Shown: piece by piece, positions 1-64,000 of the stretch | Layout: every line of letters begins with the position of its first letter | Position numbering within the stretch: the stretch's first letter is position 1 | NCBI RefSeq assembly: GCF_000177375.1 | Contig: NZ_ADFR01000001.1 | Location: forward strand, 1-64,000 | Origin: Bulleidia extructa W1219 | GTDB taxonomy: Bacteria; Bacillota_I; Bacilli_A; Erysipelotrichales; Erysipelotrichaceae | Reading direction: 5' to 3' | Length of the DNA: 64,000 nt | The notes under the pieces: model-generated | Seen by the model: only the letters and a program-made list of their open reading frames with translations | Database searches by the model: none | What the model was told of the DNA's origin: nothing | Position numbers and translations under genes: made by a program

Positions 1-511
1 TTTTATAACACTCTAAAATCAAATCTGTTTCAAAGCCTTGTGGAGTTTGGGCTAACATCAACTCACTTCGGGGATAAGTTTCCAGTACATAGCCATCTTT
101 TACACGTTTGACTGTATCCTTGGACGAAATCGCCAGTAAAGCCGCTTTTTCCGTTTCCAAAGCCCTCTTAATACGTTCAATCAATTCTAAACTCACATAA
201 GGTCTGGCTCCATCATGAATCAAAACATAATCACATAAAGTCCCTTTCAAACCGGAATAGACACTTTCTTGCCTAGTTGCCCCGCCTCTTGCGACCACCA
301 AGCGACCATATTGATCTGACAATTGCTTACTGTAGGGATCCTCCATATCTGTCACCAATACAATTTGTTTACAATCAGGGTCTTGAAGGAAAACTTCCAC
401 CGTTGTTTCAATAATCGTTTTACCAGTGGATAATTTTGCATAAGCTTTATTAAAGCCCAATTTCATTCGTTGCCCCACCCCGGCAGCGACAATGACAGCA
501 CTATACTTCAT
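1..511 (-). CDS. ispD: 2-C-methyl-D-erythritol 4-phosphate cytidylyltransferase, C-terminus cut by window edge
   Basis: IspD transfers CMP from CTP to methylerythritol phosphate in the MEP isoprenoid pathway. The visible 170 residues start MKYSAVIVAAG; the nucleotide-binding loop AAGVGQRM is at residues 9-16 and IHDGARP, the family's conserved Asp-containing motif, follows near residue 100. The reading frame runs off the left edge, so roughly the last quarter of the usual ~230 residues is missing. The ATG at 511 follows a purine-poor leader. The next MEP gene in this window, ispF, lies 60 kb away rather than adjacent as in many Firmicutes. Confidence 0.93.
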   Translation of the reverse strand, partial: MKYSAVIVAAGVGQRMKLGFNKAYAKLSTGKTIIETTVEVFLQDPDCKQIVLVTDMEDPYSKQLSDQYGRLVVARGGATRQESVYSGLKGTLCDYVLIHDGARPYVSLELIERIKRALETEKAALLAISSKDTVKRVKDGYVLETYPRSELMLAQTPQGFETDLILECYK

Positions 512-569
512 ACACACCTCGTTTTTCTTATTAAAACACAAAATGAAAAGGATTCCTATCAAAAATCCT

Positions 570-1067
570 TTAATGCACTATATTTCCTAAAACACCATAG
601 GATACAAGCGACATAATCAATGCCGCCAAACAAACTCCCAGTGTAATGGCCATACTCGCTTTCTTACGATCCATATCCAATAAACCGGCAATCAAAGCCC
701 CCGTCCAAGCTCCTGTTCCAGGTAAAGGAATCCCTACAAACAGAACCAGTCCCCATAAGCCGACTTTCTCTATTTTGGCCTTATTTTTTTCCCCTTTTCG
801 TTCAATGAATTCAGCCAATCGACTCATGTGATGTTTCACCAACCAATGCAAGAGGCTTTCAATCCCCCATAATAGGAATGGTACAGGTACAATATTTCCA
901 AAAACCGCTACAAGGACGGCTTGCCATAATGGAACCTTCAATAAAGAAGCTAAAATTAAACCACCTCTTAACTCAACAATAGGCAATAAGCTCACTAAAA
1001 AAGTGGATAACAAAGGAGATACAAATTTTCCTATATTTTCTGCCCACCACACCACAAAAGATTCCAT
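570..1067 (-). CDS. Small multidrug export family membrane protein (COG2426-like)
   Basis: A 165-residue integral membrane protein with about four hydrophobic segments. Two signature stretches of the Sm_multidrug_ex family are visible: LLPIVELRGGLILA near residues 28-41 and PLPGTGAWTGALIAG near residues 114-128. The family is annotated as small multidrug exporters, but substrates are mostly untested. The ATG at 1067 is preceded by GGAGGTAG, a good ribosome site. It lies 58 bases before ispD in the same direction and could be cotranscribed with it. Family assignment is firm; transport function is inference. Confidence 0.8.
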   Translation of the reverse strand: MESFVVWWAENIGKFVSPLLSTFLVSLLPIVELRGGLILASLLKVPLWQAVLVAVFGNIVPVPFLLWGIESLLHWLVKHHMSRLAEFIERKGEKNKAKIEKVGLWGLVLFVGIPLPGTGAWTGALIAGLLDMDRKKASMAITLGVCLAALIMSLVSYGVLGNIVH

Positions 1068-1122
1068 AGCTACCTCCGTGTCACAAGAATACCAAGGCTT
1101 TTAAAAAAATTCAAGAAAGTTA

Positions 1123-1151
1123 TTGACATCGAATAATCGCATTGGTATTAT
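1123..1151 (+). promoter_or_regulatory. Sigma-A promoter of the tRNA-Ile/tRNA-Ala pair
   Basis: Consensus -35 TTGACA at 1123-1128, exactly 17 bases, then -10 TATTAT at 1146-1151. The tRNA-Ile begins 20 bases downstream, so the primary transcript would have a leader of about 12 bases. Confidence 0.85.
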
Positions 1152-1170
1152 AGATGAGCATTCAATGAAT

Positions 1171-1244
<74 letters not shown>

Positions 1245-1270
1245 CTACTTGATTCATTGACGTTAGATAT

Positions 1271-1343
1271 GGGGTTTTAGCTCAGCTGGGAGAGCACCTG
1301 CTTTGCAAGCAGGGGGTCAGGAGTTCGATCCTCCTAAGCTCCA
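1271..1343 (+). tRNA. tRNA-Ala (TGC)
   Basis: A 73-base cloverleaf. The acceptor GGGGTTT pairs with AAGCTCC, with one G-U pair, and the discriminator is A. The anticodon TGC lies at 1304-1306 in the loop TTTGCAA. It follows tRNA-Ile by 26 bases and is evidently cotranscribed with it. CCA is not encoded. Confidence 0.97.
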
Positions 1344-1353
1344 CTTTACCGAG

Positions 1354-1377
1354 TACCGTTATCAGACGGTATTTTTT
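1354..1377 (+). terminator. Terminator of the tRNA operon
   Basis: Inverted repeat TACCGT (1354-1359) / ACGGTA (1366-1371) followed by six T, ten bases after tRNA-Ala. Confidence 0.75.
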
Positions 1378-1403
1378 ATATTCTGAGAAGAAATGCATAA
1401 AAT

Positions 1404-1886
1404 CTATTTTCTATAATCAATTATTCCATGACTTGGCTCACTTTTTTCTATTTCTAATAAATGACGTTTCATATCCTCTCCATAAAAATAACCGCCCAAA
1501 GAACCATTTTTTGAAATCACCCGATGACAAGGAACCACAATTATAAAAGGATTTTGATGAATGGCTTGTCCTACTGCTCGGCAAGCTTTTTCTTTTCCCA
1601 CCATGCTGGCAATCTCTTGATAACTTCTTGTTTCACCATACGGTATTTTCAACAAAGCTTTCCAACAAGCTATCTGAAAATCCGTTCCTTTCATCTGAAG
1701 TTTTACATCAAAGTATTTTCTTTCCCCTTCCCAATATTCCTTTAATTGAGACTCCAGTTTTTGTACAACAGGTGAACCGGCTTTCTTTCCTTTTTGTTCT
1801 GTTCGATAGATGCCATCAATTTCTTCGCCTTCGTAACAAACTCGAAAATGATATCCATGAACTGTAATCGTTTCTTCTTTCATCAT
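1404..1886 (-). CDS. ogt: Methylated-DNA-[protein]-cysteine S-methyltransferase
   Basis: Repairs O6-alkylguanine by irreversible transfer of the alkyl group to its own cysteine. The active-site motif PCHRVI places the acceptor at Cys120; the downstream GGYFYGE corresponds to the family's substrate loop. At 160 residues it is a typical single-domain Ogt without an Ada regulatory part. The ATG at 1886 and a second ATG directly after it follow AAGGTAG. It is convergent with the tRNA operon and lies downstream of a glycosyltransferase from which a terminator separates it. Confidence 0.93.
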   Translation of the reverse strand: MMKEETITVHGYHFRVCYEGEEIDGIYRTEQKGKKAGSPVVQKLESQLKEYWEGERKYFDVKLQMKGTDFQIACWKALLKIPYGETRSYQEIASMVGKEKACRAVGQAIHQNPFIIVVPCHRVISKNGSLGGYFYGEDMKRHLLEIEKSEPSHGIIDYRK

Positions 1887-1896
1887 ACTACCTTAA

Positions 1897-1926
1897 CACA
1901 AAACAAGTGAGTTTCGACTCACTTGT
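1897..1926 (-). terminator. Terminator of the glycosyltransferase gene, embedded in its stop codon
   Basis: Ten-base perfect stem at 1903-1912 / 1917-1926 with loop TTCG (plus strand). On the minus strand it is followed by TTTTGTGTT. The stop codon TGA (1919-1921) lies within the first arm. Confidence 0.7.
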
Positions 1927-3205
1927 TTTTCTTTTGTAATTCCTCAGTCGAGAAATGTTGAATCGGTGTCCATTCTACCTTCTTAAAAATGGCCACAATA
2001 GAAATCGGAATATAAGATAACAAATACACCGGAAATAATAGACAAGCCCCTAGTTTTTCCACTTTTGTGGCCGGAATTCGTTTCCATTCCTGTACCGTCG
2101 TCACAAAAGCCATTAAAGTCAAGCCGATCCAAGAACCACCAATCAATTTAATCAAATACCATAACATCTCATTTTGAAATACAATGGCCACATAATAAGG
2201 CATCACTGAAGAAGATACCAAAACCCACAAAGCCAAAATAATCAAAGCTACTGTCAATAAAGAAGAAGGTAATACCGTCATTAAGATATCATAAAAAGCC
2301 AAACGACGGTTTTTCCCCTTGACCACTCCACTAGCTAATGGGCCAAGATAACGACCATCAATTTGATAAAATCCCTTAGCCCAGCGGAGGCGCTGACGCC
2401 AAGCTTGTTTCCAAGTAGCCGGTTGTTCATCGTATAAAATAGCTGTATCACAATAGCCGATATGAAACCCTTGTAGCGTACTGGCCACCGAAAATTGAAT
2501 ATCTTCTGTCAATAAATAATAAGGCCAACCTTCGTTAATATCCATCAATTTTGTGGAAACCACAAAACCCGTTCCTGAAATCATGCACTGAGCTCCCAGC
2601 ATCATACGAGCATAATTCAAGTGACGAGCTTCGTGCATAAACCATAATGAGTACGCTGCTGTTAACCAGTTTTGCCCAAAATTTTTAGAATTTCGATAAG
2701 TTGTAAGAGCATCATACTTTCCCGTATCAAAAGTCTTATTCATTTCCTTTAGAAATTGTGCATCTACAATATTATCCGCATCAAAAACCACAACCGCCTC
2801 ATAATAGCCTTGCCCTTTTAAAGCGATGACTTGATGATACATTTCATTTAAAGCATAGCCCTTTCCCTTTTTCTCATCATTAAACCGTTCAAACGCATAG
2901 GCTCCATGATCTCTTGCTACTTGGGCTGTATCATCGGTACAATTATCTGCTGTCACATAAATATCATATTTATCCCTTGGATAATCCTGATTGGTCAAAC
3001 TATCCAACAACTCCCCAATCACATTTCTTTCATTACGAGCTGAAATAAACACGGCATAACGATGAAGTCTTTTCGCCTCCGGCATCACCGGAACTTTATA
3101 CTTAAAAATGCTGTAAATAATATAGAAAAATTGATATAGATACGCTACTGTCATTACCACAAAGATCACATCTGTAAATAACTCAAATTGGTCTAGAAAA
3201 CGCAT
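1919..3205 (-). CDS. Membrane glycosyltransferase, family 2 (processive type)
   Basis: A 428-residue GT-A enzyme. A transmembrane helix at about residues 10-32 is followed by a catalytic domain with FISARNERNVIGELLDSL, the nucleotide-binding DNCTDDTA, the metal-binding FDADN and the QRLRWAKG motif typical of processive GT2 enzymes such as NodC, IcaA or BcsA. Several transmembrane segments fill the last 130 residues. It would polymerise or transfer a sugar at the inner membrane face; the sugar cannot be read from sequence. There are no polysaccharide export or deacetylase genes beside it, so it acts alone or with distant partners. The ATG at 3205 follows GAGGAGG. Confidence 0.85.
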   Translation of the reverse strand: MRFLDQFELFTDVIFVVMTVAYLYQFFYIIYSIFKYKVPVMPEAKRLHRYAVFISARNERNVIGELLDSLTNQDYPRDKYDIYVTADNCTDDTAQVARDHGAYAFERFNDEKKGKGYALNEMYHQVIALKGQGYYEAVVVFDADNIVDAQFLKEMNKTFDTGKYDALTTYRNSKNFGQNWLTAAYSLWFMHEARHLNYARMMLGAQCMISGTGFVVSTKLMDINEGWPYYLLTEDIQFSVASTLQGFHIGYCDTAILYDEQPATWKQAWRQRLRWAKGFYQIDGRYLGPLASGVVKGKNRRLAFYDILMTVLPSSLLTVALIILALWVLVSSSVMPYYVAIVFQNEMLWYLIKLIGGSWIGLTLMAFVTTVQEWKRIPATKVEKLGACLLFPVYLLSYIPISIVAIFKKVEWTPIQHFSTEELQKKNK

Positions 3206-3394
3206 AGAACCTCCTCATAGACGGTATTTGTCCTTTTAATCTTACCCATTTATTTGCTTTTCGCAAGTCCTTTAAAGTACTCAGGTAAACCCTCTTAGTA
3301 TCAAAACATACGATCAATACAAGCCGATGTTAACTCAATCCCCTATTTCTTATTTTTTTCTTAATTTTTCTAAGCTTTGATGGAGATGATTCTT

Positions 3395-5212
3395 TTATGA
3401 CAAACTCTCTTGAATCAACATTTCTTTAAATTGACGCGTATATAAGTTAAAGTAATACCCTTTTTGTTCCATAAGTTCCTTATGTTTACCTTGTTCAATG
3501 ATTTTACCATCTTTAAATACTAAAATAATATCCGCATCCACAACAGTAGATAAACGATGGGCAATCACAAAAGATGTACGCCCTTGAATGACGGTTGCCA
3601 CTGCATCTTGAATCTTCTTTTCTGTCAATGTATCAATCGAAGCTGTTGCTTCATCTAAAACCAATAAAGAAGGATTAGAAATGATCGCTCTTGCAAAGGA
3701 AATCAATTGTTTCTCACCCGTAGAAAGGCTTCCTCCTCCTTCACCTAAAACAGAATCCAAACCATCTTCTAATTTCAAAACCACTTCATCTGCTTCCACT
3801 AATTGTAAAGCAGCCCAAATTTCTTCATCTGTCGCATCCGGTTTTCCATAACGCATATTCTCGCGAACGGTTCCCGAAAATAATTGTGGCGTTTGAAGCA
3901 CATATCCAATATGAGAATGCAACCATAACTGTGAACGATCCCGTGCATCTTTTCCATCAATCAAAATGCGCCCTCGTGTCGGTTCATAAAAGCGACAAAC
4001 TAAATTCACCAAAGTAGATTTTCCGGCTCCTGTTTCTCCTACAATGGCGACATTGGTACCATGGGGAATATCCAAATTAAACTGTTCTAAAACCAGTTCG
4101 TCTCCATCCGGATATTGAAAATCCACATTTTCAAACCGAATATCACCTTTCAATTCTTCCCAATTTTCTTTCTTAGGATGAAAAGTGTCTCCATATATTT
4201 CAATCACTTCCGGTCGATCAATCACATCCGACTTGGTACTCATCATCTTGTCAAAACGTTCAATATTCACCTGTGTGCTGATAACACCGGAAAGCTCTTC
4301 AATCAAATATTGAATCGGATCCATCAAGTTTAAAGCATACGTCATAAAAACAGAAAGTGTCCCTAATTCAAAGATCCCTTCCAATGTTAAATGGCCACCT
4401 TGCCAAAGAATGATGGCTAAAGCCACTGAGCCAAGTAAACTCAAAATAGCATTAAAGCTGCTGGAATAACGAGCTGTACGGATGGATTCACGATGCATCT
4501 TGTCAATATCTCTTTGAAAATCTTCTCCCATTTTTTCTTCAATGACCATCGTTTTAATGGATTTAGCTCCGGTGATTCCTTCATTCAAATCAGAAGTGAT
4601 GATTGAGTTTAATTCCCGGACGCGTTGATTTTGAAGCAGTAATTTCTTTTGAAAGAAGATGATGGTCATGACCGCAATAGGAACTAATACAATCACCCAA
4701 AGAGCCAGTTTTGCATTCAACAACACCATATTTACCAACACAAATAAAATATAGGTGAATTGCCAAATAATATCCATAAAGACCCAAGACATCATCTCGC
4801 CCACACGACCGGTATCTGAAATCACACGGGAATGAATGTAACCAACATTATTCTGATTAAAATAAGAAAAGGATAAATTTTGTAAATGATAAAATCCCGC
4901 ATTTCTTAAATCCCGATTCACTTCCATTTCCATTTTGGCCGCCAAAAAAGTTGAATGACGATCCGACACTACTCTCATCAACATACAGGCCATGTACAAC
5001 AAAACAAAGAAGATAATCGTATCCATGGTCTTTAAAGCCACAAAATGATTGATCGCATAGCGGTTGAATAAAGGAAATATTGAGTCTGCGATAGAAGAAA
5101 CGCTTCCCAAAACAGCCATTACCAGCAACCTTTTTCGATATCGACGGATATAAGGCCAAATGCGAGGAATGCCAAAATACTTTAAATGTGGTGTTTTTGT
5201 TTGTTCACTCAT
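3395..5212 (-). CDS. ABC exporter half-transporter, subunit with the canonical Walker B glutamate
   Basis: A 605-residue type IV ABC exporter half: six transmembrane helices (residues ~25-310) and a nucleotide-binding domain. Walker A GETGAGKST is at 392-400, Walker B ends LVLDE with catalytic Glu521, and the H-loop is IAHRLST. The signature is LSTGEK (496-501) instead of LSGGQ. The upstream partner has the opposite pattern, normal signature and Asp for Glu. That is the arrangement of heterodimeric exporters such as BmrCD, LmrCD and TM287/288, with one active and one degenerate ATP site. The stop of the partner and this ATG are nine bases apart. Substrates are probably hydrophobic drugs or lipids, unproven. 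Confidence 0.9.
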   Translation of the reverse strand: MSEQTKTPHLKYFGIPRIWPYIRRYRKRLLVMAVLGSVSSIADSIFPLFNRYAINHFVALKTMDTIIFFVLLYMACMLMRVVSDRHSTFLAAKMEMEVNRDLRNAGFYHLQNLSFSYFNQNNVGYIHSRVISDTGRVGEMMSWVFMDIIWQFTYILFVLVNMVLLNAKLALWVIVLVPIAVMTIIFFQKKLLLQNQRVRELNSIITSDLNEGITGAKSIKTMVIEEKMGEDFQRDIDKMHRESIRTARYSSSFNAILSLLGSVALAIILWQGGHLTLEGIFELGTLSVFMTYALNLMDPIQYLIEELSGVISTQVNIERFDKMMSTKSDVIDRPEVIEIYGDTFHPKKENWEELKGDIRFENVDFQYPDGDELVLEQFNLDIPHGTNVAIVGETGAGKSTLVNLVCRFYEPTRGRILIDGKDARDRSQLWLHSHIGYVLQTPQLFSGTVRENMRYGKPDATDEEIWAALQLVEADEVVLKLEDGLDSVLGEGGGSLSTGEKQLISFARAIISNPSLLVLDEATASIDTLTEKKIQDAVATVIQGRTSFVIAHRLSTVVDADIILVFKDGKIIEQGKHKELMEQKGYYFNLYTRQFKEMLIQESLS

Positions 5213-5221
5213 ATAGCTCCC

Positions 5222-7027
5222 CTATTCTGCTTGTCGTGATTGCAAATCATAAATATGACGATACATCCCTTCCTGTTTCAGAAGTTCTTCGTGAGTTCCT
5301 TTTTGGATGATCTTTCCTTTATCCAAAACAACAATCTGATCTGCCTTCATCAACGTTGAAATTCGATGGGTGATCAAGATGATTGTGCTATCTTTTAGGT
5401 TTTCATAGATAGCTTTTCGAATCTTGTCATCGGTTTCCGCATCAACGGCTGATAAAGAGTCATCAAACACCATGATTGGTGCTTTTCGTATCAACATTTG
5501 AGCAATCGCCGTTCTTTGTTTCTGACCGCCGGAAAGAGTTACCCCTCTTTCTCCGACATGTGTTTCATATCCTTGGCTAAAATGATGAATCGCTTCCTCT
5601 AAAGCTGCCATACGAGCCGCTGTTTCCACCTCCGATTGATCCGCTTCTTGTTTTGCAATACGGATATTTTCTTTCAAAGAACGTGAAAACAAATACGGTT
5701 CTTGCAACACCATCCCAATATTCTTCCTTAGCCAATGAGCTTGAATCTGTTTGACATCAACCTCTCCAATTTTAATGGATCCTTTTCCATCTTCTAGAGT
5801 ATATAAACGATTTAGCAGGTACATAAGAGTGGATTTACCCGAACCGGTAGCCCCTAAAATACCAACGGTAGTCCCCGCTTTGATATCTAAATGAATGTTT
5901 TCCAATACCCAAGGCAACTCTTTTCCATAGCGGAAAGATACATGGTTAAAATGGATATCTTGTTTCATATCTACTTCTTTAGCGTCCGGTTCATCTTGTT
6001 CTTCTTCTGAATTCATAATATAAGCCAAACGTTCTATGGATACACCGGCCTTTGACATATTCGAAATCACTCTTCCCAAAGAGCGAATAGGCCATTCCAA
6101 CATAATGTTATACGCTACAAAAGCAATATAAGAACCGGCACTCATCCACCCTTGCACCACAAAATAAGCCCCTACCGTCATCACCGTTAACTTTTGAAAA
6201 AGGGCCAATAAATCCATGCTTGCCCAGAATTTTGAAATTTCTCTAATAATCCCAATCCAAAGTCCTGTATAGAATGTATTTTGTTTCTCAAAACGTTCTT
6301 TTTCATAAATTTCTCGCCCAAAAGCTCTAACCACTCGAACTCCTGTTAAATTTTCTTGAACAATACTGGATAAAACCCCTTCTTCTTCATCCGCTTTTTT
6401 AAACTGCGTCTGAAAGTTCTGACTAAATTTGACACCTAAGCCGATAATCAATGGTGAAAATGCGAATGCAATAAGCGTTAATACTCCATTTTCTTGCACC
6501 ATAAAAAAGGAAATCGTACAGACAAAAATCAAGATACGCACCAGCGCCAATAATTGTTGTGTTAAGAAATTACGAATCGTATCCACATCTGAAGTAGCCC
6601 TTTGAATAATATCTCCTGTATGATTCATCCCGTGCCAAGCATAGGGTAGGGATAAAATATGATTGTATAAATCATGACGCATTGTACAGACCAACGTCTC
6701 AGAACCTTTTTGATTATTGATTTGTGATAAATAGCGAAAAATCATCGCTAAAACAGCTATCAAAACCATCAATAAGGCAACCAAAAAAAGGTTTCTTTGA
6801 AGATAGGATATGCCCCCGAATTTTCCTATGATTCCCTTTATAAAAGCCGGTAATTTTGACTCGTTTTGATCCAATATCGCATCTACTGTATATCCAATAA
6901 TTTTTGGATTAATCAGTTGCAAGGCCGTCACAAAGAAAGAGAAAACAATGGATAGAATAAAATAACGTTTAGCACCTCGAACAAAATGTAACAATAACGA
7001 AGTCTTTGATGAAAATTTTTTCTTCAT
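5222..7027 (-). CDS. ABC exporter half-transporter, subunit with the degenerate Walker B
   Basis: First gene of the two-subunit exporter. The transmembrane domain covers residues ~15-330. Numbering from the upstream ATG at 7045, Walker A GATGSGKST is at 398-406, the signature LSGGQ at 504-508 is canonical, and Walker B ends VFDD: Asp529 replaces the catalytic Glu. Paired with the next gene this makes one competent and one non-hydrolysing ATP site. I prefer the ATG at 7027 because AAAGGAG lies before it. The ATG at 7045 is only seven bases after a TATAAT and has no ribosome site of its own. Confidence 0.9.
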   Translation of the reverse strand: MKKKFSSKTSLLLHFVRGAKRYFILSIVFSFFVTALQLINPKIIGYTVDAILDQNESKLPAFIKGIIGKFGGISYLQRNLFLVALLMVLIAVLAMIFRYLSQINNQKGSETLVCTMRHDLYNHILSLPYAWHGMNHTGDIIQRATSDVDTIRNFLTQQLLALVRILIFVCTISFFMVQENGVLTLIAFAFSPLIIGLGVKFSQNFQTQFKKADEEEGVLSSIVQENLTGVRVVRAFGREIYEKERFEKQNTFYTGLWIGIIREISKFWASMDLLALFQKLTVMTVGAYFVVQGWMSAGSYIAFVAYNIMLEWPIRSLGRVISNMSKAGVSIERLAYIMNSEEEQDEPDAKEVDMKQDIHFNHVSFRYGKELPWVLENIHLDIKAGTTVGILGATGSGKSTLMYLLNRLYTLEDGKGSIKIGEVDVKQIQAHWLRKNIGMVLQEPYLFSRSLKENIRIAKQEADQSEVETAARMAALEEAIHHFSQGYETHVGERGVTLSGGQKQRTAIAQMLIRKAPIMVFDDSLSAVDAETDDKIRKAIYENLKDSTIILITHRISTLMKADQIVVLDKGKIIQKGTHEELLKQEGMYRHIYDLQSRQAE

Positions 7028-7071
7028 TCTCTTCTCCTTTTTCATAATTTACATTATACCTTATTTCAAAG

Positions 7072-7108
7072 AAAAAGAAGAAGCGTTCCTGATTAAAAAG
7101 CTTCTTCT
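7072..7108 (-). terminator. Terminator of the nucleoside kinase gene, overlapping its stop codon
   Basis: Nine-base perfect stem at 7076-7084 / 7100-7108 with a 15-base loop; on the minus strand it is followed by TTTTTC. The stop codon (7107-7109) overlaps the first arm. Confidence 0.7.
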
Positions 7109-8753
7109 AAAACAAAATAGAACCACCAATAAATTCTCGCATGATGGCGTTATTCGGAATCCATTCTTCTTGTGAAACAGACACGAAGTACATCAATAAA
7201 TTCAACAGACGTTTCGCCTCTTTACCCACTTGTTCATCCAGCAGAATTTCCTCTAATAAAGGTTCCACTAAAGGCTTTAATAAAGATAATTCATAAATTG
7301 CTTGAGTATTAAAAAACGCATCAGCACAACTATTGTATGGAAAAATATTCACGTCTTCTCCATGGCGAACGTTGGGCCAACATAACAATGTCTTTCTAGC
7401 ACTATATCCACGTGTTCGATGATCTCGTAGAATTCGCCTTAATAAACGCACATCAGTCGTTGGAATACGTTGTAAAGTATCAATATTCAATTGGGTTAAG
7501 GGACTAATATAGATTTTAAATTTTACCTCATCCGCCACTTGTTCACTCAAAATCGGATTTAGACCATGTATTCCTTCAATGACAATCGGTTGATTCATCG
7601 CTAACTGTTCAAACCGTTGACCAAACACTTTCTTACCTTGAATAAAATCAAAATGAGGAATATCCACTCTCTTACCCGCTAATAAGTCATTCATTTGTTG
7701 ATTAAAGAGTGTTAAATCAACCGCATCCAAAGACTCAAAATCCACTTTCCCATCTGCCCTCGGTTTTAATTCTAAACGATCTACAAAATAATCATCCGTT
7801 CCCAAATATAAAGGTTTTAATCCCAATACCTTTAATTGCAGAATCAGCCGTTTTGCAAAACTGGTTTTTCCCGAAGAGCTAGGTCCGGCAATTAAAATCA
7901 ACTGTTTGTGTTGACTTTGAATCTTCTTAGCAATCTCGGCAATACGCATCTCATGAAGAGCTTCAGACAAAAGAATTAGATCCTTTCCCTCTCCTTTTCT
8001 AAATTTATCATTCAAGTCATACGAGCATTGCGCTCCTAACAACTTTTCCCATTGCGTTTCTTGTGAAAAAGCCTCATATAAAGTCGGTTCTTCTTCAAAA
8101 GCAGGCAATACATCCGGTTCATCCGGTGTTGGATAACGTAATAAAATACCGCTTCGATACAACCGACAAGCAAAGATAGGCAATAAAGACGTATGTACTA
8201 CCAGCGGTTCAAAAAACACATGTTTCTCTCGACCGATTTCACAAGCATAACCCATTTCCAAAATAGGATTGCTTTCCAATAGTACCAACGATTCCTTTAA
8301 TTCATACTCTCTTGCCCATTGGATCAATTCATTTCTTCTCAATCGTCTTTGAAAAATAGGTAAATGGCAATCTTTCATCTTTTTTTCAATCTTTATGATC
8401 GTTTCTTTATTGATTTGATTTGATTTAACTTTTGTAAACACCCCTTTTGAAATAGCGTTGGCAATGACCACTTTGGTTTCATAACCAAGTACCTCATGAA
8501 CCGCATAGCGATATAAAAACGCCAATGATCGCTGTACCATTCGATTCCCAATGGAAGAGCGCATATCCAACAATTCAATTGAACCACCGCTTATTTGATC
8601 CTCCATCAATAAAAACTGATAACCTTCCATAGCCGCTACTAAAGGATAACAACAATTCTTTTGTATTTTTTTGACAAGGTTTCGAATCATTACCGCTTCT
8701 TGAATGTTTAGTTCATAGGTTTGATCGTATGTTTTAATTTTTAATTTTGTCAT
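7107..8753 (-). CDS. Nucleoside (uridine-type) kinase with N-terminal TGS/ThrRS-like region
   Basis: A 548-residue protein. The N-terminal ~250 residues resemble the TGS and editing-like regions of threonyl-tRNA synthetase, and the C-terminal half is a uridine kinase/phosphoribulokinase P-loop domain with AGPSSSGKTSFAKRL (~291-305). Proteins of this architecture are annotated as nucleoside or uridine kinases in Firmicutes and Thermotoga; the role of the N-terminal region is unknown. GTDDYF and VIEGIHGLNP match the kinase core. The ATG at 8753 lies inside the 3' end of msrA (20-base overlap) and follows GAGGGA, so the two genes are probably coupled. Confidence 0.82.
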   Translation of the reverse strand: MTKLKIKTYDQTYELNIQEAVMIRNLVKKIQKNCCYPLVAAMEGYQFLLMEDQISGGSIELLDMRSSIGNRMVQRSLAFLYRYAVHEVLGYETKVVIANAISKGVFTKVKSNQINKETIIKIEKKMKDCHLPIFQRRLRRNELIQWAREYELKESLVLLESNPILEMGYACEIGREKHVFFEPLVVHTSLLPIFACRLYRSGILLRYPTPDEPDVLPAFEEEPTLYEAFSQETQWEKLLGAQCSYDLNDKFRKGEGKDLILLSEALHEMRIAEIAKKIQSQHKQLILIAGPSSSGKTSFAKRLILQLKVLGLKPLYLGTDDYFVDRLELKPRADGKVDFESLDAVDLTLFNQQMNDLLAGKRVDIPHFDFIQGKKVFGQRFEQLAMNQPIVIEGIHGLNPILSEQVADEVKFKIYISPLTQLNIDTLQRIPTTDVRLLRRILRDHRTRGYSARKTLLCWPNVRHGEDVNIFPYNSCADAFFNTQAIYELSLLKPLVEPLLEEILLDEQVGKEAKRLLNLLMYFVSVSQEEWIPNNAIMREFIGGSILF

Positions 8754-9252
8754 GATTCAATCCCTCAATCTTTTGATAAACATGAAAAGGAATATGACAA
8801 TAGCCGGTTGGATTCTTTTCCAAATAACGTTGGTGATACTCTTCAGCCGGATAAAATACTTCCAATTGGTGAATTGACACATAAAACAAATCCCGTTTCT
8901 TCTTTTCCGATTCAAAATATTCTTCAATCACTAAACGATCCTCTTCACTTTCATAATAAACTCCCGCTAAGTACTGATCGCCAATATCATTCCCCTGACC
9001 ATTTTTCTGATCGGCATGAACAAAGAGAAAAAAGGCTTTTAAAATAAGCTTTAAATCCACTTCCTCTGTTTCATACTTCAATTCAACCGCTTCTTTGTAG
9101 CCTGTTAAACCGGTACAAACTTCTTGATAACTTGGACAATCTCCACGCCCATTAACATAACCTACTTTTGTTTCTTTGATTCCTTTTAACAAACGAAAGG
9201 CTTTTTCAACACCCCAGAAACATCCTCCCGCTATTATGATTTTCTTTTTCAT
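8734..9252 (-). CDS. msrA: Peptide methionine-S-sulfoxide reductase MsrA
   Basis: Reduces the S-epimer of methionine sulfoxide in proteins. The catalytic GGCFWG gives Cys11 counted from the start MKKKIIIAGG. An in-frame extension upstream to 9318 exists, but the ATG at 9252 follows AAGAGGA and matches the family's usual start, so I chose it (172 residues). A TATAAT lies just upstream, between this gene and the tex terminator. The end overlaps the start of the nucleoside kinase by 20 bases. No MsrB domain or gene is visible here. Confidence 0.93.
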   Translation of the reverse strand: MKKKIIIAGGCFWGVEKAFRLLKGIKETKVGYVNGRGDCPSYQEVCTGLTGYKEAVELKYETEEVDLKLILKAFFLFVHADQKNGQGNDIGDQYLAGVYYESEEDRLVIEEYFESEKKKRDLFYVSIHQLEVFYPAEEYHQRYLEKNPTGYCHIPFHVYQKIEGLNHDKIKN

Positions 9253-9280
9253 ATCCAATTTCCTCTTACGTTTATTATAA

Positions 9281-9306
9281 AAGAAAAGACCCACATTGTG
9301 AGTCTT
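9281..9306 (-). terminator. Terminator of tex, overlapping its stop codon
   Basis: On the minus strand AAGACTCACA, a short loop, TGGGTCTT and then TTCTTTT. The stop codon of tex (9305-9307) is in the first arm. Confidence 0.65.
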
Positions 9307-11560
9307 AGTGCTTTCCAAAGCGAGCCGTCAATCGAGATAACGCATCTTCCATAGTAATTTTCTTCTTTGACTTACGATTCTTAGCCGATTTACGGTACTT
9401 CACTTGTGCCTCTCTTTCCTTTAATTTTTCCAAAGGTAACAGGGATAATTGAACTCGATTTCGATTTATATCAATCTCATATACCCAAACTGTCACAATA
9501 TCACCTACCGATAAAATTTCGCTTGGGTGATTAAACTTTTTCATGGCCATATGGGATATATGTGCTAATCCATCTTCGTGTAACCCGATATCAATAAAAG
9601 CTCCGAAGTCAACAACATTTCGAACTGTACCACTTAATTGATCACCAACATGAAGATCTTCTAAACTTAAAACATCGCTCTTCAATAAAGCCCCATCAAA
9701 TTGATCACGATAATCTCGTAATGGTTGGCGGATCGCTTCTTTAATATCCTTTAACGTATACGCATCAATACCCAATAGTTGATCTTTAGAACCATCCATT
9801 GTCACCTCTTTTTGCCCTAATTGTGTAATACCATACGCTTCCATCACCTGTCTTGCTGCCTCATAACTTTCCGGGTGAATAGACGTTTGATCCAAAGGTT
9901 CTTCCCCTCCTTTGATCCGTAGGAAACCGGCGGATTGAGTATACGCCTTAGGCCCTAATTTTTTCACTTTTAATAATTGATTTCGGTTAGTAAAGCGACC
10001 ATTTTCATTTCGATATTTCACAATTTCCTGGGCAATTCCGGCATTTAACCCTGAAATGTGCGTCAGTAATTCTTTAGAAGCTGTATTCAAATCAGCCCCC
10101 GTTCGATTCACAACTTTCATAGTGGCTTCTTCTAATCGCTCAGTCAATTTCTTTTGTGGTAAATCATGTTGATATTGACCCACTCCAATGGATTGCGGGT
10201 CGATTTTGATCAGTTCTGCCAGTGGATCCAGTAAACGGCGACCAATAGAAACAGCTGACCTTTCTTCCACCGCTAAATCAGGAAATTCAGCACGTGCTTC
10301 TTCTTGGGCAGACCAAACCGAAGCCCCTGCTTCTGAAACAATCGCATACGAAATATCCAATTGGTTTTCACGAATCACATCTGCCACTAATTTTTCCGAT
10401 TCACGAGAAGCCGTTCCATTACCGATGGCCACAATTTGAACTTGATATCTTTGGATCAATTGCCATAACTTTTTCTTTGAAACTTCCAGCTCTTCTCCCT
10501 TTTTAGAAAATGGAAAAATCTTTTGTACTGCTAACATTTTTCCGGTTTCATCAATGACTGCTAATTTACAACCATTAAAGAAACCAGGGTCAAATCCCAA
10601 GACCACTCTTCCCTTTAAAGGAGCCTGACTTAAAAGTTTTTCTAAGTTCATTGAGAAGATCTCAATCGACTTTCCTTGTGCCCGTTCACTTAAATCCGAA
10701 CGAATTTCTCTTTCAATAGACGGAAACAGCAAACGTTCACAGCCATCTTTTGAAGCAAAAGCCAATTGTTCTTGAGCAATCGTCTTTTCTCCTTTTAAGA
10801 GTTCTTCTAAAGCTTCTTGTTCCAAATGCTCTTTATCATAAACCAAAGAAACGGTAATCACCTTTTCCTTTTCGGCTCGATCTATTGCCATGATTCGATG
10901 GTCCGCCACATGATTGATTTTTTCGATACGGTCGTAATACATTTCATACGTATGTTTTTCATCTTGTGCGTCCTTCTTCAATTTTGTTTGAATCTGTCCG
11001 GAAGTTAAAATAAATTCTTTAAAACGCCACCGCTGTTTAGCTTTATCCGACACAAATTCTGCAATGATATCTCTAGCACCTTGTAGAGCTTCTTCGACAT
11101 TGGTCACCTGATCATTCACAAATTTCTCAGCCATTTCTTCAATACTACCTTCTATTGGTAAACCCAATAGCCAATCCGCTAACGGTTGTAAGCCTTTCTT
11201 AACCGCTTCGGTCGCTCTAGTCTTTTTCTTTTGAGCGTAAGGTCGATAAATATCTTCCACTTGCGATAATTTTTCACAAGCTTGAACTTCTTTTTCTAAT
11301 TCCGGTGTCAATTTACCTTGTTCCGCAATTAACTTTAAGACCGCCTCTTTTCTTTCCGCTAATTTATTTTGGTAATCAAAGTGTTTTCGGATGAAAAGAA
11401 TTTGTTCCTCATCCAAACCTTTTGTTGCTTCTTTTCGATAACGAGCAATAAAAGGAACCGTATTTCCTTCTTGTAAAAGCGATAAAGTATGTTCTACCTG
11501 ATCCAATTGTATGTTTAGCTCTTTTGCTATATTTTGAATAATTTGTTCGTTCATAGTCAC
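9305..11560 (-). CDS. tex: Tex-family S1 RNA-binding transcription accessory protein
   Basis: A 751-residue Tex/YdcI protein, the bacterial relative of Spt6. The N-terminal helical Tex region is followed by the YqgF/RNase H-like domain (from GFDPGFFNGCKLAVID, ~322), helix-hairpin-helix repeats (~490-560; LNAGIAQEIVKYRNENG) and a C-terminal S1 domain (VVDFGAFIDIGLHEDGLAHIS, ~650-715) with a basic tail. Length and domain order are standard. The ATG at 11560 follows AAGGAGAG. It stands alone, divergent from the SPFH gene. Role in transcription or RNA handling is known for the family but the substrate is general. Confidence 0.95.
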   Translation of the reverse strand: MTMNEQIIQNIAKELNIQLDQVEHTLSLLQEGNTVPFIARYRKEATKGLDEEQILFIRKHFDYQNKLAERKEAVLKLIAEQGKLTPELEKEVQACEKLSQVEDIYRPYAQKKKTRATEAVKKGLQPLADWLLGLPIEGSIEEMAEKFVNDQVTNVEEALQGARDIIAEFVSDKAKQRWRFKEFILTSGQIQTKLKKDAQDEKHTYEMYYDRIEKINHVADHRIMAIDRAEKEKVITVSLVYDKEHLEQEALEELLKGEKTIAQEQLAFASKDGCERLLFPSIEREIRSDLSERAQGKSIEIFSMNLEKLLSQAPLKGRVVLGFDPGFFNGCKLAVIDETGKMLAVQKIFPFSKKGEELEVSKKKLWQLIQRYQVQIVAIGNGTASRESEKLVADVIRENQLDISYAIVSEAGASVWSAQEEARAEFPDLAVEERSAVSIGRRLLDPLAELIKIDPQSIGVGQYQHDLPQKKLTERLEEATMKVVNRTGADLNTASKELLTHISGLNAGIAQEIVKYRNENGRFTNRNQLLKVKKLGPKAYTQSAGFLRIKGGEEPLDQTSIHPESYEAARQVMEAYGITQLGQKEVTMDGSKDQLLGIDAYTLKDIKEAIRQPLRDYRDQFDGALLKSDVLSLEDLHVGDQLSGTVRNVVDFGAFIDIGLHEDGLAHISHMAMKKFNHPSEILSVGDIVTVWVYEIDINRNRVQLSLLPLEKLKEREAQVKYRKSAKNRKSKKKITMEDALSRLTARFGKH

Positions 11561-11651
11561 TCTCCTTGCCCTACTATCATATCATTATTTCTTCTTGTGG
11601 ATTTTATAGAATTTTCGCTATATGATAATGAGTAAAGGAAGGTGATTAATT

Positions 11652-12629
11652 ATGCCTGATATAACTGAATTAATTTTTTGGATCGTTGTTATTTTAATTG
11701 CAATACTGATTATTAGCAGTACACTGAATGTTGTTCCTCAAGAACACGCTTATGTCATTGAACGACTTGGTCGCTATCATACCACTTGGGATGCCGGAAT
11801 TCATGTTAAATTCCCTCTAGTGGATCGTATTGCTAAACGAACGCTTCTAAAAGAACAAGTGGCGGATTTTGCTCCTCAACCAGTTATTACTAAAGATAAT
11901 GTCACGATGCAAATCGACTCTGTTGTTTATTTTAAGATTTTCTCTCCTCATGAATACGCTTATGGTGTTGAAAATCCAATTATGGCGATGGAAAATCTAA
12001 CCGCCACCACCCTTCGTAACATTATCGGTGATATGGAATTGGATCAAACTCTCACTTCACGGGAAGCCATCAATGGACAAATGTTACAAACCATTGACTT
12101 AGCTACAGATCCTTGGGGCATCAAAGTCACTCGTGTTGAATTAAAAAATATTCAACCACCAGCTGCGATACGTGAATCCATGGAAAAACAAATGAAAGCA
12201 GAGCGTGAAAAACGTGCTGCCATCTTAACTGCTGAAGGTGAAAAACAAGCCATGATTTTAGCGGCAGAAGGAAACAAAGAGTCTGCGGTATTAGATGCGG
12301 AAGCCAAAAAACAAGCAACTATTTTAGCCGCAGAAGCCAAAAAGCAAGCAACTATTCTAGCCGCTGATGCAGAACGCGAAAGGGAAATTAAGGAGGCTGA
12401 AGGTCGTGCTGAAGCAATCCGATCCGTTCAAAAAGCAACTGCTGATGGCTTAAGAGCCGTCAAAGAAGCCGATGCCAATGAAGCTGTTATCAAATTAAAG
12501 AGTTTAGAAGCTTTTGTTCAAGCGGCTAACGGAAGAGCCACAAAGATTATTGTTCCTTCTGAAATTCAAGGCATTGCCGGTCTGGCAAAAGGTGTTGTTG
12601 AAACTATTAAAGAAGAAAAGAGCGAATAA
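11652..12629 (+). CDS. SPFH-domain membrane protein (stomatin/QmcA-like)
   Basis: A 325-residue protein: N-terminal transmembrane helix (~8-26), an SPFH/band-7 domain (ERLGRYHTTWDAGIHVKFPLVDRI ... GIKVTRVELKNIQPP, ~28-185) and an alanine- and glutamate-rich coiled coil (~175-275). Such proteins scaffold membrane microdomains and often regulate FtsH-type proteases. The coiled coil contains a 33-base tandem repeat encoding two copies of AEAKKQATILA. Instead of the usual NfeD partner, the next gene encodes a short single-helix protein. The ATG at 11652 follows AAGGAAGG. Confidence 0.9.
   Translation: MPDITELIFWIVVILIAILIISSTLNVVPQEHAYVIERLGRYHTTWDAGIHVKFPLVDRIAKRTLLKEQVADFAPQPVITKDNVTMQIDSVVYFKIFSPHEYAYGVENPIMAMENLTATTLRNIIGDMELDQTLTSREAINGQMLQTIDLATDPWGIKVTRVELKNIQPPAAIRESMEKQMKAEREKRAAILTAEGEKQAMILAAEGNKESAVLDAEAKKQATILAAEAKKQATILAADAEREREIKEAEGRAEAIRSVQKATADGLRAVKEADANEAVIKLKSLEAFVQAANGRATKIIVPSEIQGIAGLAKGVVETIKEEKSE
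12300..12365 (+). repeat. 33-base in-frame tandem repeat in the SPFH coiled coil
   Basis: Two near-identical 33-base units, 12300-12332 and 12333-12365. Each encodes the 11-residue unit EAKKQATILAA and differs mostly at third positions. Divergence at silent sites suggests the repeat is old and kept by selection. Confidence 0.8.
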
Positions 12630-12631
12630 AT

Positions 12632-12889
12632 ATGGATTTTCCTATTCCTATTTTAATTTATTTGATTGTCTTTGTTGGTATATTGATGATCATTATCATT
12701 CACAAGACTATCCATGAAGAATCCCACAAACCGGCTAGATATGAAGCCCGAAAAGTAAGTCTTCAAAAGATATTGGGAGATTCAAATCAGTTTCCACAGC
12801 CAAAAATCTTAGATAAACCGGAAGCTGAGCAGGGTTATGTCATTTTAAATGGTATTAAGAGAAAGCTCGAAGATTGTAGTGATTTATAA
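12632..12889 (+). CDS. Small single-pass membrane protein in an operon with the SPFH gene
   Basis: An 85-residue protein with one strongly hydrophobic segment at about residues 5-24 and a charged cytoplasmic tail ending in KRKLEDCSDL. It starts two bases after the SPFH stop codon, so the two are cotranscribed and probably translationally coupled, and both end at a shared terminator. I do not recognise the family. Position suggests a partner replacing NfeD, which SPFH proteins usually have, but the OB-fold domain of NfeD is absent. Confidence 0.6.
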   Translation: MDFPIPILIYLIVFVGILMIIIIHKTIHEESHKPARYEARKVSLQKILGDSNQFPQPKILDKPEAEQGYVILNGIKRKLEDCSDL

Positions 12890-12894
12890 AAAGA

Positions 12895-12921
12895 ATCGGT
12901 ATCTGATACCGATCTTTTTTT
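12895..12921. terminator. Bidirectional terminator between the SPFH operon and sbcC
   Basis: Nine-base inverted repeat ATCGGTATC / GATACCGAT. Seven T follow on the plus strand and five T on the minus strand, placed between convergent genes. Confidence 0.85.
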
Positions 12922-12968
12922 AAATTCTACTACGATAGGATTCATCTTTTTCACAATGGTTCTTCCAA

Positions 12969-15677
12969 TCATATCTTATTTCCTAAAATCTCCACAGTAC
13001 TACCTTTTTGCAGGCTCTTTGTGACCACTATTTTCTTTTCAATACGATCTTTTAACTCCTTCACATGTGAAATAATCCCTACCAAACGATGATTACCCGC
13101 TGTTTTTTCTAAAACAGACAATACTTTCTTCAATAATTCTTGATCCAAACTACCAAAACCTTCATCAATAAAAATGGTTTCCATCTCAATCCCTCCATGT
13201 AAAGAACGAATCGCATCCGCCATTCCCAAAGCTAAGGATAAAGAAGCCATAAACGCTTCCCCGCCACTCAATGTTTGAACAGGGCGACTTTGACCGGCGT
13301 AAAAATCCTGGATATCCAAAGATAAAGTTTGTTCCGTTTGACCACTTTTTTGACTAGTTCGAACCAGTGCATATTGACCATTAGACATCTTTTGAAACCG
13401 TTCATTCGCAAAGCTCAATATCTGATCCAAATAAAGGCTCAACACATACGATTCCAAACTCAATTTATTCCCATCCTCTCCTGCACGAACATAATACTTT
13501 GTTATATCTTGTTTCCAAGTTAATGTTTGAATCTTCTTTTCTTGTTGGTGATAGGATTTTTGAACTTTATGATAAACTTCTGTTCCTCTTTTCAAACGAA
13601 CGTATGTATCTCGTCTTTCTTGATCTAATCTTTCTTTTTGTTGAGTGATCTCTTCTATTTCTTTTCCCAACTTTTCAAGACTTAGGGGCAATTCTTCTTT
13701 CAGCTGTTTGGAAAGCGTCTCTATTTTAGCCGTCAAAGTAGCCAGTTCCACTTGATGACTCTGTATTTGATCTTGATACTCTTTATTTTGTTTTAAGAAA
13801 TGAGTGAAAAGAAGACTTTCTTGTTGATACCTTGCTTTCGCTTCTTCTTGTGAAATAGAAGGTAGCTTCTTCTTTTCTAAATCGTATTTCACTTGAACAG
13901 ATTTTAACATCAACGCTGCCTTTTGAAGATCCATCTGTTCCTGCTCTATTTCTTTGTGGCACGTTTGAATAAAAATAGCTCTTTGTTCAAAATCTTTTTT
14001 TTGTTGGTTGTAATCACTTAAAAGAAGGTGATTTCTCTGTAATTCTTGTTTTGATTTCCGCCATTTTTTCTGAAGATCTTCATAAAAGGAAGACCATCGT
14101 GCCAAAGGAACTTCATACTTTTGAGCTATAGCTGTTAACTGTTTCTCTTGGTGATGTAACGAGGCTTTTTCTGCACTCATTCTCTGTGCCAATTCCATTC
14201 GGCTTTGATTTTTCTGTTGCACCTCTTTTTGCAATTGTTGGATCTTTTCTTGCGAATATACAGAGGCACTTTTTTGGGCGATGACCGGATGATCCAAAGA
14301 ACCACAAACCGGGCATGGTGTTCCTTCCTTCAACTGCTGTGCCAAAATACCTGCTTGTTCTTGTAAAAAACGAGTTTGTTGATATTCATATTCTTTTTGA
14401 CACTGTTCATACTCTTGTTGAAAAACATCGTACTCTTGTCCATGTTTTTGGTATGTCATTCGAGCCTTTTCAAAAGCTTTTTTTTCTTCCAAGTTCACTT
14501 TTAATTCTTGAATCAAAAGGCTCTGTTTCTCTAAGTCATTTTCTTCTTGTTGTACCAATAGCCTTTGTTGCATTTGTTTTTCATCCAAGTCTTTGAAAGA
14601 CTCTTGCTTTGCTTGAGCTTGTGTAAAATTTCCCCGTTTCTGTTCCAAATTTTTCTTCATCTTTTGAACAATATGTTCTTGTTCTCTCAATTCAATTTCC
14701 AATTGCTCAACCACTTGATAAAGAGCTAATTGATTTTTCCACTGTTCCAGCTCTTTTTCTCTTTGTTGGAACGATTCATCATTATGTTCTAATCGAAAAG
14801 CTTGCCAAGCTTCTTGTAAGACTTGACTCTTCTTTTCTAAAACCGACTTTTCCACTTTGGTTTTCTCATATTCCTTCCGAATGATTTGTTGATCTAAAAA
14901 AAATCGTTTTTGAAGAGTTAGATTTTCTAAGTGCTGCTCTATTCGCTCTAGATTAGATTCAATATCTTGATAATCATGCAAATCTTGTTTTTGTTGAAGC
15001 TTCACCAGTTTCAATACTTCCGGAATACTTCTTCCCTCTAAATACCAGCCTATTTCAGCTAAAAGACGCTCTACTTCCTGTTTTGATTCATCCACTTCTT
15101 TCTGAAGAAGATCGACTTCTTTTTTGCTTCGTTCAATAAAGGAACTAAAAGCCGATATATCAAAAACCGTTTTCAATAAATCCGCTCTTTCATTTCCCTT
15201 CTTAGAGAGAATATCACGGAAAGTTCCCTGAGCAATCATCACTACTTGGCGAAATTGTCTCTTATCTAAACCAATCATTTCTTTGATTTTCTCATTAATT
15301 TCCACTTGCTTAGTTAAAACTTTCCCATCCGGTAAAGCTAAAAAGGATTTCTGCTGAACTTCATTTCCCGTTTTTTTCAGTTTAAAAGAGCGATGAATAG
15401 TATACTCCAATCCTTTATTTTCAAATTCCAATTCAACAATAGTTTCAACTTTTGAATCCTGTTCTTGACGATTTCGAAAGTCAAGTGGTTTATGTACCTC
15501 CTGACCACTTTGTTCTCCATATAAAGCATAAGAAATACCATCAAAAATACTGGTCTTCCCTGATCCCGTATCTCCCCAGATCACAAAAACTCCCGTTTGT
15601 CCCAATAATCGAAAATCTAAAACCGTCTTTTTTTGATAGGAAGAAAAAGCTTGCAAAGTCAATTGTAGAGGTCTCAT
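12969..15677 (-). CDS. sbcC: Exonuclease SbcC, ATPase subunit
   Basis: A 902-residue SMC-like ATPase of the SbcCD (Mre11-Rad50) complex that processes hairpins and protein-blocked DNA ends. Walker A GDTGSGKT is at 35-42, long coiled coils fill the middle, the zinc hook CPVCGSLDHP is near residue 460, and the C-terminal half-ATPase has LSGGEAFMASLSLALGMAD followed by IFIDEGFGSLD. Slightly shorter than the E. coli protein, mostly in coiled coil. It overlaps sbcD by four bases (ATGA), indicating coupling. Confidence 0.95.
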   Translation of the reverse strand: MRPLQLTLQAFSSYQKKTVLDFRLLGQTGVFVIWGDTGSGKTSIFDGISYALYGEQSGQEVHKPLDFRNRQEQDSKVETIVELEFENKGLEYTIHRSFKLKKTGNEVQQKSFLALPDGKVLTKQVEINEKIKEMIGLDKRQFRQVVMIAQGTFRDILSKKGNERADLLKTVFDISAFSSFIERSKKEVDLLQKEVDESKQEVERLLAEIGWYLEGRSIPEVLKLVKLQQKQDLHDYQDIESNLERIEQHLENLTLQKRFFLDQQIIRKEYEKTKVEKSVLEKKSQVLQEAWQAFRLEHNDESFQQREKELEQWKNQLALYQVVEQLEIELREQEHIVQKMKKNLEQKRGNFTQAQAKQESFKDLDEKQMQQRLLVQQEENDLEKQSLLIQELKVNLEEKKAFEKARMTYQKHGQEYDVFQQEYEQCQKEYEYQQTRFLQEQAGILAQQLKEGTPCPVCGSLDHPVIAQKSASVYSQEKIQQLQKEVQQKNQSRMELAQRMSAEKASLHHQEKQLTAIAQKYEVPLARWSSFYEDLQKKWRKSKQELQRNHLLLSDYNQQKKDFEQRAIFIQTCHKEIEQEQMDLQKAALMLKSVQVKYDLEKKKLPSISQEEAKARYQQESLLFTHFLKQNKEYQDQIQSHQVELATLTAKIETLSKQLKEELPLSLEKLGKEIEEITQQKERLDQERRDTYVRLKRGTEVYHKVQKSYHQQEKKIQTLTWKQDITKYYVRAGEDGNKLSLESYVLSLYLDQILSFANERFQKMSNGQYALVRTSQKSGQTEQTLSLDIQDFYAGQSRPVQTLSGGEAFMASLSLALGMADAIRSLHGGIEMETIFIDEGFGSLDQELLKKVLSVLEKTAGNHRLVGIISHVKELKDRIEKKIVVTKSLQKGSTVEILGNKI

Positions 15678-16804
15678 TCTTTTTCTCCTTTATTCCATAA
15701 TTCTTGAATCCAACCCAACTGTTCGTCACTTAAATTTCGTCCACTGACTCTTTGATGCCAAGAATTGATGATTTCCATTGGTTTTAATTTTTGAAGATGA
15801 TCAAATTCATCATTTTCTTGAAATAAATAATTTTGATGAGATGGAAAAATGCTTAAATAATTTGGATACTTCTTCGCTATTTCTGAAATAGCCGCATACG
15901 GAAAATACGCATCTGTCAATTCAAGATAGAGATAATCCATCATTTCTAATCCTCTTATCCCATTTAAAACATCACTTGCTGTCGTTTTAACCATTTTAAC
16001 TGGATGTTGGGGGAATAGAGAAATCAATTTCAGTTCCCAATCAGGTTTAGTTTTCAACTCAAATATAGGCATGGATTTAAGTTGATTCGCTTCTGCTTTC
16101 GAATAAGCTAATGGAGAACCACTGTACCGAATACGACCGCTTAGATTTAAAATGGTTTCCGGTTTGTGAATATGTCCTAAAGCCACATAATCAAAGTCTT
16201 CTAAAATGGGACTGCTGACTTCCTCCAAACCACCAATCAATAGTTCTTCAGAGCTATCTTCACCCGGCTCACTCACCCCAAGAACGAACTGATGAGCCAC
16301 TAAAATATTCCTTTTTTCTAAGTCAAGATTCAATTGTTCCAGTAAACGATGGTATCCTTCTTTTAGACTGGGGGTTTCTTCTAATCCAAGTGCTTTTTTT
16401 ATGTCAAAACGATTCATATAAGGAATCGCATACACATCAATCAATCCATATTCATCCTCTAAAACAATTGGTTGATTGGAATAATGGGTTTGAATAAAGA
16501 CATTTCCTTGTTTAAAAAAACTAGATCCAAAGGCTAAACGAGAAGCACTATCGTGATTACCACTAATTAAAATCACGTTAATTTTTTGTTCATTCAAGCA
16601 CTTTAAAAAATGGTTTAATACTTCCGTTGCTTCTGAGCTGGGAATGGTTTTGTCATAAATATCGCCGGCTATCAATAAGCAATCCACCCGATGACTCTTT
16701 AAATGATGAAGTATTTGATCTAAAATATACCTTTGATCTTCTAATAAAGAATGACCATTGAGTATTTTTCCCAAATGTAAATCACCAATGTGTGCAAACT
16801 TCAT
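15674..16804 (-). CDS. sbcD: Exonuclease SbcD, nuclease subunit
   Basis: A 376-residue Mre11-type phosphoesterase. Metal-binding motifs appear in order: HIGDLHLGK (residues 5-13), AGDIYDKTIPS, SGNHDSASRL, VAHQFV and ALGHIHKPE. The C-terminal part is the SbcD capping domain. First gene of the sbcDC operon. A TATAAT lies upstream, and the ATG at 16804 follows AAAGAGGTTGT. Confidence 0.95.
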   Translation of the reverse strand: MKFAHIGDLHLGKILNGHSLLEDQRYILDQILHHLKSHRVDCLLIAGDIYDKTIPSSEATEVLNHFLKCLNEQKINVILISGNHDSASRLAFGSSFFKQGNVFIQTHYSNQPIVLEDEYGLIDVYAIPYMNRFDIKKALGLEETPSLKEGYHRLLEQLNLDLEKRNILVAHQFVLGVSEPGEDSSEELLIGGLEEVSSPILEDFDYVALGHIHKPETILNLSGRIRYSGSPLAYSKAEANQLKSMPIFELKTKPDWELKLISLFPQHPVKMVKTTASDVLNGIRGLEMMDYLYLELTDAYFPYAAISEIAKKYPNYLSIFPSHQNYLFQENDEFDHLQKLKPMEIINSWHQRVSGRNLSDEQLGWIQELWNKGEKE

Positions 16805-16893
16805 ACAACCTCTTTCTGTCCCTTATTATATCAAACAAAAACAGAATCAGTTTCCCGACTCCGTTTGAACTGAACTTTCTATGAAAATCTCAA

Positions 16894-17211
16894 TCACCAA
16901 TTTTTACTGTATTTTAACACATACATGATATGTCCCGCTCCAAGAGTTGGAATATAGATATACCTGATGATTGATAAAGCAGCACTTTCAGGTTTCCAGA
17001 TCATAAATATAAAAATCAAAAATATAGTAAGTCCAACCATTTCGATGATATTTTTCTTTTCTATTTTCTGTAGATCAATGATATAAAAAGTAATCATCCC
17101 CACTACAACAATCAACGTATTAACAATAGGAGCCTGTGAAATCAATCCTATTAAAATAGAAATGACAACATTGGATATTAAAATGATTCTTTTCTGTTTC
17201 TTAGTAAACAT
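16894..17211 (-). CDS. Small integral membrane protein, unknown
   Basis: A 105-residue protein with three or four hydrophobic segments (about 9-26, 30-45, 57-72, 80-98) separated by short basic loops. No family recognised. The ribosome site before 17211 is weak. It lies between sbcD and the aminopeptidase operon with gaps on both sides, so it is probably a single gene. Composition looks normal for the window; coding status is likely but not proven. Confidence 0.5.
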   Translation of the reverse strand: MFTKKQKRIILISNVVISILIGLISQAPIVNTLIVVVGMITFYIIDLQKIEKKNIIEMVGLTIFLIFIFMIWKPESAALSIIRYIYIPTLGAGHIMYVLKYSKNW

Positions 17212-17348
17212 AATAACCTATCCGTTTATACCTATGAACCCATCCTCTTAAGCCCATATTACATGGAACACTCCTTTCCTCATTCTAATTTACCTCCCTT
17301 TCTTGCCATTTTAAAGGAGATCTATCTTAACAGATAAACCTGATTTTC

Positions 17349-18653
17349 CTATTTCCACTCATAACCAGACTTTGTTTGAATTAACGATCGACTAAAGAAT
17401 TCTGCCAAAGCCTCCACCATATAAGTTGTATCCTTTACCCCGGCAGTTTCCACAGGAGAATGCATAGCCAACTGAGCTAATCCAACATCCACCGTCACCA
17501 AAGACACATGAGCATTTGAAATATTTCCTAATGTACTACCCCCACGGACATCTGAGCGGTTGGTAAACACTTGGAAAGGGATTTCTTGGCTCTGACAAAT
17601 ATCTTTAAATAAAGCAGCACTGATACCATCAGTTGTATAATGTTGATTAGCGTTAAACTTAATGACAATCCCTTCATTCAACTTAGGATGATTGACAGGA
17701 TCATGCTTTCCAATATAGTTTGGATGCACCCCATGAGCATTATCCGCCGATACCATCATTGAATTCGCAATGGCTTGTGCATAAGTCTTTCCATCATGGC
17801 CTAAAGCTTGATGAATACGGTTTAAACAATCACTTAAGAAGGTACTGTCTGCCCCTTGTTTTGTCAAAGAGCCCACTTCCTCATTATCAAAAATCACCAT
17901 AATCGGAATACTATTGGAATCCTTAGCCGCTAAAAAACCATATAGATTCGCAAAAGCACATTGTAAATCATCTAAGCGAGGAGCAGTTAAAAACTCTTGA
18001 TTCATACCCCAAATATAAGCTTCATTTCTTGGATACAAAAATAAATCATGAGAAAGAATCGCTTCTTTTTCAACCTCTAACTTTTTCGCAAAATAATGCA
18101 AAACTTGTTCATCTTTCTTTCCTTGAGCAATGATTGGTAATAAGTCATTTTGGATGTTATAACTATGATTTTCATTGGCTTGACGATCCATATGAATGGC
18201 TAAATTTGGAATCATCGCAATTGCCTCTTTTGAATCCACCAAATGTGAAGAAAACGTTTTTCCTTCCTTGACCACCACACGTCCGGCAATCCCTAAAGGA
18301 CGATCAAACCATGGTGCCATTAACATGCCACCATAGCCCTCTACATTCAATTGAAGATAGCCCTCTTTTTCAATTTCTCCATTTTCTTTCAATTTAAAAC
18401 TCGGAGAATCAGAATGAGCCGCTCCAATCATAAATCCATGGTAATCTTTCACAGGAACACGAAAAGCTAAAAGGCTAGATCCATTTCGACAAACAAAATA
18501 ACGTCCATCCTCTTCTAAATGCCAAGCTTCGCTTTCCAATAGTTCCGTATATCCACCACGAATCAATTTCTTTTTTACCTGATCAATCGCATGATAAGCC
18601 GTTGGCGAAGCATCAATCAATTTCATTAACTGTTCATTTACATTTTGCATCAT
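17349..18653 (-). CDS. apeB: M18-family aminopeptidase
   Basis: A 434-residue dinuclear zinc aminopeptidase that prefers acidic or neutral N-terminal residues, cytosolic. Metal and catalytic motifs are AAHSDSPSFKLK (~78), RLDDLQCAF (~222), IFDNEEVGS (~257) and VSADNAHGVHPNY (~303), with a final VGLAQLAMHSPVETAG (~393). The ATG at 18653 overlaps the stop of the upstream M29 aminopeptidase by four bases, so two unrelated aminopeptidase types are made from one coupled message. Confidence 0.92.
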   Translation of the reverse strand: MMQNVNEQLMKLIDASPTAYHAIDQVKKKLIRGGYTELLESEAWHLEEDGRYFVCRNGSSLLAFRVPVKDYHGFMIGAAHSDSPSFKLKENGEIEKEGYLQLNVEGYGGMLMAPWFDRPLGIAGRVVVKEGKTFSSHLVDSKEAIAMIPNLAIHMDRQANENHSYNIQNDLLPIIAQGKKDEQVLHYFAKKLEVEKEAILSHDLFLYPRNEAYIWGMNQEFLTAPRLDDLQCAFANLYGFLAAKDSNSIPIMVIFDNEEVGSLTKQGADSTFLSDCLNRIHQALGHDGKTYAQAIANSMMVSADNAHGVHPNYIGKHDPVNHPKLNEGIVIKFNANQHYTTDGISAALFKDICQSQEIPFQVFTNRSDVRGGSTLGNISNAHVSLVTVDVGLAQLAMHSPVETAGVKDTTYMVEALAEFFSRSLIQTKSGYEWK

Positions 18654-19897
18654 AGCGTTTCACCAATCACAAAGTTTCCTTTCCGAAATACAGGAACAAC
18701 CGTTCCATCTTTTTGAATCCCATCCACCTTCATTTCTTTGGTTCCAAACATAAAGTCTACATGTTGGAAAGAGGTATTCATACCCCGCTTCTTTAAACTT
18801 TCTTCATCATCCGTTAAACCACCTTTGATGTTTTCCGGATAAGCACGACCTAAAGCCAAATGGCAAGCAGCGTTTTCATCAAATAGAGTATTAAAGAATA
18901 AAATACCCGATTGTGAAATAGGAGAATTATACGGAACTAATGCCACTTCCCCTAAATGTGAAGAGCCTTCATCAAAATGAACCAATTTATCCAAAGCTTC
19001 CTTTTCCTTTTCAGCTCCATATTCCACCACTTTTCCATTTTCAAAACGGAACCAAAAATTTTCAATCACCTTTCCCGAATAACTCAAAGGCTTAGAAGCA
19101 TAGACAATTCCATTGACCTTATCCTTATGAGGCATTGAAAAAACTTCTTCGGTTGGAATATTTGGTTCAAAGTGCACCCCTGAAGCAGAGATGGAACCTC
19201 CGCCTTCCCATATATTATCCTCTACCAATCCCACTTCTAAATCTGTTCCTAATTCAGAAATGAAATGTAATTTTGTAAATTGATAGTTTGTCATTGTTTT
19301 TGCATAAGCTGTCAAACGAGCATCATGTTCACGCCAATTTTGTTCCGGATCCGAATTTTCATCAACTCTGGAGGCTGAAAAAATCGCTTTTTCCAAAGCA
19401 TCATACGCTTCTTTCGGATTTAACTTCGGAAATACCAATTCTGCCCAATCTTGTGAAGGCAAAGCAACGATAGACCATTGGCCAATATTTTTCATCGTAT
19501 AATCCACCAAATCGTGCATCTTTTCAGAGAAAGCTTGCGAATAAGCACTGATCTTTTCTTGGTCAAGATCCTTTAATCCACCTGGACAATCCGACTCCAC
19601 TCGTAAAGAACATACCCTTTGTTCTTGAAGGTACTTGTTTTTATCGTGGACCCAATCCGGAATATTCTTTAACTCTTCTAAATTTTGGTATTGAAATTGA
19701 TAACGAGTTAATTTCTCATCACTCCAATCCACGATAACATTTGAGGCTCCCGCTTCATAAGCTTCCTTCGAAATCATACGTACAAACTCCACATCCTGTA
19801 TATTCGCCTTAACCAATAATGGCTGACCTTTTTGAACGTTCACCCCCATATTGACTGCCAATTTCGCTAATTTTTCATATAAATTCGAATTTCTCAT
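18650..19897 (-). CDS. M29-family (thermophilic/AmpS-type) aminopeptidase
   Basis: A 415-residue metallo-aminopeptidase. Family motifs are visible: IPTEEVFSMPHKDKVNG (~246-262), a glycine-containing SSHLGEVALVPYNSPIS (~308) and LFDENAACHLALGRAY (~333), which hold the metal ligands. The start overlaps the upstream membrane-protein gene by four bases and the end overlaps the M18 gene by four. A cytosolic peptide-degradation role is inferred from the family. Confidence 0.92.
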   Translation of the reverse strand: MRNSNLYEKLAKLAVNMGVNVQKGQPLLVKANIQDVEFVRMISKEAYEAGASNVIVDWSDEKLTRYQFQYQNLEELKNIPDWVHDKNKYLQEQRVCSLRVESDCPGGLKDLDQEKISAYSQAFSEKMHDLVDYTMKNIGQWSIVALPSQDWAELVFPKLNPKEAYDALEKAIFSASRVDENSDPEQNWREHDARLTAYAKTMTNYQFTKLHFISELGTDLEVGLVEDNIWEGGGSISASGVHFEPNIPTEEVFSMPHKDKVNGIVYASKPLSYSGKVIENFWFRFENGKVVEYGAEKEKEALDKLVHFDEGSSHLGEVALVPYNSPISQSGILFFNTLFDENAACHLALGRAYPENIKGGLTDDEESLKKRGMNTSFQHVDFMFGTKEMKVDGIQKDGTVVPVFRKGNFVIGETL

Positions 19898-21069
19898 TTT
19901 ATGTTTCCTCCACGCATCGCTCTTATCACACGACTTAATTCTCTTATTTGATTCTCAAATTGCTGAATATCCACCACAAATCGACTTGTTCCAAAAGGGT
20001 TGATAATGATCCCCATTTGATCTTGTTTAGCCTGTTCTAAAACTTCTTGAAAAGGAACTTTCGTCAACTTCAAGCCTTCCAATTCCAATAAGTCCTGATT
20101 ACGAAACGCTTCCTTTGGGCTGGTATAAATAGACTTTAAATAGGCATTTGTCGCCGGAATAAAAACCTTATCGTACAAAACGGTATTTTGTTCCAGATGA
20201 CCATTGTATTTCAACTGATAAAAATCCGTCTTTTCAAATGAACAAAACAGTTGATGGAGATATTGATAATCCGTCACACGACTTTGAACTTCCTTCAATA
20301 AACCATTCACATATTCACTCTTAGTTCGATCTTTAGGCAAATAGCCTAATAACAATTGGTACGTATTGATGGTTAACGGTTCATCAAAACAAATTTTCAA
20401 ACGAACTTTTTCTTCCTTTACAAACTTCCTACGCTGATCCTGTACCAAAATTTCCTCTACTGTTCCTTGGGCTAATACAGTCGGTGTCATTTCCCCATCT
20501 TTTTCAATCAGCTGATCCAACAAAGACACTTTTTCACCCTGAAAAATTTCCCCTCTTAAAAAGCCTTCGATATAAGAACCGTCTACTCGATCAATCAATA
20601 AACTAAACGCTTCCTTTCCTTTCTGATTAGACTTCTTTTTATCCTTCCAAAGTAAAAAGTAATTTTCAAACCGATTCAAATACCATTTTCCTAGGTAATA
20701 AATCCCAAAACAACTTAATACCAAAACGCTGACTTTTTGATTCCAAAAGTAAAATTCCGACTCTAACCAACAAACGTCAATGATATAGTAAATAAAAAGA
20801 ATCATTGCCTGAAGCACTAATGATAAATACACATAACGCCCTAAATGAAACCGTTGTGAAATAATACGACCGTCTTGTCGATCAATGGCTTTATTTAAAA
20901 AATAAAGCATGATCAAATGAACCAATTCTACACTGACGATGAGAGAATATGAATAAGATAAAGCTATTTGATAAATAGGTGCCACTAGCCATTGAATCAA
21001 TAAAAAAGTAGCTAATAAACCAACGAATAGTGCTATCACCTGATTGAATCGAATGAACCATTTTTTCAT
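19894..21069 (-). CDS. Membrane protein with C-terminal SseB-like domain
   Basis: 391 residues. Four or five hydrophobic segments (about 8-28, 37-55, 78-98, 112-128) form the N-terminal third. A soluble middle (~155-230; SLLIDRVDGSYIEGFLRGEI ...) looks like a small beta-barrel similar to domain 2 of elongation factors. The last ~100 residues (IPATNAYLKSIYTSPKEAF ... MGIIINPFGTSRFVVD) resemble the SseB N-terminal domain. All three assignments are by eye. It overlaps the M29 gene by four bases and follows the prepilin peptidase by nine, so it belongs to this operon; its function is unknown. Confidence 0.6.
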   Translation of the reverse strand: MKKWFIRFNQVIALFVGLLATFLLIQWLVAPIYQIALSYSYSLIVSVELVHLIMLYFLNKAIDRQDGRIISQRFHLGRYVYLSLVLQAMILFIYYIIDVCWLESEFYFWNQKVSVLVLSCFGIYYLGKWYLNRFENYFLLWKDKKKSNQKGKEAFSLLIDRVDGSYIEGFLRGEIFQGEKVSLLDQLIEKDGEMTPTVLAQGTVEEILVQDQRRKFVKEEKVRLKICFDEPLTINTYQLLLGYLPKDRTKSEYVNGLLKEVQSRVTDYQYLHQLFCSFEKTDFYQLKYNGHLEQNTVLYDKVFIPATNAYLKSIYTSPKEAFRNQDLLELEGLKLTKVPFQEVLEQAKQDQMGIIINPFGTSRFVVDIQQFENQIRELSRVIRAMRGGNIK

Positions 21070-21078
21070 GCGTTTATT

Positions 21079-21735
21079 TTAGCATTGTTCCCCAATAATT
21101 AGTAGTAACCAGCCCACTAGAAACAACCACGGGCCAAAGGGAATTCTTTTTTTCTTCGTGGCCATAGAAAATAATAATCCCAAGCCACTGGCAATCCCTA
21201 ACCACAAATGAACCAATTCCAACGGTAAACCCAATAAAAAAATTCCAAACAACCAAATATCTCCCTCCCCTATCCAAGGATTTTTCAAATAAGGAGAAAT
21301 GAAAATACATAAAATAGAGATCAACCATTTTCCTTTTATTCCTTGAAAATAAAACAATGCCATCAAAACGCTGCTTAATCCCAAGTCAAAAGTTCGCATT
21401 CTCTCACTATAGGCATCTTCTAAACCCATCTTGATAAATAAAAAAGATAAACTCATAAATGGAAGAAGAGTCATCTTAGATTTTTGCCAAGCCACCCCTA
21501 TCAAAAGACTATATACATCCATGCCGAACCAAAAAAATGGAATCGGCTTTTTACAATAAGGGCAATGACCTTGATTCAACAAATACCCCAAGATCGGTAT
21601 TTTCATCCACCATTTCAATTCTCTATAACAAGCATCGCAAACGCTCTTTCCTTTTTGACTACGGTGAAAATACTGTCGATAAGAAAACGTCAAACAAAAA
21701 CTAAACCATACCAATGAAAAAAGAATTTTCTCCAT
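21079..21735 (-). CDS. Prepilin peptidase (A24 family)
   Basis: A 218-residue polytopic aspartic protease that would cleave type IV-type prepilin leaders and methylate the new N-terminus. Two zinc-binding CxxC pairs (Cys33/36 and Cys58/61) are in the usual N-terminal loop. Candidate catalytic aspartates are Asp107 (LEDAYSER) and Asp159 in GEGD. No pilin, ATPase or other competence genes lie in the window, so its substrates are elsewhere. It is cotranscribed with the aminopeptidase genes, an unusual setting. Confidence 0.85.
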   Translation of the reverse strand: MEKILFSLVWFSFCLTFSYRQYFHRSQKGKSVCDACYRELKWWMKIPILGYLLNQGHCPYCKKPIPFFWFGMDVYSLLIGVAWQKSKMTLLPFMSLSFLFIKMGLEDAYSERMRTFDLGLSSVLMALFYFQGIKGKWLISILCIFISPYLKNPWIGEGDIWLFGIFLLGLPLELVHLWLGIASGLGLLFSMATKKKRIPFGPWLFLVGWLLLIIGEQC

Positions 21736-21770
21736 ACTTATCTATTCCCAAGTAAAGAGAAAAATCCTTT

Positions 21771-22217
21771 TCATCGTGGCATCTTTTTCACAGACACTGA
21801 ATGTTTAGCTAAATAAGCACGAAATTCTTCGTATTGAGAAGGTTCAAAAAACAAAGCATTTGTTTTACGTAGGTGCTCAAAAAATAAGCTGGAATCTTTT
21901 TTGGATAAAGTTAACTGTCCTATCTTCTCATATGAAATTAAAGACCCCATTAAAACCACTCCTTTTGGAGAAAGTCCAGATTTCATCGTCATATACATCC
22001 AGCCCAATACCAAAACAATACCAGATTGAATGTAACGGAAGAATCCTTTATTATGTCCAAAACCCACAATAGCTAACAACACAAATAACCCAAACACAGC
22101 CCAACGATTACCAACCTTGGTTTCCACCTCCACTTGCCTAGAATGAATCATCATTCTCACAAACATCACAAAGACAACACTATCTAATACTAAAAATACA
22201 ATTTGATTGACTGACAT
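21771..22217 (-). CDS. Membrane protein, unknown
   Basis: 148 residues. Hydrophobic helices at about 5-24, 41-56 and 62-80 precede a cytoplasmic C-terminal domain (SLISYEKIGQLTLSKKDSSL ...) that looks like a small ligand- or protein-binding module of a DUF-type family I cannot name. First gene of the operon leading to prepilin peptidase and the aminopeptidases. A TATAGT lies upstream and GAGGTAG precedes the ATG. Confidence 0.6.
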   Translation of the reverse strand: MSVNQIVFLVLDSVVFVMFVRMMIHSRQVEVETKVGNRWAVFGLFVLLAIVGFGHNKGFFRYIQSGIVLVLGWMYMTMKSGLSPKGVVLMGSLISYEKIGQLTLSKKDSSLFFEHLRKTNALFFEPSQYEEFRAYLAKHSVSVKKMPR

Positions 22218-22297
22218 ACCGCTACCTCATACCTACTATAACAAAAAAGAATTCCATGTTGTGAATCATCTATGAAAAATCTATATTCTTATAGAAA

Positions 22298-22332
22298 GAA
22301 AAAAGCTTAAAATGGAAACCACTTTAAGCTTT
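22298..22332 (-). terminator. Terminator of the DUF349 gene
   Basis: On the minus strand AAAGCTTAAA, loop GTGGTTTCCA, TTTTAAGCTTT and then T-rich sequence; about eleven paired bases. Confidence 0.8.
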
Positions 22333-22339
22333 CAGAAAA

Positions 22340-23695
22340 CTAATTGAGTTTGTTCTTTAAATCCTCAATGTCAACTTTTGTTTGATCTAACATAGACTTC
22401 TTGCGAGCGATTTGACGTTCCATTTCATGAACTTCTTCATAATCATCAACTTGGAAAACATCTTCTTGAAGTTGGTTGATCTCCTTTCGTAACGATTCAG
22501 CCAGTTCTTCCTTATGGGCTAAAACTTCTTGAAAACGTTGTTGATTGGCCTGATGTTTTGCTTCCCAGAATTGTTCCTTAACAGCTTTGAATTCTTCCCA
22601 GATACGATCGTTATCTTTTCTGCCCGAATATCCCGTATCTTTCCAAGCCACATCCAAATTCTTCATCTTTTCAGTATTTTCTTTATCTAAATTGCCTGTC
22701 GCCACAATTTCCTTTGCTTGTTCAATCAACGCTTTCTTCTTCGCTAAACTAGTACTAAATTCTTCATTTCTCTTCTTAAAGAATTCTTTCCGTTCAGCAA
22801 AGAACTTTTGTCTAGCCCCATTAAAAGCTTCCCATAACTGATCATCCCATTCGCGACCGGCAGATCCTAAAGCTTTCCAATCGTTCATCCATTCATCCAT
22901 CTTGCTGGATAAGGCATTATAATTAGCGTTCTTTTCCATCGCTTCTTGAACGGACTTAATCAATTCTTCTTTTTTAATCTTCACTTCAGCTCGAATACTG
23001 TCTAAGTTAGCGAAATACTCTTTACGTTTCTTATTAAATTCCTTGCGAGCTTCTTTAAAAGCTTCCCAAAGAGTGTTTTCCTTTTCTCCTGCATGCCCGG
23101 TTTCTTGCCATTGATCTTGCAATTGATGAAAAGCTTCTTGGGTTTCTTTCCATGTAGTAGAATTTTTTAATTCTTCTGCTTTTTGAACCAAAGCTTCTTT
23201 TATACCCGCATTTTCAACCGCTTTTTCTCGACGAATTTCTAACTTTTCTAATGATTCATCAAACCAAGCCTTGTATTCCACTTCTTTCGCTGTTTTCCAA
23301 TTTTGGATAGCTTCCCATTCTTTCTTCACGGCTTCAATTTCTTCAGCACTTGTACCAGCATGGAACATTTCCACTCGACGACACAATTCTTGCTTATGAC
23401 GAACATCCTTTTCTAATTCCTCAACCGCATTTTCTCTAAACTCTGTTCCGTATTCAATGTCCCCACCTTGGCTAACCGGTTTTTGCCAAACAAGCATCAT
23501 ATACTCCCCATTTGATTCAATTCCATACCAACGGCCATGTCCATCCTCATGCCCCTCTACAGCCAACGTTGGTTGCCCATTTTCATCTAAAGCTCCATAA
23601 AGGACTTCAATGACCTTTCCATCAAATGTTTTATGCGGTTTGACTGTGATCTTCGCATATTTTTCTTCATAACCTTGTAACGTTTTCCAATCCAT
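22340..23695 (-). CDS. DUF349-repeat protein
   Basis: A 451-residue, highly charged helical protein. After a ~90-residue N-terminal domain (VKPHKTFDGKVIEVLYGALDE ...) there are at least three DUF349 repeats, each with the pattern W..TG..G...D..LWE.F...R..FF..R: examples are QWQETGHAGEKENTLWEAFK (~193), DWKALGSAGREWDDQLWEAF (~271) and AWKDTGYSGRKDNDRIWEEF (~350). DUF349 proteins in Bacteroidetes and proteobacteria have been tied to cell envelope or division, but function is unsettled. The ATG at 23695 follows GAGGATACACG. Monocistronic, with its own terminator. Confidence 0.8.
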   Translation of the reverse strand: MDWKTLQGYEEKYAKITVKPHKTFDGKVIEVLYGALDENGQPTLAVEGHEDGHGRWYGIESNGEYMMLVWQKPVSQGGDIEYGTEFRENAVEELEKDVRHKQELCRRVEMFHAGTSAEEIEAVKKEWEAIQNWKTAKEVEYKAWFDESLEKLEIRREKAVENAGIKEALVQKAEELKNSTTWKETQEAFHQLQDQWQETGHAGEKENTLWEAFKEARKEFNKKRKEYFANLDSIRAEVKIKKEELIKSVQEAMEKNANYNALSSKMDEWMNDWKALGSAGREWDDQLWEAFNGARQKFFAERKEFFKKRNEEFSTSLAKKKALIEQAKEIVATGNLDKENTEKMKNLDVAWKDTGYSGRKDNDRIWEEFKAVKEQFWEAKHQANQQRFQEVLAHKEELAESLRKEINQLQEDVFQVDDYEEVHEMERQIARKKSMLDQTKVDIEDLKNKLN

Positions 23696-23818
23696 CGTGT
23701 ATCCTCGCTTCTACCTTCTGATTTTATGCGAAAAAGGTTATTTTGTCTAATATTTCCCATTATTTTTGACTTATTGAAAATTTAATGCTACTTGTATCAT
23801 ATATAGGAGATATCATCT

Positions 23819-24342
23819 ATGAAATTCGAAAAAGAAATTCGAAAACTCTATACTTCTTCTTTCCCATTTTTGGAAAGAATTCAATTTCGGATTCTCAAAA
23901 ACATCCAAAAAAGGAAAAAGGAAAATTCTATCCAATTGTCCAAGAAAAGAAGTTTATTGGTTTCTTCTTTACTGTCGAAAATAAAAATTGTGTCTATTTA
24001 TTCTTCTTCGCTCTTGAACCATCGGTCAGAAACCAAGGATTAGGGGGCGAGGCTTTAGATCGCATTGTCCAACATTTCCAAGACAAAAAAATATTTCTTT
24101 TAACCGAACTGGTCGAAGAAAAACATTCTATTCCTTATCGTCGAAAGCATTTTTATCTCCGCCATGGCTTCCAAGAAACCCATTATTATTTTAAAGAGAA
24201 TTATGTATGGTATGAAATGTTATGCCAAACCGATGACTTTAAATCAGATGAATATCGTCAATTAATGAAAGAGGCTTTTTCTTTTTTTGAATATCATTTC
24301 TTTTTTAAACCTCAAGATGTTAAAAAAGCTTCTTTTAAATAG
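23819..24342 (+). pseudogene. GNAT-family N-acetyltransferase split by a one-base frameshift
   Basis: The natural start is the ATG at 23819, preceded by AGGAGATATC, reading MKFEKEIRKLYTSSFPFLERI. That N-terminus fits acetyltransferases of this type, but the frame ends early. The rest (FIGFFFTVENKN ... ALEPSVRNQGLGGEALDRI, with the acetyl-CoA loop RNQGLGGEA) is in the frame one base back. The switch point lies around the A6 run at 23907-23912; one extra A would restore ~174 residues. Reading the second frame from 23785 gives an unconvincing N-terminus without a ribosome site. The cause may be sequencing error, true mutation or slippage. Confidence 0.75.
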
Positions 24343-24437
24343 CCATTCTTAATGACATTTCACAAAGCAATACCGTTATTATACTATATAATTAAGCTAT
24401 CCTATCCGGCATAAAGCCAAGATAAAAAGGAGGAAAC

Positions 24438-25271
24438 ATGGGATTTGACATTAGCTATCATCCAATTCGTCAGGATCAAATGAATTCATGGTTTTTTCAA
24501 CCATTAAAAGCACTTCAAAATGGAGATGACTCTGTTATTCAAGACATCATCCAAAAACAACCAGAAACCTTTTTTGCTGAAAAGTACAGCTATGTTCTTC
24601 AAAGTATTGTTAACCAGCTTGATTTACCTTCCGAAAAAGGGCTTCTCTATGGAATGGCTGTGATCAGTGGTCTATTCACTCGCTATCAGTATATTAGGGG
24701 AACCGCTTATTCTTTCCTATTAGAGAAACATCCCGAAATGGAAAAATATTGCAGTCCATGGTCTAGTTTCCTTCCGGATTGGGTAAAAGCCCCCATCCAC
24801 TCACGCATTGAAGAAAATTATTCCTCTGGAATTTATATGAATCCCGATCAAGTCAAAGCTTTGTTGTCTGATTATGAAAACGATGAGACAATCCATGAAA
24901 TTTTAAAAGATTTTTTCGCAACCAACTTAGAGGTTTTTCTCTTGGCTTTGCAAGAAGCCTCCGACACAAACAGCGGTCTTATGGAAGCAACGGAAATCAT
25001 TGAAGTTGATCCCTTCGACATCAATAAGTCTACTTGTTATTCAGACATCCGTTTCTGTGATCCGAAAGGTGCCTATGTCTATCATGATGTTGCCATAGCA
25101 CAATTCAAAGAATTAACCGGTATGGAAGAAAAGGAGATTTTGCAAAAAATAGTTTCTCAAGAAATCATTTATCAAAAAAGCGCGACTGATATTCCGGATA
25201 CAACGAAACAAACTTCCTCTGCTCCTGAAAAGAAAAAGGGATTCTTCTCTCGTCTATTTAAGCGAAAATAG
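24438..25271 (+). CDS. Conserved hypothetical protein, unknown
   Basis: 277 residues, soluble, starting MGFDISYHPI after a strong AAGGAGGAAAC. The N-terminal 180 residues are mainly helical; the stretch CYSDIRFCDPKGAYVYHDVA (~205-224) looks like a compact second element. The tail PEKKKGFFSRLFKRK is a short basic amphipathic segment after a linker, as found on proteins that touch the membrane. I do not recognise the family. It precedes a nitroreductase by 51 bases in the same direction and may be in one operon with it and the AlkD-like gene. Confidence 0.65.
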   Translation: MGFDISYHPIRQDQMNSWFFQPLKALQNGDDSVIQDIIQKQPETFFAEKYSYVLQSIVNQLDLPSEKGLLYGMAVISGLFTRYQYIRGTAYSFLLEKHPEMEKYCSPWSSFLPDWVKAPIHSRIEENYSSGIYMNPDQVKALLSDYENDETIHEILKDFFATNLEVFLLALQEASDTNSGLMEATEIIEVDPFDINKSTCYSDIRFCDPKGAYVYHDVAIAQFKELTGMEEKEILQKIVSQEIIYQKSATDIPDTTKQTSSAPEKKKGFFSRLFKRK

Positions 25272-25322
25272 GACTCGATTTCATTTTAAAACCATGACCA
25301 TTCAATAGAAAAGGAGATTTTT

Positions 25323-25850
25323 ATGAATGATATCTTAGCTGCTATCCAAACCCGCCGAAGCATTCGCAAGTTCAAGTCAGATATACCGAATAAAAGGGAT
25401 ATTGAACAAATTATTGAAGCTGGTCGCTATGCGGCTAGTGGTAAAGGGCAACAAGCAACCATGACCATTGCTGTGACCAACCAAGAACTTAGAAATCGAA
25501 TTTCAGCTGATAATTTTAAGATTGGCGGTTGGAAAAAGGATTTTGATCCTTTCTATGGGGCTCCTGTTATTCTGATTGTTCTTGCTGATAAAAATCAAGC
25601 GACTTACTTATACGATGGAAGTTTAGTTCTAGGAAACATGATGCTGGCTGCCCATTCACTTGGTTTAGGAAGTATTTGGATTCATCGTGCTAAAGAAGAA
25701 TTTGAAATGCCTATGTATCAGGATTTATTAAAGAAACTTCATATTGAAGGAAAATGGGAGGGAATCGGTCATTGTGCTATTGGTTATATTGATGGTACTA
25801 TTCCTAATCCTGCTAAGCGAGCAGAAGGAAGAGTTTTCTGGATCGAGTAA
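25323..25850 (+). CDS. Nitroreductase-family protein
   Basis: A 175-residue FMN-dependent oxidoreductase. The N-terminal IQTRRSIRKFKSDIP is the family's FMN-phosphate-binding start, AASGKGQQATMTIAV follows, and LGLGSIWIHRAKEEF and GIGHCAIGYIDG close the fold. Substrate cannot be inferred. AAAAGGAG precedes the ATG. The stop codon directly abuts the start of the AlkD-like gene, so the two are cotranscribed. Confidence 0.88.
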   Translation: MNDILAAIQTRRSIRKFKSDIPNKRDIEQIIEAGRYAASGKGQQATMTIAVTNQELRNRISADNFKIGGWKKDFDPFYGAPVILIVLADKNQATYLYDGSLVLGNMMLAAHSLGLGSIWIHRAKEEFEMPMYQDLLKKLHIEGKWEGIGHCAIGYIDGTIPNPAKRAEGRVFWIE

Positions 25851-26531
25851 ATGATTATGACCATTCAAAAAGAACTATTTGTTTTACAAGATACCAATTA
25901 CGCCGATTTTCAAAGTAATCTAATCCCCAACATACCCAGAACCTCTATCCTTGGAATACGTGTTCCACAACTTAGAAAACTAGCTAAAAAGCTATCAAAG
26001 GAAAAAGATACTTCCATTTTTTTAAGGACACTTCCCCATGTCTATTACGATGAGAATATGTTACATAGCCTATTGATTTCTGAAATTCAGGACTTCAAAT
26101 CTTGTATTTCAGCCATTGATACCTTTCTTCCCTTTGTGGATAACTGGGCGGTCTGTGATATCTTATCTCCACGAGTTTTCAAACAAAATCACTCCTTACT
26201 TATGGCTGAAATACCGCGTTGGATTTTTTCTAAACATCCTTATACCTGTCGCTTTGGTATCGAAATACTAATGTCACATTTTTTAGATGATGACTTCAAT
26301 GACTCCTATTTGAAAATGCCGGCACAAGTTCACTCAGATGAATACTATGTCAATATGATGATTGCCTGGTTTTTCGCTACTGCTTTAGCTAAGCAATGGC
26401 AAGCTACTATTCCTTATCTAGAGAATGGAAATCTTGATCTATGGGTTCATAATAAAACCATCCAAAAAGCCCGTGAAAGTCATCGTATCACTTTTGAACA
26501 AAAAGAATATCTCAAAAGTTTAAAGAAGTAA
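25851..26531 (+). CDS. AlkD-like DNA alkylation repair protein
   Basis: 226 residues of HEAT-like helical repeats of the DNA alkylation repair family (PF08713): SILGIRVPQLRKLAKKL, FVDNWAVCDILSP (the Trp-Asp region that contacts DNA in AlkD) and YVNMMIAWFFATALAKQW. Known members excise bulky or cationic alkyl bases without base flipping; several relatives have no shown activity. The ATG at 25851 follows the nitroreductase stop codon with no gap; a second ATG at 25857 is an alternative start. Confidence 0.85.
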   Translation: MIMTIQKELFVLQDTNYADFQSNLIPNIPRTSILGIRVPQLRKLAKKLSKEKDTSIFLRTLPHVYYDENMLHSLLISEIQDFKSCISAIDTFLPFVDNWAVCDILSPRVFKQNHSLLMAEIPRWIFSKHPYTCRFGIEILMSHFLDDDFNDSYLKMPAQVHSDEYYVNMMIAWFFATALAKQWQATIPYLENGNLDLWVHNKTIQKARESHRITFEQKEYLKSLKK

Positions 26532-26565
26532 ATCATACCTACCCGTAAAACAGGTGGGTTGAACT

Positions 26566-26586
26566 GAGGCTATCAGCCTCTTTTTC
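26566..26586 (+). terminator. Terminator after the AlkD-like gene
   Basis: Stem GAGGC / GCCTC with loop TATCA followed by five T. Just upstream (26539-26560) a second hairpin forms from CTACC and GGTGG. Paired hairpins like this also occur at ends of IS200/IS605 elements, but no transposase is recognisable here. Confidence 0.6.
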
Positions 26587-26598
26587 TTTGCCTGACTC

Positions 26599-27068
26599 TC
26601 AAAATGACTGGCTTGTCCAAGTCATAGTGCATCTTGTCTCTTCTCCAAATGGATCTTTATATTCTTTCAAGCTTAATTTATCTTTGAGTACATCTGCCCT
26701 TACTCCTACATAAATTGTCTTTCTTTATTTGGGAATCTCGTCCATGCGATAAGATCGGAATGCTAAGAAACTTTGAAAGATAAATCAGAAATAATTCAGA
26801 AATCTGTTTGCCAATATCTTCTTTGCTAGACCCTCAAAAAAATCAACCGGATTCCTCTTCATGAATTTGCAATATTTCATATGAAATCTGAAGTTAATTC
26901 TTATCCCTTCACTTGTACAGTCTTTTGCAAAAGTGTCTTCTGGCATATCAATACTAATTCTAATTTGTCTTTTACTAATTTTATTCTCCGCTCTTTTGCA
27001 AGTTTCGTTGTATCTTCAAGCGTATAATTCCATGCAACAATCTCTTCTTGGAAAACACACTTATACAT
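26599..27068 (-). pseudogene. Decayed protein gene beside tRNA-Asn, unknown family
   Basis: On the minus strand an ATG at 27068 opens MYKCVFQEEIVAWNYTLEDT. The frame then shifts and continues with RISIDMPEDTFAKDCTSEG and NPVDFFEGLAKKILANRF, then FRSYRMDEIPK and ADVLKDKLSLKEYKDPFG, ending TWTSQSF. Two in-frame stops (TGA, TAA) and at least one frameshift interrupt about 155 codons. Codon-like composition in one frame over 430 bases argues for a dead gene, not random sequence. I cannot name the family. It lies downstream of tRNA-Asn, a place where integrated elements are often found. Confidence 0.5.
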
Positions 27069-27103
27069 ACTTATTCCTCTTCCCGAAATATTTAAGAAAT
27101 ACC

Positions 27104-27138
27104 AAAAAAGGTGTCTACATGACTACTGTAAACACCTT
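27104..27138 (-). terminator. Terminator of tRNA-Asn
   Basis: On the minus strand AAGGTGTTTAC, a nine-base loop, GTAGACACCTT and then a run of T, 16 bases after the tRNA 3' end. Confidence 0.8.
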
Positions 27139-27153
27139 TCTATTAAGTTACAG

Positions 27154-27226
27154 CGCCTTAAACAGGGCTCGAACCTGTGACCTAGCGGTTAACAGCCGCT
27201 CGCTCTGCCGACTGAGCTATTAAGGC
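27154..27226 (-). tRNA. tRNA-Asn (GTT)
   Basis: A 73-base cloverleaf: acceptor GCCTTAA pairs with TTAAGGC, the discriminator is G, the D arm is AGCTCAGTCGGCAGAGC and the T loop GGTTCGAGCC. Anticodon GTT (complement of 27191-27193) sits in the loop CTGTTAA. CCA is not encoded. Confidence 0.97.
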
Positions 27227-27366
27227 GTGCTTAAATAATATACCATACATTTTTTGAAAATCAAGCTGTAAATTCCAAAACCGTTAAATTCCAACGAAAT
27301 GCTCCAGCAAGTGGCATTTACTTTGAAACTTAAGCTATATTTTTCAATAAGCGACGTTTTACCATT

Positions 27367-27525
27367 TCAAGTATAAATCTTTTTCTTTTTTCTTGTCTTT
27401 GGCCAATTGATTTTAGCTAATTCTTCCCAATTATCTTCTTTCGAAAATAATTCATACAACTCCAAAACCGATAGATTTTCTAATTGAATACACTCCTTTG
27501 GATGAAACACTCGCTTGATCGCCAT
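27367..27525 (-). CDS. Possible small basic protein, 52 residues
   Basis: An intact short frame starting MAIKRVFHPKECIQL and ending in a basic tail with KTRKKKKIYT. GAGGATAACAAG precedes the ATG at a plausible ribosome-site distance. Codon use is like neighbours. No family recognised. It is the only coding candidate in the 400-base gap between tRNA-Asn and the aldo/keto reductase; the rest of that gap shows nothing I can interpret. Confidence 0.4.
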   Translation of the reverse strand: MAIKRVFHPKECIQLENLSVLELYELFSKEDNWEELAKINWPKTRKKKKIYT

Positions 27526-27627
27526 CTTGTTATCCTCTCTTTCTATCTCTACTTTATCCTCTTCGAAGAATATCAGACAGAAAATATTTTCCCTTTGAAT
27601 AAAATATCTATCAAAAGAAAATGAGGG

Positions 27628-27633
27628 TATAAT
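27628..27633 (+). promoter_or_regulatory. -10 hexamer six bases before the start codon (leaderless candidate)
   Basis: Perfect TATAAT at 27628-27633, then AAAAAT and the ATG at 27640. No Shine-Dalgarno sequence is possible. Transcription would start at or next to the A of ATG. The -35 is weak. Confidence 0.55.
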
Positions 27634-27639
27634 AAAAAT

Positions 27640-28488
27640 ATGAAAACAGCCTTTCGCACCACGATTTTACATAACGGTGTTATTATTCCCTATCCAGGAT
27701 ATCGTATTGATCACTCAAGAGAGAGTGCCATCTATACGGATGTTTTAAACGCCCTTCAATGTGGCTTCCGTCATCTTGATTTACCCTCAAATCCAACCTA
27801 TTTCCCCCTTATCCAAAAAGCGATTGAAGAAAGGCACATCCACAGAGACGATCTGTTTCTGACAGCCAAGCTTCAAAATCACGACCATGGTGCTAATGGC
27901 GTTAAACGTTATTTTGGTCATTTGTTAAAAGTTTTCAAGACTGATTACATTGACTTATTCTTAATAAATTGGCCAAATCCTTTAGAATTTCGAGAAAATC
28001 ATACAACCATTGAAAAAGAAACCTGGTTTGCCTTAGAGGATTTATATCGAAATGGAAAAATACATGCGATCGGCATTGGTAATTGCCAAGCTCATCATAT
28101 CGAAGAATACTTGGAATTTTCTAATATCTCCCCAATGGTCAACCAAGCTCGTTTTTACCCGGGCTTCCCTTTTGAGGATAATTTAGATTGTGCCAAACTT
28201 CACGGAATTCAAACAATTGGCTTTTTACCACCAAATCATGAGGCCATTTTAAATGCTAAGGAAATCAAAATTTTTGCAGATAAATATCAAGTATCCACGC
28301 GTATGATATGTGCTAGATACCTATTGGATAAGGAGGTTATCCCCTTAGTTCAAAACAATGATTTAGATGAAATGGAAGATTATACAAAACTCCATTCTTT
28401 CCACCTAGCAAAAGAAGATCTTCAATTTTTAGATGGTATTCGAAACTATGGTCCAGATCATATTGATCCGGATACTTGCGACTTCTAA
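27640..28488 (+). CDS. Aldo/keto reductase-like protein with altered catalytic tetrad
   Basis: A 282-residue TIM-barrel protein of the AKR superfamily. The family order is visible: GFRHLDLPSNPTYFP (Asp/Tyr region), FLTAKLQNHDHG (Lys), DYIDLFLINWP, GKIHAIGIGNCQAHHIEE and the cofactor end. Two things are odd: the usual HWP motif reads NWP, so the tetrad His is Asn, and the Asp-Tyr spacing is two residues longer than in active members. Activity on the usual carbonyl substrates is therefore uncertain. The start has no ribosome site and lies six bases after a TATAAT. Monocistronic. Confidence 0.8.
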   Translation: MKTAFRTTILHNGVIIPYPGYRIDHSRESAIYTDVLNALQCGFRHLDLPSNPTYFPLIQKAIEERHIHRDDLFLTAKLQNHDHGANGVKRYFGHLLKVFKTDYIDLFLINWPNPLEFRENHTTIEKETWFALEDLYRNGKIHAIGIGNCQAHHIEEYLEFSNISPMVNQARFYPGFPFEDNLDCAKLHGIQTIGFLPPNHEAILNAKEIKIFADKYQVSTRMICARYLLDKEVIPLVQNNDLDEMEDYTKLHSFHLAKEDLQFLDGIRNYGPDHIDPDTCDF

Positions 28489-28517
28489 AAGACTGGAGAA
28501 TTCCTCTCCAGTCTTTT
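28487..28517. terminator. Bidirectional terminator between the aldo/keto reductase and copZ
   Basis: Thirteen-base perfect stem AAAAGACTGGAGA / TCTCCAGTCTTTT with loop ATTCC between convergent genes. The stop codon of the reductase lies in the first arm. Confidence 0.85.
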
Positions 28518-28524
28518 ATCATGC

Positions 28525-28770
28525 TTAAAAAAACAAAGATTTCTTTTTGTATTCGCTTGTGGAAATACTCTTACATTCATACCCAAGCCCTTCAATTGTT
28601 TTTTGAATCGTCTTTGGATCAAGTATTTCTTCCGATAAAAAGCTGACTTCTTTTTTCTTCCGATTGGCTTTTACTTTGGAGACAGATCCTAAACGACGAA
28701 TTGCCTCTTGCACATGATTTTCACACATGGAACAAGCCATACCTTCCACTTGAATTGTTGTTTTAAACAT
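28525..28770 (-). CDS. copZ: Copper chaperone, heavy-metal-associated domain
   Basis: An 81-residue single HMA domain: MACSMCENHV holds the MxCxxC metal site, and the ferredoxin-like fold is followed by a short basic tail. A longer in-frame opening exists upstream, but the ATG at 28770 follows AAAGGAG and gives the family length. It overlaps the end of the preceding HMA gene by eight bases. As last gene of csoR-copA-HMA-copZ it probably delivers Cu(I) to CopA. Confidence 0.85.
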   Translation of the reverse strand: MFKTTIQVEGMACSMCENHVQEAIRRLGSVSKVKANRKKKEVSFLSEEILDPKTIQKTIEGLGYECKSISTSEYKKKSLFF

Positions 28771-29011
28771 GTTCAACTCCTTTGAAACCATACTCTTTTT
28801 CTTCAATTGCTTTTTGAAACAGTTCATCGGGGACTTCCTTAGATAAGGATACCTCAGCCACCCCTTTTTCATGCGAAACAACCGCACTTTCCACTCCATC
28901 AATCATCTCTAAAGTTTTCTTTACTGTCATTTCACAATGATGACACATCATTCCTTCTACTTTTATAATTTTTTCATTTGGCTTTTCCTCTTTTCTTTCC
29001 ACTCTTCCCAA
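28763..29011 (-). CDS. Second small heavy-metal-associated domain protein
   Basis: About 70-82 residues with [18 protein letters not shown] carrying the MxCxxC motif. The start is uncertain: no ATG lies upstream of the domain in frame. A TTG at 29011 or a GTG at 29002 would work, and both are inside the 3' end of copA, so translation likely depends on coupling to copA. Its metal site has histidines (CHHC) where CopZ has Ser-Met (CSMC), so the two chaperones may differ in metal affinity or partner. Confidence 0.75.
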
Positions 29012-31254
29012 TGAATTTCTATTTTCTTTTTATTTTTTGGAACACGTTTGATATTCATATAATTTAATCTTAACGCATTTAATACCACTGTAACAGAACT
29101 TAAAGCCATCGCTGCCGCTGCCCACATTGGTTCAATTGTGATCCCAGGAATAAAGCCGGTTGCGGATGGAACTAATATTAAGTTATAAATAAACGCCCAA
29201 AATAAATTTTCATGAATCACATTAACCGTCTTTTCACTGAGATCAATGGCTTGCACTACTTCTTTTAAACTGGATTGACTTAATACAATATCCGCCGCCT
29301 CTACAGCCACATCCGTACCAGCCCCTATAGCTAATCCTAAATTAGCTTTTGTCAAAGCAGGAGCATCGTTAATTCCATCACCTACCATAGCCACTTTTCC
29401 AAAATTTTTAAGCCAAGAAATCACTTCTTCTTTTTCATTTGGTAACACACCAGCAATCACATGTTTCACCCCTACCTGCTTTCCGATCGCTTGTGCGGTT
29501 GCTTCTTGATCACCCGTAATCATGACCACTTCTCGACCGGTATTTTGAAGAATTTCAATAGCTTCCTTAGAATCTTCTTTGATTGGATCCGCTACTATCA
29601 TAGCTCCCAAATAACATCCATTTTGAATAAACAATAATGGCGTTCTTCCCATATTTGCTTGAGCTTCTAATGCTTGTTTCTGAGCCTCACTTAATAGACT
29701 CAAAGAAGAAATATAGCGATATGAACCACCAACCACTTCATTTCCATTTACATAAGCTTTTAAACCATGGCCGACTAATGTTTCAAATTGTTGTACTTCT
29801 TGTAAGACTATCTTTCTTTTCATCGCTTTTCTTACGATCGCTTTCGCAAAAGGATGTTCACTCTTAGCTTCCAGAGCATAGGCTAATGGCCATAGTTCTT
29901 CCCTTTCTTCAAATACTTCCACCACTTGTGGCTGCCCTTTTGTAATCGTTCCTGTCTTATCCAATGCAATAATATCCATTTTGGCCATTTCTTCTAAAGA
30001 CTCAGATGTTTTAAATAACAACCCGTTTTGAAAACCGACACCACTACCTACCATGATAGCTACCGGTGTTGCTAAACCAAGGGCACAAGGACAAGCCACC
30101 ACCATAACTGATACCGCATGTTGCATTGATAAACTAATATCTTGACTTATCCATAACCAAATTAAAAAGACAACGAAAGAAATTCCTAACACTGACGGCA
30201 CAAAAACAGAAGAAATTTGATCAGCAATTTTAGCAATGGGAGCCTTAGTCATAGAAGCTTCTTTTACTAACTCGATAATTTGAGCTAAACTGGTATCTTC
30301 TCCAACTTGTGTTGCCCGAATCACTATATACCCTGTTTTATTGATTGTAGCCGCCCTGACAACATCTCCCACTTTTTTATCCACCGGTAAACTTTCTCCT
30401 GTTAATGTACTCTCGTCCACCGTTGCTTGTCCCTCTAAAATAACACCATCTACAGCGATTTTTTCCCCGGCTTTTACTAAAATGAAATCCCCCACCTTCA
30501 CCTCTTCAACAGAAACTCGCTTTTCTTTTCCATGAATCAAAAGGCAAGCTTCATTTGGGCTTAATTGAATCAAAGATTTCAACGCATTGGTCGTCTTTCC
30601 TTTAGAATAAGCTTCTAAGGTTTTTCCCAAGATAATAAAGACTAAAATCATAGCCGCTGATTCAAAATAATACTGATGATGAGCTAACCACATTTGTTCA
30701 GAAATAGAGGCTGTCGTCATTCGAAATAAAGTGCCAATTGACCAAAAATAGGAAATTCCCGATCCCAATGTCACTAAGGTATCCATATTTGGCGTCAAAT
30801 GAAACAATGATTTCCAGCCTGACACAAAGAAAGCATAATTGATTCCCATCACTCCAAAAGCTAAAATAGCTTGAATCAATCCCAAAGCCATGTAATTTTG
30901 ATCCAAGAAAGAAGGTAATGGCCAATGAAACATCCTATAACCCATACTAAAATACATTAAAATTAAAATAATGACCAATGAGGCCACAAAACGTTTTACT
31001 AATTTTGGTGTTTCCTCTTCAGGTAATTCATTTCCTAATGATTGTTTTCCTTTTTGTTCATTCAAAACAATCCGATAACCAGCTTTTTCCACTGCCGTTT
31101 CAATTTCTTCATGATTGACATTCCCCTCTACTACCATTGAATTCGTCAATAAAGAAACCGAACAAGATTTCACGCCGGGAACTTTTTTTACGGCTTTTTC
31201 TACTGCCGATTGACAAGCCGCACAACTCATTCCTTTGACTTGATACTTCTCCAT
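28963..31254 (-). CDS. copA: Copper-exporting P1B-type ATPase
   Basis: 763 residues. One N-terminal HMA domain ([11 protein letters not shown], residues 8-18), eight transmembrane helices, the actuator motif TGES, the ion-binding CPC in [13 protein letters not shown], phosphorylation motif DKTGTITKG, the HP motif and the hinge [14 protein letters not shown] plus a C-terminal MxxSS-type segment ([15 protein letters not shown]) mark a Cu(I) exporter of the 1B-1 type. It exports copper across the plasma membrane. It lies eight bases after csoR and overlaps the following HMA gene. Confidence 0.95.
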
Positions 31255-31262
31255 GTATCCTC

Positions 31263-31556
31263 CTACTTCATTAACCTTTGAACCATCTTAACCAATTCTT
31301 GAATGCTTTCTTCATTTCCTTTACGAAGATCTTCTACCACACAAGTTTGAATATGCGTCGTCATCAGTTCTTTCGCAAAACTATTTAAAGCGGATGAAAC
31401 CGCGGAAATTTGAACCACAATATTAGGACAATACTGATCTCCTTCTACCATTTTTTCAATTCCTCGTACTTGTCCTTCAATTCGTCGCAACCGTACCATC
31501 AAAGCCTTCTTTTCTTCTTCACTTCTTTTTTTATGTTCATGCGCATGAAACTCCAT
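31263..31556 (-). CDS. csoR: CsoR-family copper-sensing repressor
   Basis: A 97-residue all-helical repressor. Copper ligands Cys43, His68 and Cys72 have the exact spacing of characterised CsoR (Cys-x24-His-x3-Cys), which favours Cu(I) sensing over formaldehyde or nickel paralogues. [15 protein letters not shown] is the conserved DNA-facing helix. First gene of the copper operon. Its promoter carries a palindromic operator, so autorepression relieved by copper is expected. AGGGGAAC precedes the ATG. Confidence 0.92.
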
Positions 31557-31582
31557 AAATGTTCCCCTTTTTATAGGATATT

Positions 31583-31611
31583 AATATATACCCCATATAG
31601 GTATATGTCAA
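31583..31611 (-). promoter_or_regulatory. csoR-copA promoter with CsoR operator inside the spacer
   Basis: On the minus strand TTGACA (31606-31611), a 17-base spacer, and TATATT (31583-31588). The inverted repeat TATACC (31587-31592) / GGTATA (31600-31605), a CsoR-type box with C/G runs, occupies the spacer and touches the -10. A bound repressor would block polymerase directly. Confidence 0.8.
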
Positions 31612-31712
31612 TTAAAAAGACCATTTAACTCTTTCGTTAGTGGCTGTTTGATTCCATTCACAACTAAAAATTTCAACATATGCCTCTCTTTTTTTCATTA
31701 TGCCCTCATTTT

Positions 31713-31721
31713 TGCTATTAT
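31713..31721 (+). promoter_or_regulatory. Extended -10 seven bases before the start codon (leaderless candidate)
   Basis: TGC-TATTAT at 31713-31721, an extended -10, followed by TAAAAAG and the ATG at 31729. No separate ribosome site is possible. Confidence 0.5.
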
Positions 31722-31728
31722 TAAAAAG

Positions 31729-32511
31729 ATGAAACCGTATTCCGTTATGACTTTTAACCTTTTATCCGACTTCACGTATCCATGGAGTTCTAAAAAAATT
31801 TCTGACCGATTACCGGCCATTTTAGCTTGTTTAAACGAACATCAACCCGATATTCTTTGTGTCCAAGAATATACCAAATCCATGCGAAGGGCTTTTCGAT
31901 CATTGGAAAAAGACTACCAAGTGGTCGGTCAATATCGTGCCAGTTTTTTCAATAATGAAGCAAATTTAATTTTTATTCGCAAAAATCGGTTTCAAATCCT
32001 TCGTTATCAAACTTTTTGGTTATCCAAAAAGCCCACCCAAAAAGGCTCTAAATTATTCTTGTCTCAGTTTCCAAGAATTGTAACGCTAGCCACCGTTCAA
32101 GATCCATACGGAAAAAAATTAACCATTGCCAATACCCACTTGGATGCCAATTTTGAATCCATTCGTTTTAGGCAATTTCAAATTCTTTTATCTCTTCTTC
32201 CTGAAGATTCTGTTATTTTATGTGGAGATATGAATACCACTTTATCCAAAAAGACACTTTCTACATTAGATTCTTCTTGGACTTGTCCACCTCCTTTAGG
32301 AACAACTGTAAACCGTAAAATTGGTTCTATTGGTCACCAACAAGAAGCCATTGATCAAATCTTTATCCATCATTTAAAGCTTCTCAACATACGAAAAATA
32401 AAAAAGGATTATGCGGAACAAGAACCTTCCGATCATTATCCTCTATTCGCTACTTTTTCATTTTTAAATGAAAACCCAGTAGATGAAGATGATACATTTC
32501 CTGAATCTTAG
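31729..32511 (+). CDS. Endonuclease/exonuclease/phosphatase-family hydrolase
   Basis: 260 residues of the EEP (DNase I-like) fold. All metal and catalytic motifs are present: VMTFNLLSDF, CVQEY (metal Glu), ANTHLDAN (His), LCGDMNT (Asp-x-Asn) and the final SDHYPL. Substrates of the family range from DNA to lipids and phosphates, so function is open. An upstream ATG at 31648 would add a hydrophobic leader, but the ATG at 31729 gives the domain its usual start and lies just after a -10. The 3' end overlaps the convergent NrdD-like gene by 62 bases. Confidence 0.82.
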   Translation: MKPYSVMTFNLLSDFTYPWSSKKISDRLPAILACLNEHQPDILCVQEYTKSMRRAFRSLEKDYQVVGQYRASFFNNEANLIFIRKNRFQILRYQTFWLSKKPTQKGSKLFLSQFPRIVTLATVQDPYGKKLTIANTHLDANFESIRFRQFQILLSLLPEDSVILCGDMNTTLSKKTLSTLDSSWTCPPPLGTTVNRKIGSIGHQQEAIDQIFIHHLKLLNIRKIKKDYAEQEPSDHYPLFATFSFLNENPVDEDDTFPES

Positions 32512-33985
32512 CTAAATAATGACAAATATCCTGATGACTCATTTCTTCAGGCAAGTCAATAGATTGTACTTTCCCAAAGCCATCTACACTTTGGGTTTTT
32601 TCTTGTAACATAAATCCTTTCATGGCATCCGGTTCTTTTTCAGGAATAAATTCCATATAAATTCCTTCTTTTTCAAGAGCCTTCTTTTCCTGTTGTATCC
32701 ATTGCACTAAACCCTCTGCTTGTTCCAAAGAAAGATTCTTCCAACAAATTTTTGCGACCTTTTTCCTTGGTAAACCATAGGCCTTGGTATATGGATATAA
32801 CCCATTTTCAAACAATTTATCCAAGATAATTTGTTGAGTTAATAAGACTTTTCTAGCTAATAACAACTTTTCTTTCCAAGTTGCTTGATCAAATGAAATA
32901 CTCACCTTCCCACTCACCATTTGGTTAGGTACTTCTTGGGGAACAGCTCGCCAAAATAAACATTGATCTTTCCTAAATAAATCCAACGCTCCATCTTCTA
33001 ATTGATATAAGCTAATCCACGGATAGGCAAACGGCTTACCTTCACCGTCTCCTTCCAACAAAACTTCATAGAAAGCTTGACGGATTTTTCTGGCTTCTTC
33101 ACTCAAATCTCCATAGACAAAATTCTCTTTTTTATTAGCAATATAGACTTCTTTGTTCGCAAAAGATTCCGGTATATCCCCATCCAATGCAAAATGACTA
33201 AAAGGGGCTCTTCCTCCCCAGCGAGATGGAACATTCAATCCATATACAAGAGTTTGAATGGATTGCTTGATTTCCGCATAATTCAATTGATCTTTGCGTA
33301 CAAAAGGAGCCAATAAAGTATCTACATGTTCAAAAGATTGAACACTCACCCACTCATTTTGAATGATTCCCACAAAGTTCATAATATGGGAACAAGCAGT
33401 GCTGAAATGCTTCGCCGGTAAGGTTCCCACCTTTTCTTGAACAGATAAAATCCCTTTTTCTAACAAAACACTTAGATCCCACTTGCAAGAATAGGGAGCC
33501 ATCATTTCCATGCCCCTAATCTCCAATTCCCCTCTTTGAACGGCTTCTCGTATACTTCGATCATAAATATCTTCCAACCAATAAAGTTTTGTTAAAGAAG
33601 CTGAATGATTAAGAATTAAGCCACCAATCGTATTTTCTGGATTTCCCTCTAAATAACGCTCCATATCCTTTAAATATCGGTGATTCACCTCTTCAATCTC
33701 TCGAATCCGTTCATGTTCTCTTCGATATAAGATATATGCTTTAGCCACTTCTGAATATCCGCATTCCGAAAGAACATGCTCCACACTATCCTGAATATCT
33801 TCCACGCTAATGACATCATCCACCATTTTATCTTCAAAATCAGCCACTGCTCGAATAGCAAGCAAATCCAACACCGAGGAATGAATGCGCTTTTTAGAAC
33901 CATGAAAAGCTTTCTTAATGGCTGTTTTGATTTTATCCATTTCAAATTCTGTTAAGCTATTATCTCTTTTCTTAACTTTCCACAT
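32450..33985 (-). CDS. NrdD-like protein with ATP-cone but no glycyl-radical domain
   Basis: 511 residues. Residues 1-92 form an ATP-cone (WKVKKRDNSLTEFEMDKI ... AYILYRREHERIRE). Residues ~100-325 match class III ribonucleotide reductase, including APYSCKWDLSVLLEKG, PAKHFSTACSHIMNFVG, QNEWVSVQSFEHVDTLLAPF and GLNVPSRWGGRAPF. The conserved HIHDL reads EIRGM. Beyond ~330 the catalytic-cysteine loop (normally like MCCRLRLD), the zinc cysteines and the glycyl-radical motif (RVxGY) are all absent; a complete NrdD has 650-750 residues. The frame is intact. It overlaps the MarR/radical-SAM gene by 14 bases. It cannot be a functional reductase as known; a regulatory or sensing role is inference. Confidence 0.75.
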   Translation of the reverse strand: MWKVKKRDNSLTEFEMDKIKTAIKKAFHGSKKRIHSSVLDLLAIRAVADFEDKMVDDVISVEDIQDSVEHVLSECGYSEVAKAYILYRREHERIREIEEVNHRYLKDMERYLEGNPENTIGGLILNHSASLTKLYWLEDIYDRSIREAVQRGELEIRGMEMMAPYSCKWDLSVLLEKGILSVQEKVGTLPAKHFSTACSHIMNFVGIIQNEWVSVQSFEHVDTLLAPFVRKDQLNYAEIKQSIQTLVYGLNVPSRWGGRAPFSHFALDGDIPESFANKEVYIANKKENFVYGDLSEEARKIRQAFYEVLLEGDGEGKPFAYPWISLYQLEDGALDLFRKDQCLFWRAVPQEVPNQMVSGKVSISFDQATWKEKLLLARKVLLTQQIILDKLFENGLYPYTKAYGLPRKKVAKICWKNLSLEQAEGLVQWIQQEKKALEKEGIYMEFIPEKEPDAMKGFMLQEKTQSVDGFGKVQSIDLPEEMSHQDICHYLAKIQEMYHLHLLGFHLKMKK

Positions 33986-35075
33986 GACTCATTTTCTCCC
34001 ATTCTTCTTCACTCCATTCAGACAAATTCGCTTGAATAACCTGCTTACTTTGACGGAATGGATATAACTTCCAATGTCGATCATTTTCTAATTCTTTACT
34101 CATTTGTCGTATTTCTTTCTCACTATGGAGCCCTTTAACGACAGTGGTATGAATCTCATATGGAATTCCTGACTGACGAACCAATCTCAAGCTTTCTTTC
34201 ATACGAAAAATTGGTACATCCTTTTCCAATAAACCAACGGTTTCAGGAAGTTTACGACGAACATTTTTCCAATCCAGTTGAATATAATCTACCAACTTTC
34301 TCTGTATCAACTGTTCTAACACATGCGGAAATGTACCGTTTGTTTCCAACTTTATTGCCAAGCCAAGTTTTTTGATTTCTACTAAAAAAGGAATCAAAGC
34401 TTCTTGCTGGCAAGGTTCTCCTCCACTGATACAAACTCCTTCTAAAAAACCAACTCTTGTTTTCAAATCATCTAAAATATCTTGAGTCTCTAAAAAATTG
34501 GCTTCTTGAGGCAAAAAAACCAAGTCTTTTTGATTACAAAAAGGGCATTTCAAATTACAACCGGAGACATAGATAGTAGCACTGATTTTAGCAGGATAAT
34601 TCCCTAAATCTAAACATTTATAGCTTCCGATGCGTAGACAATGGAAATCTTTCTCCTCTTCATGGACACTTCTTTCGGAATTTTTCATGACCATGGCTAA
34701 ATCTTCTAAAAAACGAGCAAAGTCCACTTTTTTTGATAAAATCTGCCCATATTCTTGGCGATAATGATAAATAGAGCTGATAATATCCGAAGCTTTGGAA
34801 GTGGTATAAAGATGCTTGACTCGGTGATCTTGTTCATCTACTTTAACCTTTAAATAACCATGATCCAGTAATCCTTGAACCACTTTAGAAGTAGTTCCCT
34901 TATCGACCACAGATTTCTGAGTTAATTCTTGCATGGTAATTCCAGCGTGTTCATTGACCATGAGTAAAGGAAGCACTTGACCCCATCCCAAATGATATGG
35001 AGATAGGTTATGATCAAAGTACTTTTTAGCATTTCGATAAAGTAACGATAGAGTGAGTAAATAGTTATCTTCCAT
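33972..35075 (-). CDS. MarR-family regulator fused to an NrdG-type radical SAM domain
   Basis: 367 residues from the ATG at 35075; a TTG at 35093 would add six. Residues 1-~140 are a MarR winged helix: MQELTQKSVVDKGTTSKVVQGL is the recognition helix region and DEQDHRVKHLYTT the wing. Residues ~145-367 are a radical SAM domain with Cys173, Cys177 and Cys180 in SGCNLKCPFCNQ, then ISGGEPCQQEAL and LETNGT, closest to the activases of class III reductase of the Thermotoga type. Such a fusion suggests redox- or SAM-responsive DNA binding. First gene of a coupled pair with the NrdD-like gene. No ribosome site; see the -10 just upstream. Confidence 0.82.
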   Translation of the reverse strand: MEDNYLLTLSLLYRNAKKYFDHNLSPYHLGWGQVLPLLMVNEHAGITMQELTQKSVVDKGTTSKVVQGLLDHGYLKVKVDEQDHRVKHLYTTSKASDIISSIYHYRQEYGQILSKKVDFARFLEDLAMVMKNSERSVHEEEKDFHCLRIGSYKCLDLGNYPAKISATIYVSGCNLKCPFCNQKDLVFLPQEANFLETQDILDDLKTRVGFLEGVCISGGEPCQQEALIPFLVEIKKLGLAIKLETNGTFPHVLEQLIQRKLVDYIQLDWKNVRRKLPETVGLLEKDVPIFRMKESLRLVRQSGIPYEIHTTVVKGLHSEKEIRQMSKELENDRHWKLYPFRQSKQVIQANLSEWSEEEWEKMSHVES

Positions 35076-35082
35076 CACTTTT

Positions 35083-35088
35083 ATTGTA
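35083..35088 (-). promoter_or_regulatory. -10 hexamer seven bases before the MarR/radical-SAM start codon
   Basis: On the minus strand TACAAT, then AAAAGTG, then ATG. The -35 region (35106-35111) is poor. This is consistent with a leaderless transcript. Confidence 0.5.
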
Positions 35089-35241
35089 ATCAACTATCTT
35101 CCGTTCTGAAAGGGTTAAAAAGCACCTTTTTAATTCCTTTATTTTATTTTGAAAATCAATCTTTTTTGATAGATCCTTTTTGATCGGTATACACTTTAGT
35201 TTTTAGGCAAAATTTCATTGTGTGTTTGGATAAAGTCTTGA

Positions 35242-35260
35242 ATATATATATATATATATA
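35242..35260. repeat. AT dinucleotide repeat upstream of the EcsC-family gene
   Basis: Nine AT units and one A, running into TATAAT at 35257-35262. The repeat lies in the promoter spacer position, so slippage could change the spacing. Confidence 0.75.
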
Positions 35261-35290
35261 ATTAAAGCGTATTTTTATAGGGAGAAGTTT

Positions 35291-35986
35291 ATGAATCCAA
35301 AAACGCCTTTATCGCAACAAGATATCATGAAATTTTTAGATGAATCTTACAAAAAAACATTAAATGGGATTCCTTTGGTTAGTCCTTCAATAGAAGATTT
35401 TGCGAATGAGTATTTATCTAAACACACCTCTAAAGAAGAAGCCTGTAAAGATATGATGAATAAACAAATATTAAAGTGTACCACATCCGGAGTGCTCAGT
35501 GGTTTAGGTGGAATCATAACCCTACCTGTTACTCTACCGGCTAATATAGCGAATGTTTTATATGTACAAATGCGCATGATAGCGTGCACCGCTTATATGG
35601 CAGGCTATGATCTGAAAAGCGATCAAACACAAACATTGGTTTATTCTTGCTTGGCAGGAGTTGCCATTCATCAAATTCTGAAAAAAACAGGAATCAAACT
35701 AACAATGAAAGTCACCACCAAATTAGTTGAAAAAATACCTGGGAAAGTTCTAATTGCTATCAATAAAAAGGTAGGTTTTAGATTACTAACAAAGTTTGGA
35801 AGCAAAGGTTTTATTAATTTAGGTAAACTTATTCCGGGCATTGGAGCAGCCGTAGGTGGTGGGCTGGATTATTTTGAAACTAAAACGATAGCTTCAAGAT
35901 CGTATAAATGGTTTTTTGAAGGAGACTTTGATAGTCATGTTAATCATAAAGATGAAGAGGTAGAAGGTGAAATACTATGTGAGTAG
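35291..35986 (+). CDS. EcsC-family protein
   Basis: 231 residues. The middle contains a long glycine- and proline-punctuated hydrophobic stretch (GVLSGLGGIITLPVTLPANI, ~75-94) followed by YVQMRMIACTAYMAGYD, and a second one (LGKLIPGIGAAVGGGLDYF, ~178-196), which define the EcsC family. An acidic tail EEVEGEILCE closes it. In Bacillus EcsC accompanies an ABC transporter, but stand-alone members like this are common and their function is unknown. GGGAGAAG precedes the ATG. It has its own terminator. Confidence 0.85.
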   Translation: MNPKTPLSQQDIMKFLDESYKKTLNGIPLVSPSIEDFANEYLSKHTSKEEACKDMMNKQILKCTTSGVLSGLGGIITLPVTLPANIANVLYVQMRMIACTAYMAGYDLKSDQTQTLVYSCLAGVAIHQILKKTGIKLTMKVTTKLVEKIPGKVLIAINKKVGFRLLTKFGSKGFINLGKLIPGIGAAVGGGLDYFETKTIASRSYKWFFEGDFDSHVNHKDEEVEGEILCE

Positions 35987-36007
35987 CTTACCTATAAATA
36001 CTTTTAG

Positions 36008-36033
36008 GATGATAGACCTATATCATCTTTTTT
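36008..36033 (+). terminator. Terminator of the EcsC-family gene
   Basis: Stem GATGATA / TATCATC with a six-base loop, followed by six T. Confidence 0.8.
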
Positions 36034-36066
36034 AATACATTGAATAAAAATACCCATTTCAGCTTA

Positions 36067-36783
36067 TTAGCCATATAAATACACAATATGATCTTGATCT
36101 GATAGATCTTCTCGATACCGATATCGGTCAAAATCAACCCTCAATTCATTCACTGATGTCACTTTTCGTTCTGCCATGGAATAAACCAAGTCGCCGCGAG
36201 CTATTTTTGCTAGTGTTCCTTTGGTTTTCAGTTTTCCATCAGCCAAATGTCCAAAAATAATATGGGTTACTTTCCCCGGATACTCTTTCAAAAGGACATC
36301 ACTGTATTCCTTAGAAGCCACATTGATAATTTCCTCTTTTTGAAAATAATCTTTTAACTTATTTTGCCAATACGCATATAAACTGCCCAAAGGTAAAGTT
36401 GTTTTCATTTCCAGGCGATAAAGAACCACTGCATCTTTTGGTTTCAAAACACCATACATAGCAGATAAAATACGCAAATTTTTTTCTAAATACGCTAATT
36501 CTTCTTGACCTAACGAATTCGCTGACAGATGTTGAAAAGCCAGCCCTTGATACGCAAAAAGGGAAGGTGTTCTTCCCATCATAGATTCCGTATCTAAAAG
36601 CGTTTGATTCACTTTCTGAAACAGCCCTTCAGAAGTATTAAAAATCTTCCTTCTCTGATCTTCAGAATAAGTTTTCATCTGTGCTAATAATTCATTCGCT
36701 TCTTTTAAAAAAAATGGTTTTTGATTTGAAAAAAGATCATCCTGTATCTTCATTCTTTTAGTTGGTGAAAAAATAATCTTCAT
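36067..36783 (-). CDS. yaaA: YaaA (DUF328) peroxide-stress protein
   Basis: 238 residues of the YaaA family, which in E. coli lowers intracellular iron during peroxide stress and binds DNA. The conserved start MKIIFSPTKRMK, AYQGLAF (~85) and HIIFGHLADGKLKTKGTLAKIARGDLV fit the family. Length is slightly below the E. coli protein. The ATG at 36783 has no ribosome site and lies six bases after TACAAT. Monocistronic between EcsC (convergent) and dus. Confidence 0.9.
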   Translation of the reverse strand: MKIIFSPTKRMKIQDDLFSNQKPFFLKEANELLAQMKTYSEDQRRKIFNTSEGLFQKVNQTLLDTESMMGRTPSLFAYQGLAFQHLSANSLGQEELAYLEKNLRILSAMYGVLKPKDAVVLYRLEMKTTLPLGSLYAYWQNKLKDYFQKEEIINVASKEYSDVLLKEYPGKVTHIIFGHLADGKLKTKGTLAKIARGDLVYSMAERKVTSVNELRVDFDRYRYREDLSDQDHIVYLYG

Positions 36784-36789
36784 ATTCTC

Positions 36790-36795
36790 ATTGTA
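36790..36795 (-). promoter_or_regulatory. -10 hexamer six bases before the yaaA start codon
   Basis: On the minus strand TACAAT, then GAGAAT, then ATG. GAGAAT is too close to the ATG to work as a normal Shine-Dalgarno site. Confidence 0.5.
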
Positions 36796-36830
36796 CTAAA
36801 AAATCTTGGCTTAAAACAGTATCCCGTTTC

Positions 36831-37821
36831 CTATAAAAGATCTGATGCCAGGCTCTTTTTATAATCTTTTAAAATTTGTTGTAAATCTTTTAAGGTATGA
36901 ATACTCGATAATGCTTTTTTAATTTGTGAACAATTAGGCATTCCTGTTACATACCAAGACGCCATCCCCCGCATCATCTGGATCCCATTTTTTTCACCCA
37001 TTCGAGCAGATAAATGAATCGCATACTCTTCTAATAAATGAATCCGTTTTAAAAAACTCGGTTCAATAAACTCTTCACCATTTAAAAAAGCCACCATTTC
37101 CGACATAAAATATGGACGTCCTAATAAGCCTCGACCAATCATGATGGCATCCACTCCTGTTTCTTCCAACATTCTTTTTCCATCCTCTACAGTCTTAATA
37201 TCTCCATTACCAATAACAGGAATTGATACAGCTTGCTTGACTTGTTTGATCATTTCCAGATCCACCGTTCCACTATACATTTGACTTTTGGTTCGACCAT
37301 GAATCGTTATGGCGGATACCCCGGCTTCTTCCAAGACTTTCGCTACTTCCACTGCATTTTTATGTTGATGATCCCAACCCGTCCTTATCTTAACCGTAAC
37401 CGGTTTTTTAGAATGATCCACAACCGCTTTCGCCACCTTTTGTGCTTGTCGCGGATCTTGTAATAAATAGGACCCGGCATGTGATTTAATGATTTTTTTG
37501 AACCGGACAACCCATGTTGATATCAATGACGTCACAATTGCTGTGCTCATTTAGATATTCCGCCGCTTCTGCCATAGTATCTGGATCAGAGCCAAAAAGT
37601 TGAAGAGATACAGGATGTTCTTCTTCTACAGTTTCACACATTTTAAATGTTTTTTCACTTTTATAATGTAAAGCTTTATCCGATATCATTTCTGATACCA
37701 CCAACCCGGCTCCTGATTGACGCATCAAAGAACGATACACCGGATTAGAAATTCCGGCTAATGGAGCTGCAACGACTTGATTTTCTATTTCCAGATCAGC
37801 GATTTTCCATGTGTTTTGCAT
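36831..37821 (-). pseudogene. dus: tRNA-dihydrouridine synthase (Dus) interrupted by a one-base insertion
   Basis: Dus reduces uridine in tRNA D-loops using FMN. The N-terminal frame (37821 down to 37486) runs MQNTWKIADLEIENQVVAAP ... DINMGCPVQK and then hits a stop. The next frame carries the rest from IIKSHAGSYLLQDP through KIRTGWD, ITIHGRTKSQMYSG, IPVIGNGDI and VDAIMIGRGLLGRP, ending at 36831. The junction is an A7 run (T at 37493-37499 on the plus strand); six A would give DINMGCPVQKIIKSHAG, the family sequence, and a complete protein of ~330 residues. It overlaps hslO by 26 bases, as in an intact operon. Confidence 0.88.
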
Positions 37822-38680
37822 ATAAGATTTCCTTTAATTCTTCTTCGGTAAATTGATATGTCGTATTGCAAAATTGGCACGTTACTTCTGCTCCATGATC
37901 CTCTTCTATCATTTCTTGTATCTCTTGATCAGAAAGTGTAGTCATAGCTTGAAAATAATGTTCTTTTGAACACGGACAATCCCACATAACTTCTTTTTCA
38001 CCAAGTATTTGGGCTTTTGGAACATAAGCATAAATCATTTCTTCTGGCGTTAACCCTTCATCGATTAACTCAGTGATTGGCTTCATCGTATGAGCGATTT
38101 CTTCCAAAGCACAAATGGTTTCTTCACTAGCTTTCGGCATCAATTGGAAAATCATTCCTCCGGCCACCCGAATATCCCCTTTCGGATTCACCAGCACACC
38201 CACCGCAACAATGGATGGTGTTTGTTCAGAAACCGCAAAATAATACGCAAAGTCATCTCCCACTTCTCCACTTTGAATATCCACCACACCCGAGAAAGGT
38301 TCTTTCAATCCCAGATCTTTAATCACTTTTAAAGTTCCTTTTTGACCAATAGCGGCTCCTACGTCTAAATGACCATCTTCACGAACCAAATAAACGGATG
38401 GATTACCAACAAAACCACGTATATGACCAGCTCCATCCCCTTGTGCCAATACCGTTCCTATTGGTCCTTCACCATTGAATATAGAGGTTACTTTCGCTTT
38501 TGGATCCTTCAATTCTGATGCCAAAATAGCTGTAACTGTCATGATTCTTCCTAACGCTGCGGCTGAGGTAGCCATCAAATGATGTTTTTGCCGTGCTTCT
38601 TCCACTAAATGAGTACTATGAATAGAACGAATACGCACTTGTCCATCAAACGCTTGTGCAATAACAATTTTATCTTCCAT
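37796..38680 (-). CDS. hslO: Redox-regulated chaperone Hsp33
   Basis: 294 residues. An N-terminal substrate-binding domain precedes the C-terminal zinc redox switch with CPC near residue 240 and CQFC near 272, the four cysteines that form disulfides on oxidation to activate holdase activity. AGGAGG precedes the ATG at 38680. The order hslO then dus, downstream of ftsH, follows the Bacillus layout. It overlaps the GH2-like gene end by 11 bases. Confidence 0.95.
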   Translation of the reverse strand: MEDKIVIAQAFDGQVRIRSIHSTHLVEEARQKHHLMATSAAALGRIMTVTAILASELKDPKAKVTSIFNGEGPIGTVLAQGDGAGHIRGFVGNPSVYLVREDGHLDVGAAIGQKGTLKVIKDLGLKEPFSGVVDIQSGEVGDDFAYYFAVSEQTPSIVAVGVLVNPKGDIRVAGGMIFQLMPKASEETICALEEIAHTMKPITELIDEGLTPEEMIYAYVPKAQILGEKEVMWDCPCSKEHYFQAMTTLSDQEIQEMIEEDHGAEVTCQFCNTTYQFTEEELKEILYAKHMENR

Positions 38681-40217
38681 GCTTGTATAACCTCCTAAAA
38701 TGGCGATTCCAATGTTTCAATATTCTTTCATTCACTTTGATCACTAATGATTCCTTACTAAATAAACCATCATTTTTAAGCCCACAATCCTGAAATCGCT
38801 CATAAAAGTAACCGGCATATCCTTTTTGCACGGCAGTTTCAAGTTGAGATTCCAGTAATTCTTCAATAGCTTGATTCCAATCAATTTTATCATCATATTG
38901 TTTCCGAGCCTTGCCTAATACTTCTCTTACTTCTTGCCAATAACCCAAGCTCCCAACAGTCTTCATAGAAATACGGTTTGGATCTAAGTTTCCATTTAGA
39001 CAAAAATCACCACCTGTTAGTTTTCGTCCTTCAGAAATATCCCATAAACAGTTTATTTTTAATGACTCTATCTCAAAAGCACCCCACCCTTTTGGAAAAA
39101 GAATCCAAGCCACTAAACTAGGATGATTCCGGTATTGCTTAAAAAGAATAGAAGACTCTCGAATATAGTCTCTTTTTTCCTCTTCATTTCTTTCCTTTTT
39201 ATTCCCAAATAAGAAAGATTTTGTCTCAGAAAAACTTTGAGGAACTTCTTGAAAGACCAAAATTCCCAATTGATCACATAGATAAAACCAGCGGTTTCTC
39301 TCTAGTGTGCCACATTTACGAACGGCTTGGAAACCAAGTTCTTTGATTTGAAAAAGACGATGTTTTATTTCTTCTTCACTGACACAAATAGGTCCACTTT
39401 TTTCTAACCATGTTTCATCTACAATACCATTCAGCCATAATGCTTCTCCATTTAAACAAAATTGTCCTTGTTTATTTTCAATGGTTCTTAAAGCAAAATA
39501 GCTTTTGACAACATCCTCTTCCGTTTGAATATAAATATCGTATAAAAAAGGATCCTCCAATGACCATACATGTGGATTTTTAATTTCGGCTTCATAAACC
39601 TTTTGATTGGTGATACCAGAATGAACCGGCTTTCCTTTTTCTGTAATGGTGATGGCTGCTTGTTCAAAGTTTCCTTTTAAATGAATAAACACTTTCTGAT
39701 TTTTATACTCTACCTCAATTTCTTCCACGCAGTTCATCGCTCTATCTTCTAACCAAACAGACCCATAAATACCCGAAAAGGGATGATCTTTTTGATATCC
39801 AAAAGCTGATAACTCATGATCTTCTACACGTACCACAAGAATATTTTGATATTTAATCAATGAAGTAACGTTCACTTCAAAAGCATCATAGCTACCTCGA
39901 TGATTCTGTAAGAAAATTCCATTTAGGTAAATTTCACAATCTTGATCTACTGCTTCAAAATGAAGAAAGGTTTGTTTATCACAAGGTAAATATGCAAATT
40001 GAAGTTGATACCAAAGAACATCTGTCTTTTTTGGCTTCTTGGGATATAAAGAAGCAGCAGTACCCGGTACAAATGGAACTAAAATAGACTGAAAATCCTC
40101 TTCCGTTGGTTCCTGTCCTGATGGACAAATTTGTAAATCCCATAAGCCATTTAGATTGACATAGCTATCCCTTTGTAAATGCATTCTAGGATATTCCTGA
40201 AATGGTTTAATGTTCAT
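38670..40217 (-). CDS. Glycoside hydrolase family 2-like protein lacking both catalytic residues
   Basis: 515 residues from the ATG at 40217, which overlaps the upstream gene by 11 bases. Sugar-binding jelly roll (~15-160; NLNGLWDLQI, LHFEAVDQDCEIYLNG), immunoglobulin-like domain (~165-245) and TIM barrel (~250-515; KELGFQAVRKCGTLERNRWFY). Where active relatives read HPSxxxWxPFNEGWGQ, this one reads HPSLVAWILFPKGWGAF: the acid/base Asn-Glu is Pro375-Lys376. The nucleophile motif EFGGLG reads TVGSLG (420-425). Hydrolysis by the usual mechanism is excluded. There is no signal peptide. Possible roles are sugar binding or regulation. Confidence 0.82.
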   Translation of the reverse strand: MNIKPFQEYPRMHLQRDSYVNLNGLWDLQICPSGQEPTEEDFQSILVPFVPGTAASLYPKKPKKTDVLWYQLQFAYLPCDKQTFLHFEAVDQDCEIYLNGIFLQNHRGSYDAFEVNVTSLIKYQNILVVRVEDHELSAFGYQKDHPFSGIYGSVWLEDRAMNCVEEIEVEYKNQKVFIHLKGNFEQAAITITEKGKPVHSGITNQKVYEAEIKNPHVWSLEDPFLYDIYIQTEEDVVKSYFALRTIENKQGQFCLNGEALWLNGIVDETWLEKSGPICVSEEEIKHRLFQIKELGFQAVRKCGTLERNRWFYLCDQLGILVFQEVPQSFSETKSFLFGNKKERNEEEKRDYIRESSILFKQYRNHPSLVAWILFPKGWGAFEIESLKINCLWDISEGRKLTGGDFCLNGNLDPNRISMKTVGSLGYWQEVREVLGKARKQYDDKIDWNQAIEELLESQLETAVQKGYAGYFYERFQDCGLKNDGLFSKESLVIKVNERILKHWNRHFRRLYKHGR

Positions 40218-40569
40218 GCGCTTCTCGATTCTTCTGAAATAATACATGGATGTAGACAACACCAAATTCAACAAAATGCCAGATAAGCCAGAAAATAACT
40301 AAGGAATATTGAAGTGAACGATAGCTGATATACGCAATAAAAAGAAGACCAATAATGGAACTTGTCATCACCATAGTGCCTTGTACAAGCCAAACTCTTC
40401 CTACCCATCTTCTAAACCAATCACTCCACAATACCAGTGCTCCTCCCATTAGTGTTAAGAAAAAACCATCGACTTGAGAAATACTAAGAGATCGAAATTG
40501 CCATATATATATTTCCAAACTAGCCAATAAGAAACCTAAAATGATTCCTAATCCTATACTTTTTTTCAT
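40207..40569 (-). CDS. Small integral membrane protein, unknown
   Basis: 120 residues with four hydrophobic helices (about 5-24, 30-47, 58-82, 84-105). No family recognised. It starts MKKSIGLGIILGFLL and overlaps the start of the GH2-like gene by 11 bases, so the two are probably coupled. The start lies seven bases after TAAAAT with only a weak purine stretch, another possible leaderless start. Confidence 0.6.
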   Translation of the reverse strand: MKKSIGLGIILGFLLASLEIYIWQFRSLSISQVDGFFLTLMGGALVLWSDWFRRWVGRVWLVQGTMVMTSSIIGLLFIAYISYRSLQYSLVIFWLIWHFVEFGVVYIHVLFQKNREAHEH

Positions 40570-40609
40570 CTCTTTTATTTTACCGAATTATCTGCTTTTT
40601 TGATAGAAC

Positions 40610-40634
40610 AAAAAAACGGGTATGAACCATACCC
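40610..40634 (-). terminator. Terminator of the lipoprotein gene
   Basis: On the minus strand GGGTATG, loop GTT, CATACCC, then G and seven T. Confidence 0.85.
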
Positions 40635-40694
40635 CTATTCTAGGCAAAACCAGAATGAAGGATATAGCTCATATTCCCCTCGTTTTTCTATTCA

Positions 40695-41696
40695 TTACTT
40701 TATTTCAGTTGTATTTGCGAAAGCTTTGACTATTGTCTTTTGGAATTCATCCACCCCGAATGTCGCTCCTGATAAGAGATCTTTATCCGTTGAAACCACA
40801 TGATTGTTTTTGACTTCTGTCTTCATATTTTCTACATCAGTCTTTGTTTTACCAACAAACCACTTATCTAAAGCAGCGTTTTGTTCATACCATTCTTTAC
40901 CAATCTTAGAGGCTTTCTTCATACCATACTCGTCTTTTCTTTCCACTTTTGTCGGTGTTTCTTTCACTTCACCGTCAAAAGCCCCTTTATTCGTTACTTT
41001 CACCTTATTTTGTGCCACATCTGTTAAAGCCAATAAAATTTTTCCGTCTTTATCTAAAGCCAAAGCCGCATAAGTTACATTTGATTGAGCACTGATGGCA
41101 TTTTTATTGACGATCTTAGTAGAACTTGCATTTGCGACTTGAGTAGCTCCTTCTACTTCGGTAGCTGTCTTCACCGCCTTATCAAAACTAGCTAAGAAAC
41201 GATCTACACCGATCGTCACACTTGTTTGCAAGTCAGTTTCAGCTGTCTTCATACCATGACTACTCTTCTTAGTTTTCATATTTTTGAAGTCCGATACCTT
41301 CTTGCCAATAGCCCACTTTTCAAGAGCTTCAGCCTGTTCATACCATTCTTTACCAATCTTAGAAATCTTCTTCATGCCATAGTCATCTTTCTTTTCCTTC
41401 TTTGTCAGCGTTTTCGAATGATTGGATGTGAATTTACCGGCACCATCAAAAGTAGATGTATTTTGAGCTACATCAAAACTCAAATACTTGATGACGTCCC
41501 CTTCCAAGACAACTGTCGCAATCGTTGTATTAAATTGAACCGAACCTTTATTATTCTTTAACTCTTTTGACTTCAAATTCGAAACAGATCCAATACCAAT
41601 TTTTAATTTTTTAGTCGCTGCTTTCTTAGGAGCTGCTGTACCGGCACAGCCAGCTAATAAAGCTATCGATAAAACAGCCGTTAACACTTTCTTCAT
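40695..41696 (-). CDS. Surface lipoprotein with two tandem domains
   Basis: 333 residues. Signal peptide with lipobox LLAGC; lipidated Cys17. The mature part is two related halves. Each begins with a beta-rich segment and contains the unit DDYGMKKISKIGKEWYEQ (~105) or DEYGMKKASKIGKEWYEQ (~250), followed by ALEKW/ALDKW, NMKT and an S/T-x-GVD-F end. Lysine-rich throughout. The fold and ligand are unknown to me; duplicated extracellular binding domains of this kind occur on several gut and oral Firmicutes. AGGAGGA precedes the ATG. Monocistronic, with its own terminator. Confidence 0.8.
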   Translation of the reverse strand: MKKVLTAVLSIALLAGCAGTAAPKKAATKKLKIGIGSVSNLKSKELKNNKGSVQFNTTIATVVLEGDVIKYLSFDVAQNTSTFDGAGKFTSNHSKTLTKKEKKDDYGMKKISKIGKEWYEQAEALEKWAIGKKVSDFKNMKTKKSSHGMKTAETDLQTSVTIGVDRFLASFDKAVKTATEVEGATQVANASSTKIVNKNAISAQSNVTYAALALDKDGKILLALTDVAQNKVKVTNKGAFDGEVKETPTKVERKDEYGMKKASKIGKEWYEQNAALDKWFVGKTKTDVENMKTEVKNNHVVSTDKDLLSGATFGVDEFQKTIVKAFANTTEIK

Positions 41697-41802
41697 ATAA
41701 ATTCCTCCTAGAGTGCTTTTCTTATTTTAAAATCTGTGAAACTTTTGTCAATATAAAAGTGTTTCATTATGAAAACGCTTGTCCTTTTCAAAAATGAGAT
41801 AC

Positions 41803-41825
41803 AAAAAGTACTCTTTCGAGTACTT
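41803..41825 (-). terminator. Terminator of ftsH, overlapping its stop codon
   Basis: Stem AAGTACTC / GAGTACTT with a four-base loop, then TTTTG on the minus strand. The stop codon (41824-41826) is in the first arm. Confidence 0.75.
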
Positions 41826-43671
41826 ATTGAGCTTCCGGAAGAGCTTCTCCATCCATTGGTAATCCTTGAACAATATTGCGAATTTGTTCATTCGTTAATG
41901 TTTCATTTTCTATTAAAGCATTTGCGATGGACTCTAATTCTTTCTTATGCTGTGTAATGATTTCTCTTGCCTTATCATGACAAGCATTCACAATCTTGCG
42001 AACTTCTTGATCAATTTCATACGCCACTTCACCGGATACATTATTTGGTCGATTGTAATCACGACCTAAGAAAACATTCTCGTTTCCTGAGTGGTACTTA
42101 ATCGGTCCAAGATCGGACATACCATATAAAGTAACCATATCTTGAGCAATATTAGTAGCTCTTTTAATATCATCCACTGCACCGGTTGTAATATCGTCAA
42201 AGAATAATTCTTCTGCCGTACGACCGCCCATATAAGAAATAATAGAAGCCATCAAATCCTTCTTAGTATGCATCATCTTTTCTTCTTTTGGTGTCATTAA
42301 GTTATATCCACCTGCTTGACCACGTGGAATAATCGTCACCTTTTGAACAATTTGAGCATTGTCAAAGAATAAGCCAATAATCGCATGACCGCTTTCATGA
42401 TAGGCTACTAATTTCTTCGTCTCCTCATCATAAGTGCGAGAAACCTTAGCCGGTCCCATCATAACACGATCAATGGCCTCATCAATTTGGTTCATACTGA
42501 TTTCATCAGTATTTTCACGAACGGCTAAAATAGCGGACTCATTCAAAACGTTTTCTAAATCAGCCCCTGAAAAACCAGGTGTTCTCTTTGCAAGTGCTTC
42601 CAAATTTACATGGGAGGCTAATTTCTTGTTACGAGCATGAACTTCTAAAATAGCCTTACGTCCTTTCCAATCTGGAAGAGAAACCATGATTTGACGATCG
42701 AAACGACCGGCTCTTAACAAAGCAGGATCCAATACATCCGGACGGTTAGTAGCTGCAATGATAACGACACCATTATTTTCTTCCATTCCATCCATTTCAA
42801 CCAGTAACTGATTCAGTGTTTGTTCACGTTCATCATGGCCACCACCGAATCCGGCTCCACGTTGACGCCCTACAGCATCAATTTCATCAATAAAAATCAT
42901 ACAAGGTGCTGTTTGCTTAGCCTTTTTAAACATGTCACGAACACGAGAAGCCCCAACACCAACAAACATCTCCACAAAGTCAGAACCGGAAATACTATAG
43001 AAAGGTACGTCCGCTTCCCCGGCTACCGCTTTAGCCAATAAAGTCTTACCCGTTCCCGGATAACCGCTTAATAAAATCCCTTTTGGAATACGAGCTCCCA
43101 TTTTTTCAAATTTCTTTGGATATTTGAGATAGTCGATGATCTCTGACATTTCTTGTTTTTCTTCATCACATCCCGCCACATCTTCAAAACGAGTTCGAAT
43201 TTTACTTTCCAAACGAGCTTTTGAATTGGAGAACTCAAAAGCTTTCCCATTCGCTCCGTTAGCTTGAGCCATACGAGAAATCATCCAAAAACCAAAGCCC
43301 ATCATCAACACAAAAGGAATTAAATTGATGATGGCATCGACAAATTTATTAGATGCCTCTGAATCTACGACCGAAATATTCTTCTCTTTCAATTTATTAA
43401 TGCTTGTATTAAGCAATTCACTGTGACTAGGAAATGACACCTCAAAGGTGGCTTTTTTAGCCATATCCGTATAAGTTCCCTTTACAGTGGTGATATTCTT
43501 TCCAACTGAAAAGGTTGCCTCTTCAATCTTTCCCGATTCCACTAATTTTGAATAATCGTTAATAGTAAACTTACCAGACGAACGATTTGGATTGAATAAA
43601 ACTAAATTAGCTAGTGCAACCAAAATAATCAATACCGGTAAATAACGCTGAATTAAATTTTTATTTTTCAT
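41824..43671 (-). CDS. ftsH: ATP-dependent zinc metalloprotease FtsH
   Basis: 615 residues. N-terminal transmembrane helix (~9-26), extracytoplasmic FtsH-extension domain, second helix (~113-132), AAA domain with Walker A GYPGTGKT (203-210), Walker [16 protein letters not shown], and the zinc protease motif HESGH. Degrades membrane and some soluble proteins. GAGGAG precedes the ATG. It follows hpt by two bases in the conserved tilS-hpt-ftsH order. The short acidic tail DGEALPEAQ is ordinary. Confidence 0.97.
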
Positions 43672-43673
43672 TC

Positions 43674-44222
43674 TTACTCCTCAATTTGGTAACATTCATC
43701 TTTCAAAACACCAATGTAAGGTAAGCAACGGTAATCTTGATTAAAATCCATTCCAAAGCCAACCACAAATTCATTACCAATCTTAAAACCAATATAATCT
43801 GGTGTTACATCCACTACACGACGACTTGGCTTATCCAATAAAGTCACCACTTGAACGGAAGTGGCTCCCTTATTCATTAACGTTTCTACAACCGTTTTAA
43901 TTGTACGACCTGTATCCACAATATCTTCTACTAAAATAATGCTCTTTCCTTTGATAGAAGAATCCAAATCCTTGATAATACGGATATCCCCAATGGACTC
44001 CGTCCCTTCATAAGAAGAAACATCCATAAAGTCATATTGAAGATTTAAATCAATATTTTTAATCAATTCAGCCAAGAATGGTACCGAACCACGAAGTAAA
44101 GCCACTACCAGCGGTTTCTTTCCTTTATAGTCTCTCGTAATTTCAGCACCCAATTCCACACAACGTTGCCGAATTTCTTCTTGATTAATTAACACCTTTT
44201 TAATCGTTTCTTTTTCCCACAT
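43674..44222 (-). CDS. hpt: Hypoxanthine(-guanine) phosphoribosyltransferase
   Basis: 182 residues. The PRPP-binding signature is VEDIVDTGRTI, the purine-specific loop lies near IGFKIGNEFVVGFGMDF, and VALLRGSVPFLAEL is the first PRPP contact. Salvages hypoxanthine and guanine. AAGGAG precedes the ATG, which starts two bases after the tilS stop. Standard neighbour order tilS-hpt-ftsH. Confidence 0.96.
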   Translation of the reverse strand: MWEKETIKKVLINQEEIRQRCVELGAEITRDYKGKKPLVVALLRGSVPFLAELIKNIDLNLQYDFMDVSSYEGTESIGDIRIIKDLDSSIKGKSIILVEDIVDTGRTIKTVVETLMNKGATSVQVVTLLDKPSRRVVDVTPDYIGFKIGNEFVVGFGMDFNQDYRCLPYIGVLKDECYQIEE

Positions 44223-44224
44223 AA

Positions 44225-45427
44225 TTACTCCTTAGTATTTAAGTATTGTATCACATTGAAAGTTGGGTTTATAGAGTAATGGTTCACATCTGAGCCCAAT
44301 CCGGGAACTAAGATGACCTCTGCCTTTTTATTGAGAACAATTGGCCATACTTTCCGTAAATACAAAGGTATTTTTCGATCAATAAAAAAACGGGATACTT
44401 TCTTTTTACCAAAACGAAGCTGAATGGTATCTCCTTTTCGATAATTGCGAATGGTCAATGGATAATCTGAAGCGTGCACTGTCACTGCATTAACTCCACT
44501 TTCCCCTTTTTCCACTTTAAAGAAAGGATACTCTTTTATTTGAATATCCGAATATGAGTAATTTTCCTCCTTCCATAAAAAGAAGAACTGACCATCACTG
44601 GTGAAATACCACTTTTCAAAAGGAATATAAAAAGACTCTTTCCGCATCACAATTTGATCTAACTCGATCAGTTGAACTTTTGTGTGATGTTTTTTTTGGT
44701 CTAAAAGTTGTCTTAAAGTGGATAAGCGATCTTCTTTTTCCAAATTTCGATACAACTTTAACGATACTTTTCCTTTCTGAATATACTTCGCTACTCGATG
44801 TCTTCTTTCTTGTAGAATAGAATTTCTCCTATTAATTTCCTGTAACAAGGCTTCCCGCATAAAATCGGTCATTGTTTCCACTTGACTATGGCGAATTTGA
44901 TTACGGCGATATTTATCTTCCAAATTGGTATGATCTATAAAATAGCGATACTGATGTTCATCTAAATACCGTAGAATCTCAGCTTTTCTCATGGTCAATA
45001 AAGGACGCACAACCGAAATCCCTTGCATCATCGTTCGCTCTTTTAAACCAAAATAATCCGGTTCTAATCTCTTCTCTTCTTGCATTAAAAATGTTTCTAA
45101 AAGATCTTCTTGTTGATGAGCTACCAATACGCCCTTCAATTGTTCTTTTCTGACAATTTTCGCAAAGAAAGTGTAACGCCATTCTCTCGCTTCAGCTTCA
45201 AAGTTTCCTTTTGGTTTAAAAGCATCGTTTCGAACATGAAGAGGAATTTGGTTTTCTTCCGCAAAAAAACGAATAAACGCTTCTTCTTCAGCCGCTTGCT
45301 TGCGATGATGATAATTCACATGAGCTATTTGAATATCCATTCCCAATTCTAAACATTGGTGCACCAAATACATAGAATCCGGTCCTGTTGAAACAGCCAC
45401 TAACCATTTTCCTTCTAATTTCTTCAT
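44225..45427 (-). CDS. tilS: tRNA(Ile)-lysidine synthase
   Basis: 400 residues. Converts the wobble C of tRNA-Ile(CAU) to lysidine with ATP. The PP-loop near the N-terminus reads STGPDS where most members have SGGxDS; otherwise the N-terminal domain, VAHQQEDLLETFLMQ (~100) and the C-terminal NYRKGDTIQLRFGKKKVSRF (~335) are typical. The ATG at 45427 lies six bases after TAAAAT with a weak AGGAAC between, so the start may be read from a nearly leaderless message. Confidence 0.93.
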   Translation of the reverse strand: MKKLEGKWLVAVSTGPDSMYLVHQCLELGMDIQIAHVNYHHRKQAAEEEAFIRFFAEENQIPLHVRNDAFKPKGNFEAEAREWRYTFFAKIVRKEQLKGVLVAHQQEDLLETFLMQEEKRLEPDYFGLKERTMMQGISVVRPLLTMRKAEILRYLDEHQYRYFIDHTNLEDKYRRNQIRHSQVETMTDFMREALLQEINRRNSILQERRHRVAKYIQKGKVSLKLYRNLEKEDRLSTLRQLLDQKKHHTKVQLIELDQIVMRKESFYIPFEKWYFTSDGQFFFLWKEENYSYSDIQIKEYPFFKVEKGESGVNAVTVHASDYPLTIRNYRKGDTIQLRFGKKKVSRFFIDRKIPLYLRKVWPIVLNKKAEVILVPGLGSDVNHYSINPTFNVIQYLNTKE

Positions 45428-45446
45428 GTTCCTATTTTACAACATT

Positions 45447-45968
45447 TCAACGCCTTCTTTCTGAAAAGACCACTTCTTTCACTCTTTCTTCAATACGTTT
45501 AAACAAAGAAGAATCCGGTGAAATATATGCCTTGACATCAATCACTCTTGCCGTATTGATAAAACGTAAATCGTTTAAAAATAGCACAGAGGGTCTGATC
45601 AATCCCGGAATTAGCCCAATGCGCATCAAATGTTCCTTACCATGTTGTTGGTAACGAGCATCATAGGCTTTTGCATAAGTGTTTGGATTAGAAGTCATTG
45701 GTATAATCAATGCTTTTTTCGCAAATAAAGAAAAAACTAAACCAAAATGCTGATAACCCATTTCGTTAAGATACGCTTGTCCATAATCCAGGTAACAAAT
45801 ATCCCCTACCTTAACATGCACACCTAGATATTGCCCTGAACTATATTGTGATCTTGTGATCCAGTTCGCTTCTGAAATCAAAGCAGAATTGACTTGTTCT
45901 GGAACCACCAGGCCATACACTTTTCTTCTTTCATCCATATAATTTGCCCATAATTCTTTTGCACTCAT
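45447..45968 (-). CDS. PemK/MazF-like beta-barrel protein
   Basis: 173 residues from the ATG at 45968, chosen because a perfect AGGAGG precedes it; a longer in-frame opening to 46025 lacks one. The core (VKVGDICYLDYGQAY ... FGLVFSLFAKKALIIPMTSNP) has the order of the PemK/MazF small barrel, with extra helices at both ends. No antitoxin gene precedes it and it sits between upp and tilS, so it may be a housekeeping member of the fold rather than a toxin. The assignment is by eye. Confidence 0.55.
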   Translation of the reverse strand: MSAKELWANYMDERRKVYGLVVPEQVNSALISEANWITRSQYSSGQYLGVHVKVGDICYLDYGQAYLNEMGYQHFGLVFSLFAKKALIIPMTSNPNTYAKAYDARYQQHGKEHLMRIGLIPGLIRPSVLFLNDLRFINTARVIDVKAYISPDSSLFKRIEERVKEVVFSERRR

Positions 45969-46025
45969 GATAAAAAGCCTCCTATGGTTATATTCCCATA
46001 GAAAGCCAAATTTCCTTTTTATCAT

Positions 46026-46217
46026 TTAATGAATAAAGAAACAGAAAAATGATCCTACCAAATAAGCTAAGGCAATCACCAATAGACCATATAAAACTTG
46101 TGCCTGATACACTCTATTTTTTCGCAATACCTTTTCAAAATTAAAAGCTTGTAAAGCATAATAGCTTATCACCAAAGACATCAAATAAAGAAAAGATTGA
46201 ATCATCGACTTAAACAA
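46026..46217 (-). CDS. DUF1146 (YwzB-like) membrane protein
   Basis: 63 residues with two transmembrane helices (about 5-24 and 41-60) joined by the conserved NFEKVLRKNRVYQAQVLY loop and ending ALAYLVGSFFCFFI. DUF1146 proteins sit near the upp/atp genes in Bacillus, and this one is directly downstream of upp with no gap between stop and start. Function unknown. Confidence 0.75.
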   Translation of the reverse strand: MFKSMIQSFLYLMSLVISYYALQAFNFEKVLRKNRVYQAQVLYGLLVIALAYLVGSFFCFFIH

Positions 46218-46838
46218 TTACTTTGTCCCAAAAATACGGTCTCCCGCATCCCCTAAACCAGGTACAATATAGCCATGCTCGTTCAATCTTTCATCCAGTG
46301 CCGCTAAATATACATCCACATCAGGATGATTCTTTTGAATCAGTTGAACACCTTCTGGCGCTCCTACCAAACAAACCAACTTGATATTTTTCGCCCCTCG
46401 TTTCTTGATTTGATTGATAGCATCGTTCGCACTACCTCCAGTTGCTAACATAGGATCTACGATCATCACGATCGAATGTTCCAAATCATTAGGAAATTTT
46501 GCAAAATATTCAACCGGTTCTAAAGTTTCTTCATCTCGATACATACCAATAAATCCAACTTTAGCGGTTGGCACCAAACGGCGAATTCCATCCAATAACC
46601 CAATTCCTGCCCGAAGGATAGGCACAATAACAACTTCCTTCGACAATTCGTAACCAATACACTTAGAAACCGGTGTTTCAATTTCAATCGGTCTTGTTGG
46701 TAAATCACGGCAAACTTCATAAGCCATCAATTCAGCGATTTCATCTAAATTTTCACGAAAATCCTTGGTTGTCGTTGAATTTTGGCGCATTTGCGTTAAT
46801 TTATGCGTAATAAGTGGATGATGTAAGACTTCTAGCAT
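46218..46838 (-). CDS. upp: Uracil phosphoribosyltransferase
   Basis: 206 residues. The PRPP site is [18 protein letters not shown] (~125-142), and the uracil-binding C-terminus reads [17 protein letters not shown]. Also visible are [12 protein letters not shown] at the N-terminus and [11 protein letters not shown]. Salvages uracil to UMP. GGAGGTAGA precedes the ATG. Followed immediately by the DUF1146 gene. Confidence 0.97.
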
Positions 46839-46923
46839 GATTCTACCTCCAATTTTCTTTCGCTATTTTATACGAAATTAGAGAGGAATTCAAGACAACC
46901 TCATTTTCCCAAAACCCAAATCA

Positions 46924-46932
46924 TGCTATATT
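46924..46932 (+). promoter_or_regulatory. Extended -10 six bases before the start codon at 46939
   Basis: TGC-TATATT at 46924-46932, an extended -10, then TGAGCC and ATG. No Shine-Dalgarno site; leaderless candidate. Confidence 0.55.
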
Positions 46933-46938
46933 TGAGCC

Positions 46939-47832
46939 ATGAAAGTACTTTGGTTTGTTCGAAATCAAGCGGATTATCAATCTCTTTTAAGAAGTCTTCA
47001 ATCTAATCTTGACGCCGACTTTGCGATTTGTGCCACTAACACCTTTTCTTGGGCGAAAAAAAATTATCCTTCCCCAAAAAACCATCATCTTTTCTTTTTC
47101 TGTCCTGAAAATGCTTTAGAAGATCACTACGCTAAAGGAGAACTATCCTATTCCTTCTTAAAAAAAGACCTCGCCTCTATGGAAAAAGCGATTCAAGATT
47201 ACCAGCCTGATTGTTGTATTTCTTTAGGTAGATATGCGGCGTTTGTAGTTACTTCGCTATACCACATCCCTCTTTACTTTTTACAAGAGCGATACCTTGA
47301 AAAACTACATAGTGATCATAATCTATTTCGTGGTTTAAACCGTTTATTTAGAGAAAATCGTCTTGAACAAATCTTCCAATATCAAGATCTTCGAAAACTG
47401 GGTATCTATTTCAGTTTTGATATCCCCGGTCATCTTTTAAAAGTTCAAAATAGTGAATCCTTTATTTCTACCAATAAAGTTCTTTTAGAACGTGGTACTG
47501 ATTATGAAAAGATATTGACATCAATACTGGATCAGTATCGTTTTTTAGAACCAGGTCAAATTTTATTCTATAAAGCCCCTTTAGTCATCCATCAAGAAAA
47601 TATATATTTATACCAAACTTGCAAGCAAGCAGGAATTCCTCAGCTCATATTGCCTAAGAAAAAGCACATTCCGTATTCGGTCGGCTTATGTCTTGAAAAA
47701 GAAGAGTGTCATCCTGATCAACTGCAAGAAGCCATCCATTACGCTTTAAATAGTCGAAAATTTCATACCAAAGCTTTACAAGAAAAAGAAAAGACTCAGC
47801 CATTGACTAGTCTTTCTTCCCTTTTGAAGTAG
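46939..47832 (+). CDS. Possible GT-B glycosyltransferase-like protein
   Basis: 297 residues, soluble. The start MKVLWFVRNQADYQSLLRSL and the middle DYQPDCCISLGRYAAFVVTSLYHIP look like the first Rossmann half of a GT-B enzyme; AGIPQLILPKKKHIPYSVG and LQEAIHYALNSRK recall the second. Donor-site residues are not convincing, so this is a weak call. It is divergent from upp, has a -10 but no ribosome site at the start, and its 3' end overlaps tsaC by 26 bases. Alternatively it is a family-specific protein of unknown function. Confidence 0.5.
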   Translation: MKVLWFVRNQADYQSLLRSLQSNLDADFAICATNTFSWAKKNYPSPKNHHLFFFCPENALEDHYAKGELSYSFLKKDLASMEKAIQDYQPDCCISLGRYAAFVVTSLYHIPLYFLQERYLEKLHSDHNLFRGLNRLFRENRLEQIFQYQDLRKLGIYFSFDIPGHLLKVQNSESFISTNKVLLERGTDYEKILTSILDQYRFLEPGQILFYKAPLVIHQENIYLYQTCKQAGIPQLILPKKKHIPYSVGLCLEKEECHPDQLQEAIHYALNSRKFHTKALQEKEKTQPLTSLSSLLK

Positions 47833-48409
47833 CTTCTTGAATCTGTTGTAGCAAAATTGGTCCTTGACGCAATACTTTCCAACCTGCTTCTCCATAGAAA
47901 ACAATGGTACTGGCTTGGGCAAACTCTACCTTTCCCGCCAAAGCAGCTTTGACCCCCGGAACGTCTTCTACCGTCAAAGCGGCCGGCTCACCTGATACAT
48001 TTGCACTCGTCATATAGACAGGAACACCAAGCTTTCCAATCATTTCTGCTAAGATAGGACTCGTCGCTAGACGAATCGCAATTGTATCCTTTCCCCCATT
48101 CACAAAGGAAGGAACTCCTTTCTTTTTCTTCAGAATCATGGTCAAAGGACCGGGCATAAACTGATTCATAACCCGTTTTTCTTCTTCACACATTTCACAA
48201 ATTTGTAAAACTTGTTCCATATCTGCACACATGATTGGAAAGGCCTTGGTTTCCGGTCTTTTTTTTAAATCTCTTAGATTTTCCTGCGCTTGTATATGAT
48301 CATAACGAGCACAGACACCAAAAACCGTATCCGTAGGCACCGCAACGACTTCATCTTTTCTAAGAAGGTCTACCAACACATTAATTTCACTATTTTGACA
48401 TATAAGCAT
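47807..48409 (-). CDS. tsaC: Threonylcarbamoyl-AMP synthase (Sua5/YrdC type)
   Basis: 200 residues. Makes threonylcarbamoyl-AMP for the t6A37 modification of ANN-decoding tRNAs. Motifs: VPTDTVFGVCARYD (~22-35), KKRPETKAFPIM, GPLTMILKKK, TIAIRLATS and MTSANVSGEPA. It is the short YrdC form with ~200 residues, lacking the Sua5 C-terminal domain. In Bacillus the orthologue ywlC also lies between prmC and upp. It overlaps the convergent gene at its 3' end by 26 bases. Confidence 0.92.
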   Translation of the reverse strand: MLICQNSEINVLVDLLRKDEVVAVPTDTVFGVCARYDHIQAQENLRDLKKRPETKAFPIMCADMEQVLQICEMCEEEKRVMNQFMPGPLTMILKKKKGVPSFVNGGKDTIAIRLATSPILAEMIGKLGVPVYMTSANVSGEPAALTVEDVPGVKAALAGKVEFAQASTIVFYGEAGWKVLRQGPILLQQIQEATSKGKKD

Positions 48410-48544
48410 CGTTTTTTCTCTTTTCTATATTTAGGATGAATCCACAAACAAATAAAAGGTCTTAGATCAATATTTTAGGCTTTCCAACATCAAATTTTAT
48501 TCCACTATATTTTCACTATTTTCTAGTATCTGACACCATCCTAT

Positions 48545-48934
48545 TTACATCTCTATCTTCCCAACATAATACATACTGCGGCAAGCTTCCGGTTCTAAAT
48601 CAGAGAAATCTTTCACAGAGACGCCCCAAATTACATTTCCCTCTAAAATTCCTTTCTCATCACATTTTCTTTCAAATTCACCTATATCTGCGATATAGTC
48701 TTTTGCCAGCTCTCGTATCGTACATAAAGAAGCCCTATCAGAAAACCAAAAATCTTTCTTGTCCAATTTTTCTAAGCCCATTTCCTTGCAAAATCCGCAC
48801 TTTAAGGTTTCACTCGGTTTAGCTCTTTGTCCTTTCTTCCACAGTTCTATTTCATTTTCATAAAGTTCATTATCCCAATACTGTTCAAAATCACCCTCTT
48901 CAAACGTCCCAATCCATACATAATAAGTTTTCAT
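48545..48934 (-). CDS. Possible Imm22-like immunity protein, orphan
   Basis: 129 residues, acidic, no signal. The start KTYYVWIGTFEEGDFEQYW resembles the WxG-F...Y opening of the Imm22 immunity family; the rest has five cysteines, including CGFCKEMG. Immunity proteins of this class neutralise polymorphic toxins, yet no toxin gene is visible in the window. AAGGGG precedes the ATG. Flanking sequence (48410-48544 and 48935-49186) holds no gene I can support. An alternative is an unrelated small enzyme inhibitor. Confidence 0.45.
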   Translation of the reverse strand: MKTYYVWIGTFEEGDFEQYWDNELYENEIELWKKGQRAKPSETLKCGFCKEMGLEKLDKKDFWFSDRASLCTIRELAKDYIADIGEFERKCDEKGILEGNVIWGVSVKDFSDLEPEACRSMYYVGKIEM

Positions 48935-49186
48935 GTTGTCCCCTTCACTTTAATACGACTCTACCCATCGATTTTAGTTTCTTGGTACCCACCGTTCCTA
49001 CCTATGCACAATCGCCATCCCAACAGGAAAACCCCTCACCTCGAACAAACATAAGATACGACTTAGATTCCGGTTACTTCACAACTTAAAATCAAGAAGT
49101 CAATCATTTATTACTGATTGATACAACAAAAGAAAAAGATTTCACAACCTTCTTCTTTCAATTCCCATCTACAGACCAAAAAACAC

Positions 49187-49852
49187 TTATCTTTCTTCTT
49201 TTATTCTTACAATTACATCCGTTTTTTTCACAATACTATTCTCCGGCACAAAACCACGAACCCCCGTTGTCGGATAAACTCGTGAATGAGAACCGATAAC
49301 TGTACCCGGATTTAAAACAGAATTACAACCAACTTCAACATAATCCGCTAAAATAGCTCCAAACTTTTTTAGCCCCGTTCCTATTTTCTGATCCCCTTCC
49401 CGAAGAGTCACCAAACTATGATCGGATTTAACATTAGAAGTGACTGCACCGGCTCCCATATGGCTATAATAACCAAGAATAGAATCACCGACATAATTGT
49501 AATGAGGCACTTGAACATGATCAAACAAAATCACATTCTTTAATTCCACAGAATTACCCACTACACAATCTTCTCCTACCAAAGCACAACTACGAATAAA
49601 CGCACAGTGACGCACTTCTGTACGTGCCCCGATAATACAAGGAGATCCTAAATAAGCTGAAGGGAAAACCTTCGCCGTCTTATGCACCCACACTTGTGGT
49701 TGTACTTCTTCATATTCATCACCAAGCTGATTTCCTAAATCCAGAATCAACTCTTTGATTCCCGACAAAGCTTGCCAAGGATACTCATATTTTTTCAAAT
49801 AATCGCCAGCTAAACTATGGCTTAAATCAAAACAATCTTTTGTTTTTAACAT
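49187..49852 (-). CDS. Left-handed beta-helix (hexapeptide) protein, GlmU-like
   Basis: 221 residues. A helical N-terminus (~1-50) is followed by hexapeptide repeats (~55-205): VWVHKTAKVFPSAYLGSPCIIGARTE and LKKFGAILADYVEVG show the pattern. It resembles the acetyltransferase half of GlmU-type nucleotidyltransferases, commonly annotated as UDP-N-acetylglucosamine pyrophosphorylase-related. No nucleotidyltransferase domain is present. It lies 11 bases downstream of the sortase gene and is probably cotranscribed with it, suggesting a surface-sugar role. Confidence 0.75.
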   Translation of the reverse strand: MLKTKDCFDLSHSLAGDYLKKYEYPWQALSGIKELILDLGNQLGDEYEEVQPQVWVHKTAKVFPSAYLGSPCIIGARTEVRHCAFIRSCALVGEDCVVGNSVELKNVILFDHVQVPHYNYVGDSILGYYSHMGAGAVTSNVKSDHSLVTLREGDQKIGTGLKKFGAILADYVEVGCNSVLNPGTVIGSHSRVYPTTGVRGFVPENSIVKKTDVIVRIKEER

Positions 49853-49863
49853 ATATCCACCTT

Positions 49864-50640
49864 CTACTCCTTAACCAACTTCGCAATTAAGGCATAACGA
49901 CCATCTTCCAAACTATAATCACAAGTTGAAAATAAAATCAAGCGATCCTTAGCACTCACTTTTTGCTCAGAACGAAACGTACTATTCTTTTCAAACCTTT
50001 GAACATATTTCATAAAATCTTGATCTGATCCAAAACGATATCGCACATAATCATCCGATCCGGTCGTCTTAATACCGGCAATTGGATACACTTTATATTT
50101 CCCACTAGGAGTTTCTAATTCCATTTCTTTATGACTATCGTAATAGGATTGTTTCTGGAATTTATCAATATCTGCAAACATAGAACCATCTCGCATATGG
50201 TGACCATACACCACCAGTACTTTCGAATTCAAGTGACGACCATTTTGAACATCCAAAAATAAAGTTCCTGAATTTTGGTAACGACCATCCATCAAGTGAT
50301 GCAAATAAAATTCATTCCCCCTTCTTTCCGGAATCAAAGAATCACCATACGCAATTGGATAATTAATGGCACTATTTTTCATCTTAATCCAAGCTGCCGT
50401 ATCCGGATAAAGCTGTCTCAATTTTTTAAAATCCACTTTTTCCTTTTTTGTGATTTTATCCACTACCACAACTTCTTTACGGACTTCTTCGTAAGCTTGT
50501 TTAGATTCTTGATATCCCTTTAAAACCTGAACAATATTCCAAGCTGAAAAGCCCGCCACCAATAAACTAACAACCATGGCAATATCCAAGAAAATCTTCA
50601 TTCCCTTACTTAACGGCTTTTTCGTCTTATTTTGTTTCAT
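49864..50640 (-). CDS. srtB: Class B sortase
   Basis: 258 residues. An N-terminal membrane anchor (~15-40), then the sortase barrel: catalytic His147 in VVYGHHM, Cys240 in LFSTCDY and Arg248 in DGRYALIAKL. The spacing and the extra N-terminal helices fit class B, whose members anchor haem-uptake or pilus proteins. No obvious LPxTG- or NPQTN-type substrate gene lies next to it. It is encoded between a sulfatase-fold transferase and a beta-helix protein, all on the minus strand. Confidence 0.9.
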   Translation of the reverse strand: MKQNKTKKPLSKGMKIFLDIAMVVSLLVAGFSAWNIVQVLKGYQESKQAYEEVRKEVVVVDKITKKEKVDFKKLRQLYPDTAAWIKMKNSAINYPIAYGDSLIPERRGNEFYLHHLMDGRYQNSGTLFLDVQNGRHLNSKVLVVYGHHMRDGSMFADIDKFQKQSYYDSHKEMELETPSGKYKVYPIAGIKTTGSDDYVRYRFGSDQDFMKYVQRFEKNSTFRSEQKVSAKDRLILFSTCDYSLEDGRYALIAKLVKE

Positions 50641-50688
50641 GCTTACCTCTCATCTTATCTTATCTTCATTATATATCAGTCCTATATT

Positions 50689-53079
50689 TTACTTCTTTAC
50701 CTCCATGTCCTTGATAAAGTATATTTGATTCTTTATATTCAAGAAGCCCATGACTTTTAACTTTGTCTCATCCATTCCTTGAAGATCCAAATCCGCCTTC
50801 CACACTCCATTTGATAAATCCAAATAAACCATTCTTCTTTCTTTTCCATCACTCACAAACAGAAAATGGCCAAAGACTTCCCCCATAATACCGGAATACT
50901 GAGCCACTTCAACGTGAAGATGATGATTCTTAACTCGAATGGATTTTTTAGCAAAAGAAGGATATCCTTCAACGGTATTAAAAGAACGATTGGTAACTTC
51001 CCCTGTTTCCTTATTAACCACAAAGAAATTAATCCCTTGCGAAATAGGGTATTTTTTTCCTTTATAAATGAATCGAGCTTTTTGATTAGAATCTGAAGAA
51101 GAAAGGCACTCCACCTCATCTTGTTTCTTATAAATTGAGTCTTTTGAGCTTTCTTTAATACCGGTTGATGTCAAAAGTACATTGGAATCCGAAAGAAATT
51201 TTTCTTGTAATAAACCCAGAGATTCTAGATCCTGTTTTTTTTCTGCATCTAATTGGTTCATAAAGTCACCTGAACTGACCATATACCAATCATATTTCTT
51301 TAAGTCAGCTTGTTTTAAGCTTTGTATGAAAGAATGAAAATCTAAACTGAAAAATTGAGGATCTCCGCTAAGAACAGATTGGTCTTTCACTTTCAAAGTG
51401 ATCGGTGCCTTTTCATCTAATAAGTGATAACTATTATCTGAAGACTTGGTTAATTCCTTATTTTTTTGCCAGACATGGACTTCTTTTATATCGATCCATT
51501 GATCTTTTTCTAATAGATATTTCCAATCAATTTTCAGCTGTTTATCTTTCACAGTGCTGGTAAAACCTAATGTATAATTGTGTTCATTTGACGGACTCTT
51601 AAGCGAAGCTAATTTTTCCATAAAAATTGATTTCTTAGCCAATTCTTCATTCAGAAAGTCTTCCCCATATTCTTCCACAAGCGTCTTTTTATTAGCGTAT
51701 AAATTCGTACCTAAAGCCAAACGATCACCAGGTATTTTCACCCCTAGCGCTGCTAAGGTCGTTGGGAAACTATCCATGGTGGAATAATACCGACTGACAG
51801 AGTCATCTTCCCTTTTAGCTGCCCCATTGACAATCGTGTAATACACCGTTCTCTTATGATGAGCATCCACTCCTTCCATAAAATCTTTATCCATAGTGGG
51901 ATGATCCCCAGAAAGCACAATGGTTGTATTTTGATACCATGATTGTTTCTGACACCACCGCACAAATTCCCCAACTCGATGATCTGATCCATAAATCACA
52001 TTACCATATTGATCTTTGCCAAATTTAGTTGGTGTTTCCTGATCCTTATAGCCATCTTCAAAATGTGTATCTACTGTTAACAAATGAAAATTAAATGGCT
52101 GTTCTTTCGTCCCTAAATCAGTTAATTTTGTTTTAGCAAAGTCAAACAGTTTATGATCTTCAAAGCCCCAAAACACATGATAGTTAGACGGAATCATTCC
52201 TTTTGCTTTGGCATAATTATAGTCATTAATTTCATAATTTCCATGACTCTTAAAAAATAACCGGCGGGCTCCAAATTCAGCATCCGATCCCAACATAAAG
52301 ACATTATGATACCCTTCTTTTTGGAGAATATCTCCTAGATTTGTGATATTTGGGAAAAAAGAATCTTGCGTATTCATTCGATGATCTTCTGCATTAATTT
52401 TTAAAGGAAGACCTGATGTTTGAGCAAATAACCCTCCCATTGTCCACGTCGTTCCGGTTAGCGAAACTGCTCCATTTAAGCGGGATTGATTCGCTGAAAA
52501 ATTTTGTTCGGCAAGAGATAATTTAGTCAATTCCGGAATATAGTTATCCTGTTTTTTTCCACCATATTCTTTGCTGGAATAGCCGGTTTCCATAGATTCT
52601 AAACTAATATAAATTAAATTTCTTTTTTTCTTTGGAAACTGCAAATTTACTTTAGATGGATCCACATATTCTTTTTGAATAAATGTTGAATCCATGGCTT
52701 GATTTTTCAGATAATGACCAACATCCAGTTTTATCCAAAAATGTAAAAAGCTTAAAATCAGAGACAGACTTGATACAACCAATATCACTTGTCGATATCT
52801 CCTTTTCCTTTTTTCTTCTCTAAGATGATAATAACCCAAGCCTACCAATATCAATCCTAACAGCGTTGGCAAAAAGACCCATACTATAAACTTTTGAATT
52901 TGATCTGAACCCGTTCCTTTTAAGGGAGTCGCAATTTCAAACATCAATTCCTGTATTTGTAATTTAGGCCAGGTATGAAATAACCAAACCACCGTAAATG
53001 TCAACAACAGTGACAACAAGAAAAATAAAGTTGTCAAAATAAGAATCCACTTTTTCGGTTTACTATTTTTCGTTTTCAT
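50689..53079 (-). CDS. LTA synthase/phosphoglycerol transferase-type membrane sulfatase
   Basis: About 796 residues. Three hydrophobic helices in the first 130 residues precede an extracellular alkaline-phosphatase-fold domain: LIYISLESMETGYSS (metal), the nucleophile region GTTWTMGGLFAQTSGLP (OpgB-like rather than LtaS-like), TVDTHF and SGDHPTM. A further ~250-residue C-terminal extracellular region is not part of LtaS and is unassigned. It probably transfers phosphoglycerol to a surface polymer. I chose the ATG at 53079; an ATG at 53154 would add 25 odd residues. Confidence 0.82.
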   Translation of the reverse strand: MKTKNSKPKKWILILTTLFFLLSLLLTFTVVWLFHTWPKLQIQELMFEIATPLKGTGSDQIQKFIVWVFLPTLLGLILVGLGYYHLREEKRKRRYRQVILVVSSLSLILSFLHFWIKLDVGHYLKNQAMDSTFIQKEYVDPSKVNLQFPKKKRNLIYISLESMETGYSSKEYGGKKQDNYIPELTKLSLAEQNFSANQSRLNGAVSLTGTTWTMGGLFAQTSGLPLKINAEDHRMNTQDSFFPNITNLGDILQKEGYHNVFMLGSDAEFGARRLFFKSHGNYEINDYNYAKAKGMIPSNYHVFWGFEDHKLFDFAKTKLTDLGTKEQPFNFHLLTVDTHFEDGYKDQETPTKFGKDQYGNVIYGSDHRVGEFVRWCQKQSWYQNTTIVLSGDHPTMDKDFMEGVDAHHKRTVYYTIVNGAAKREDDSVSRYYSTMDSFPTTLAALGVKIPGDRLALGTNLYANKKTLVEEYGEDFLNEELAKKSIFMEKLASLKSPSNEHNYTLGFTSTVKDKQLKIDWKYLLEKDQWIDIKEVHVWQKNKELTKSSDNSYHLLDEKAPITLKVKDQSVLSGDPQFFSLDFHSFIQSLKQADLKKYDWYMVSSGDFMNQLDAEKKQDLESLGLLQEKFLSDSNVLLTSTGIKESSKDSIYKKQDEVECLSSSDSNQKARFIYKGKKYPISQGINFFVVNKETGEVTNRSFNTVEGYPSFAKKSIRVKNHHLHVEVAQYSGIMGEVFGHFLFVSDGKERRMVYLDLSNGVWKADLDLQGMDETKLKVMGFLNIKNQIYFIKDMEVKK

Positions 53080-53088
53080 CACGGATAC

Positions 53089-53116
53089 ATTATAGACGAA
53101 ATAAAAAAGAGTACAA
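53089..53116 (-). promoter_or_regulatory. Promoter directly in front of the sulfatase-type gene
   Basis: On the minus strand TTGTAC (53111-53116), 16 bases, TATAAT (53089-53094), then GTATCCGTG and the ATG at 53079. A transcript from it would have at most about three leader bases. There is no Shine-Dalgarno site. Confidence 0.6.
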
Positions 53117-53150
53117 ATGAAGTGAGCGTTTTTCCACTTCCATCGACTCT

Positions 53151-54005
53151 TCATCCGTTATGATACACAAACAACATTCGATCTTTTCCATTCATATCTT
53201 TAAGAATTTCAAAACGATCATTTGGCAACATTTCTTGAATCAGCTGAGATATGGCTTCTCTTTGGTTCCATCCCATTTCAAAAGCCATAAAAGACTTCTT
53301 TTTTAAAATACGATTGGCATTTTCAAATACTTCCCGATAATATTTCAAACCATCTTTTCCTCCAAATAAAGCAATATGGGGTTCATAATCCACAACAGAT
53401 GACTCCATTTCTTCCTCTTGAGGAATATAAGGTGGATTGCACACGAGCACATCCAAGTAAATTCCTTTTTCAATCAAAGGATCTAGCATATTTCCCACAA
53501 AGAATTCAATAGTAGCTTCATTAAGTCGGGCGTTCTTCTTCGCCATTTCTATCGCTTCTAAAGAAATATCGCTCGCTCTCATTTGACATTTTTTTTCTTC
53601 CTTGCAAAGAGTAACTGCAATAGCTCCAGAACCGGTTCCCACATCCGCAATATCAATTTTTTCTAAATGAGGAAAAAAAGTATCCATTCGATTCAAAATA
53701 TTGGCACACAATTCTTCCGTTTCATAACGAGGAATTAAAACTTCTCCATTCACCAACATTTTATAACCATAAAACCACGAATAACCCAAAACATGAGCCA
53801 TGGGTTCCCCATTTAGAATTCTTCCCATTCCTAAACAAAATTCTTTTTCCAACTCTTGCGGAGCCTCTTCTTCAAAGTGAAGGTATAAATCATAACGTTC
53901 TCTTTGACTCAATTCCACCAAATACGCCATGACGGTTTCTTCGGGAATCCCTTTCTCTAAAGCTTTCTTTTCAAAATCCAACACCAATTTTCTGAATAGG
54001 CTCAT
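53151..54005 (-). CDS. prmC: Release factor glutamine methyltransferase
   Basis: 284 residues. Methylates the Gln of the GGQ motif in release factors. A helical N-terminus, the SAM motif IADVGTGSGAIAVTL (~118) and the catalytic NPPYIP (~183) are present. It overlaps the stop of prfA by four bases, the usual prfA-prmC arrangement. Confidence 0.96.
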   Translation of the reverse strand: MSLFRKLVLDFEKKALEKGIPEETVMAYLVELSQRERYDLYLHFEEEAPQELEKEFCLGMGRILNGEPMAHVLGYSWFYGYKMLVNGEVLIPRYETEELCANILNRMDTFFPHLEKIDIADVGTGSGAIAVTLCKEEKKCQMRASDISLEAIEMAKKNARLNEATIEFFVGNMLDPLIEKGIYLDVLVCNPPYIPQEEEMESSVVDYEPHIALFGGKDGLKYYREVFENANRILKKKSFMAFEMGWNQREAISQLIQEMLPNDRFEILKDMNGKDRMLFVYHNG

Positions 54006-55087
54006 CCTTGGCTTTCCTCTAGCTTCTTTTTTTCTTCTTCTGCTTGTAAACCTGCGATGATGCCATCCAATTTACCTTCCATAATGCGATCAAGTTGTGT
54101 AATGGTTAATCCAATTCGATGATCGGTGACTCGATTTTGTGGATAATTATACGTGCGAATCTTTTCCGAGCGATCTCCTGTGCCAATCTTAGCTCTCCGT
54201 GCAGCACCAGCTTCTTCATCTCTTTGACGCTTAATTTCCTCATACACACGAGCACGAATCAAGCGCATGGCTGTTTCTCTATTTTCAATCTGAGAACGCC
54301 CCTCTTGGCAATTAACAGTGATACCGGTTGGTACATGAACAATGCGAACAGCTGAATCTGTTTTATTAATGTGCTGACCTCCGGCTCCTGAAGCCCGATG
54401 CGTTTCAATCGTTAAATCAGCCGGATCAATTTCAATGTCCGCTTCTTCCGCTTCCGGTTGACAAAGAACCGTCGCAGTTGATGTATGAACTCTCCCTTGC
54501 GATTCAGTTTTAGGCACCCGTTGAACACGATGCACACCGGATTCCCACTTTAGATCCCGATACACTTCATTACCCTTGATGGAGAAAATCACTTGTGAGA
54601 AACCACCCGCTTCACTAATAGAAGTTTCCATGACTTGAACCTTCCATCCCTTAGATTCCGCATAACGTGTATACATTCGATACAGATCCCCTGCAAAAAT
54701 ATTCCCCTCATCTCCGCCGGCACCACCACGGATTTCCATAATAACATCATGGTCATCATCCGGATCTTTTGGAATTAATAAGTGTTGAATATGTTCTAAT
54801 AGCTCTTCTTGTACTGGCAAACATTCTTCCAACTCCATTTTTGCGATTTCTTTTAACTCTACATCACTTTCTTTCATCATTTCATTCGCTTGTTCAATTC
54901 GTTCATCCAAGGCTTTTAATTTATGCCAAGCCTCTACCGCTTGTGTCAAAGAAGCTTGTTCTTTGGATAATTTCGTTAATAAAGCAGGGTTACTAAATAC
55001 TTTTTCATCCATTAAATCATTAGTAATAGTTTGGTATCGCTGATCCATTCCTATTAATTTTTCTCTTACTGCATCCATGTATAACAC
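54002..55087 (-). CDS. prfA: Peptide chain release factor 1
   Basis: 361 residues. GAGGQHINKTDSAVR contains the peptidyl-tRNA-hydrolysing GGQ near 230; REGGAGGDEGNIFAGD-type sequence (EIRGGAGGDEGNIFAGDLYR) is around 118, and domain 2 carries the stop-codon recognition helix. Ends translation at UAA/UAG. AGGAGTGTT precedes the ATG. Upstream of prmC with a four-base overlap; rpmE precedes it. Confidence 0.97.
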   Translation of the reverse strand: MLYMDAVREKLIGMDQRYQTITNDLMDEKVFSNPALLTKLSKEQASLTQAVEAWHKLKALDERIEQANEMMKESDVELKEIAKMELEECLPVQEELLEHIQHLLIPKDPDDDHDVIMEIRGGAGGDEGNIFAGDLYRMYTRYAESKGWKVQVMETSISEAGGFSQVIFSIKGNEVYRDLKWESGVHRVQRVPKTESQGRVHTSTATVLCQPEAEEADIEIDPADLTIETHRASGAGGQHINKTDSAVRIVHVPTGITVNCQEGRSQIENRETAMRLIRARVYEEIKRQRDEEAGAARRAKIGTGDRSEKIRTYNYPQNRVTDHRIGLTITQLDRIMEGKLDGIIAGLQAEEEKKKLEESQG

Positions 55088-55122
55088 TCCTTACTAAAAC
55101 ATTGTACTCTAATTGGACTGCC

Positions 55123-55148
55123 AAAAAAAAGAGTGATTTCTCACTCTT
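55123..55148 (-). terminator. Terminator of rpmE, overlapping its stop codon
   Basis: Eight-base perfect stem AAGAGTGA / TCACTCTT with loop TTTC; on the minus strand it is followed by eight T. The stop codon (55147-55149) overlaps the first arm. Confidence 0.85.
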
Positions 55149-55359
55149 ATTCGCCTTCCTTAATGCCGTATTTACGATTAAACTTCTCAATACGTCCTTG
55201 AGCTTGAGCGAAACGTTGTCTACCTGTGTAAAATGGGTGACAGTTTGAACATGTATCTGCCTTTAATTCTTTTGCTGTAGAACCTGTTTCAAATTCCGTA
55301 CCACAACTTGAACAAACCACTTTTACCTTATGGTATTCCGGATGAATCCCTTGTTTCAT
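55147..55359 (-). CDS. rpmE: 50S ribosomal protein L31, zinc-binding form
   Basis: 70 residues. It keeps the cysteine pairs CSSC and CSNC of the zinc-containing (C+) L31, so it is the zinc-replete version; a C-minus paralogue is not visible here. [10 protein letters not shown] is the conserved core. GGGAGAT precedes the ATG. Located between murA and prfA as in Bacillus. Confidence 0.97.
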
Positions 55360-55454
55360 AAATATGATCTCCCTTCTGCCTTAAGCCTCATTTGTGCTTA
55401 AAGTAAGTGCTTATTGCCATAATATAGTACCATATTTCTCTTCAATCGCAAGTC

Positions 55455-56717
55455 TTATTCAACCTCTTCTCGCCAAATTTCTGCCCCTAACGCCAACAAT
55501 TTTTGGTCAATCTCCGAATAGCCTCTTTCAATATGATAAATATCATGAATTTCTGTAATCCCGTCCGCAATCAAACCGGCCACCAACATAGCTGCTCCAC
55601 AACGAAGATCCGTTGCCGTTACCTTTGCTCCAAATAAAGGAGTTGGGCCATGAATCACAGCCTCTCCCGGTCCCACTTCAATATTGGCCCCCATACCATT
55701 GAGCTCTTCACAATGTTTAAAGCGTTCTTTATAAATAGTTTCTTCCACATGAGAATCACCATCTGCCTGGGTTAGTAATACGGTTAACGGTTGCTGTAAA
55801 TCCGTTGGAAATCCCGGGTAAATACGGGTGGTAATATCCGTTGTTTTTAAAGAATGACTTTCTTTCACGATGATCTTATCAATTTCAATCTTTAAAGGAA
55901 CACCCATTTCTCTTAATTTTGAAGTAAGCGCTTCTAAGTGGGGAGGAATCACGTTCTTAATAGTCACATTTTTTCCACAAGCCGCAGCCATGATTAAGAA
56001 AGTACCCGCTTCAATTCGATCCGGGATAATTTCGTGAATACAACCATACATAGTATTAACTCCATCAATGGTGATCACATCCGTACCGGCTCCACGAACC
56101 TTAGCTCCCATATTATTTAATAGAGTTGCGACATCAATGATTTCAGGTTCTTTCGCCGCATTTTCAATCGTCGTCCTACCTTTAGCATAAACAGAAGCCA
56201 TCATAATATTGATAGTCGCTCCAACAGAGGCAAAATCCAAGAAAATATTAGTACCCACCAATTCATCGGCTTTAATTACATAACAACCTCTTTCATAGGT
56301 CACCTTAGCCCCTAAAGCTTCAAACCCCTTTAAATGCAAATCAATCGGTCTTGGTCCTAAATCACATCCCCCCGGCATTTTCATTTTGACATGACCATAC
56401 TTCCCCAATAAAGCTCCCATAAAATAATAAGAAGCTCTTAACTTTGTGACCGCCTCATCCACTAATTCCACATCTTTCATTTGACCCGGGTCAATAATAA
56501 GATGATCCTTGGCAACCTGATGTACTTCGACATGTAATAAATTCAAGATTTTCGTTAAGTTTTGCACATCTGCAATTTGTGGGACACCAACAATCGTCAC
56601 CGGCCCCGAGGCTAAAATCGCTGCCGGAATTAAAGCAACCGTCGCATTTTTCGCTCCCGATACAGAAACTTCTCCACTTAATGTTTTTCCACCTCGAATT
56701 TTAATAACCTTTTCCAT
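55455..56717 (-). CDS. murA: UDP-N-acetylglucosamine 1-carboxyvinyltransferase
   Basis: 420 residues. First committed step of peptidoglycan synthesis. The catalytic, fosfomycin-sensitive Cys118 is in PGGCDLGPRPIDLHL; GAKNATVALIPAAILASG (~21-38) and RAGTFLIMAAACG-like sequence (RIEAGTFLIMAAACG) are also present. Two MurA forms often occur in Firmicutes; position next to fba and rpmE suggests the MurAB/MurZ type. It overlaps the 3' end of the broken HAD gene by 17 bases. Confidence 0.96.
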   Translation of the reverse strand: MEKVIKIRGGKTLSGEVSVSGAKNATVALIPAAILASGPVTIVGVPQIADVQNLTKILNLLHVEVHQVAKDHLIIDPGQMKDVELVDEAVTKLRASYYFMGALLGKYGHVKMKMPGGCDLGPRPIDLHLKGFEALGAKVTYERGCYVIKADELVGTNIFLDFASVGATINIMMASVYAKGRTTIENAAKEPEIIDVATLLNNMGAKVRGAGTDVITIDGVNTMYGCIHEIIPDRIEAGTFLIMAAACGKNVTIKNVIPPHLEALTSKLREMGVPLKIEIDKIIVKESHSLKTTDITTRIYPGFPTDLQQPLTVLLTQADGDSHVEETIYKERFKHCEELNGMGANIEVGPGEAVIHGPTPLFGAKVTATDLRCGAAMLVAGLIADGITEIHDIYHIERGYSEIDQKLLALGAEIWREEVE

Positions 56718-57365
56718 GATTGACCCTCTCTATCCATCTCACTAATTCTTTTATATTTTTCACACAAAAATCCGCTTGGCTCTGATCCTGCCCATAGCGT
56801 AAATCTTCTCTAGCAATGGTGATCATACCTGCATTTTTACCGGCTTGAATACCAATCTGACTATCTTCATAGACAATTGCTTCAGATGCATCTACCTTTA
56901 ATCGCCTTAAAGCCTCTAAGTAAATATCAGGATTCGGTTTGAAATGAGCTAAATTCTCTCCCGATTCAATATAATCAAAATACGATTGAATGCCCATATC
57001 CTCTAGCATATTCATGACTGTTTCATATGGAGAAGAAGAACAAACCGCCATTTGAATACCCTTATTTTTAAGCATTTCCAAGGCCTCCGGTACGTCTGAA
57101 AACATCACTTCTTTTGCCCGAATTGGTTTTTTTTCGTAAAATAAAGATCATTTTCCTGAGCAATCTCTTCTTTTGGTTTTTTCCCATTTAAAAGATGGTA
57201 AAGGATATCATACGTTTCTTCCATAGAAGTACCAATGATTGTATATATTTTTTCAATAGAACCTTGATAGCCCCAAGATTTCATTTGAGAAATGGTTCCC
57301 TGCATATAAAAAGATTCTGAATCCAGTAGAATCCCGTCCATGTCAAATAAAACAGCTTTTATCAT
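56701..57365 (-). pseudogene. HAD-family phosphatase (beta-phosphoglucomutase-like) with a one-base deletion
   Basis: The first frame (57365-57105) reads MIKAVLFDMDGILLDSESFY, HAD motif I, and a cap domain to AQENDLYFTKK. The second frame, from the codons for KPIRAKEVMFSDV onward, has motif II CSSSP, motif III KPNPDIYLEALRRL and motif IV VYEDSQIGIQAGKNAG. The break is in an A8 run (T at 57127-57134 on the plus strand); nine A would join them into ~221 residues, the normal family length. No ribosome site; TAAAAT lies eight bases before the ATG. Confidence 0.85.
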
Positions 57366-57410
57366 TGTCTTATATTTTAAGATAGATTAGAAAGAATGAA
57401 AAGATGAATT

Positions 57411-57441
57411 AAAAAAGCCAGAAAGGAATATTTCCTTTCTG
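57411..57441 (-). terminator. Terminator of fba
   Basis: On the minus strand CAGAAAGGAA, a short loop, TTCCTTTCTG, GC and six T. Confidence 0.85.
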
Positions 57442-57458
57442 ACAGATGATCTTTAAGA

Positions 57459-58325
57459 TTAAGCCTGATTAGCTGAACCAAAATCCTTAATCATCAAGAT
57501 AACTTTAGCTGTAATAGCTTCTGTACCTGGTTTCAATAATTTACGAGGATCAAATCCCTTACCTTGTTGATCCTTACCGGCTTCAATGTAAGCACGAGTC
57601 GCTTTCGCAAATTCAATCTGTAAATCTGTGTTGACATTAATCTTGGAGACACCCATATCAATAGCCTTATGAATTTGATTAGAAGGGATACCTGAACCAC
57701 CATGTAATACCAATGGTGTGTGGTGAACCGCTTCATCAATCTTAGCCAATAAATCAAAGTTCAACCCTGCCCAATCAGCTGGGTAAACGCCATGGATATT
57801 ACCAATTCCAGCCGCTAAAAAGTCTACACCCAAATTAGCCATTTCTGCACATTCAGCAGGATTTGCCTGTTCGCCATTAGAAGTAACCCCATCTTCTGTA
57901 CCGCCAATGCCACCAACTTCACATTCTACCGAAATGCCCTTTGAATGAGCTAATGTGATAATTTCTTTTGACTTTTCTTCATTTTCCTTGAAATCATAAT
58001 GCGAGCCATCAAACATAACAGATGTGAAACCAGCTTCAATAGCCGCTTTAGCCCCTTCATAAGTTCCATGGTCTAAATGCAACGCTACCGGAACTGTAAT
58101 GCCCATTTGATCATGAATGTTTTTAACCATGTCAGCTACTTGCTTGAACCCACACATATACTTACCAGCACCTTCCGACACTTGTAAAATAACTGGTGAA
58201 TTTGTTTCCTGAGCACCTGCTAAAATAGCTTTTGTCCATTCCATGTTATTGATGTTGAATGCACCAATCGCGTAGTGACCCTGACGAGCCTTGTCAATCA
58301 TTTCTTTAGCCGAAACTAAAACCAT
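57459..58325 (-). CDS. fba: Class II fructose-bisphosphate aldolase
   Basis: 288 residues. Zinc-dependent cleavage of fructose 1,6-bisphosphate. Zinc ligands appear in ALHLDHGTYEGAKAAIEAGF (~80-99), SVECEVGGIGGTEDGV and LVLHGGSGIP; the phosphate site is INVNTDLQ. AGGAGGACG precedes the ATG at 58325. It has a strong terminator and stands as a single gene, consistent with high expression. Confidence 0.96.
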   Translation of the reverse strand: MVLVSAKEMIDKARQGHYAIGAFNINNMEWTKAILAGAQETNSPVILQVSEGAGKYMCGFKQVADMVKNIHDQMGITVPVALHLDHGTYEGAKAAIEAGFTSVMFDGSHYDFKENEEKSKEIITLAHSKGISVECEVGGIGGTEDGVTSNGEQANPAECAEMANLGVDFLAAGIGNIHGVYPADWAGLNFDLLAKIDEAVHHTPLVLHGGSGIPSNQIHKAIDMGVSKINVNTDLQIEFAKATRAYIEAGKDQQGKGFDPRKLLKPGTEAITAKVILMIKDFGSANQA

Positions 58326-58402
58326 AAGACGTAACGTCCTCCTTTATTAACACTAGTATTCTATCCCATTTTTTCCTTTTTTAAAAGCAGAAAATACCAC
58401 CG

Positions 58403-58735
58403 TTAATTGTCAAAGGCATCATCTCCCTTTGGTAAATCTAAACCAATGACATCTAATTCATCATCGTCATCATCAAATGCAATATCTTGTGTATCCACAT
58501 GGGTTTCATCAAAGCGGTGGCGATTTCTTAAATCCCAACGGTTATTCTCAAAAGAAGCGAAACGGGTATCTAAAAGTAATTCAGAATAAAACTGACTCTT
58601 TTTTCTCCTTTTTTTATCCTCTGGAATACTAAATTGTTTAATCACCTCATCCCAAAGCTTTAAAAATTCAATTTGTTTTTTATGTCGACTCAAAAAATCA
58701 TAAGCGACATCTGTCATAGTTTTATTGACACTCAT
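58403..58735 (-). CDS. rpoE: RNA polymerase delta subunit
   Basis: 110 residues. An N-terminal HARE-HTH domain (MTDVAYDFLSRHKKQIEFLKLWDEV) and an acidic disordered tail (IAFDDDDDELD ... KGDDAFDN). Delta increases polymerase recycling and promoter selectivity, and is limited to Firmicutes. The tail is shorter than in Bacillus. AGGAG precedes the ATG. Its neighbour fba and nearby DUF1934 gene match the Bacillus rpoE region, but pyrG is not next to it. Confidence 0.92.
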   Translation of the reverse strand: MSVNKTMTDVAYDFLSRHKKQIEFLKLWDEVIKQFSIPEDKKRRKKSQFYSELLLDTRFASFENNRWDLRNRHRFDETHVDTQDIAFDDDDDELDVIGLDLPKGDDAFDN

Positions 58736-58836
58736 ATAAATTCTCCTTTAATACATCTTCACGCTTTGAATTTCTTAATGAATATAAAGTAAGAACTTAA
58801 GATTGTCAATCAAATAGCAAACTTTTTTAAACAAAC

Positions 58837-59193
58837 CTATCCTAAAGGTTCAATATTCCAATAAAAATGATACAAATCTTCCTCATTCATTTGATAACTG
58901 AGATAAATTCCCAAAGGATATATCTCATATTTCAACAAACGAACCGGCACCTGCATACAACCATACTGTGAATTCACTTCACAGCTGGATAAACCAAATC
59001 GACGAAACCGTAATCTTGTTTCCACTTCACCTTTACGAACAATCTCGATTTTATCTTGATCAAACCAAACTTCCTGCTTAGTTTTCTGATCTAATTCAAA
59101 ATAGCGCAATCGCCCTTTGGAATAAAACCCTACTCCATCACTAATTACTTTTTCTCGCTGTTCACCGACTCTCAATTCAATCTTTGCTTTCAA
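58837..59193 (-). CDS. DUF1934 (YwiB-like) beta-barrel protein
   Basis: 118 residues, all-beta, calycin-like: GVGFYSKGRLRYFELDQKTKQ, RKGEVETRLRFRRFGLSSCE and the ending LYHFYWNIEPLG fit DUF1934. In Bacillus the member YwiB lies near argS and rpoE; here it is near rpoE. Function is unknown. It overlaps the HD-domain gene by 17 bases, so translation is likely coupled. Confidence 0.75.
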   Translation of the reverse strand: MKAKIELRVGEQREKVISDGVGFYSKGRLRYFELDQKTKQEVWFDQDKIEIVRKGEVETRLRFRRFGLSSCEVNSQYGCMQVPVRLLKYEIYPLGIYLSYQMNEEDLYHFYWNIEPLG

Positions 59194-60403
59194 ATCTCAC
59201 CTCTTTTGGAAAGAAAATTTTGTTATCATTGTTATCTTTACCGTGCGTTAACCCATCCACAATGACAGAAGCCGACTCCAATTCTTTGGTATCCCCACTC
59301 TTCAAGCGAACCCAAATGGCTCCCTGTTCATTCTTCGTATAAGGTTGATAAGGCTTCTGATTCACTAAATCTTTGGTTAAATAATACTTCTTATCAAAAC
59401 CTTTTTCCTTCAAAACTTTGACGATCATTTCCTGTTGAACACCACTATAATCCACATAGTCAAACAAGTCACGATCTCTTAGACGACGGCACAAATCTGC
59501 TACAATCGGATCCGGATGATCCACCCATTGCCCAAACGCATAGCTAAACGCATATTCATCCAAACGGAAATATTCTTCTAACGCCAATCTTCTCCCTTGA
59601 AGAATCGGTTTCATAACTTCCACTTTTTCTCCTTGTATCGGAATATCTTTCAAGCGACGGAACAAAGAGTGCAAAATACTTTCAAAAGAGCGAGCTACCG
59701 GGTGATAATACACCTGCCAATACATGTGGTAACGAGCCATAATATAATTTTCTACCGCATATACCCCCGACTCCTTGATGACCAATTGACGATCATCATG
59801 AACACGAATCACCCGCAAAATCCTCTCCAAATCAAATTCCCCATATTTTGTCCCTGTAAAATAGGCATCTCTTAATAAATAGTCCATTCGATCGGCATCT
59901 AATTGAGAAGAAATCAGTTGACTTAACAAAGGATTTTGACTTTTATGCCGAATCACATCCGCCACCTCTTTAGCCAAACCCTTGGAAGCGTGATTTAAAA
60001 TTTCTGTGATTTCTGTTTCTTCTTCAATAATACGACAAGTAAAAAGCTCATGGTTTTCATTGGTAATGGCTTCTAATGCATGGGAATAGGGACCATGACC
60101 GATATCATGCAATAAACCCGCTAACATAGCTATCATTTTTTCTCTTTGATTCAATGATTGATCCAAATCCGGAATTTCTGTAACCATTCGTCGAACCAGT
60201 TCATACACTCCTAAGGAATGTGAAAAGCGCGTGTGTTCCGCTGTGTGATAGACCACGGAAGCTCCTCCCAATTGTCGAATACGACGCAATCTCTGAAACC
60301 AACGATTGTTGATGACATCCCAAATGACTTGATATTCGACATGAATATATCCGTGAATCGGATCTCTTAATACTTTTACTTCATTTGTTTTATGAAACAT
60401 CAT
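59177..60403 (-). CDS. HD-domain phosphohydrolase (YwfO-like)
   Basis: 408 residues. The HD domain shows RFSHSLGVYELVRRMV (metal His), LLHDIGHGPYSHALE (His-Asp) and DADRMDYLLRDAYFTG. It resembles dNTP triphosphohydrolase-like HD proteins of Firmicutes such as YwfO; the nucleotide or substrate is not set by sequence alone. The last 100 residues form a separate C-terminal domain. It overlaps ispF by four bases and DUF1934 by 17. Confidence 0.88.
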   Translation of the reverse strand: MMFHKTNEVKVLRDPIHGYIHVEYQVIWDVINNRWFQRLRRIRQLGGASVVYHTAEHTRFSHSLGVYELVRRMVTEIPDLDQSLNQREKMIAMLAGLLHDIGHGPYSHALEAITNENHELFTCRIIEEETEITEILNHASKGLAKEVADVIRHKSQNPLLSQLISSQLDADRMDYLLRDAYFTGTKYGEFDLERILRVIRVHDDRQLVIKESGVYAVENYIMARYHMYWQVYYHPVARSFESILHSLFRRLKDIPIQGEKVEVMKPILQGRRLALEEYFRLDEYAFSYAFGQWVDHPDPIVADLCRRLRDRDLFDYVDYSGVQQEMIVKVLKEKGFDKKYYLTKDLVNQKPYQPYTKNEQGAIWVRLKSGDTKELESASVIVDGLTHGKDNNDNKIFFPKEVRFESKD

Positions 60404-60876
60404 TTATCTTCCTCCAACAAAACCACCGCTTGTGCCATAACACCCTCTTGGCGACCCACAAAACCGAGCTTTTCTCCACGTGTTGCCTTCACATTCACTC
60501 GCCCTTCTTCACATTCACAAAGTTGAGCAATGTTTTCTTTCATCTTTTGAATATACGGTTTCATTTTTGGCTGTTCAATTAAAATCAAGCTATCAATATT
60601 ACCAATGCGATAATGGTGTTCTTTCATTTTTTCAATCACATCTCTTAGTAGTAAAGAAGAGTCAATTCCTTTATACGCTACATCCTGATCGGAAAACCAA
60701 GTCCCCAAATCACCTAATCCTAACGCCCCTAATATAGCTTCCGCTATCGCATGTAATAATGCGTCCGCATCACTATGACCCATTAACCCTTTCTCATAAT
60801 CAATTTTCACACCACCTAAAATCAAATCACGATCATCCGCAAAGGGATGAATATCGGTGGATTGCCCTATTCTCAT
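60400..60876 (-). CDS. ispF: 2-C-methyl-D-erythritol 2,4-cyclodiphosphate synthase
   Basis: 158 residues. MEP pathway enzyme acting two steps after IspD. Zinc ligands are in STDIHPF (Asp-His) and GHSDADALLHA; IGNIDSLILIEQPKM and VNVKATRGEKLGFVGRQEG complete the signature. AAAGGAGC precedes the ATG. First gene of ispF-HD-DUF1934 with coupled starts. Confidence 0.96.
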   Translation of the reverse strand: MRIGQSTDIHPFADDRDLILGGVKIDYEKGLMGHSDADALLHAIAEAILGALGLGDLGTWFSDQDVAYKGIDSSLLLRDVIEKMKEHHYRIGNIDSLILIEQPKMKPYIQKMKENIAQLCECEEGRVNVKATRGEKLGFVGRQEGVMAQAVVLLEEDK

Positions 60877-60914
60877 AAAAGCTCCTTTTTTCTTTATTAT
60901 ACAAGCTTTTTCTT

Positions 60915-60920
60915 TATAAT
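60915..60920 (+). promoter_or_regulatory. -10 hexamer six bases before the cca start codon
   Basis: Perfect TATAAT at 60915-60920, then AAGAGT and the ATG at 60927. The -35 is weak and there is no spaced ribosome site; leaderless candidate. Confidence 0.55.
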
Positions 60921-60926
60921 AAGAGT

Positions 60927-62141
60927 ATGGAACTAGACTTACCCAAATATATACAAAAATTAATACACGAATTACAGAATCATGGCTATGAAGCTTATCT
61001 AGTCGGCGGTGCTATTCGCAATCATCTTTTAGGCTATCCGATTAAAGACTATGATCTCACCACCAATGCGACTCCCGAAGAAATGATGCGTTTCTTTCAA
61101 AACTATCCCACCATTCCAACAGGTATTCAACATGGTACTTTAACAGTCTTAAGCCAAGGACATCCCATTGAAATCACAACCTATCGAGTGGATGGAGAAT
61201 ACCAAGATCACCGTCATCCCAATCAAGTTCAATTTTCTTCTTCCTTGAAAGAAGATTGTGCTCGTCGTGATTTTACTATTAATGCACTTTGTTATCATCA
61301 ACAAGAAGGATTAGTTGATTTCTTTCAGGGGCAAAGAGATTTAGAAAAAAGACTGATTCGTTGTATCGGAAAAGCAGAAGATCGCTTTGAAGAAGATGCT
61401 TTACGTATTCTAAGAGCTTTACGCTTTGCTGCAAGATTAAATTTTGAAATAGAGAAAGAAACAGCACAAGCCATGTTTAAGAAAAAAGATTTACTGGCTT
61501 TTATTTCCAAGGAAAGGATTCATTCCGAAATCATCCAATTATTTTCATATCCCAAAAGTGGCCAATTCCTTGAACCATATTTTGATATTTTTATATCGGC
61601 AATTCCTTCTTTATCTCAGATCCAAAAAGAAGTGGTTTTTAAGGTTATCCAAAAGGAACCTCTATCTCAAATCAGTCGCTTAGCTCTTTTGTTTTCAACC
61701 TTATCTGATTATCATTCTGTTTTAAAAAACTTTACTTTTAGTAATCAAGAAATCCAGAAAATTGAAACCATTCTACAATACCAATCTTTACCTATAAAAG
61801 AAGACTACGATGGCTATCGTATTCTTTCCCTTTTTTCCAATGTAGAAGATTATCTTTTATATCGAGTGGCTTTAACCGAATCTTTGGATTATTCAAGTCT
61901 TTTATCTTGGTTAAAACAATTAAAAGAAAAACCAATTCCCACTTCTCTATCTGAATTAAAGTTTAACGGTTATGATGCCAAGAGATTAGGATATGAGGGT
62001 ATTGAAATCAAAAAATTATTAAATGAACTGTTAGATCTTTGTATGCAGGAAAAAATCGTTAATCATCACCACGAACTATTGAAATATGCTCAAAATAAAA
62101 AGGACTTTGCCAAAAAATCGATCCACCAGATTCATAAATAG
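60927..62141 (+). CDS. cca: CCA-adding tRNA nucleotidyltransferase
   Basis: 404 residues of the class II nucleotidyltransferase/poly(A) polymerase family. The catalytic motif is LVGGAIRNHLLGYPIKDYDLTTNATPEEM (in parts: GG-x-VR and DxD, residues ~25-50); TYRVDGEYQDHRHP, CARRDFTINALCYH and EDALRILRALRFAARL follow. The three tRNAs here lack encoded CCA, so this enzyme is needed. The C-terminal third is divergent. Oddly for an essential gene, the start has no ribosome site and sits six bases after TATAAT. Confidence 0.94.
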   Translation: MELDLPKYIQKLIHELQNHGYEAYLVGGAIRNHLLGYPIKDYDLTTNATPEEMMRFFQNYPTIPTGIQHGTLTVLSQGHPIEITTYRVDGEYQDHRHPNQVQFSSSLKEDCARRDFTINALCYHQQEGLVDFFQGQRDLEKRLIRCIGKAEDRFEEDALRILRALRFAARLNFEIEKETAQAMFKKKDLLAFISKERIHSEIIQLFSYPKSGQFLEPYFDIFISAIPSLSQIQKEVVFKVIQKEPLSQISRLALLFSTLSDYHSVLKNFTFSNQEIQKIETILQYQSLPIKEDYDGYRILSLFSNVEDYLLYRVALTESLDYSSLLSWLKQLKEKPIPTSLSELKFNGYDAKRLGYEGIEIKKLLNELLDLCMQEKIVNHHHELLKYAQNKKDFAKKSIHQIHK

Positions 62142-62172
62142 AAGCCATTTTTTCAAAATGGCTTCTATTTTA
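62136..62172 (+). terminator. Terminator of cca, overlapping its stop codon
   Basis: Sixteen-base perfect stem AAATAGAAGCCATTTT (62136-62151) / AAAATGGCTTCTATTT with loop TTC, ending in a T-rich tail. The stop codon TAG (62139-62141) is in the first arm. Confidence 0.85.
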
Positions 62173-62308
62173 GTTAACTATTTTCCCCGACCTTTAACTA
62201 TTACATTATATACTTAATTTCAAAAAAATATAAGTCTTGTTTTTTTATATGTCAACATTATATTTTAGTTAGAAAGGCAACCAATATATCAAATAGGAGG
62301 GAAATTTT

Positions 62309-62802
62309 ATGTATATCTCGCGGTATAAAAATGGAATTTTCTTAGTTTCAATTTATTTCTCATGATACATACAAAACATACTTAAAAAGGAGAAATAGAA
62401 CCTTACAGATATGCTGTTGTACACTGTTCTAAAAGTTATAACAGTCTTAAAAAAACAGCCTCAAATAAATCGAAATTTGAAAGTGGAACAGGTTACTATA
62501 TTGATCCAAAAGCAACAATTACAATCACACATACTAAATCGGTAACTCTTTCCAATTCAATGACAGTTAACTGAATTCCCGAATTTCTCGATTATGGATA
62601 CCGTGTTTCCTATACAGCAGGTGGTAGTGTATCGTGGAGTAAATATAATAGTTCTTCCAGTGTGAAACAAGTTGTCATCAAGAGTGTTTATGATACCTTT
62701 AAGGTCACCTCTTATACGGAAACTTATCCTCACTCTGGAACATGTACCGTTTCCACGTCCTATAAGAATATCTATAAAGGTTGGCATTATGACTTTGATT
62801 AA
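62309..62802 (+). pseudogene. Broken gene for a small secreted protein
   Basis: ATG at 62309 after a perfect AGGAGG begins MYISRYKNGIFLVSIYFS, a signal-like start, then TGA. The body, one base back in frame from about 62390, reads PYRYAVVHCSKSYNSLKK ... GTGYYIDPKATITITHTKS ... and is interrupted again by TGA at 62572-62574 before DYGYRVSYTAGGSVSWSKY ... SYKNIYKGWHYDFD. The beta-rich, Ser/Thr/Tyr-rich composition fits an extracellular protein. At least one frameshift and one nonsense codon separate three parts. Family unknown. The end overlaps the lipoprotein start by 14 bases, so the two were once an operon. Confidence 0.65.
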
Positions 62803-63301
62803 AAATAAATTACTCTTATCTTTATTCGCCTTACTACTTTGTGCCTGTAGTACTCCTAAAAAAGAAACCAAACAGGATACTTTGAGCCATGAAACCTTGG
62901 ATACGTTCATTCATAAATACACATTTCATATAAATCAAAATTCCAAATATAAGAAGTATCAGTTGATCTACTATGAAATGGAAAATGAAAAAACCGGCTT
63001 TGTGGAAAAGTCCAATCATTCCTTTCCTATTAAAGAAAATAGCCATTTCTTAGTCTTTCCTACCGATGATCACCTTCACATCATCGTAAGCGAAAAAGGC
63101 ACCGGTCAAACGTATAAACTCATAAGGCAAAAGAAAATTGATTCCAGTTTTGGAATTGGTGAAGCGGTTCAGTTGAAAGAGGGAGATATTCCGATTCTAG
63201 TAGATGTTGAACATATGTCTTCTATACAATCCGATGTGACAAAAAACTGGAAAACTTTTAAGGGTAGAGGAAAAATTTTAGTATTAAGACTAAGTTCATA
63301 G
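62789..63301 (+). CDS. Small lipoprotein, unknown
   Basis: 170 residues from the ATG at 62789, chosen because it gives a signal peptide MTLIKNKLLLSLFALLLCAC with Cys20 as the lipidated residue; the -2 Cys makes the lipobox slightly atypical. AAAGG lies before it. The mature domain is beta-rich (KYQLIYYEMENEKTGFVEK ...; IVSEKGTGQTYKLI) with no recognised family. It follows the broken secreted-protein gene and may have worked with it. Confidence 0.72.
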   Translation: MTLIKNKLLLSLFALLLCACSTPKKETKQDTLSHETLDTFIHKYTFHINQNSKYKKYQLIYYEMENEKTGFVEKSNHSFPIKENSHFLVFPTDDHLHIIVSEKGTGQTYKLIRQKKIDSSFGIGEAVQLKEGDIPILVDVEHMSSIQSDVTKNWKTFKGRGKILVLRLSS

Positions 63302-63306
63302 AAAAA

Positions 63307-63337
63307 CAGCTAGGTAGAAATGATTTCTACCTAGCTG
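63307..63337 (-). terminator. Terminator between the lipoprotein gene and darA
   Basis: Fifteen-base perfect inverted repeat with a one-base centre (CAGCTAGGTAGAAAT and its complement), followed by five T on the minus strand. It serves darA best, and possibly the convergent lipoprotein gene too. Confidence 0.8.
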
Positions 63338-63348
63338 CTTCATTGTCT

Positions 63349-63672
63349 TTATAACTTCTTAAATTGATCCACATCCAACACAAAGATAGTAGCTCCACCC
63401 ACTTGAACTTCCACCGGGAAAGAAGCGTAATGGCTTAAATCATACGAAGCTGTTGAAGGAACGATTTCGGTTCTCTTTTTGGCTTCCGTACCAATGATTT
63501 CAATACATTTATCCACCAGTTCATCCTCTGTACCGACAATGAAAGTAGTGTTCCCCGCTCTTAAAAACCCTCCGGTCGTAGCCAACTTAGTCATGTAGAA
63601 ATTATTTTCCATTAAAGCAGCTGAAACAGCCGTTGCATCATCATTAGAGACAATCGCTAATACAAGTTTCAT
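63349..63672 (-). CDS. darA: Cyclic-di-AMP receptor, PII-like (DarA/PstA/YaaQ)
   Basis: 107 residues. A PII-like trimer protein that binds c-di-AMP. MKLVLAIVSNDDATAVSAALMENNF, TKLATTGGFLRAGNTTFIVG and the ending VEVQVGGATIFVLDVDQF match the family closely; the residues ANNF/GGF that line the ligand pocket have equivalents. AAGGAGGGAAATCC precedes the ATG. Downstream targets of DarA are not settled. Confidence 0.93.
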   Translation of the reverse strand: MKLVLAIVSNDDATAVSAALMENNFYMTKLATTGGFLRAGNTTFIVGTEDELVDKCIEIIGTEAKKRTEIVPSTASYDLSHYASFPVEVQVGGATIFVLDVDQFKKL

Positions 63673-63741
63673 AGGATTTCCCTCCTTTTTACTACTTTCA
63701 TCATAGCATACACACGTCTATTTATTCACCATTTTTTAAAA

Positions 63742-64000
63742 TCAAACATTGAAACGGAAAAAAACCACATCCCCATCTTTCATGACGTATTCTTTTCCTT
63801 CCAAGCGCATTTTTCCATGTTCTTTTACGGCTTGTTCAGTTCTATACTCTAATAAATCTTCATAAGAATAAATTTCCGCCCGAATAAACCCACGTTCAAA
63901 ATCTGTATGGATGACCCCGGCACATTGAGGGGCTTTCATCCCTTCATGAAACGTCCAAGCACGACATTCCGGTTCACCAACGGTAAAGAAAGTTCGTAGC
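63742..64000 (-). CDS. ychF: Redox-regulated ATPase YchF (OLA1), C-terminal part cut by window edge
   Basis: The visible 85 codons read from outside the window: [20 protein letters not shown] then [20 protein letters not shown] and the end [10 protein letters not shown]. This is the TGS domain that ends YchF, an Obg-like P-loop ATPase. An ATG at 63939 is internal, not the start. The nucleotide-binding part lies beyond the right edge. Confidence 0.93.

Follow-up and report, generated by a model that had tools for sequence, protein, structure and literature searches.

A MarR-activase fusion and a catalytically dead anaerobic ribonucleotide reductase as a candidate nucleotide-responsive repressor of nrdDG in Erysipelotrichales

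The window analysed here, a stretch of 64,000 nucleotides from Bulleidia extructa W1219, carries on its reverse strand two overlapping genes, one coding for a regulator-like form of the activase of anaerobic ribonucleotide reductase (RNR) and the other for a shortened form of the reductase itself. Their features, together with the basis for each assignment, are the following:

33972..35093, minus strand: MarR + NrdG2 radical-SAM fusion gene (Pfam, TIGR02495, predicted fold)
34659..35066, minus strand: MarR winged-helix domain with dimerisation helices, residues ~10-145 (Pfam, model)
34074..34631, minus strand: NrdG2-type radical-SAM domain, residues 155-340, GGEP retained (TIGR02495, PFL activase fold)
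34536..34559, minus strand: [4Fe-4S] motif CX3CX2C, formed by C179, C183 and C186 (sequence)
32450..33985, minus strand: short NrdD-like pseudo-enzyme of 511 aa, its start overlapping the fusion gene by 14 bases (profiles, alignment)
33710..33985, minus strand: ATP-cone, residues 1-92, where conservation within the protein is highest (PF03477, 8.7e-21)
32465..33637, minus strand: predicted compacted class III RNR barrel, residues 117-507 (fold match to 4con, alignment)
32920..32935, minus strand: probable excision point of the catalytic finger loop, which reads MCCRLRL in active relatives (alignment)

The fusion protein is 373 amino acids long if read from a TTG, and 367 if read from the likelier ATG at 35075, which lies six codons inside the TTG start and agrees with the end at 35075 given in the original prediction. 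Its N-terminal part scores above the cut-off as MarR (Pfam PF12802 and PF01047) and is followed by a radical-SAM part, with the protein scoring above the NCBIfam cut-off for NrdG2 (TIGR02495, 166.6 against 131.15 bits). The AlphaFold model (pLDDT 91.3 overall and approximately 90 in the MarR domain) has a MarR fold with dimer helices and a wing, followed by a barrel similar to that of PFL activase, and in structure comparison the best solved relatives of the MarR domain are 3s2w, 3bpv and 1lj9. What is more, the MarR residues Asp64, Lys65, Asp89 and Arg91 are invariant across 47 fusions. A MarR domain joined to an NrdG-type radical-SAM domain with an intact cluster motif, in a frame overlapping that of the NrdD-like protein by 14 bases, had been predicted from the letters of the DNA, and these assignments bear it out; the region that might have turned out to be a non-DNA-binding domain is a true MarR domain by profile score as well as by predicted fold.

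The short NrdD opens with a full ATP-cone, as had been claimed, in which the first motif reads KRDN and not KRDG. The best profile overall is PRK08270 (4e-96); residues 117-332 match the NRDD profile, and residues 330-511 correspond, in an alignment, to the barrel's second half. In the AlphaFold model (pLDDT 85.6), residues 119-507 superpose on residues 65-589 of the Thermotoga NrdD (4con) with a Z-score of 26.9 over 372 residues at 2.8 A. The earlier estimate that about 225 residues of the NrdD core survive was therefore wrong, as a shortened second half of the barrel is present too. As to what is missing, the original reading was accurate: neither the finger-loop motif MCCRLRL, nor the zinc cysteines, nor the glycyl-radical motif is found in the sequence or the alignment, EIRGM stands in place of HIHDL, and the chain terminates ahead of the zinc and glycyl-radical domain. 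In other words, judging from sequence and predicted model, the barrel has been trimmed but is complete, and the protein lacks both the catalytic loop and the glycyl-radical domain.

Could such a protein simply be a pseudogene? The same pair is found, with open frames and at 81% identity, in a sister species with a complete genome of 1.55 Mb (G096). Relative to this species, dN/dS is 0.122/1.68 (~0.07) for the short NrdD and 0.121/1.51 (~0.08) for the fusion, next to 0.103/1.02 (~0.10) for hslO and 0.117/1.42 (~0.08) for CopA as reference genes, all of these ratios being rough because dS is saturated. They are low in every domain of both genes of the pair. Both genes are under purifying selection, and the locus is no pseudogene. 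The pair is also neither a chance formation nor specific to one strain, a case that the original prediction had raised, because the sister species and other genera carry comparable dead forms (G261, G262, G036 and approximately two dozen more). Following another of its suggestions, namely a search for a separate full-length nrdD/nrdG, a complete class III nrdDG was found elsewhere in the 1.42 Mb genome, on contig C14; the genuine NrdD has 746 aa, a glycyl-radical motif and the C-terminal end RTCGYIGTQFWNQGR, and its NrdG gene adjoins. A class I NrdA/NrdB pair lies on the same contig, approximately 9 kb beyond nrdDG. With both of these systems encoded elsewhere, the short NrdD is therefore dispensable for making dNTPs.

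A plain protein query of the named genome collection came back empty, and an alignment of fusions was required to find relatives there. The named carriers of the fusion are Erysipelotrichaceae MAGs, many of them from rumen or gut, and in the best matches beyond this family the radical-SAM part alone aligned. Within Erysipelotrichales, an order judged here from named relatives, the fusion usually lies beside an active NrdD. Namely, the orthologous locus of most relatives contains the same MarR-NrdG2 fusion together with a full-length NrdD of ~790 aa, which carries MCCRLRL, SRITGYYRP and a C-terminal redoxin domain; in the active relative G034 the neighbours of the locus are dusB and hslO. We classified 73 NrdD/activase pairs, most of the relatives being MAGs, with active and dead denoting the presence or loss of motifs. 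By this measure, NrdD looks active in 44 pairs (31 with MarR-NrdG2 and 13 with plain NrdG2) and is dead, that is, devoid of finger-loop cysteines and of the Grx domain, in 29, all 29 of which have the MarR-NrdG2 fusion and none a plain NrdG2. The glycyl motif is also gone in 9 of these 29, and the cluster cysteines of the radical-SAM part are lost in G261/G262 and in G079/G266, with CX3CX2C and GGEP intact in the window fusion and in most dead pairs. Five genomes have two such loci (G005, G094, G107, G306 and G015), an active NrdD accompanying the plain NrdG2 and a dead NrdD accompanying the MarR fusion. In quick trees of the fusion, the AU test rejects a grouping of all dead pairs in one clade (p 3.6e-7), no fewer than six changes of state are required, and the G036 pair, from another family, is the sister of the active G047 pair. 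Judging from these motifs and trees, catalysis was lost several separate times. Two putative further short forms, G001 and G214, were rejected on account of a frameshift and a run of N, and a putative fusion outside the order (L237, of the G237 type of Clostridia) proved to be a plain NrdG2 for which a distant start codon had been taken. In the open-access literature we found no description of such a pair.

Which parts of the dead proteins does selection keep? Of the positions at which 90% or more of the active NrdDs agree, the dead ones retain 92% in the ATP-cone (active ones 98%); the share falls to 61% for the flap and 65% for the first part of the barrel, and is 43% in the finger-loop region and 57% beyond. 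The short NrdD of the window keeps 85% in the cone, 36% in the flap, 45% in the first part of the barrel, 7% in the finger-loop region and 21% beyond. On these alignments, the parts protected by selection are a putative nucleotide sensor and a putative DNA binder.

By comparing the promoters of fusion operons, we derived a candidate operator, the palindrome TAGTTG-N6-CAACTA; an earlier pattern, AGTTGC-N4-GCAACT, was too closely tied to one genus and was therefore dropped in its favour once promoters of active fusions had been compared. Allowing no more than one mismatch, operons with the palindrome in their own promoter number 22 of 31 among the active ones with a fusion, 1 of 13 among the active plain ones and 6 of 28 among the dead ones; of the dead operons without the glycyl motif, none has it. 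The promoter of the window pair has no good copy, nor does the whole window, nor do the 231 bases around the start of class I nrdA. The only exact copy in the genome lies on contig C14 at 22553-22570, 28 bp ahead of the working nrdD, inside AATTAGTTGCGTACGCAACTAATT, a 24-bp stretch that is perfectly palindromic. Counted over raw genomes, the palindrome shows no enrichment over a reversed control pattern, and it is its position alone that is informative. In particular, an exact copy lies approximately 17-73 bp upstream of the second nrdD in 25/25 dead-pair genomes that have a second nrdDG, including the four without cluster cysteines (G079, G266, G261 and G262), and the site is there in 2/62 genomes that have the canonical nrdD and no pair (G022 and G185, where no pair was detected). 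This gives a Fisher p of 8e-20, uncorrected for kinship, related genomes not being independent points. In G261/G262 the second nrdD is of a non-orthologous type with little similarity to the canonical NrdD of the window, and shared promoter ancestry is therefore not the whole explanation. Finally, where a genome has a site at each of the two operons, the six central bases match better between these two than between sites of different genomes (p 0.00045, confounded by kinship).

The arrangement of the site hints at its effect. In G000, a TTGAAA-17-TATGAT promoter is followed by 14 bases, the palindrome, a ribosome site and ATG, and six more nrdD promoters have the same order of a -10-like box, palindrome and start codon. 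Since the palindrome comes after the -10 box and ahead of the ribosome site, a MarR dimer bound to it would block transcription, and repression is the likely sign. Standalone MarR genes of the group have the same class of palindrome in their own promoters; because other MarR proteins share it in this way, it is the co-occurrence that points to the fusion as the probable binder.

NrdR has been described as the universal repressor of the bacterial genes for ribonucleotide reductase (PMC12051234), and acts through ATP/dATP-dependent oligomerisation (PMC9110341). In 0/36 tested genomes does a protein score above the cut-off for NrdR (TIGR00244, zinc ribbon), which control genomes (Bacillus subtilis, E. 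coli and others) pass, and the weak matches in the 36 are ATP-cones of reductases. What, if anything, takes its place? We consider it likely that the pair is a dedicated two-protein, MarR-based and nucleotide-responsive repressor of the working nrdDG. Binding of the palindrome by the fusion, repression, and dATP/ATP as the signal are steps that we infer. Namely, the MarR domain of the fusion would bind TAGTTG-N6-CAACTA downstream of the nrdD promoter and ahead of the start of the gene, and so repress the operon, while the short NrdD, no longer reducing ribonucleotides, would be the sensory subunit, its ATP-cone reading ATP versus dATP. The state of the cone might reach the MarR dimer via the old contact between NrdD and NrdG. 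In Prevotella copri NrdD, the ATP-cone toggles the enzyme between dimer and tetramer (PMC11226230), and a change of assembly similar to those in NrdR and NrdD could free or lock the MarR domains. The pair would in this way fill the role of NrdR, seemingly missing in these bacteria. The original prediction had offered a sensor or regulator of nucleotide state or anaerobiosis, with the activase acting at DNA, as one possibility; the distribution of the palindrome and the conservation of the ATP-cone speak for this possibility in the form of a nucleotide-linked regulation of nrdDG. Its other possibility was that the pair acts on a separate genuine NrdD; such a protein is indeed encoded in the genome, but it adjoins an NrdG of its own.

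As for its origin, the ancestor would have been an active anaerobic RNR, whose MarR-bearing activase repressed its own operon, and often nrdDG too, with the operator carried in the promoter of the ancestral MarR-NrdG2/NrdD operon itself. With nrdDG present, the enzymatic role of the fused pair may have become dispensable, such that catalysis and the operator in its own promoter were lost, and the pair may then have been retained as a regulator of nrdDG. Somewhat more cautiously, we lean toward the general reading that an RNR and its activase turned repeatedly and independently into a nucleotide-sensing repressor of the remaining reductase, replacing NrdR in Erysipelotrichales, the active MarR-fused pairs being enzymes which also act as repressors, of their own operons and of related ones.

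It is conceivable, but in our judgement unlikely, that the MarR fusion regulates nrdDG alone, the signal being redox state or oxygen read via the [4Fe-4S] cluster or SAM, and that the dead NrdD is merely structural. The intact cluster motif and GGEP in the window and in most dead pairs would suit such a sensor, as would the fact that the controlled operon encodes an anaerobic enzyme. However, G261/G262 and G079/G266 keep both the pair and the nrdDG operator without the cluster cysteines, and this reading gives no reason for the ATP-cone being better preserved than the rest of the dead NrdD. Quite improbable is the idea that the palindrome at nrdDG belongs to a standalone MarR regulator and that the fusion and the dead NrdD do something else. 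While standalone MarR genes do carry this class of operator, and two genomes, G022 and G185, have the site where no pair was detected, this reading sits poorly with the co-occurrence described above (25/25 versus 2/62), with the same site ahead of 22/31 active fusion operons, with the covariation of the centres of both sites within genomes, and with the single exact site in the window genome.

Two further readings concern enzyme function at the locus, present or past. The first holds that the radical-SAM part still functions as a reserve activase acting on the genuine NrdD, that the short NrdD is a scaffold and that the MarR domain merely autoregulates; it would draw on the intact cluster in the window fusion and on the presence in the genome of an NrdD with a glycyl-radical motif. 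We regard this as very unlikely: the genuine NrdD has its own NrdG adjoining, NrdG2 belongs with another type of NrdD, the cluster was lost in two lineages, and the promoter of the pair has no good site through which it could autoregulate. Least credible, and already disfavoured, is the view that an anaerobic RNR was lost as genomes shrank and that the locus is what is left of it, still decaying. The missing catalytic parts and the small genome (1.42 Mb) might lend this view some appeal. Against it stand the open frames in both sister species with dN/dS of ~0.07 in every part, the recurrence of the dead state in several lineages, in each case beside a MarR-fused partner, and the conserved ATP-cone.

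Should the proposed repressor be real, a whole order without detected NrdR would have a candidate replacement made from the reductase itself, and an enzyme would have become a pure sensor repeatedly, with living intermediates still extant. These intermediates may be arranged in a series: pairs that are active and autoregulated, pairs that lost the catalytic cysteines and kept the glycyl motif, pairs that lost the glycyl motif, and pairs that lost the cluster of the activase. A concrete candidate operator, a target operon and a sensor domain can now be named.

How does the pair compare with known systems? It resembles NrdR (PMC9110341, PMC12051234) in that an ATP-cone is coupled to a DNA-binding part, the targets are RNR operons and the site lies near the transcription start. 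It differs from NrdR in that the cone sits on a dead RNR, the MarR domain belongs to a separate, activase-derived protein, there is no zinc ribbon, and one MarR-type palindrome takes the place of two NrdR boxes. By profile, the ancestor of the pair is the redoxin-fused class III NrdD with NrdG2 (PRK08270/TIGR02495), an active representative of which shares the neighbours dusB and hslO with the window; relative to it, the window NrdD lacks the finger-loop cysteines, the zinc site, and the glycyl-radical and redoxin domains, and relative to a plain NrdG2 the activase is fused to MarR. With MarR/SlyA regulators the fusion shares the complete MarR fold, wing and dimer helices included, as well as a palindromic candidate operator with TTG/CAA half sites, whereas the radical-SAM tail and the RNR partner set it apart, no such MarR having been found in the open-access literature searched. 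Finally, trigger enzymes such as PutA, BirA and NadR are enzymes that double as regulators. By analogy, the pair may be likened to them as an enzyme pair with a DNA-binding part sensing its own pathway; the difference is that pairs of the window type have repeatedly lost catalysis and retained the regulatory part.

In a number of surveyed genomes (G213, G212, G204-G209, G199-G202, G142, G306, G005, G107, G094, G012 and G024; loci L075-L098), NrdD is found in an intermediate state. Namely, these proteins are devoid of the finger-loop cysteines and of a redoxin domain, retain the zinc site and the glycyl-radical motif, and have an intact, adjacent MarR-NrdG2 as their partner. Judging from these motifs, such an NrdD could still form the radical, while nucleotide reduction would not be possible and, therefore, signalling may be the role of the glycyl radical.

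In other MarR-NrdG2 fusions, it is the activase that has lost cluster cysteines:
L077, 116-1246
L082, 4598-5731
L073, 4786-5961
L074, 6655-7728
Here, the cluster region reads DNFRCPYY, SNFRCPFD or NNYKCSYS. Since the middle cysteine and GGEP are retained and the other cluster cysteines are lost, these fusions possibly bind SAM without carrying out radical chemistry.

The palindrome TAGTTG-N6-CAACTA also lies in the own promoters of standalone MarR-family genes (L313, L314, L326, L330, L184 and L199), which suggests that this group has an operator class in common. In G306, it occurs with one mismatch in the L102 2785-3540 promoter, before a second, active NrdD operon with a plain NrdG2, as though this operon were a target of the dead pair that G306 also encodes. 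What is more, the palindrome precedes nrdD in G022 (L308) and G185 (L317), where a search for the MarR-NrdG2/NrdD pair detected none; an assembly gap, a recent loss or another MarR are the alternatives.

Near the pair, the window carries:
35291-35986 (+), EcsC-family gene with a (TA)n run in front of it, oriented divergently to the fusion gene
36067-36783, yaaA
36831-37821 (-), dusB, split by a frameshift near GCPVQK into two overlapping ORFs
In the sister species G096, dusB is unbroken (324 aa, L051 1665-2639), and the break in the window is either a sequencing error or a young pseudogene. The yaaA frame is whole in the window, whereas the G096 copy (L051 2783-3498, +) is apparently broken. 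Finally, yaaA lies immediately upstream of the fusion in G096, while in the window the EcsC-family gene takes that place.
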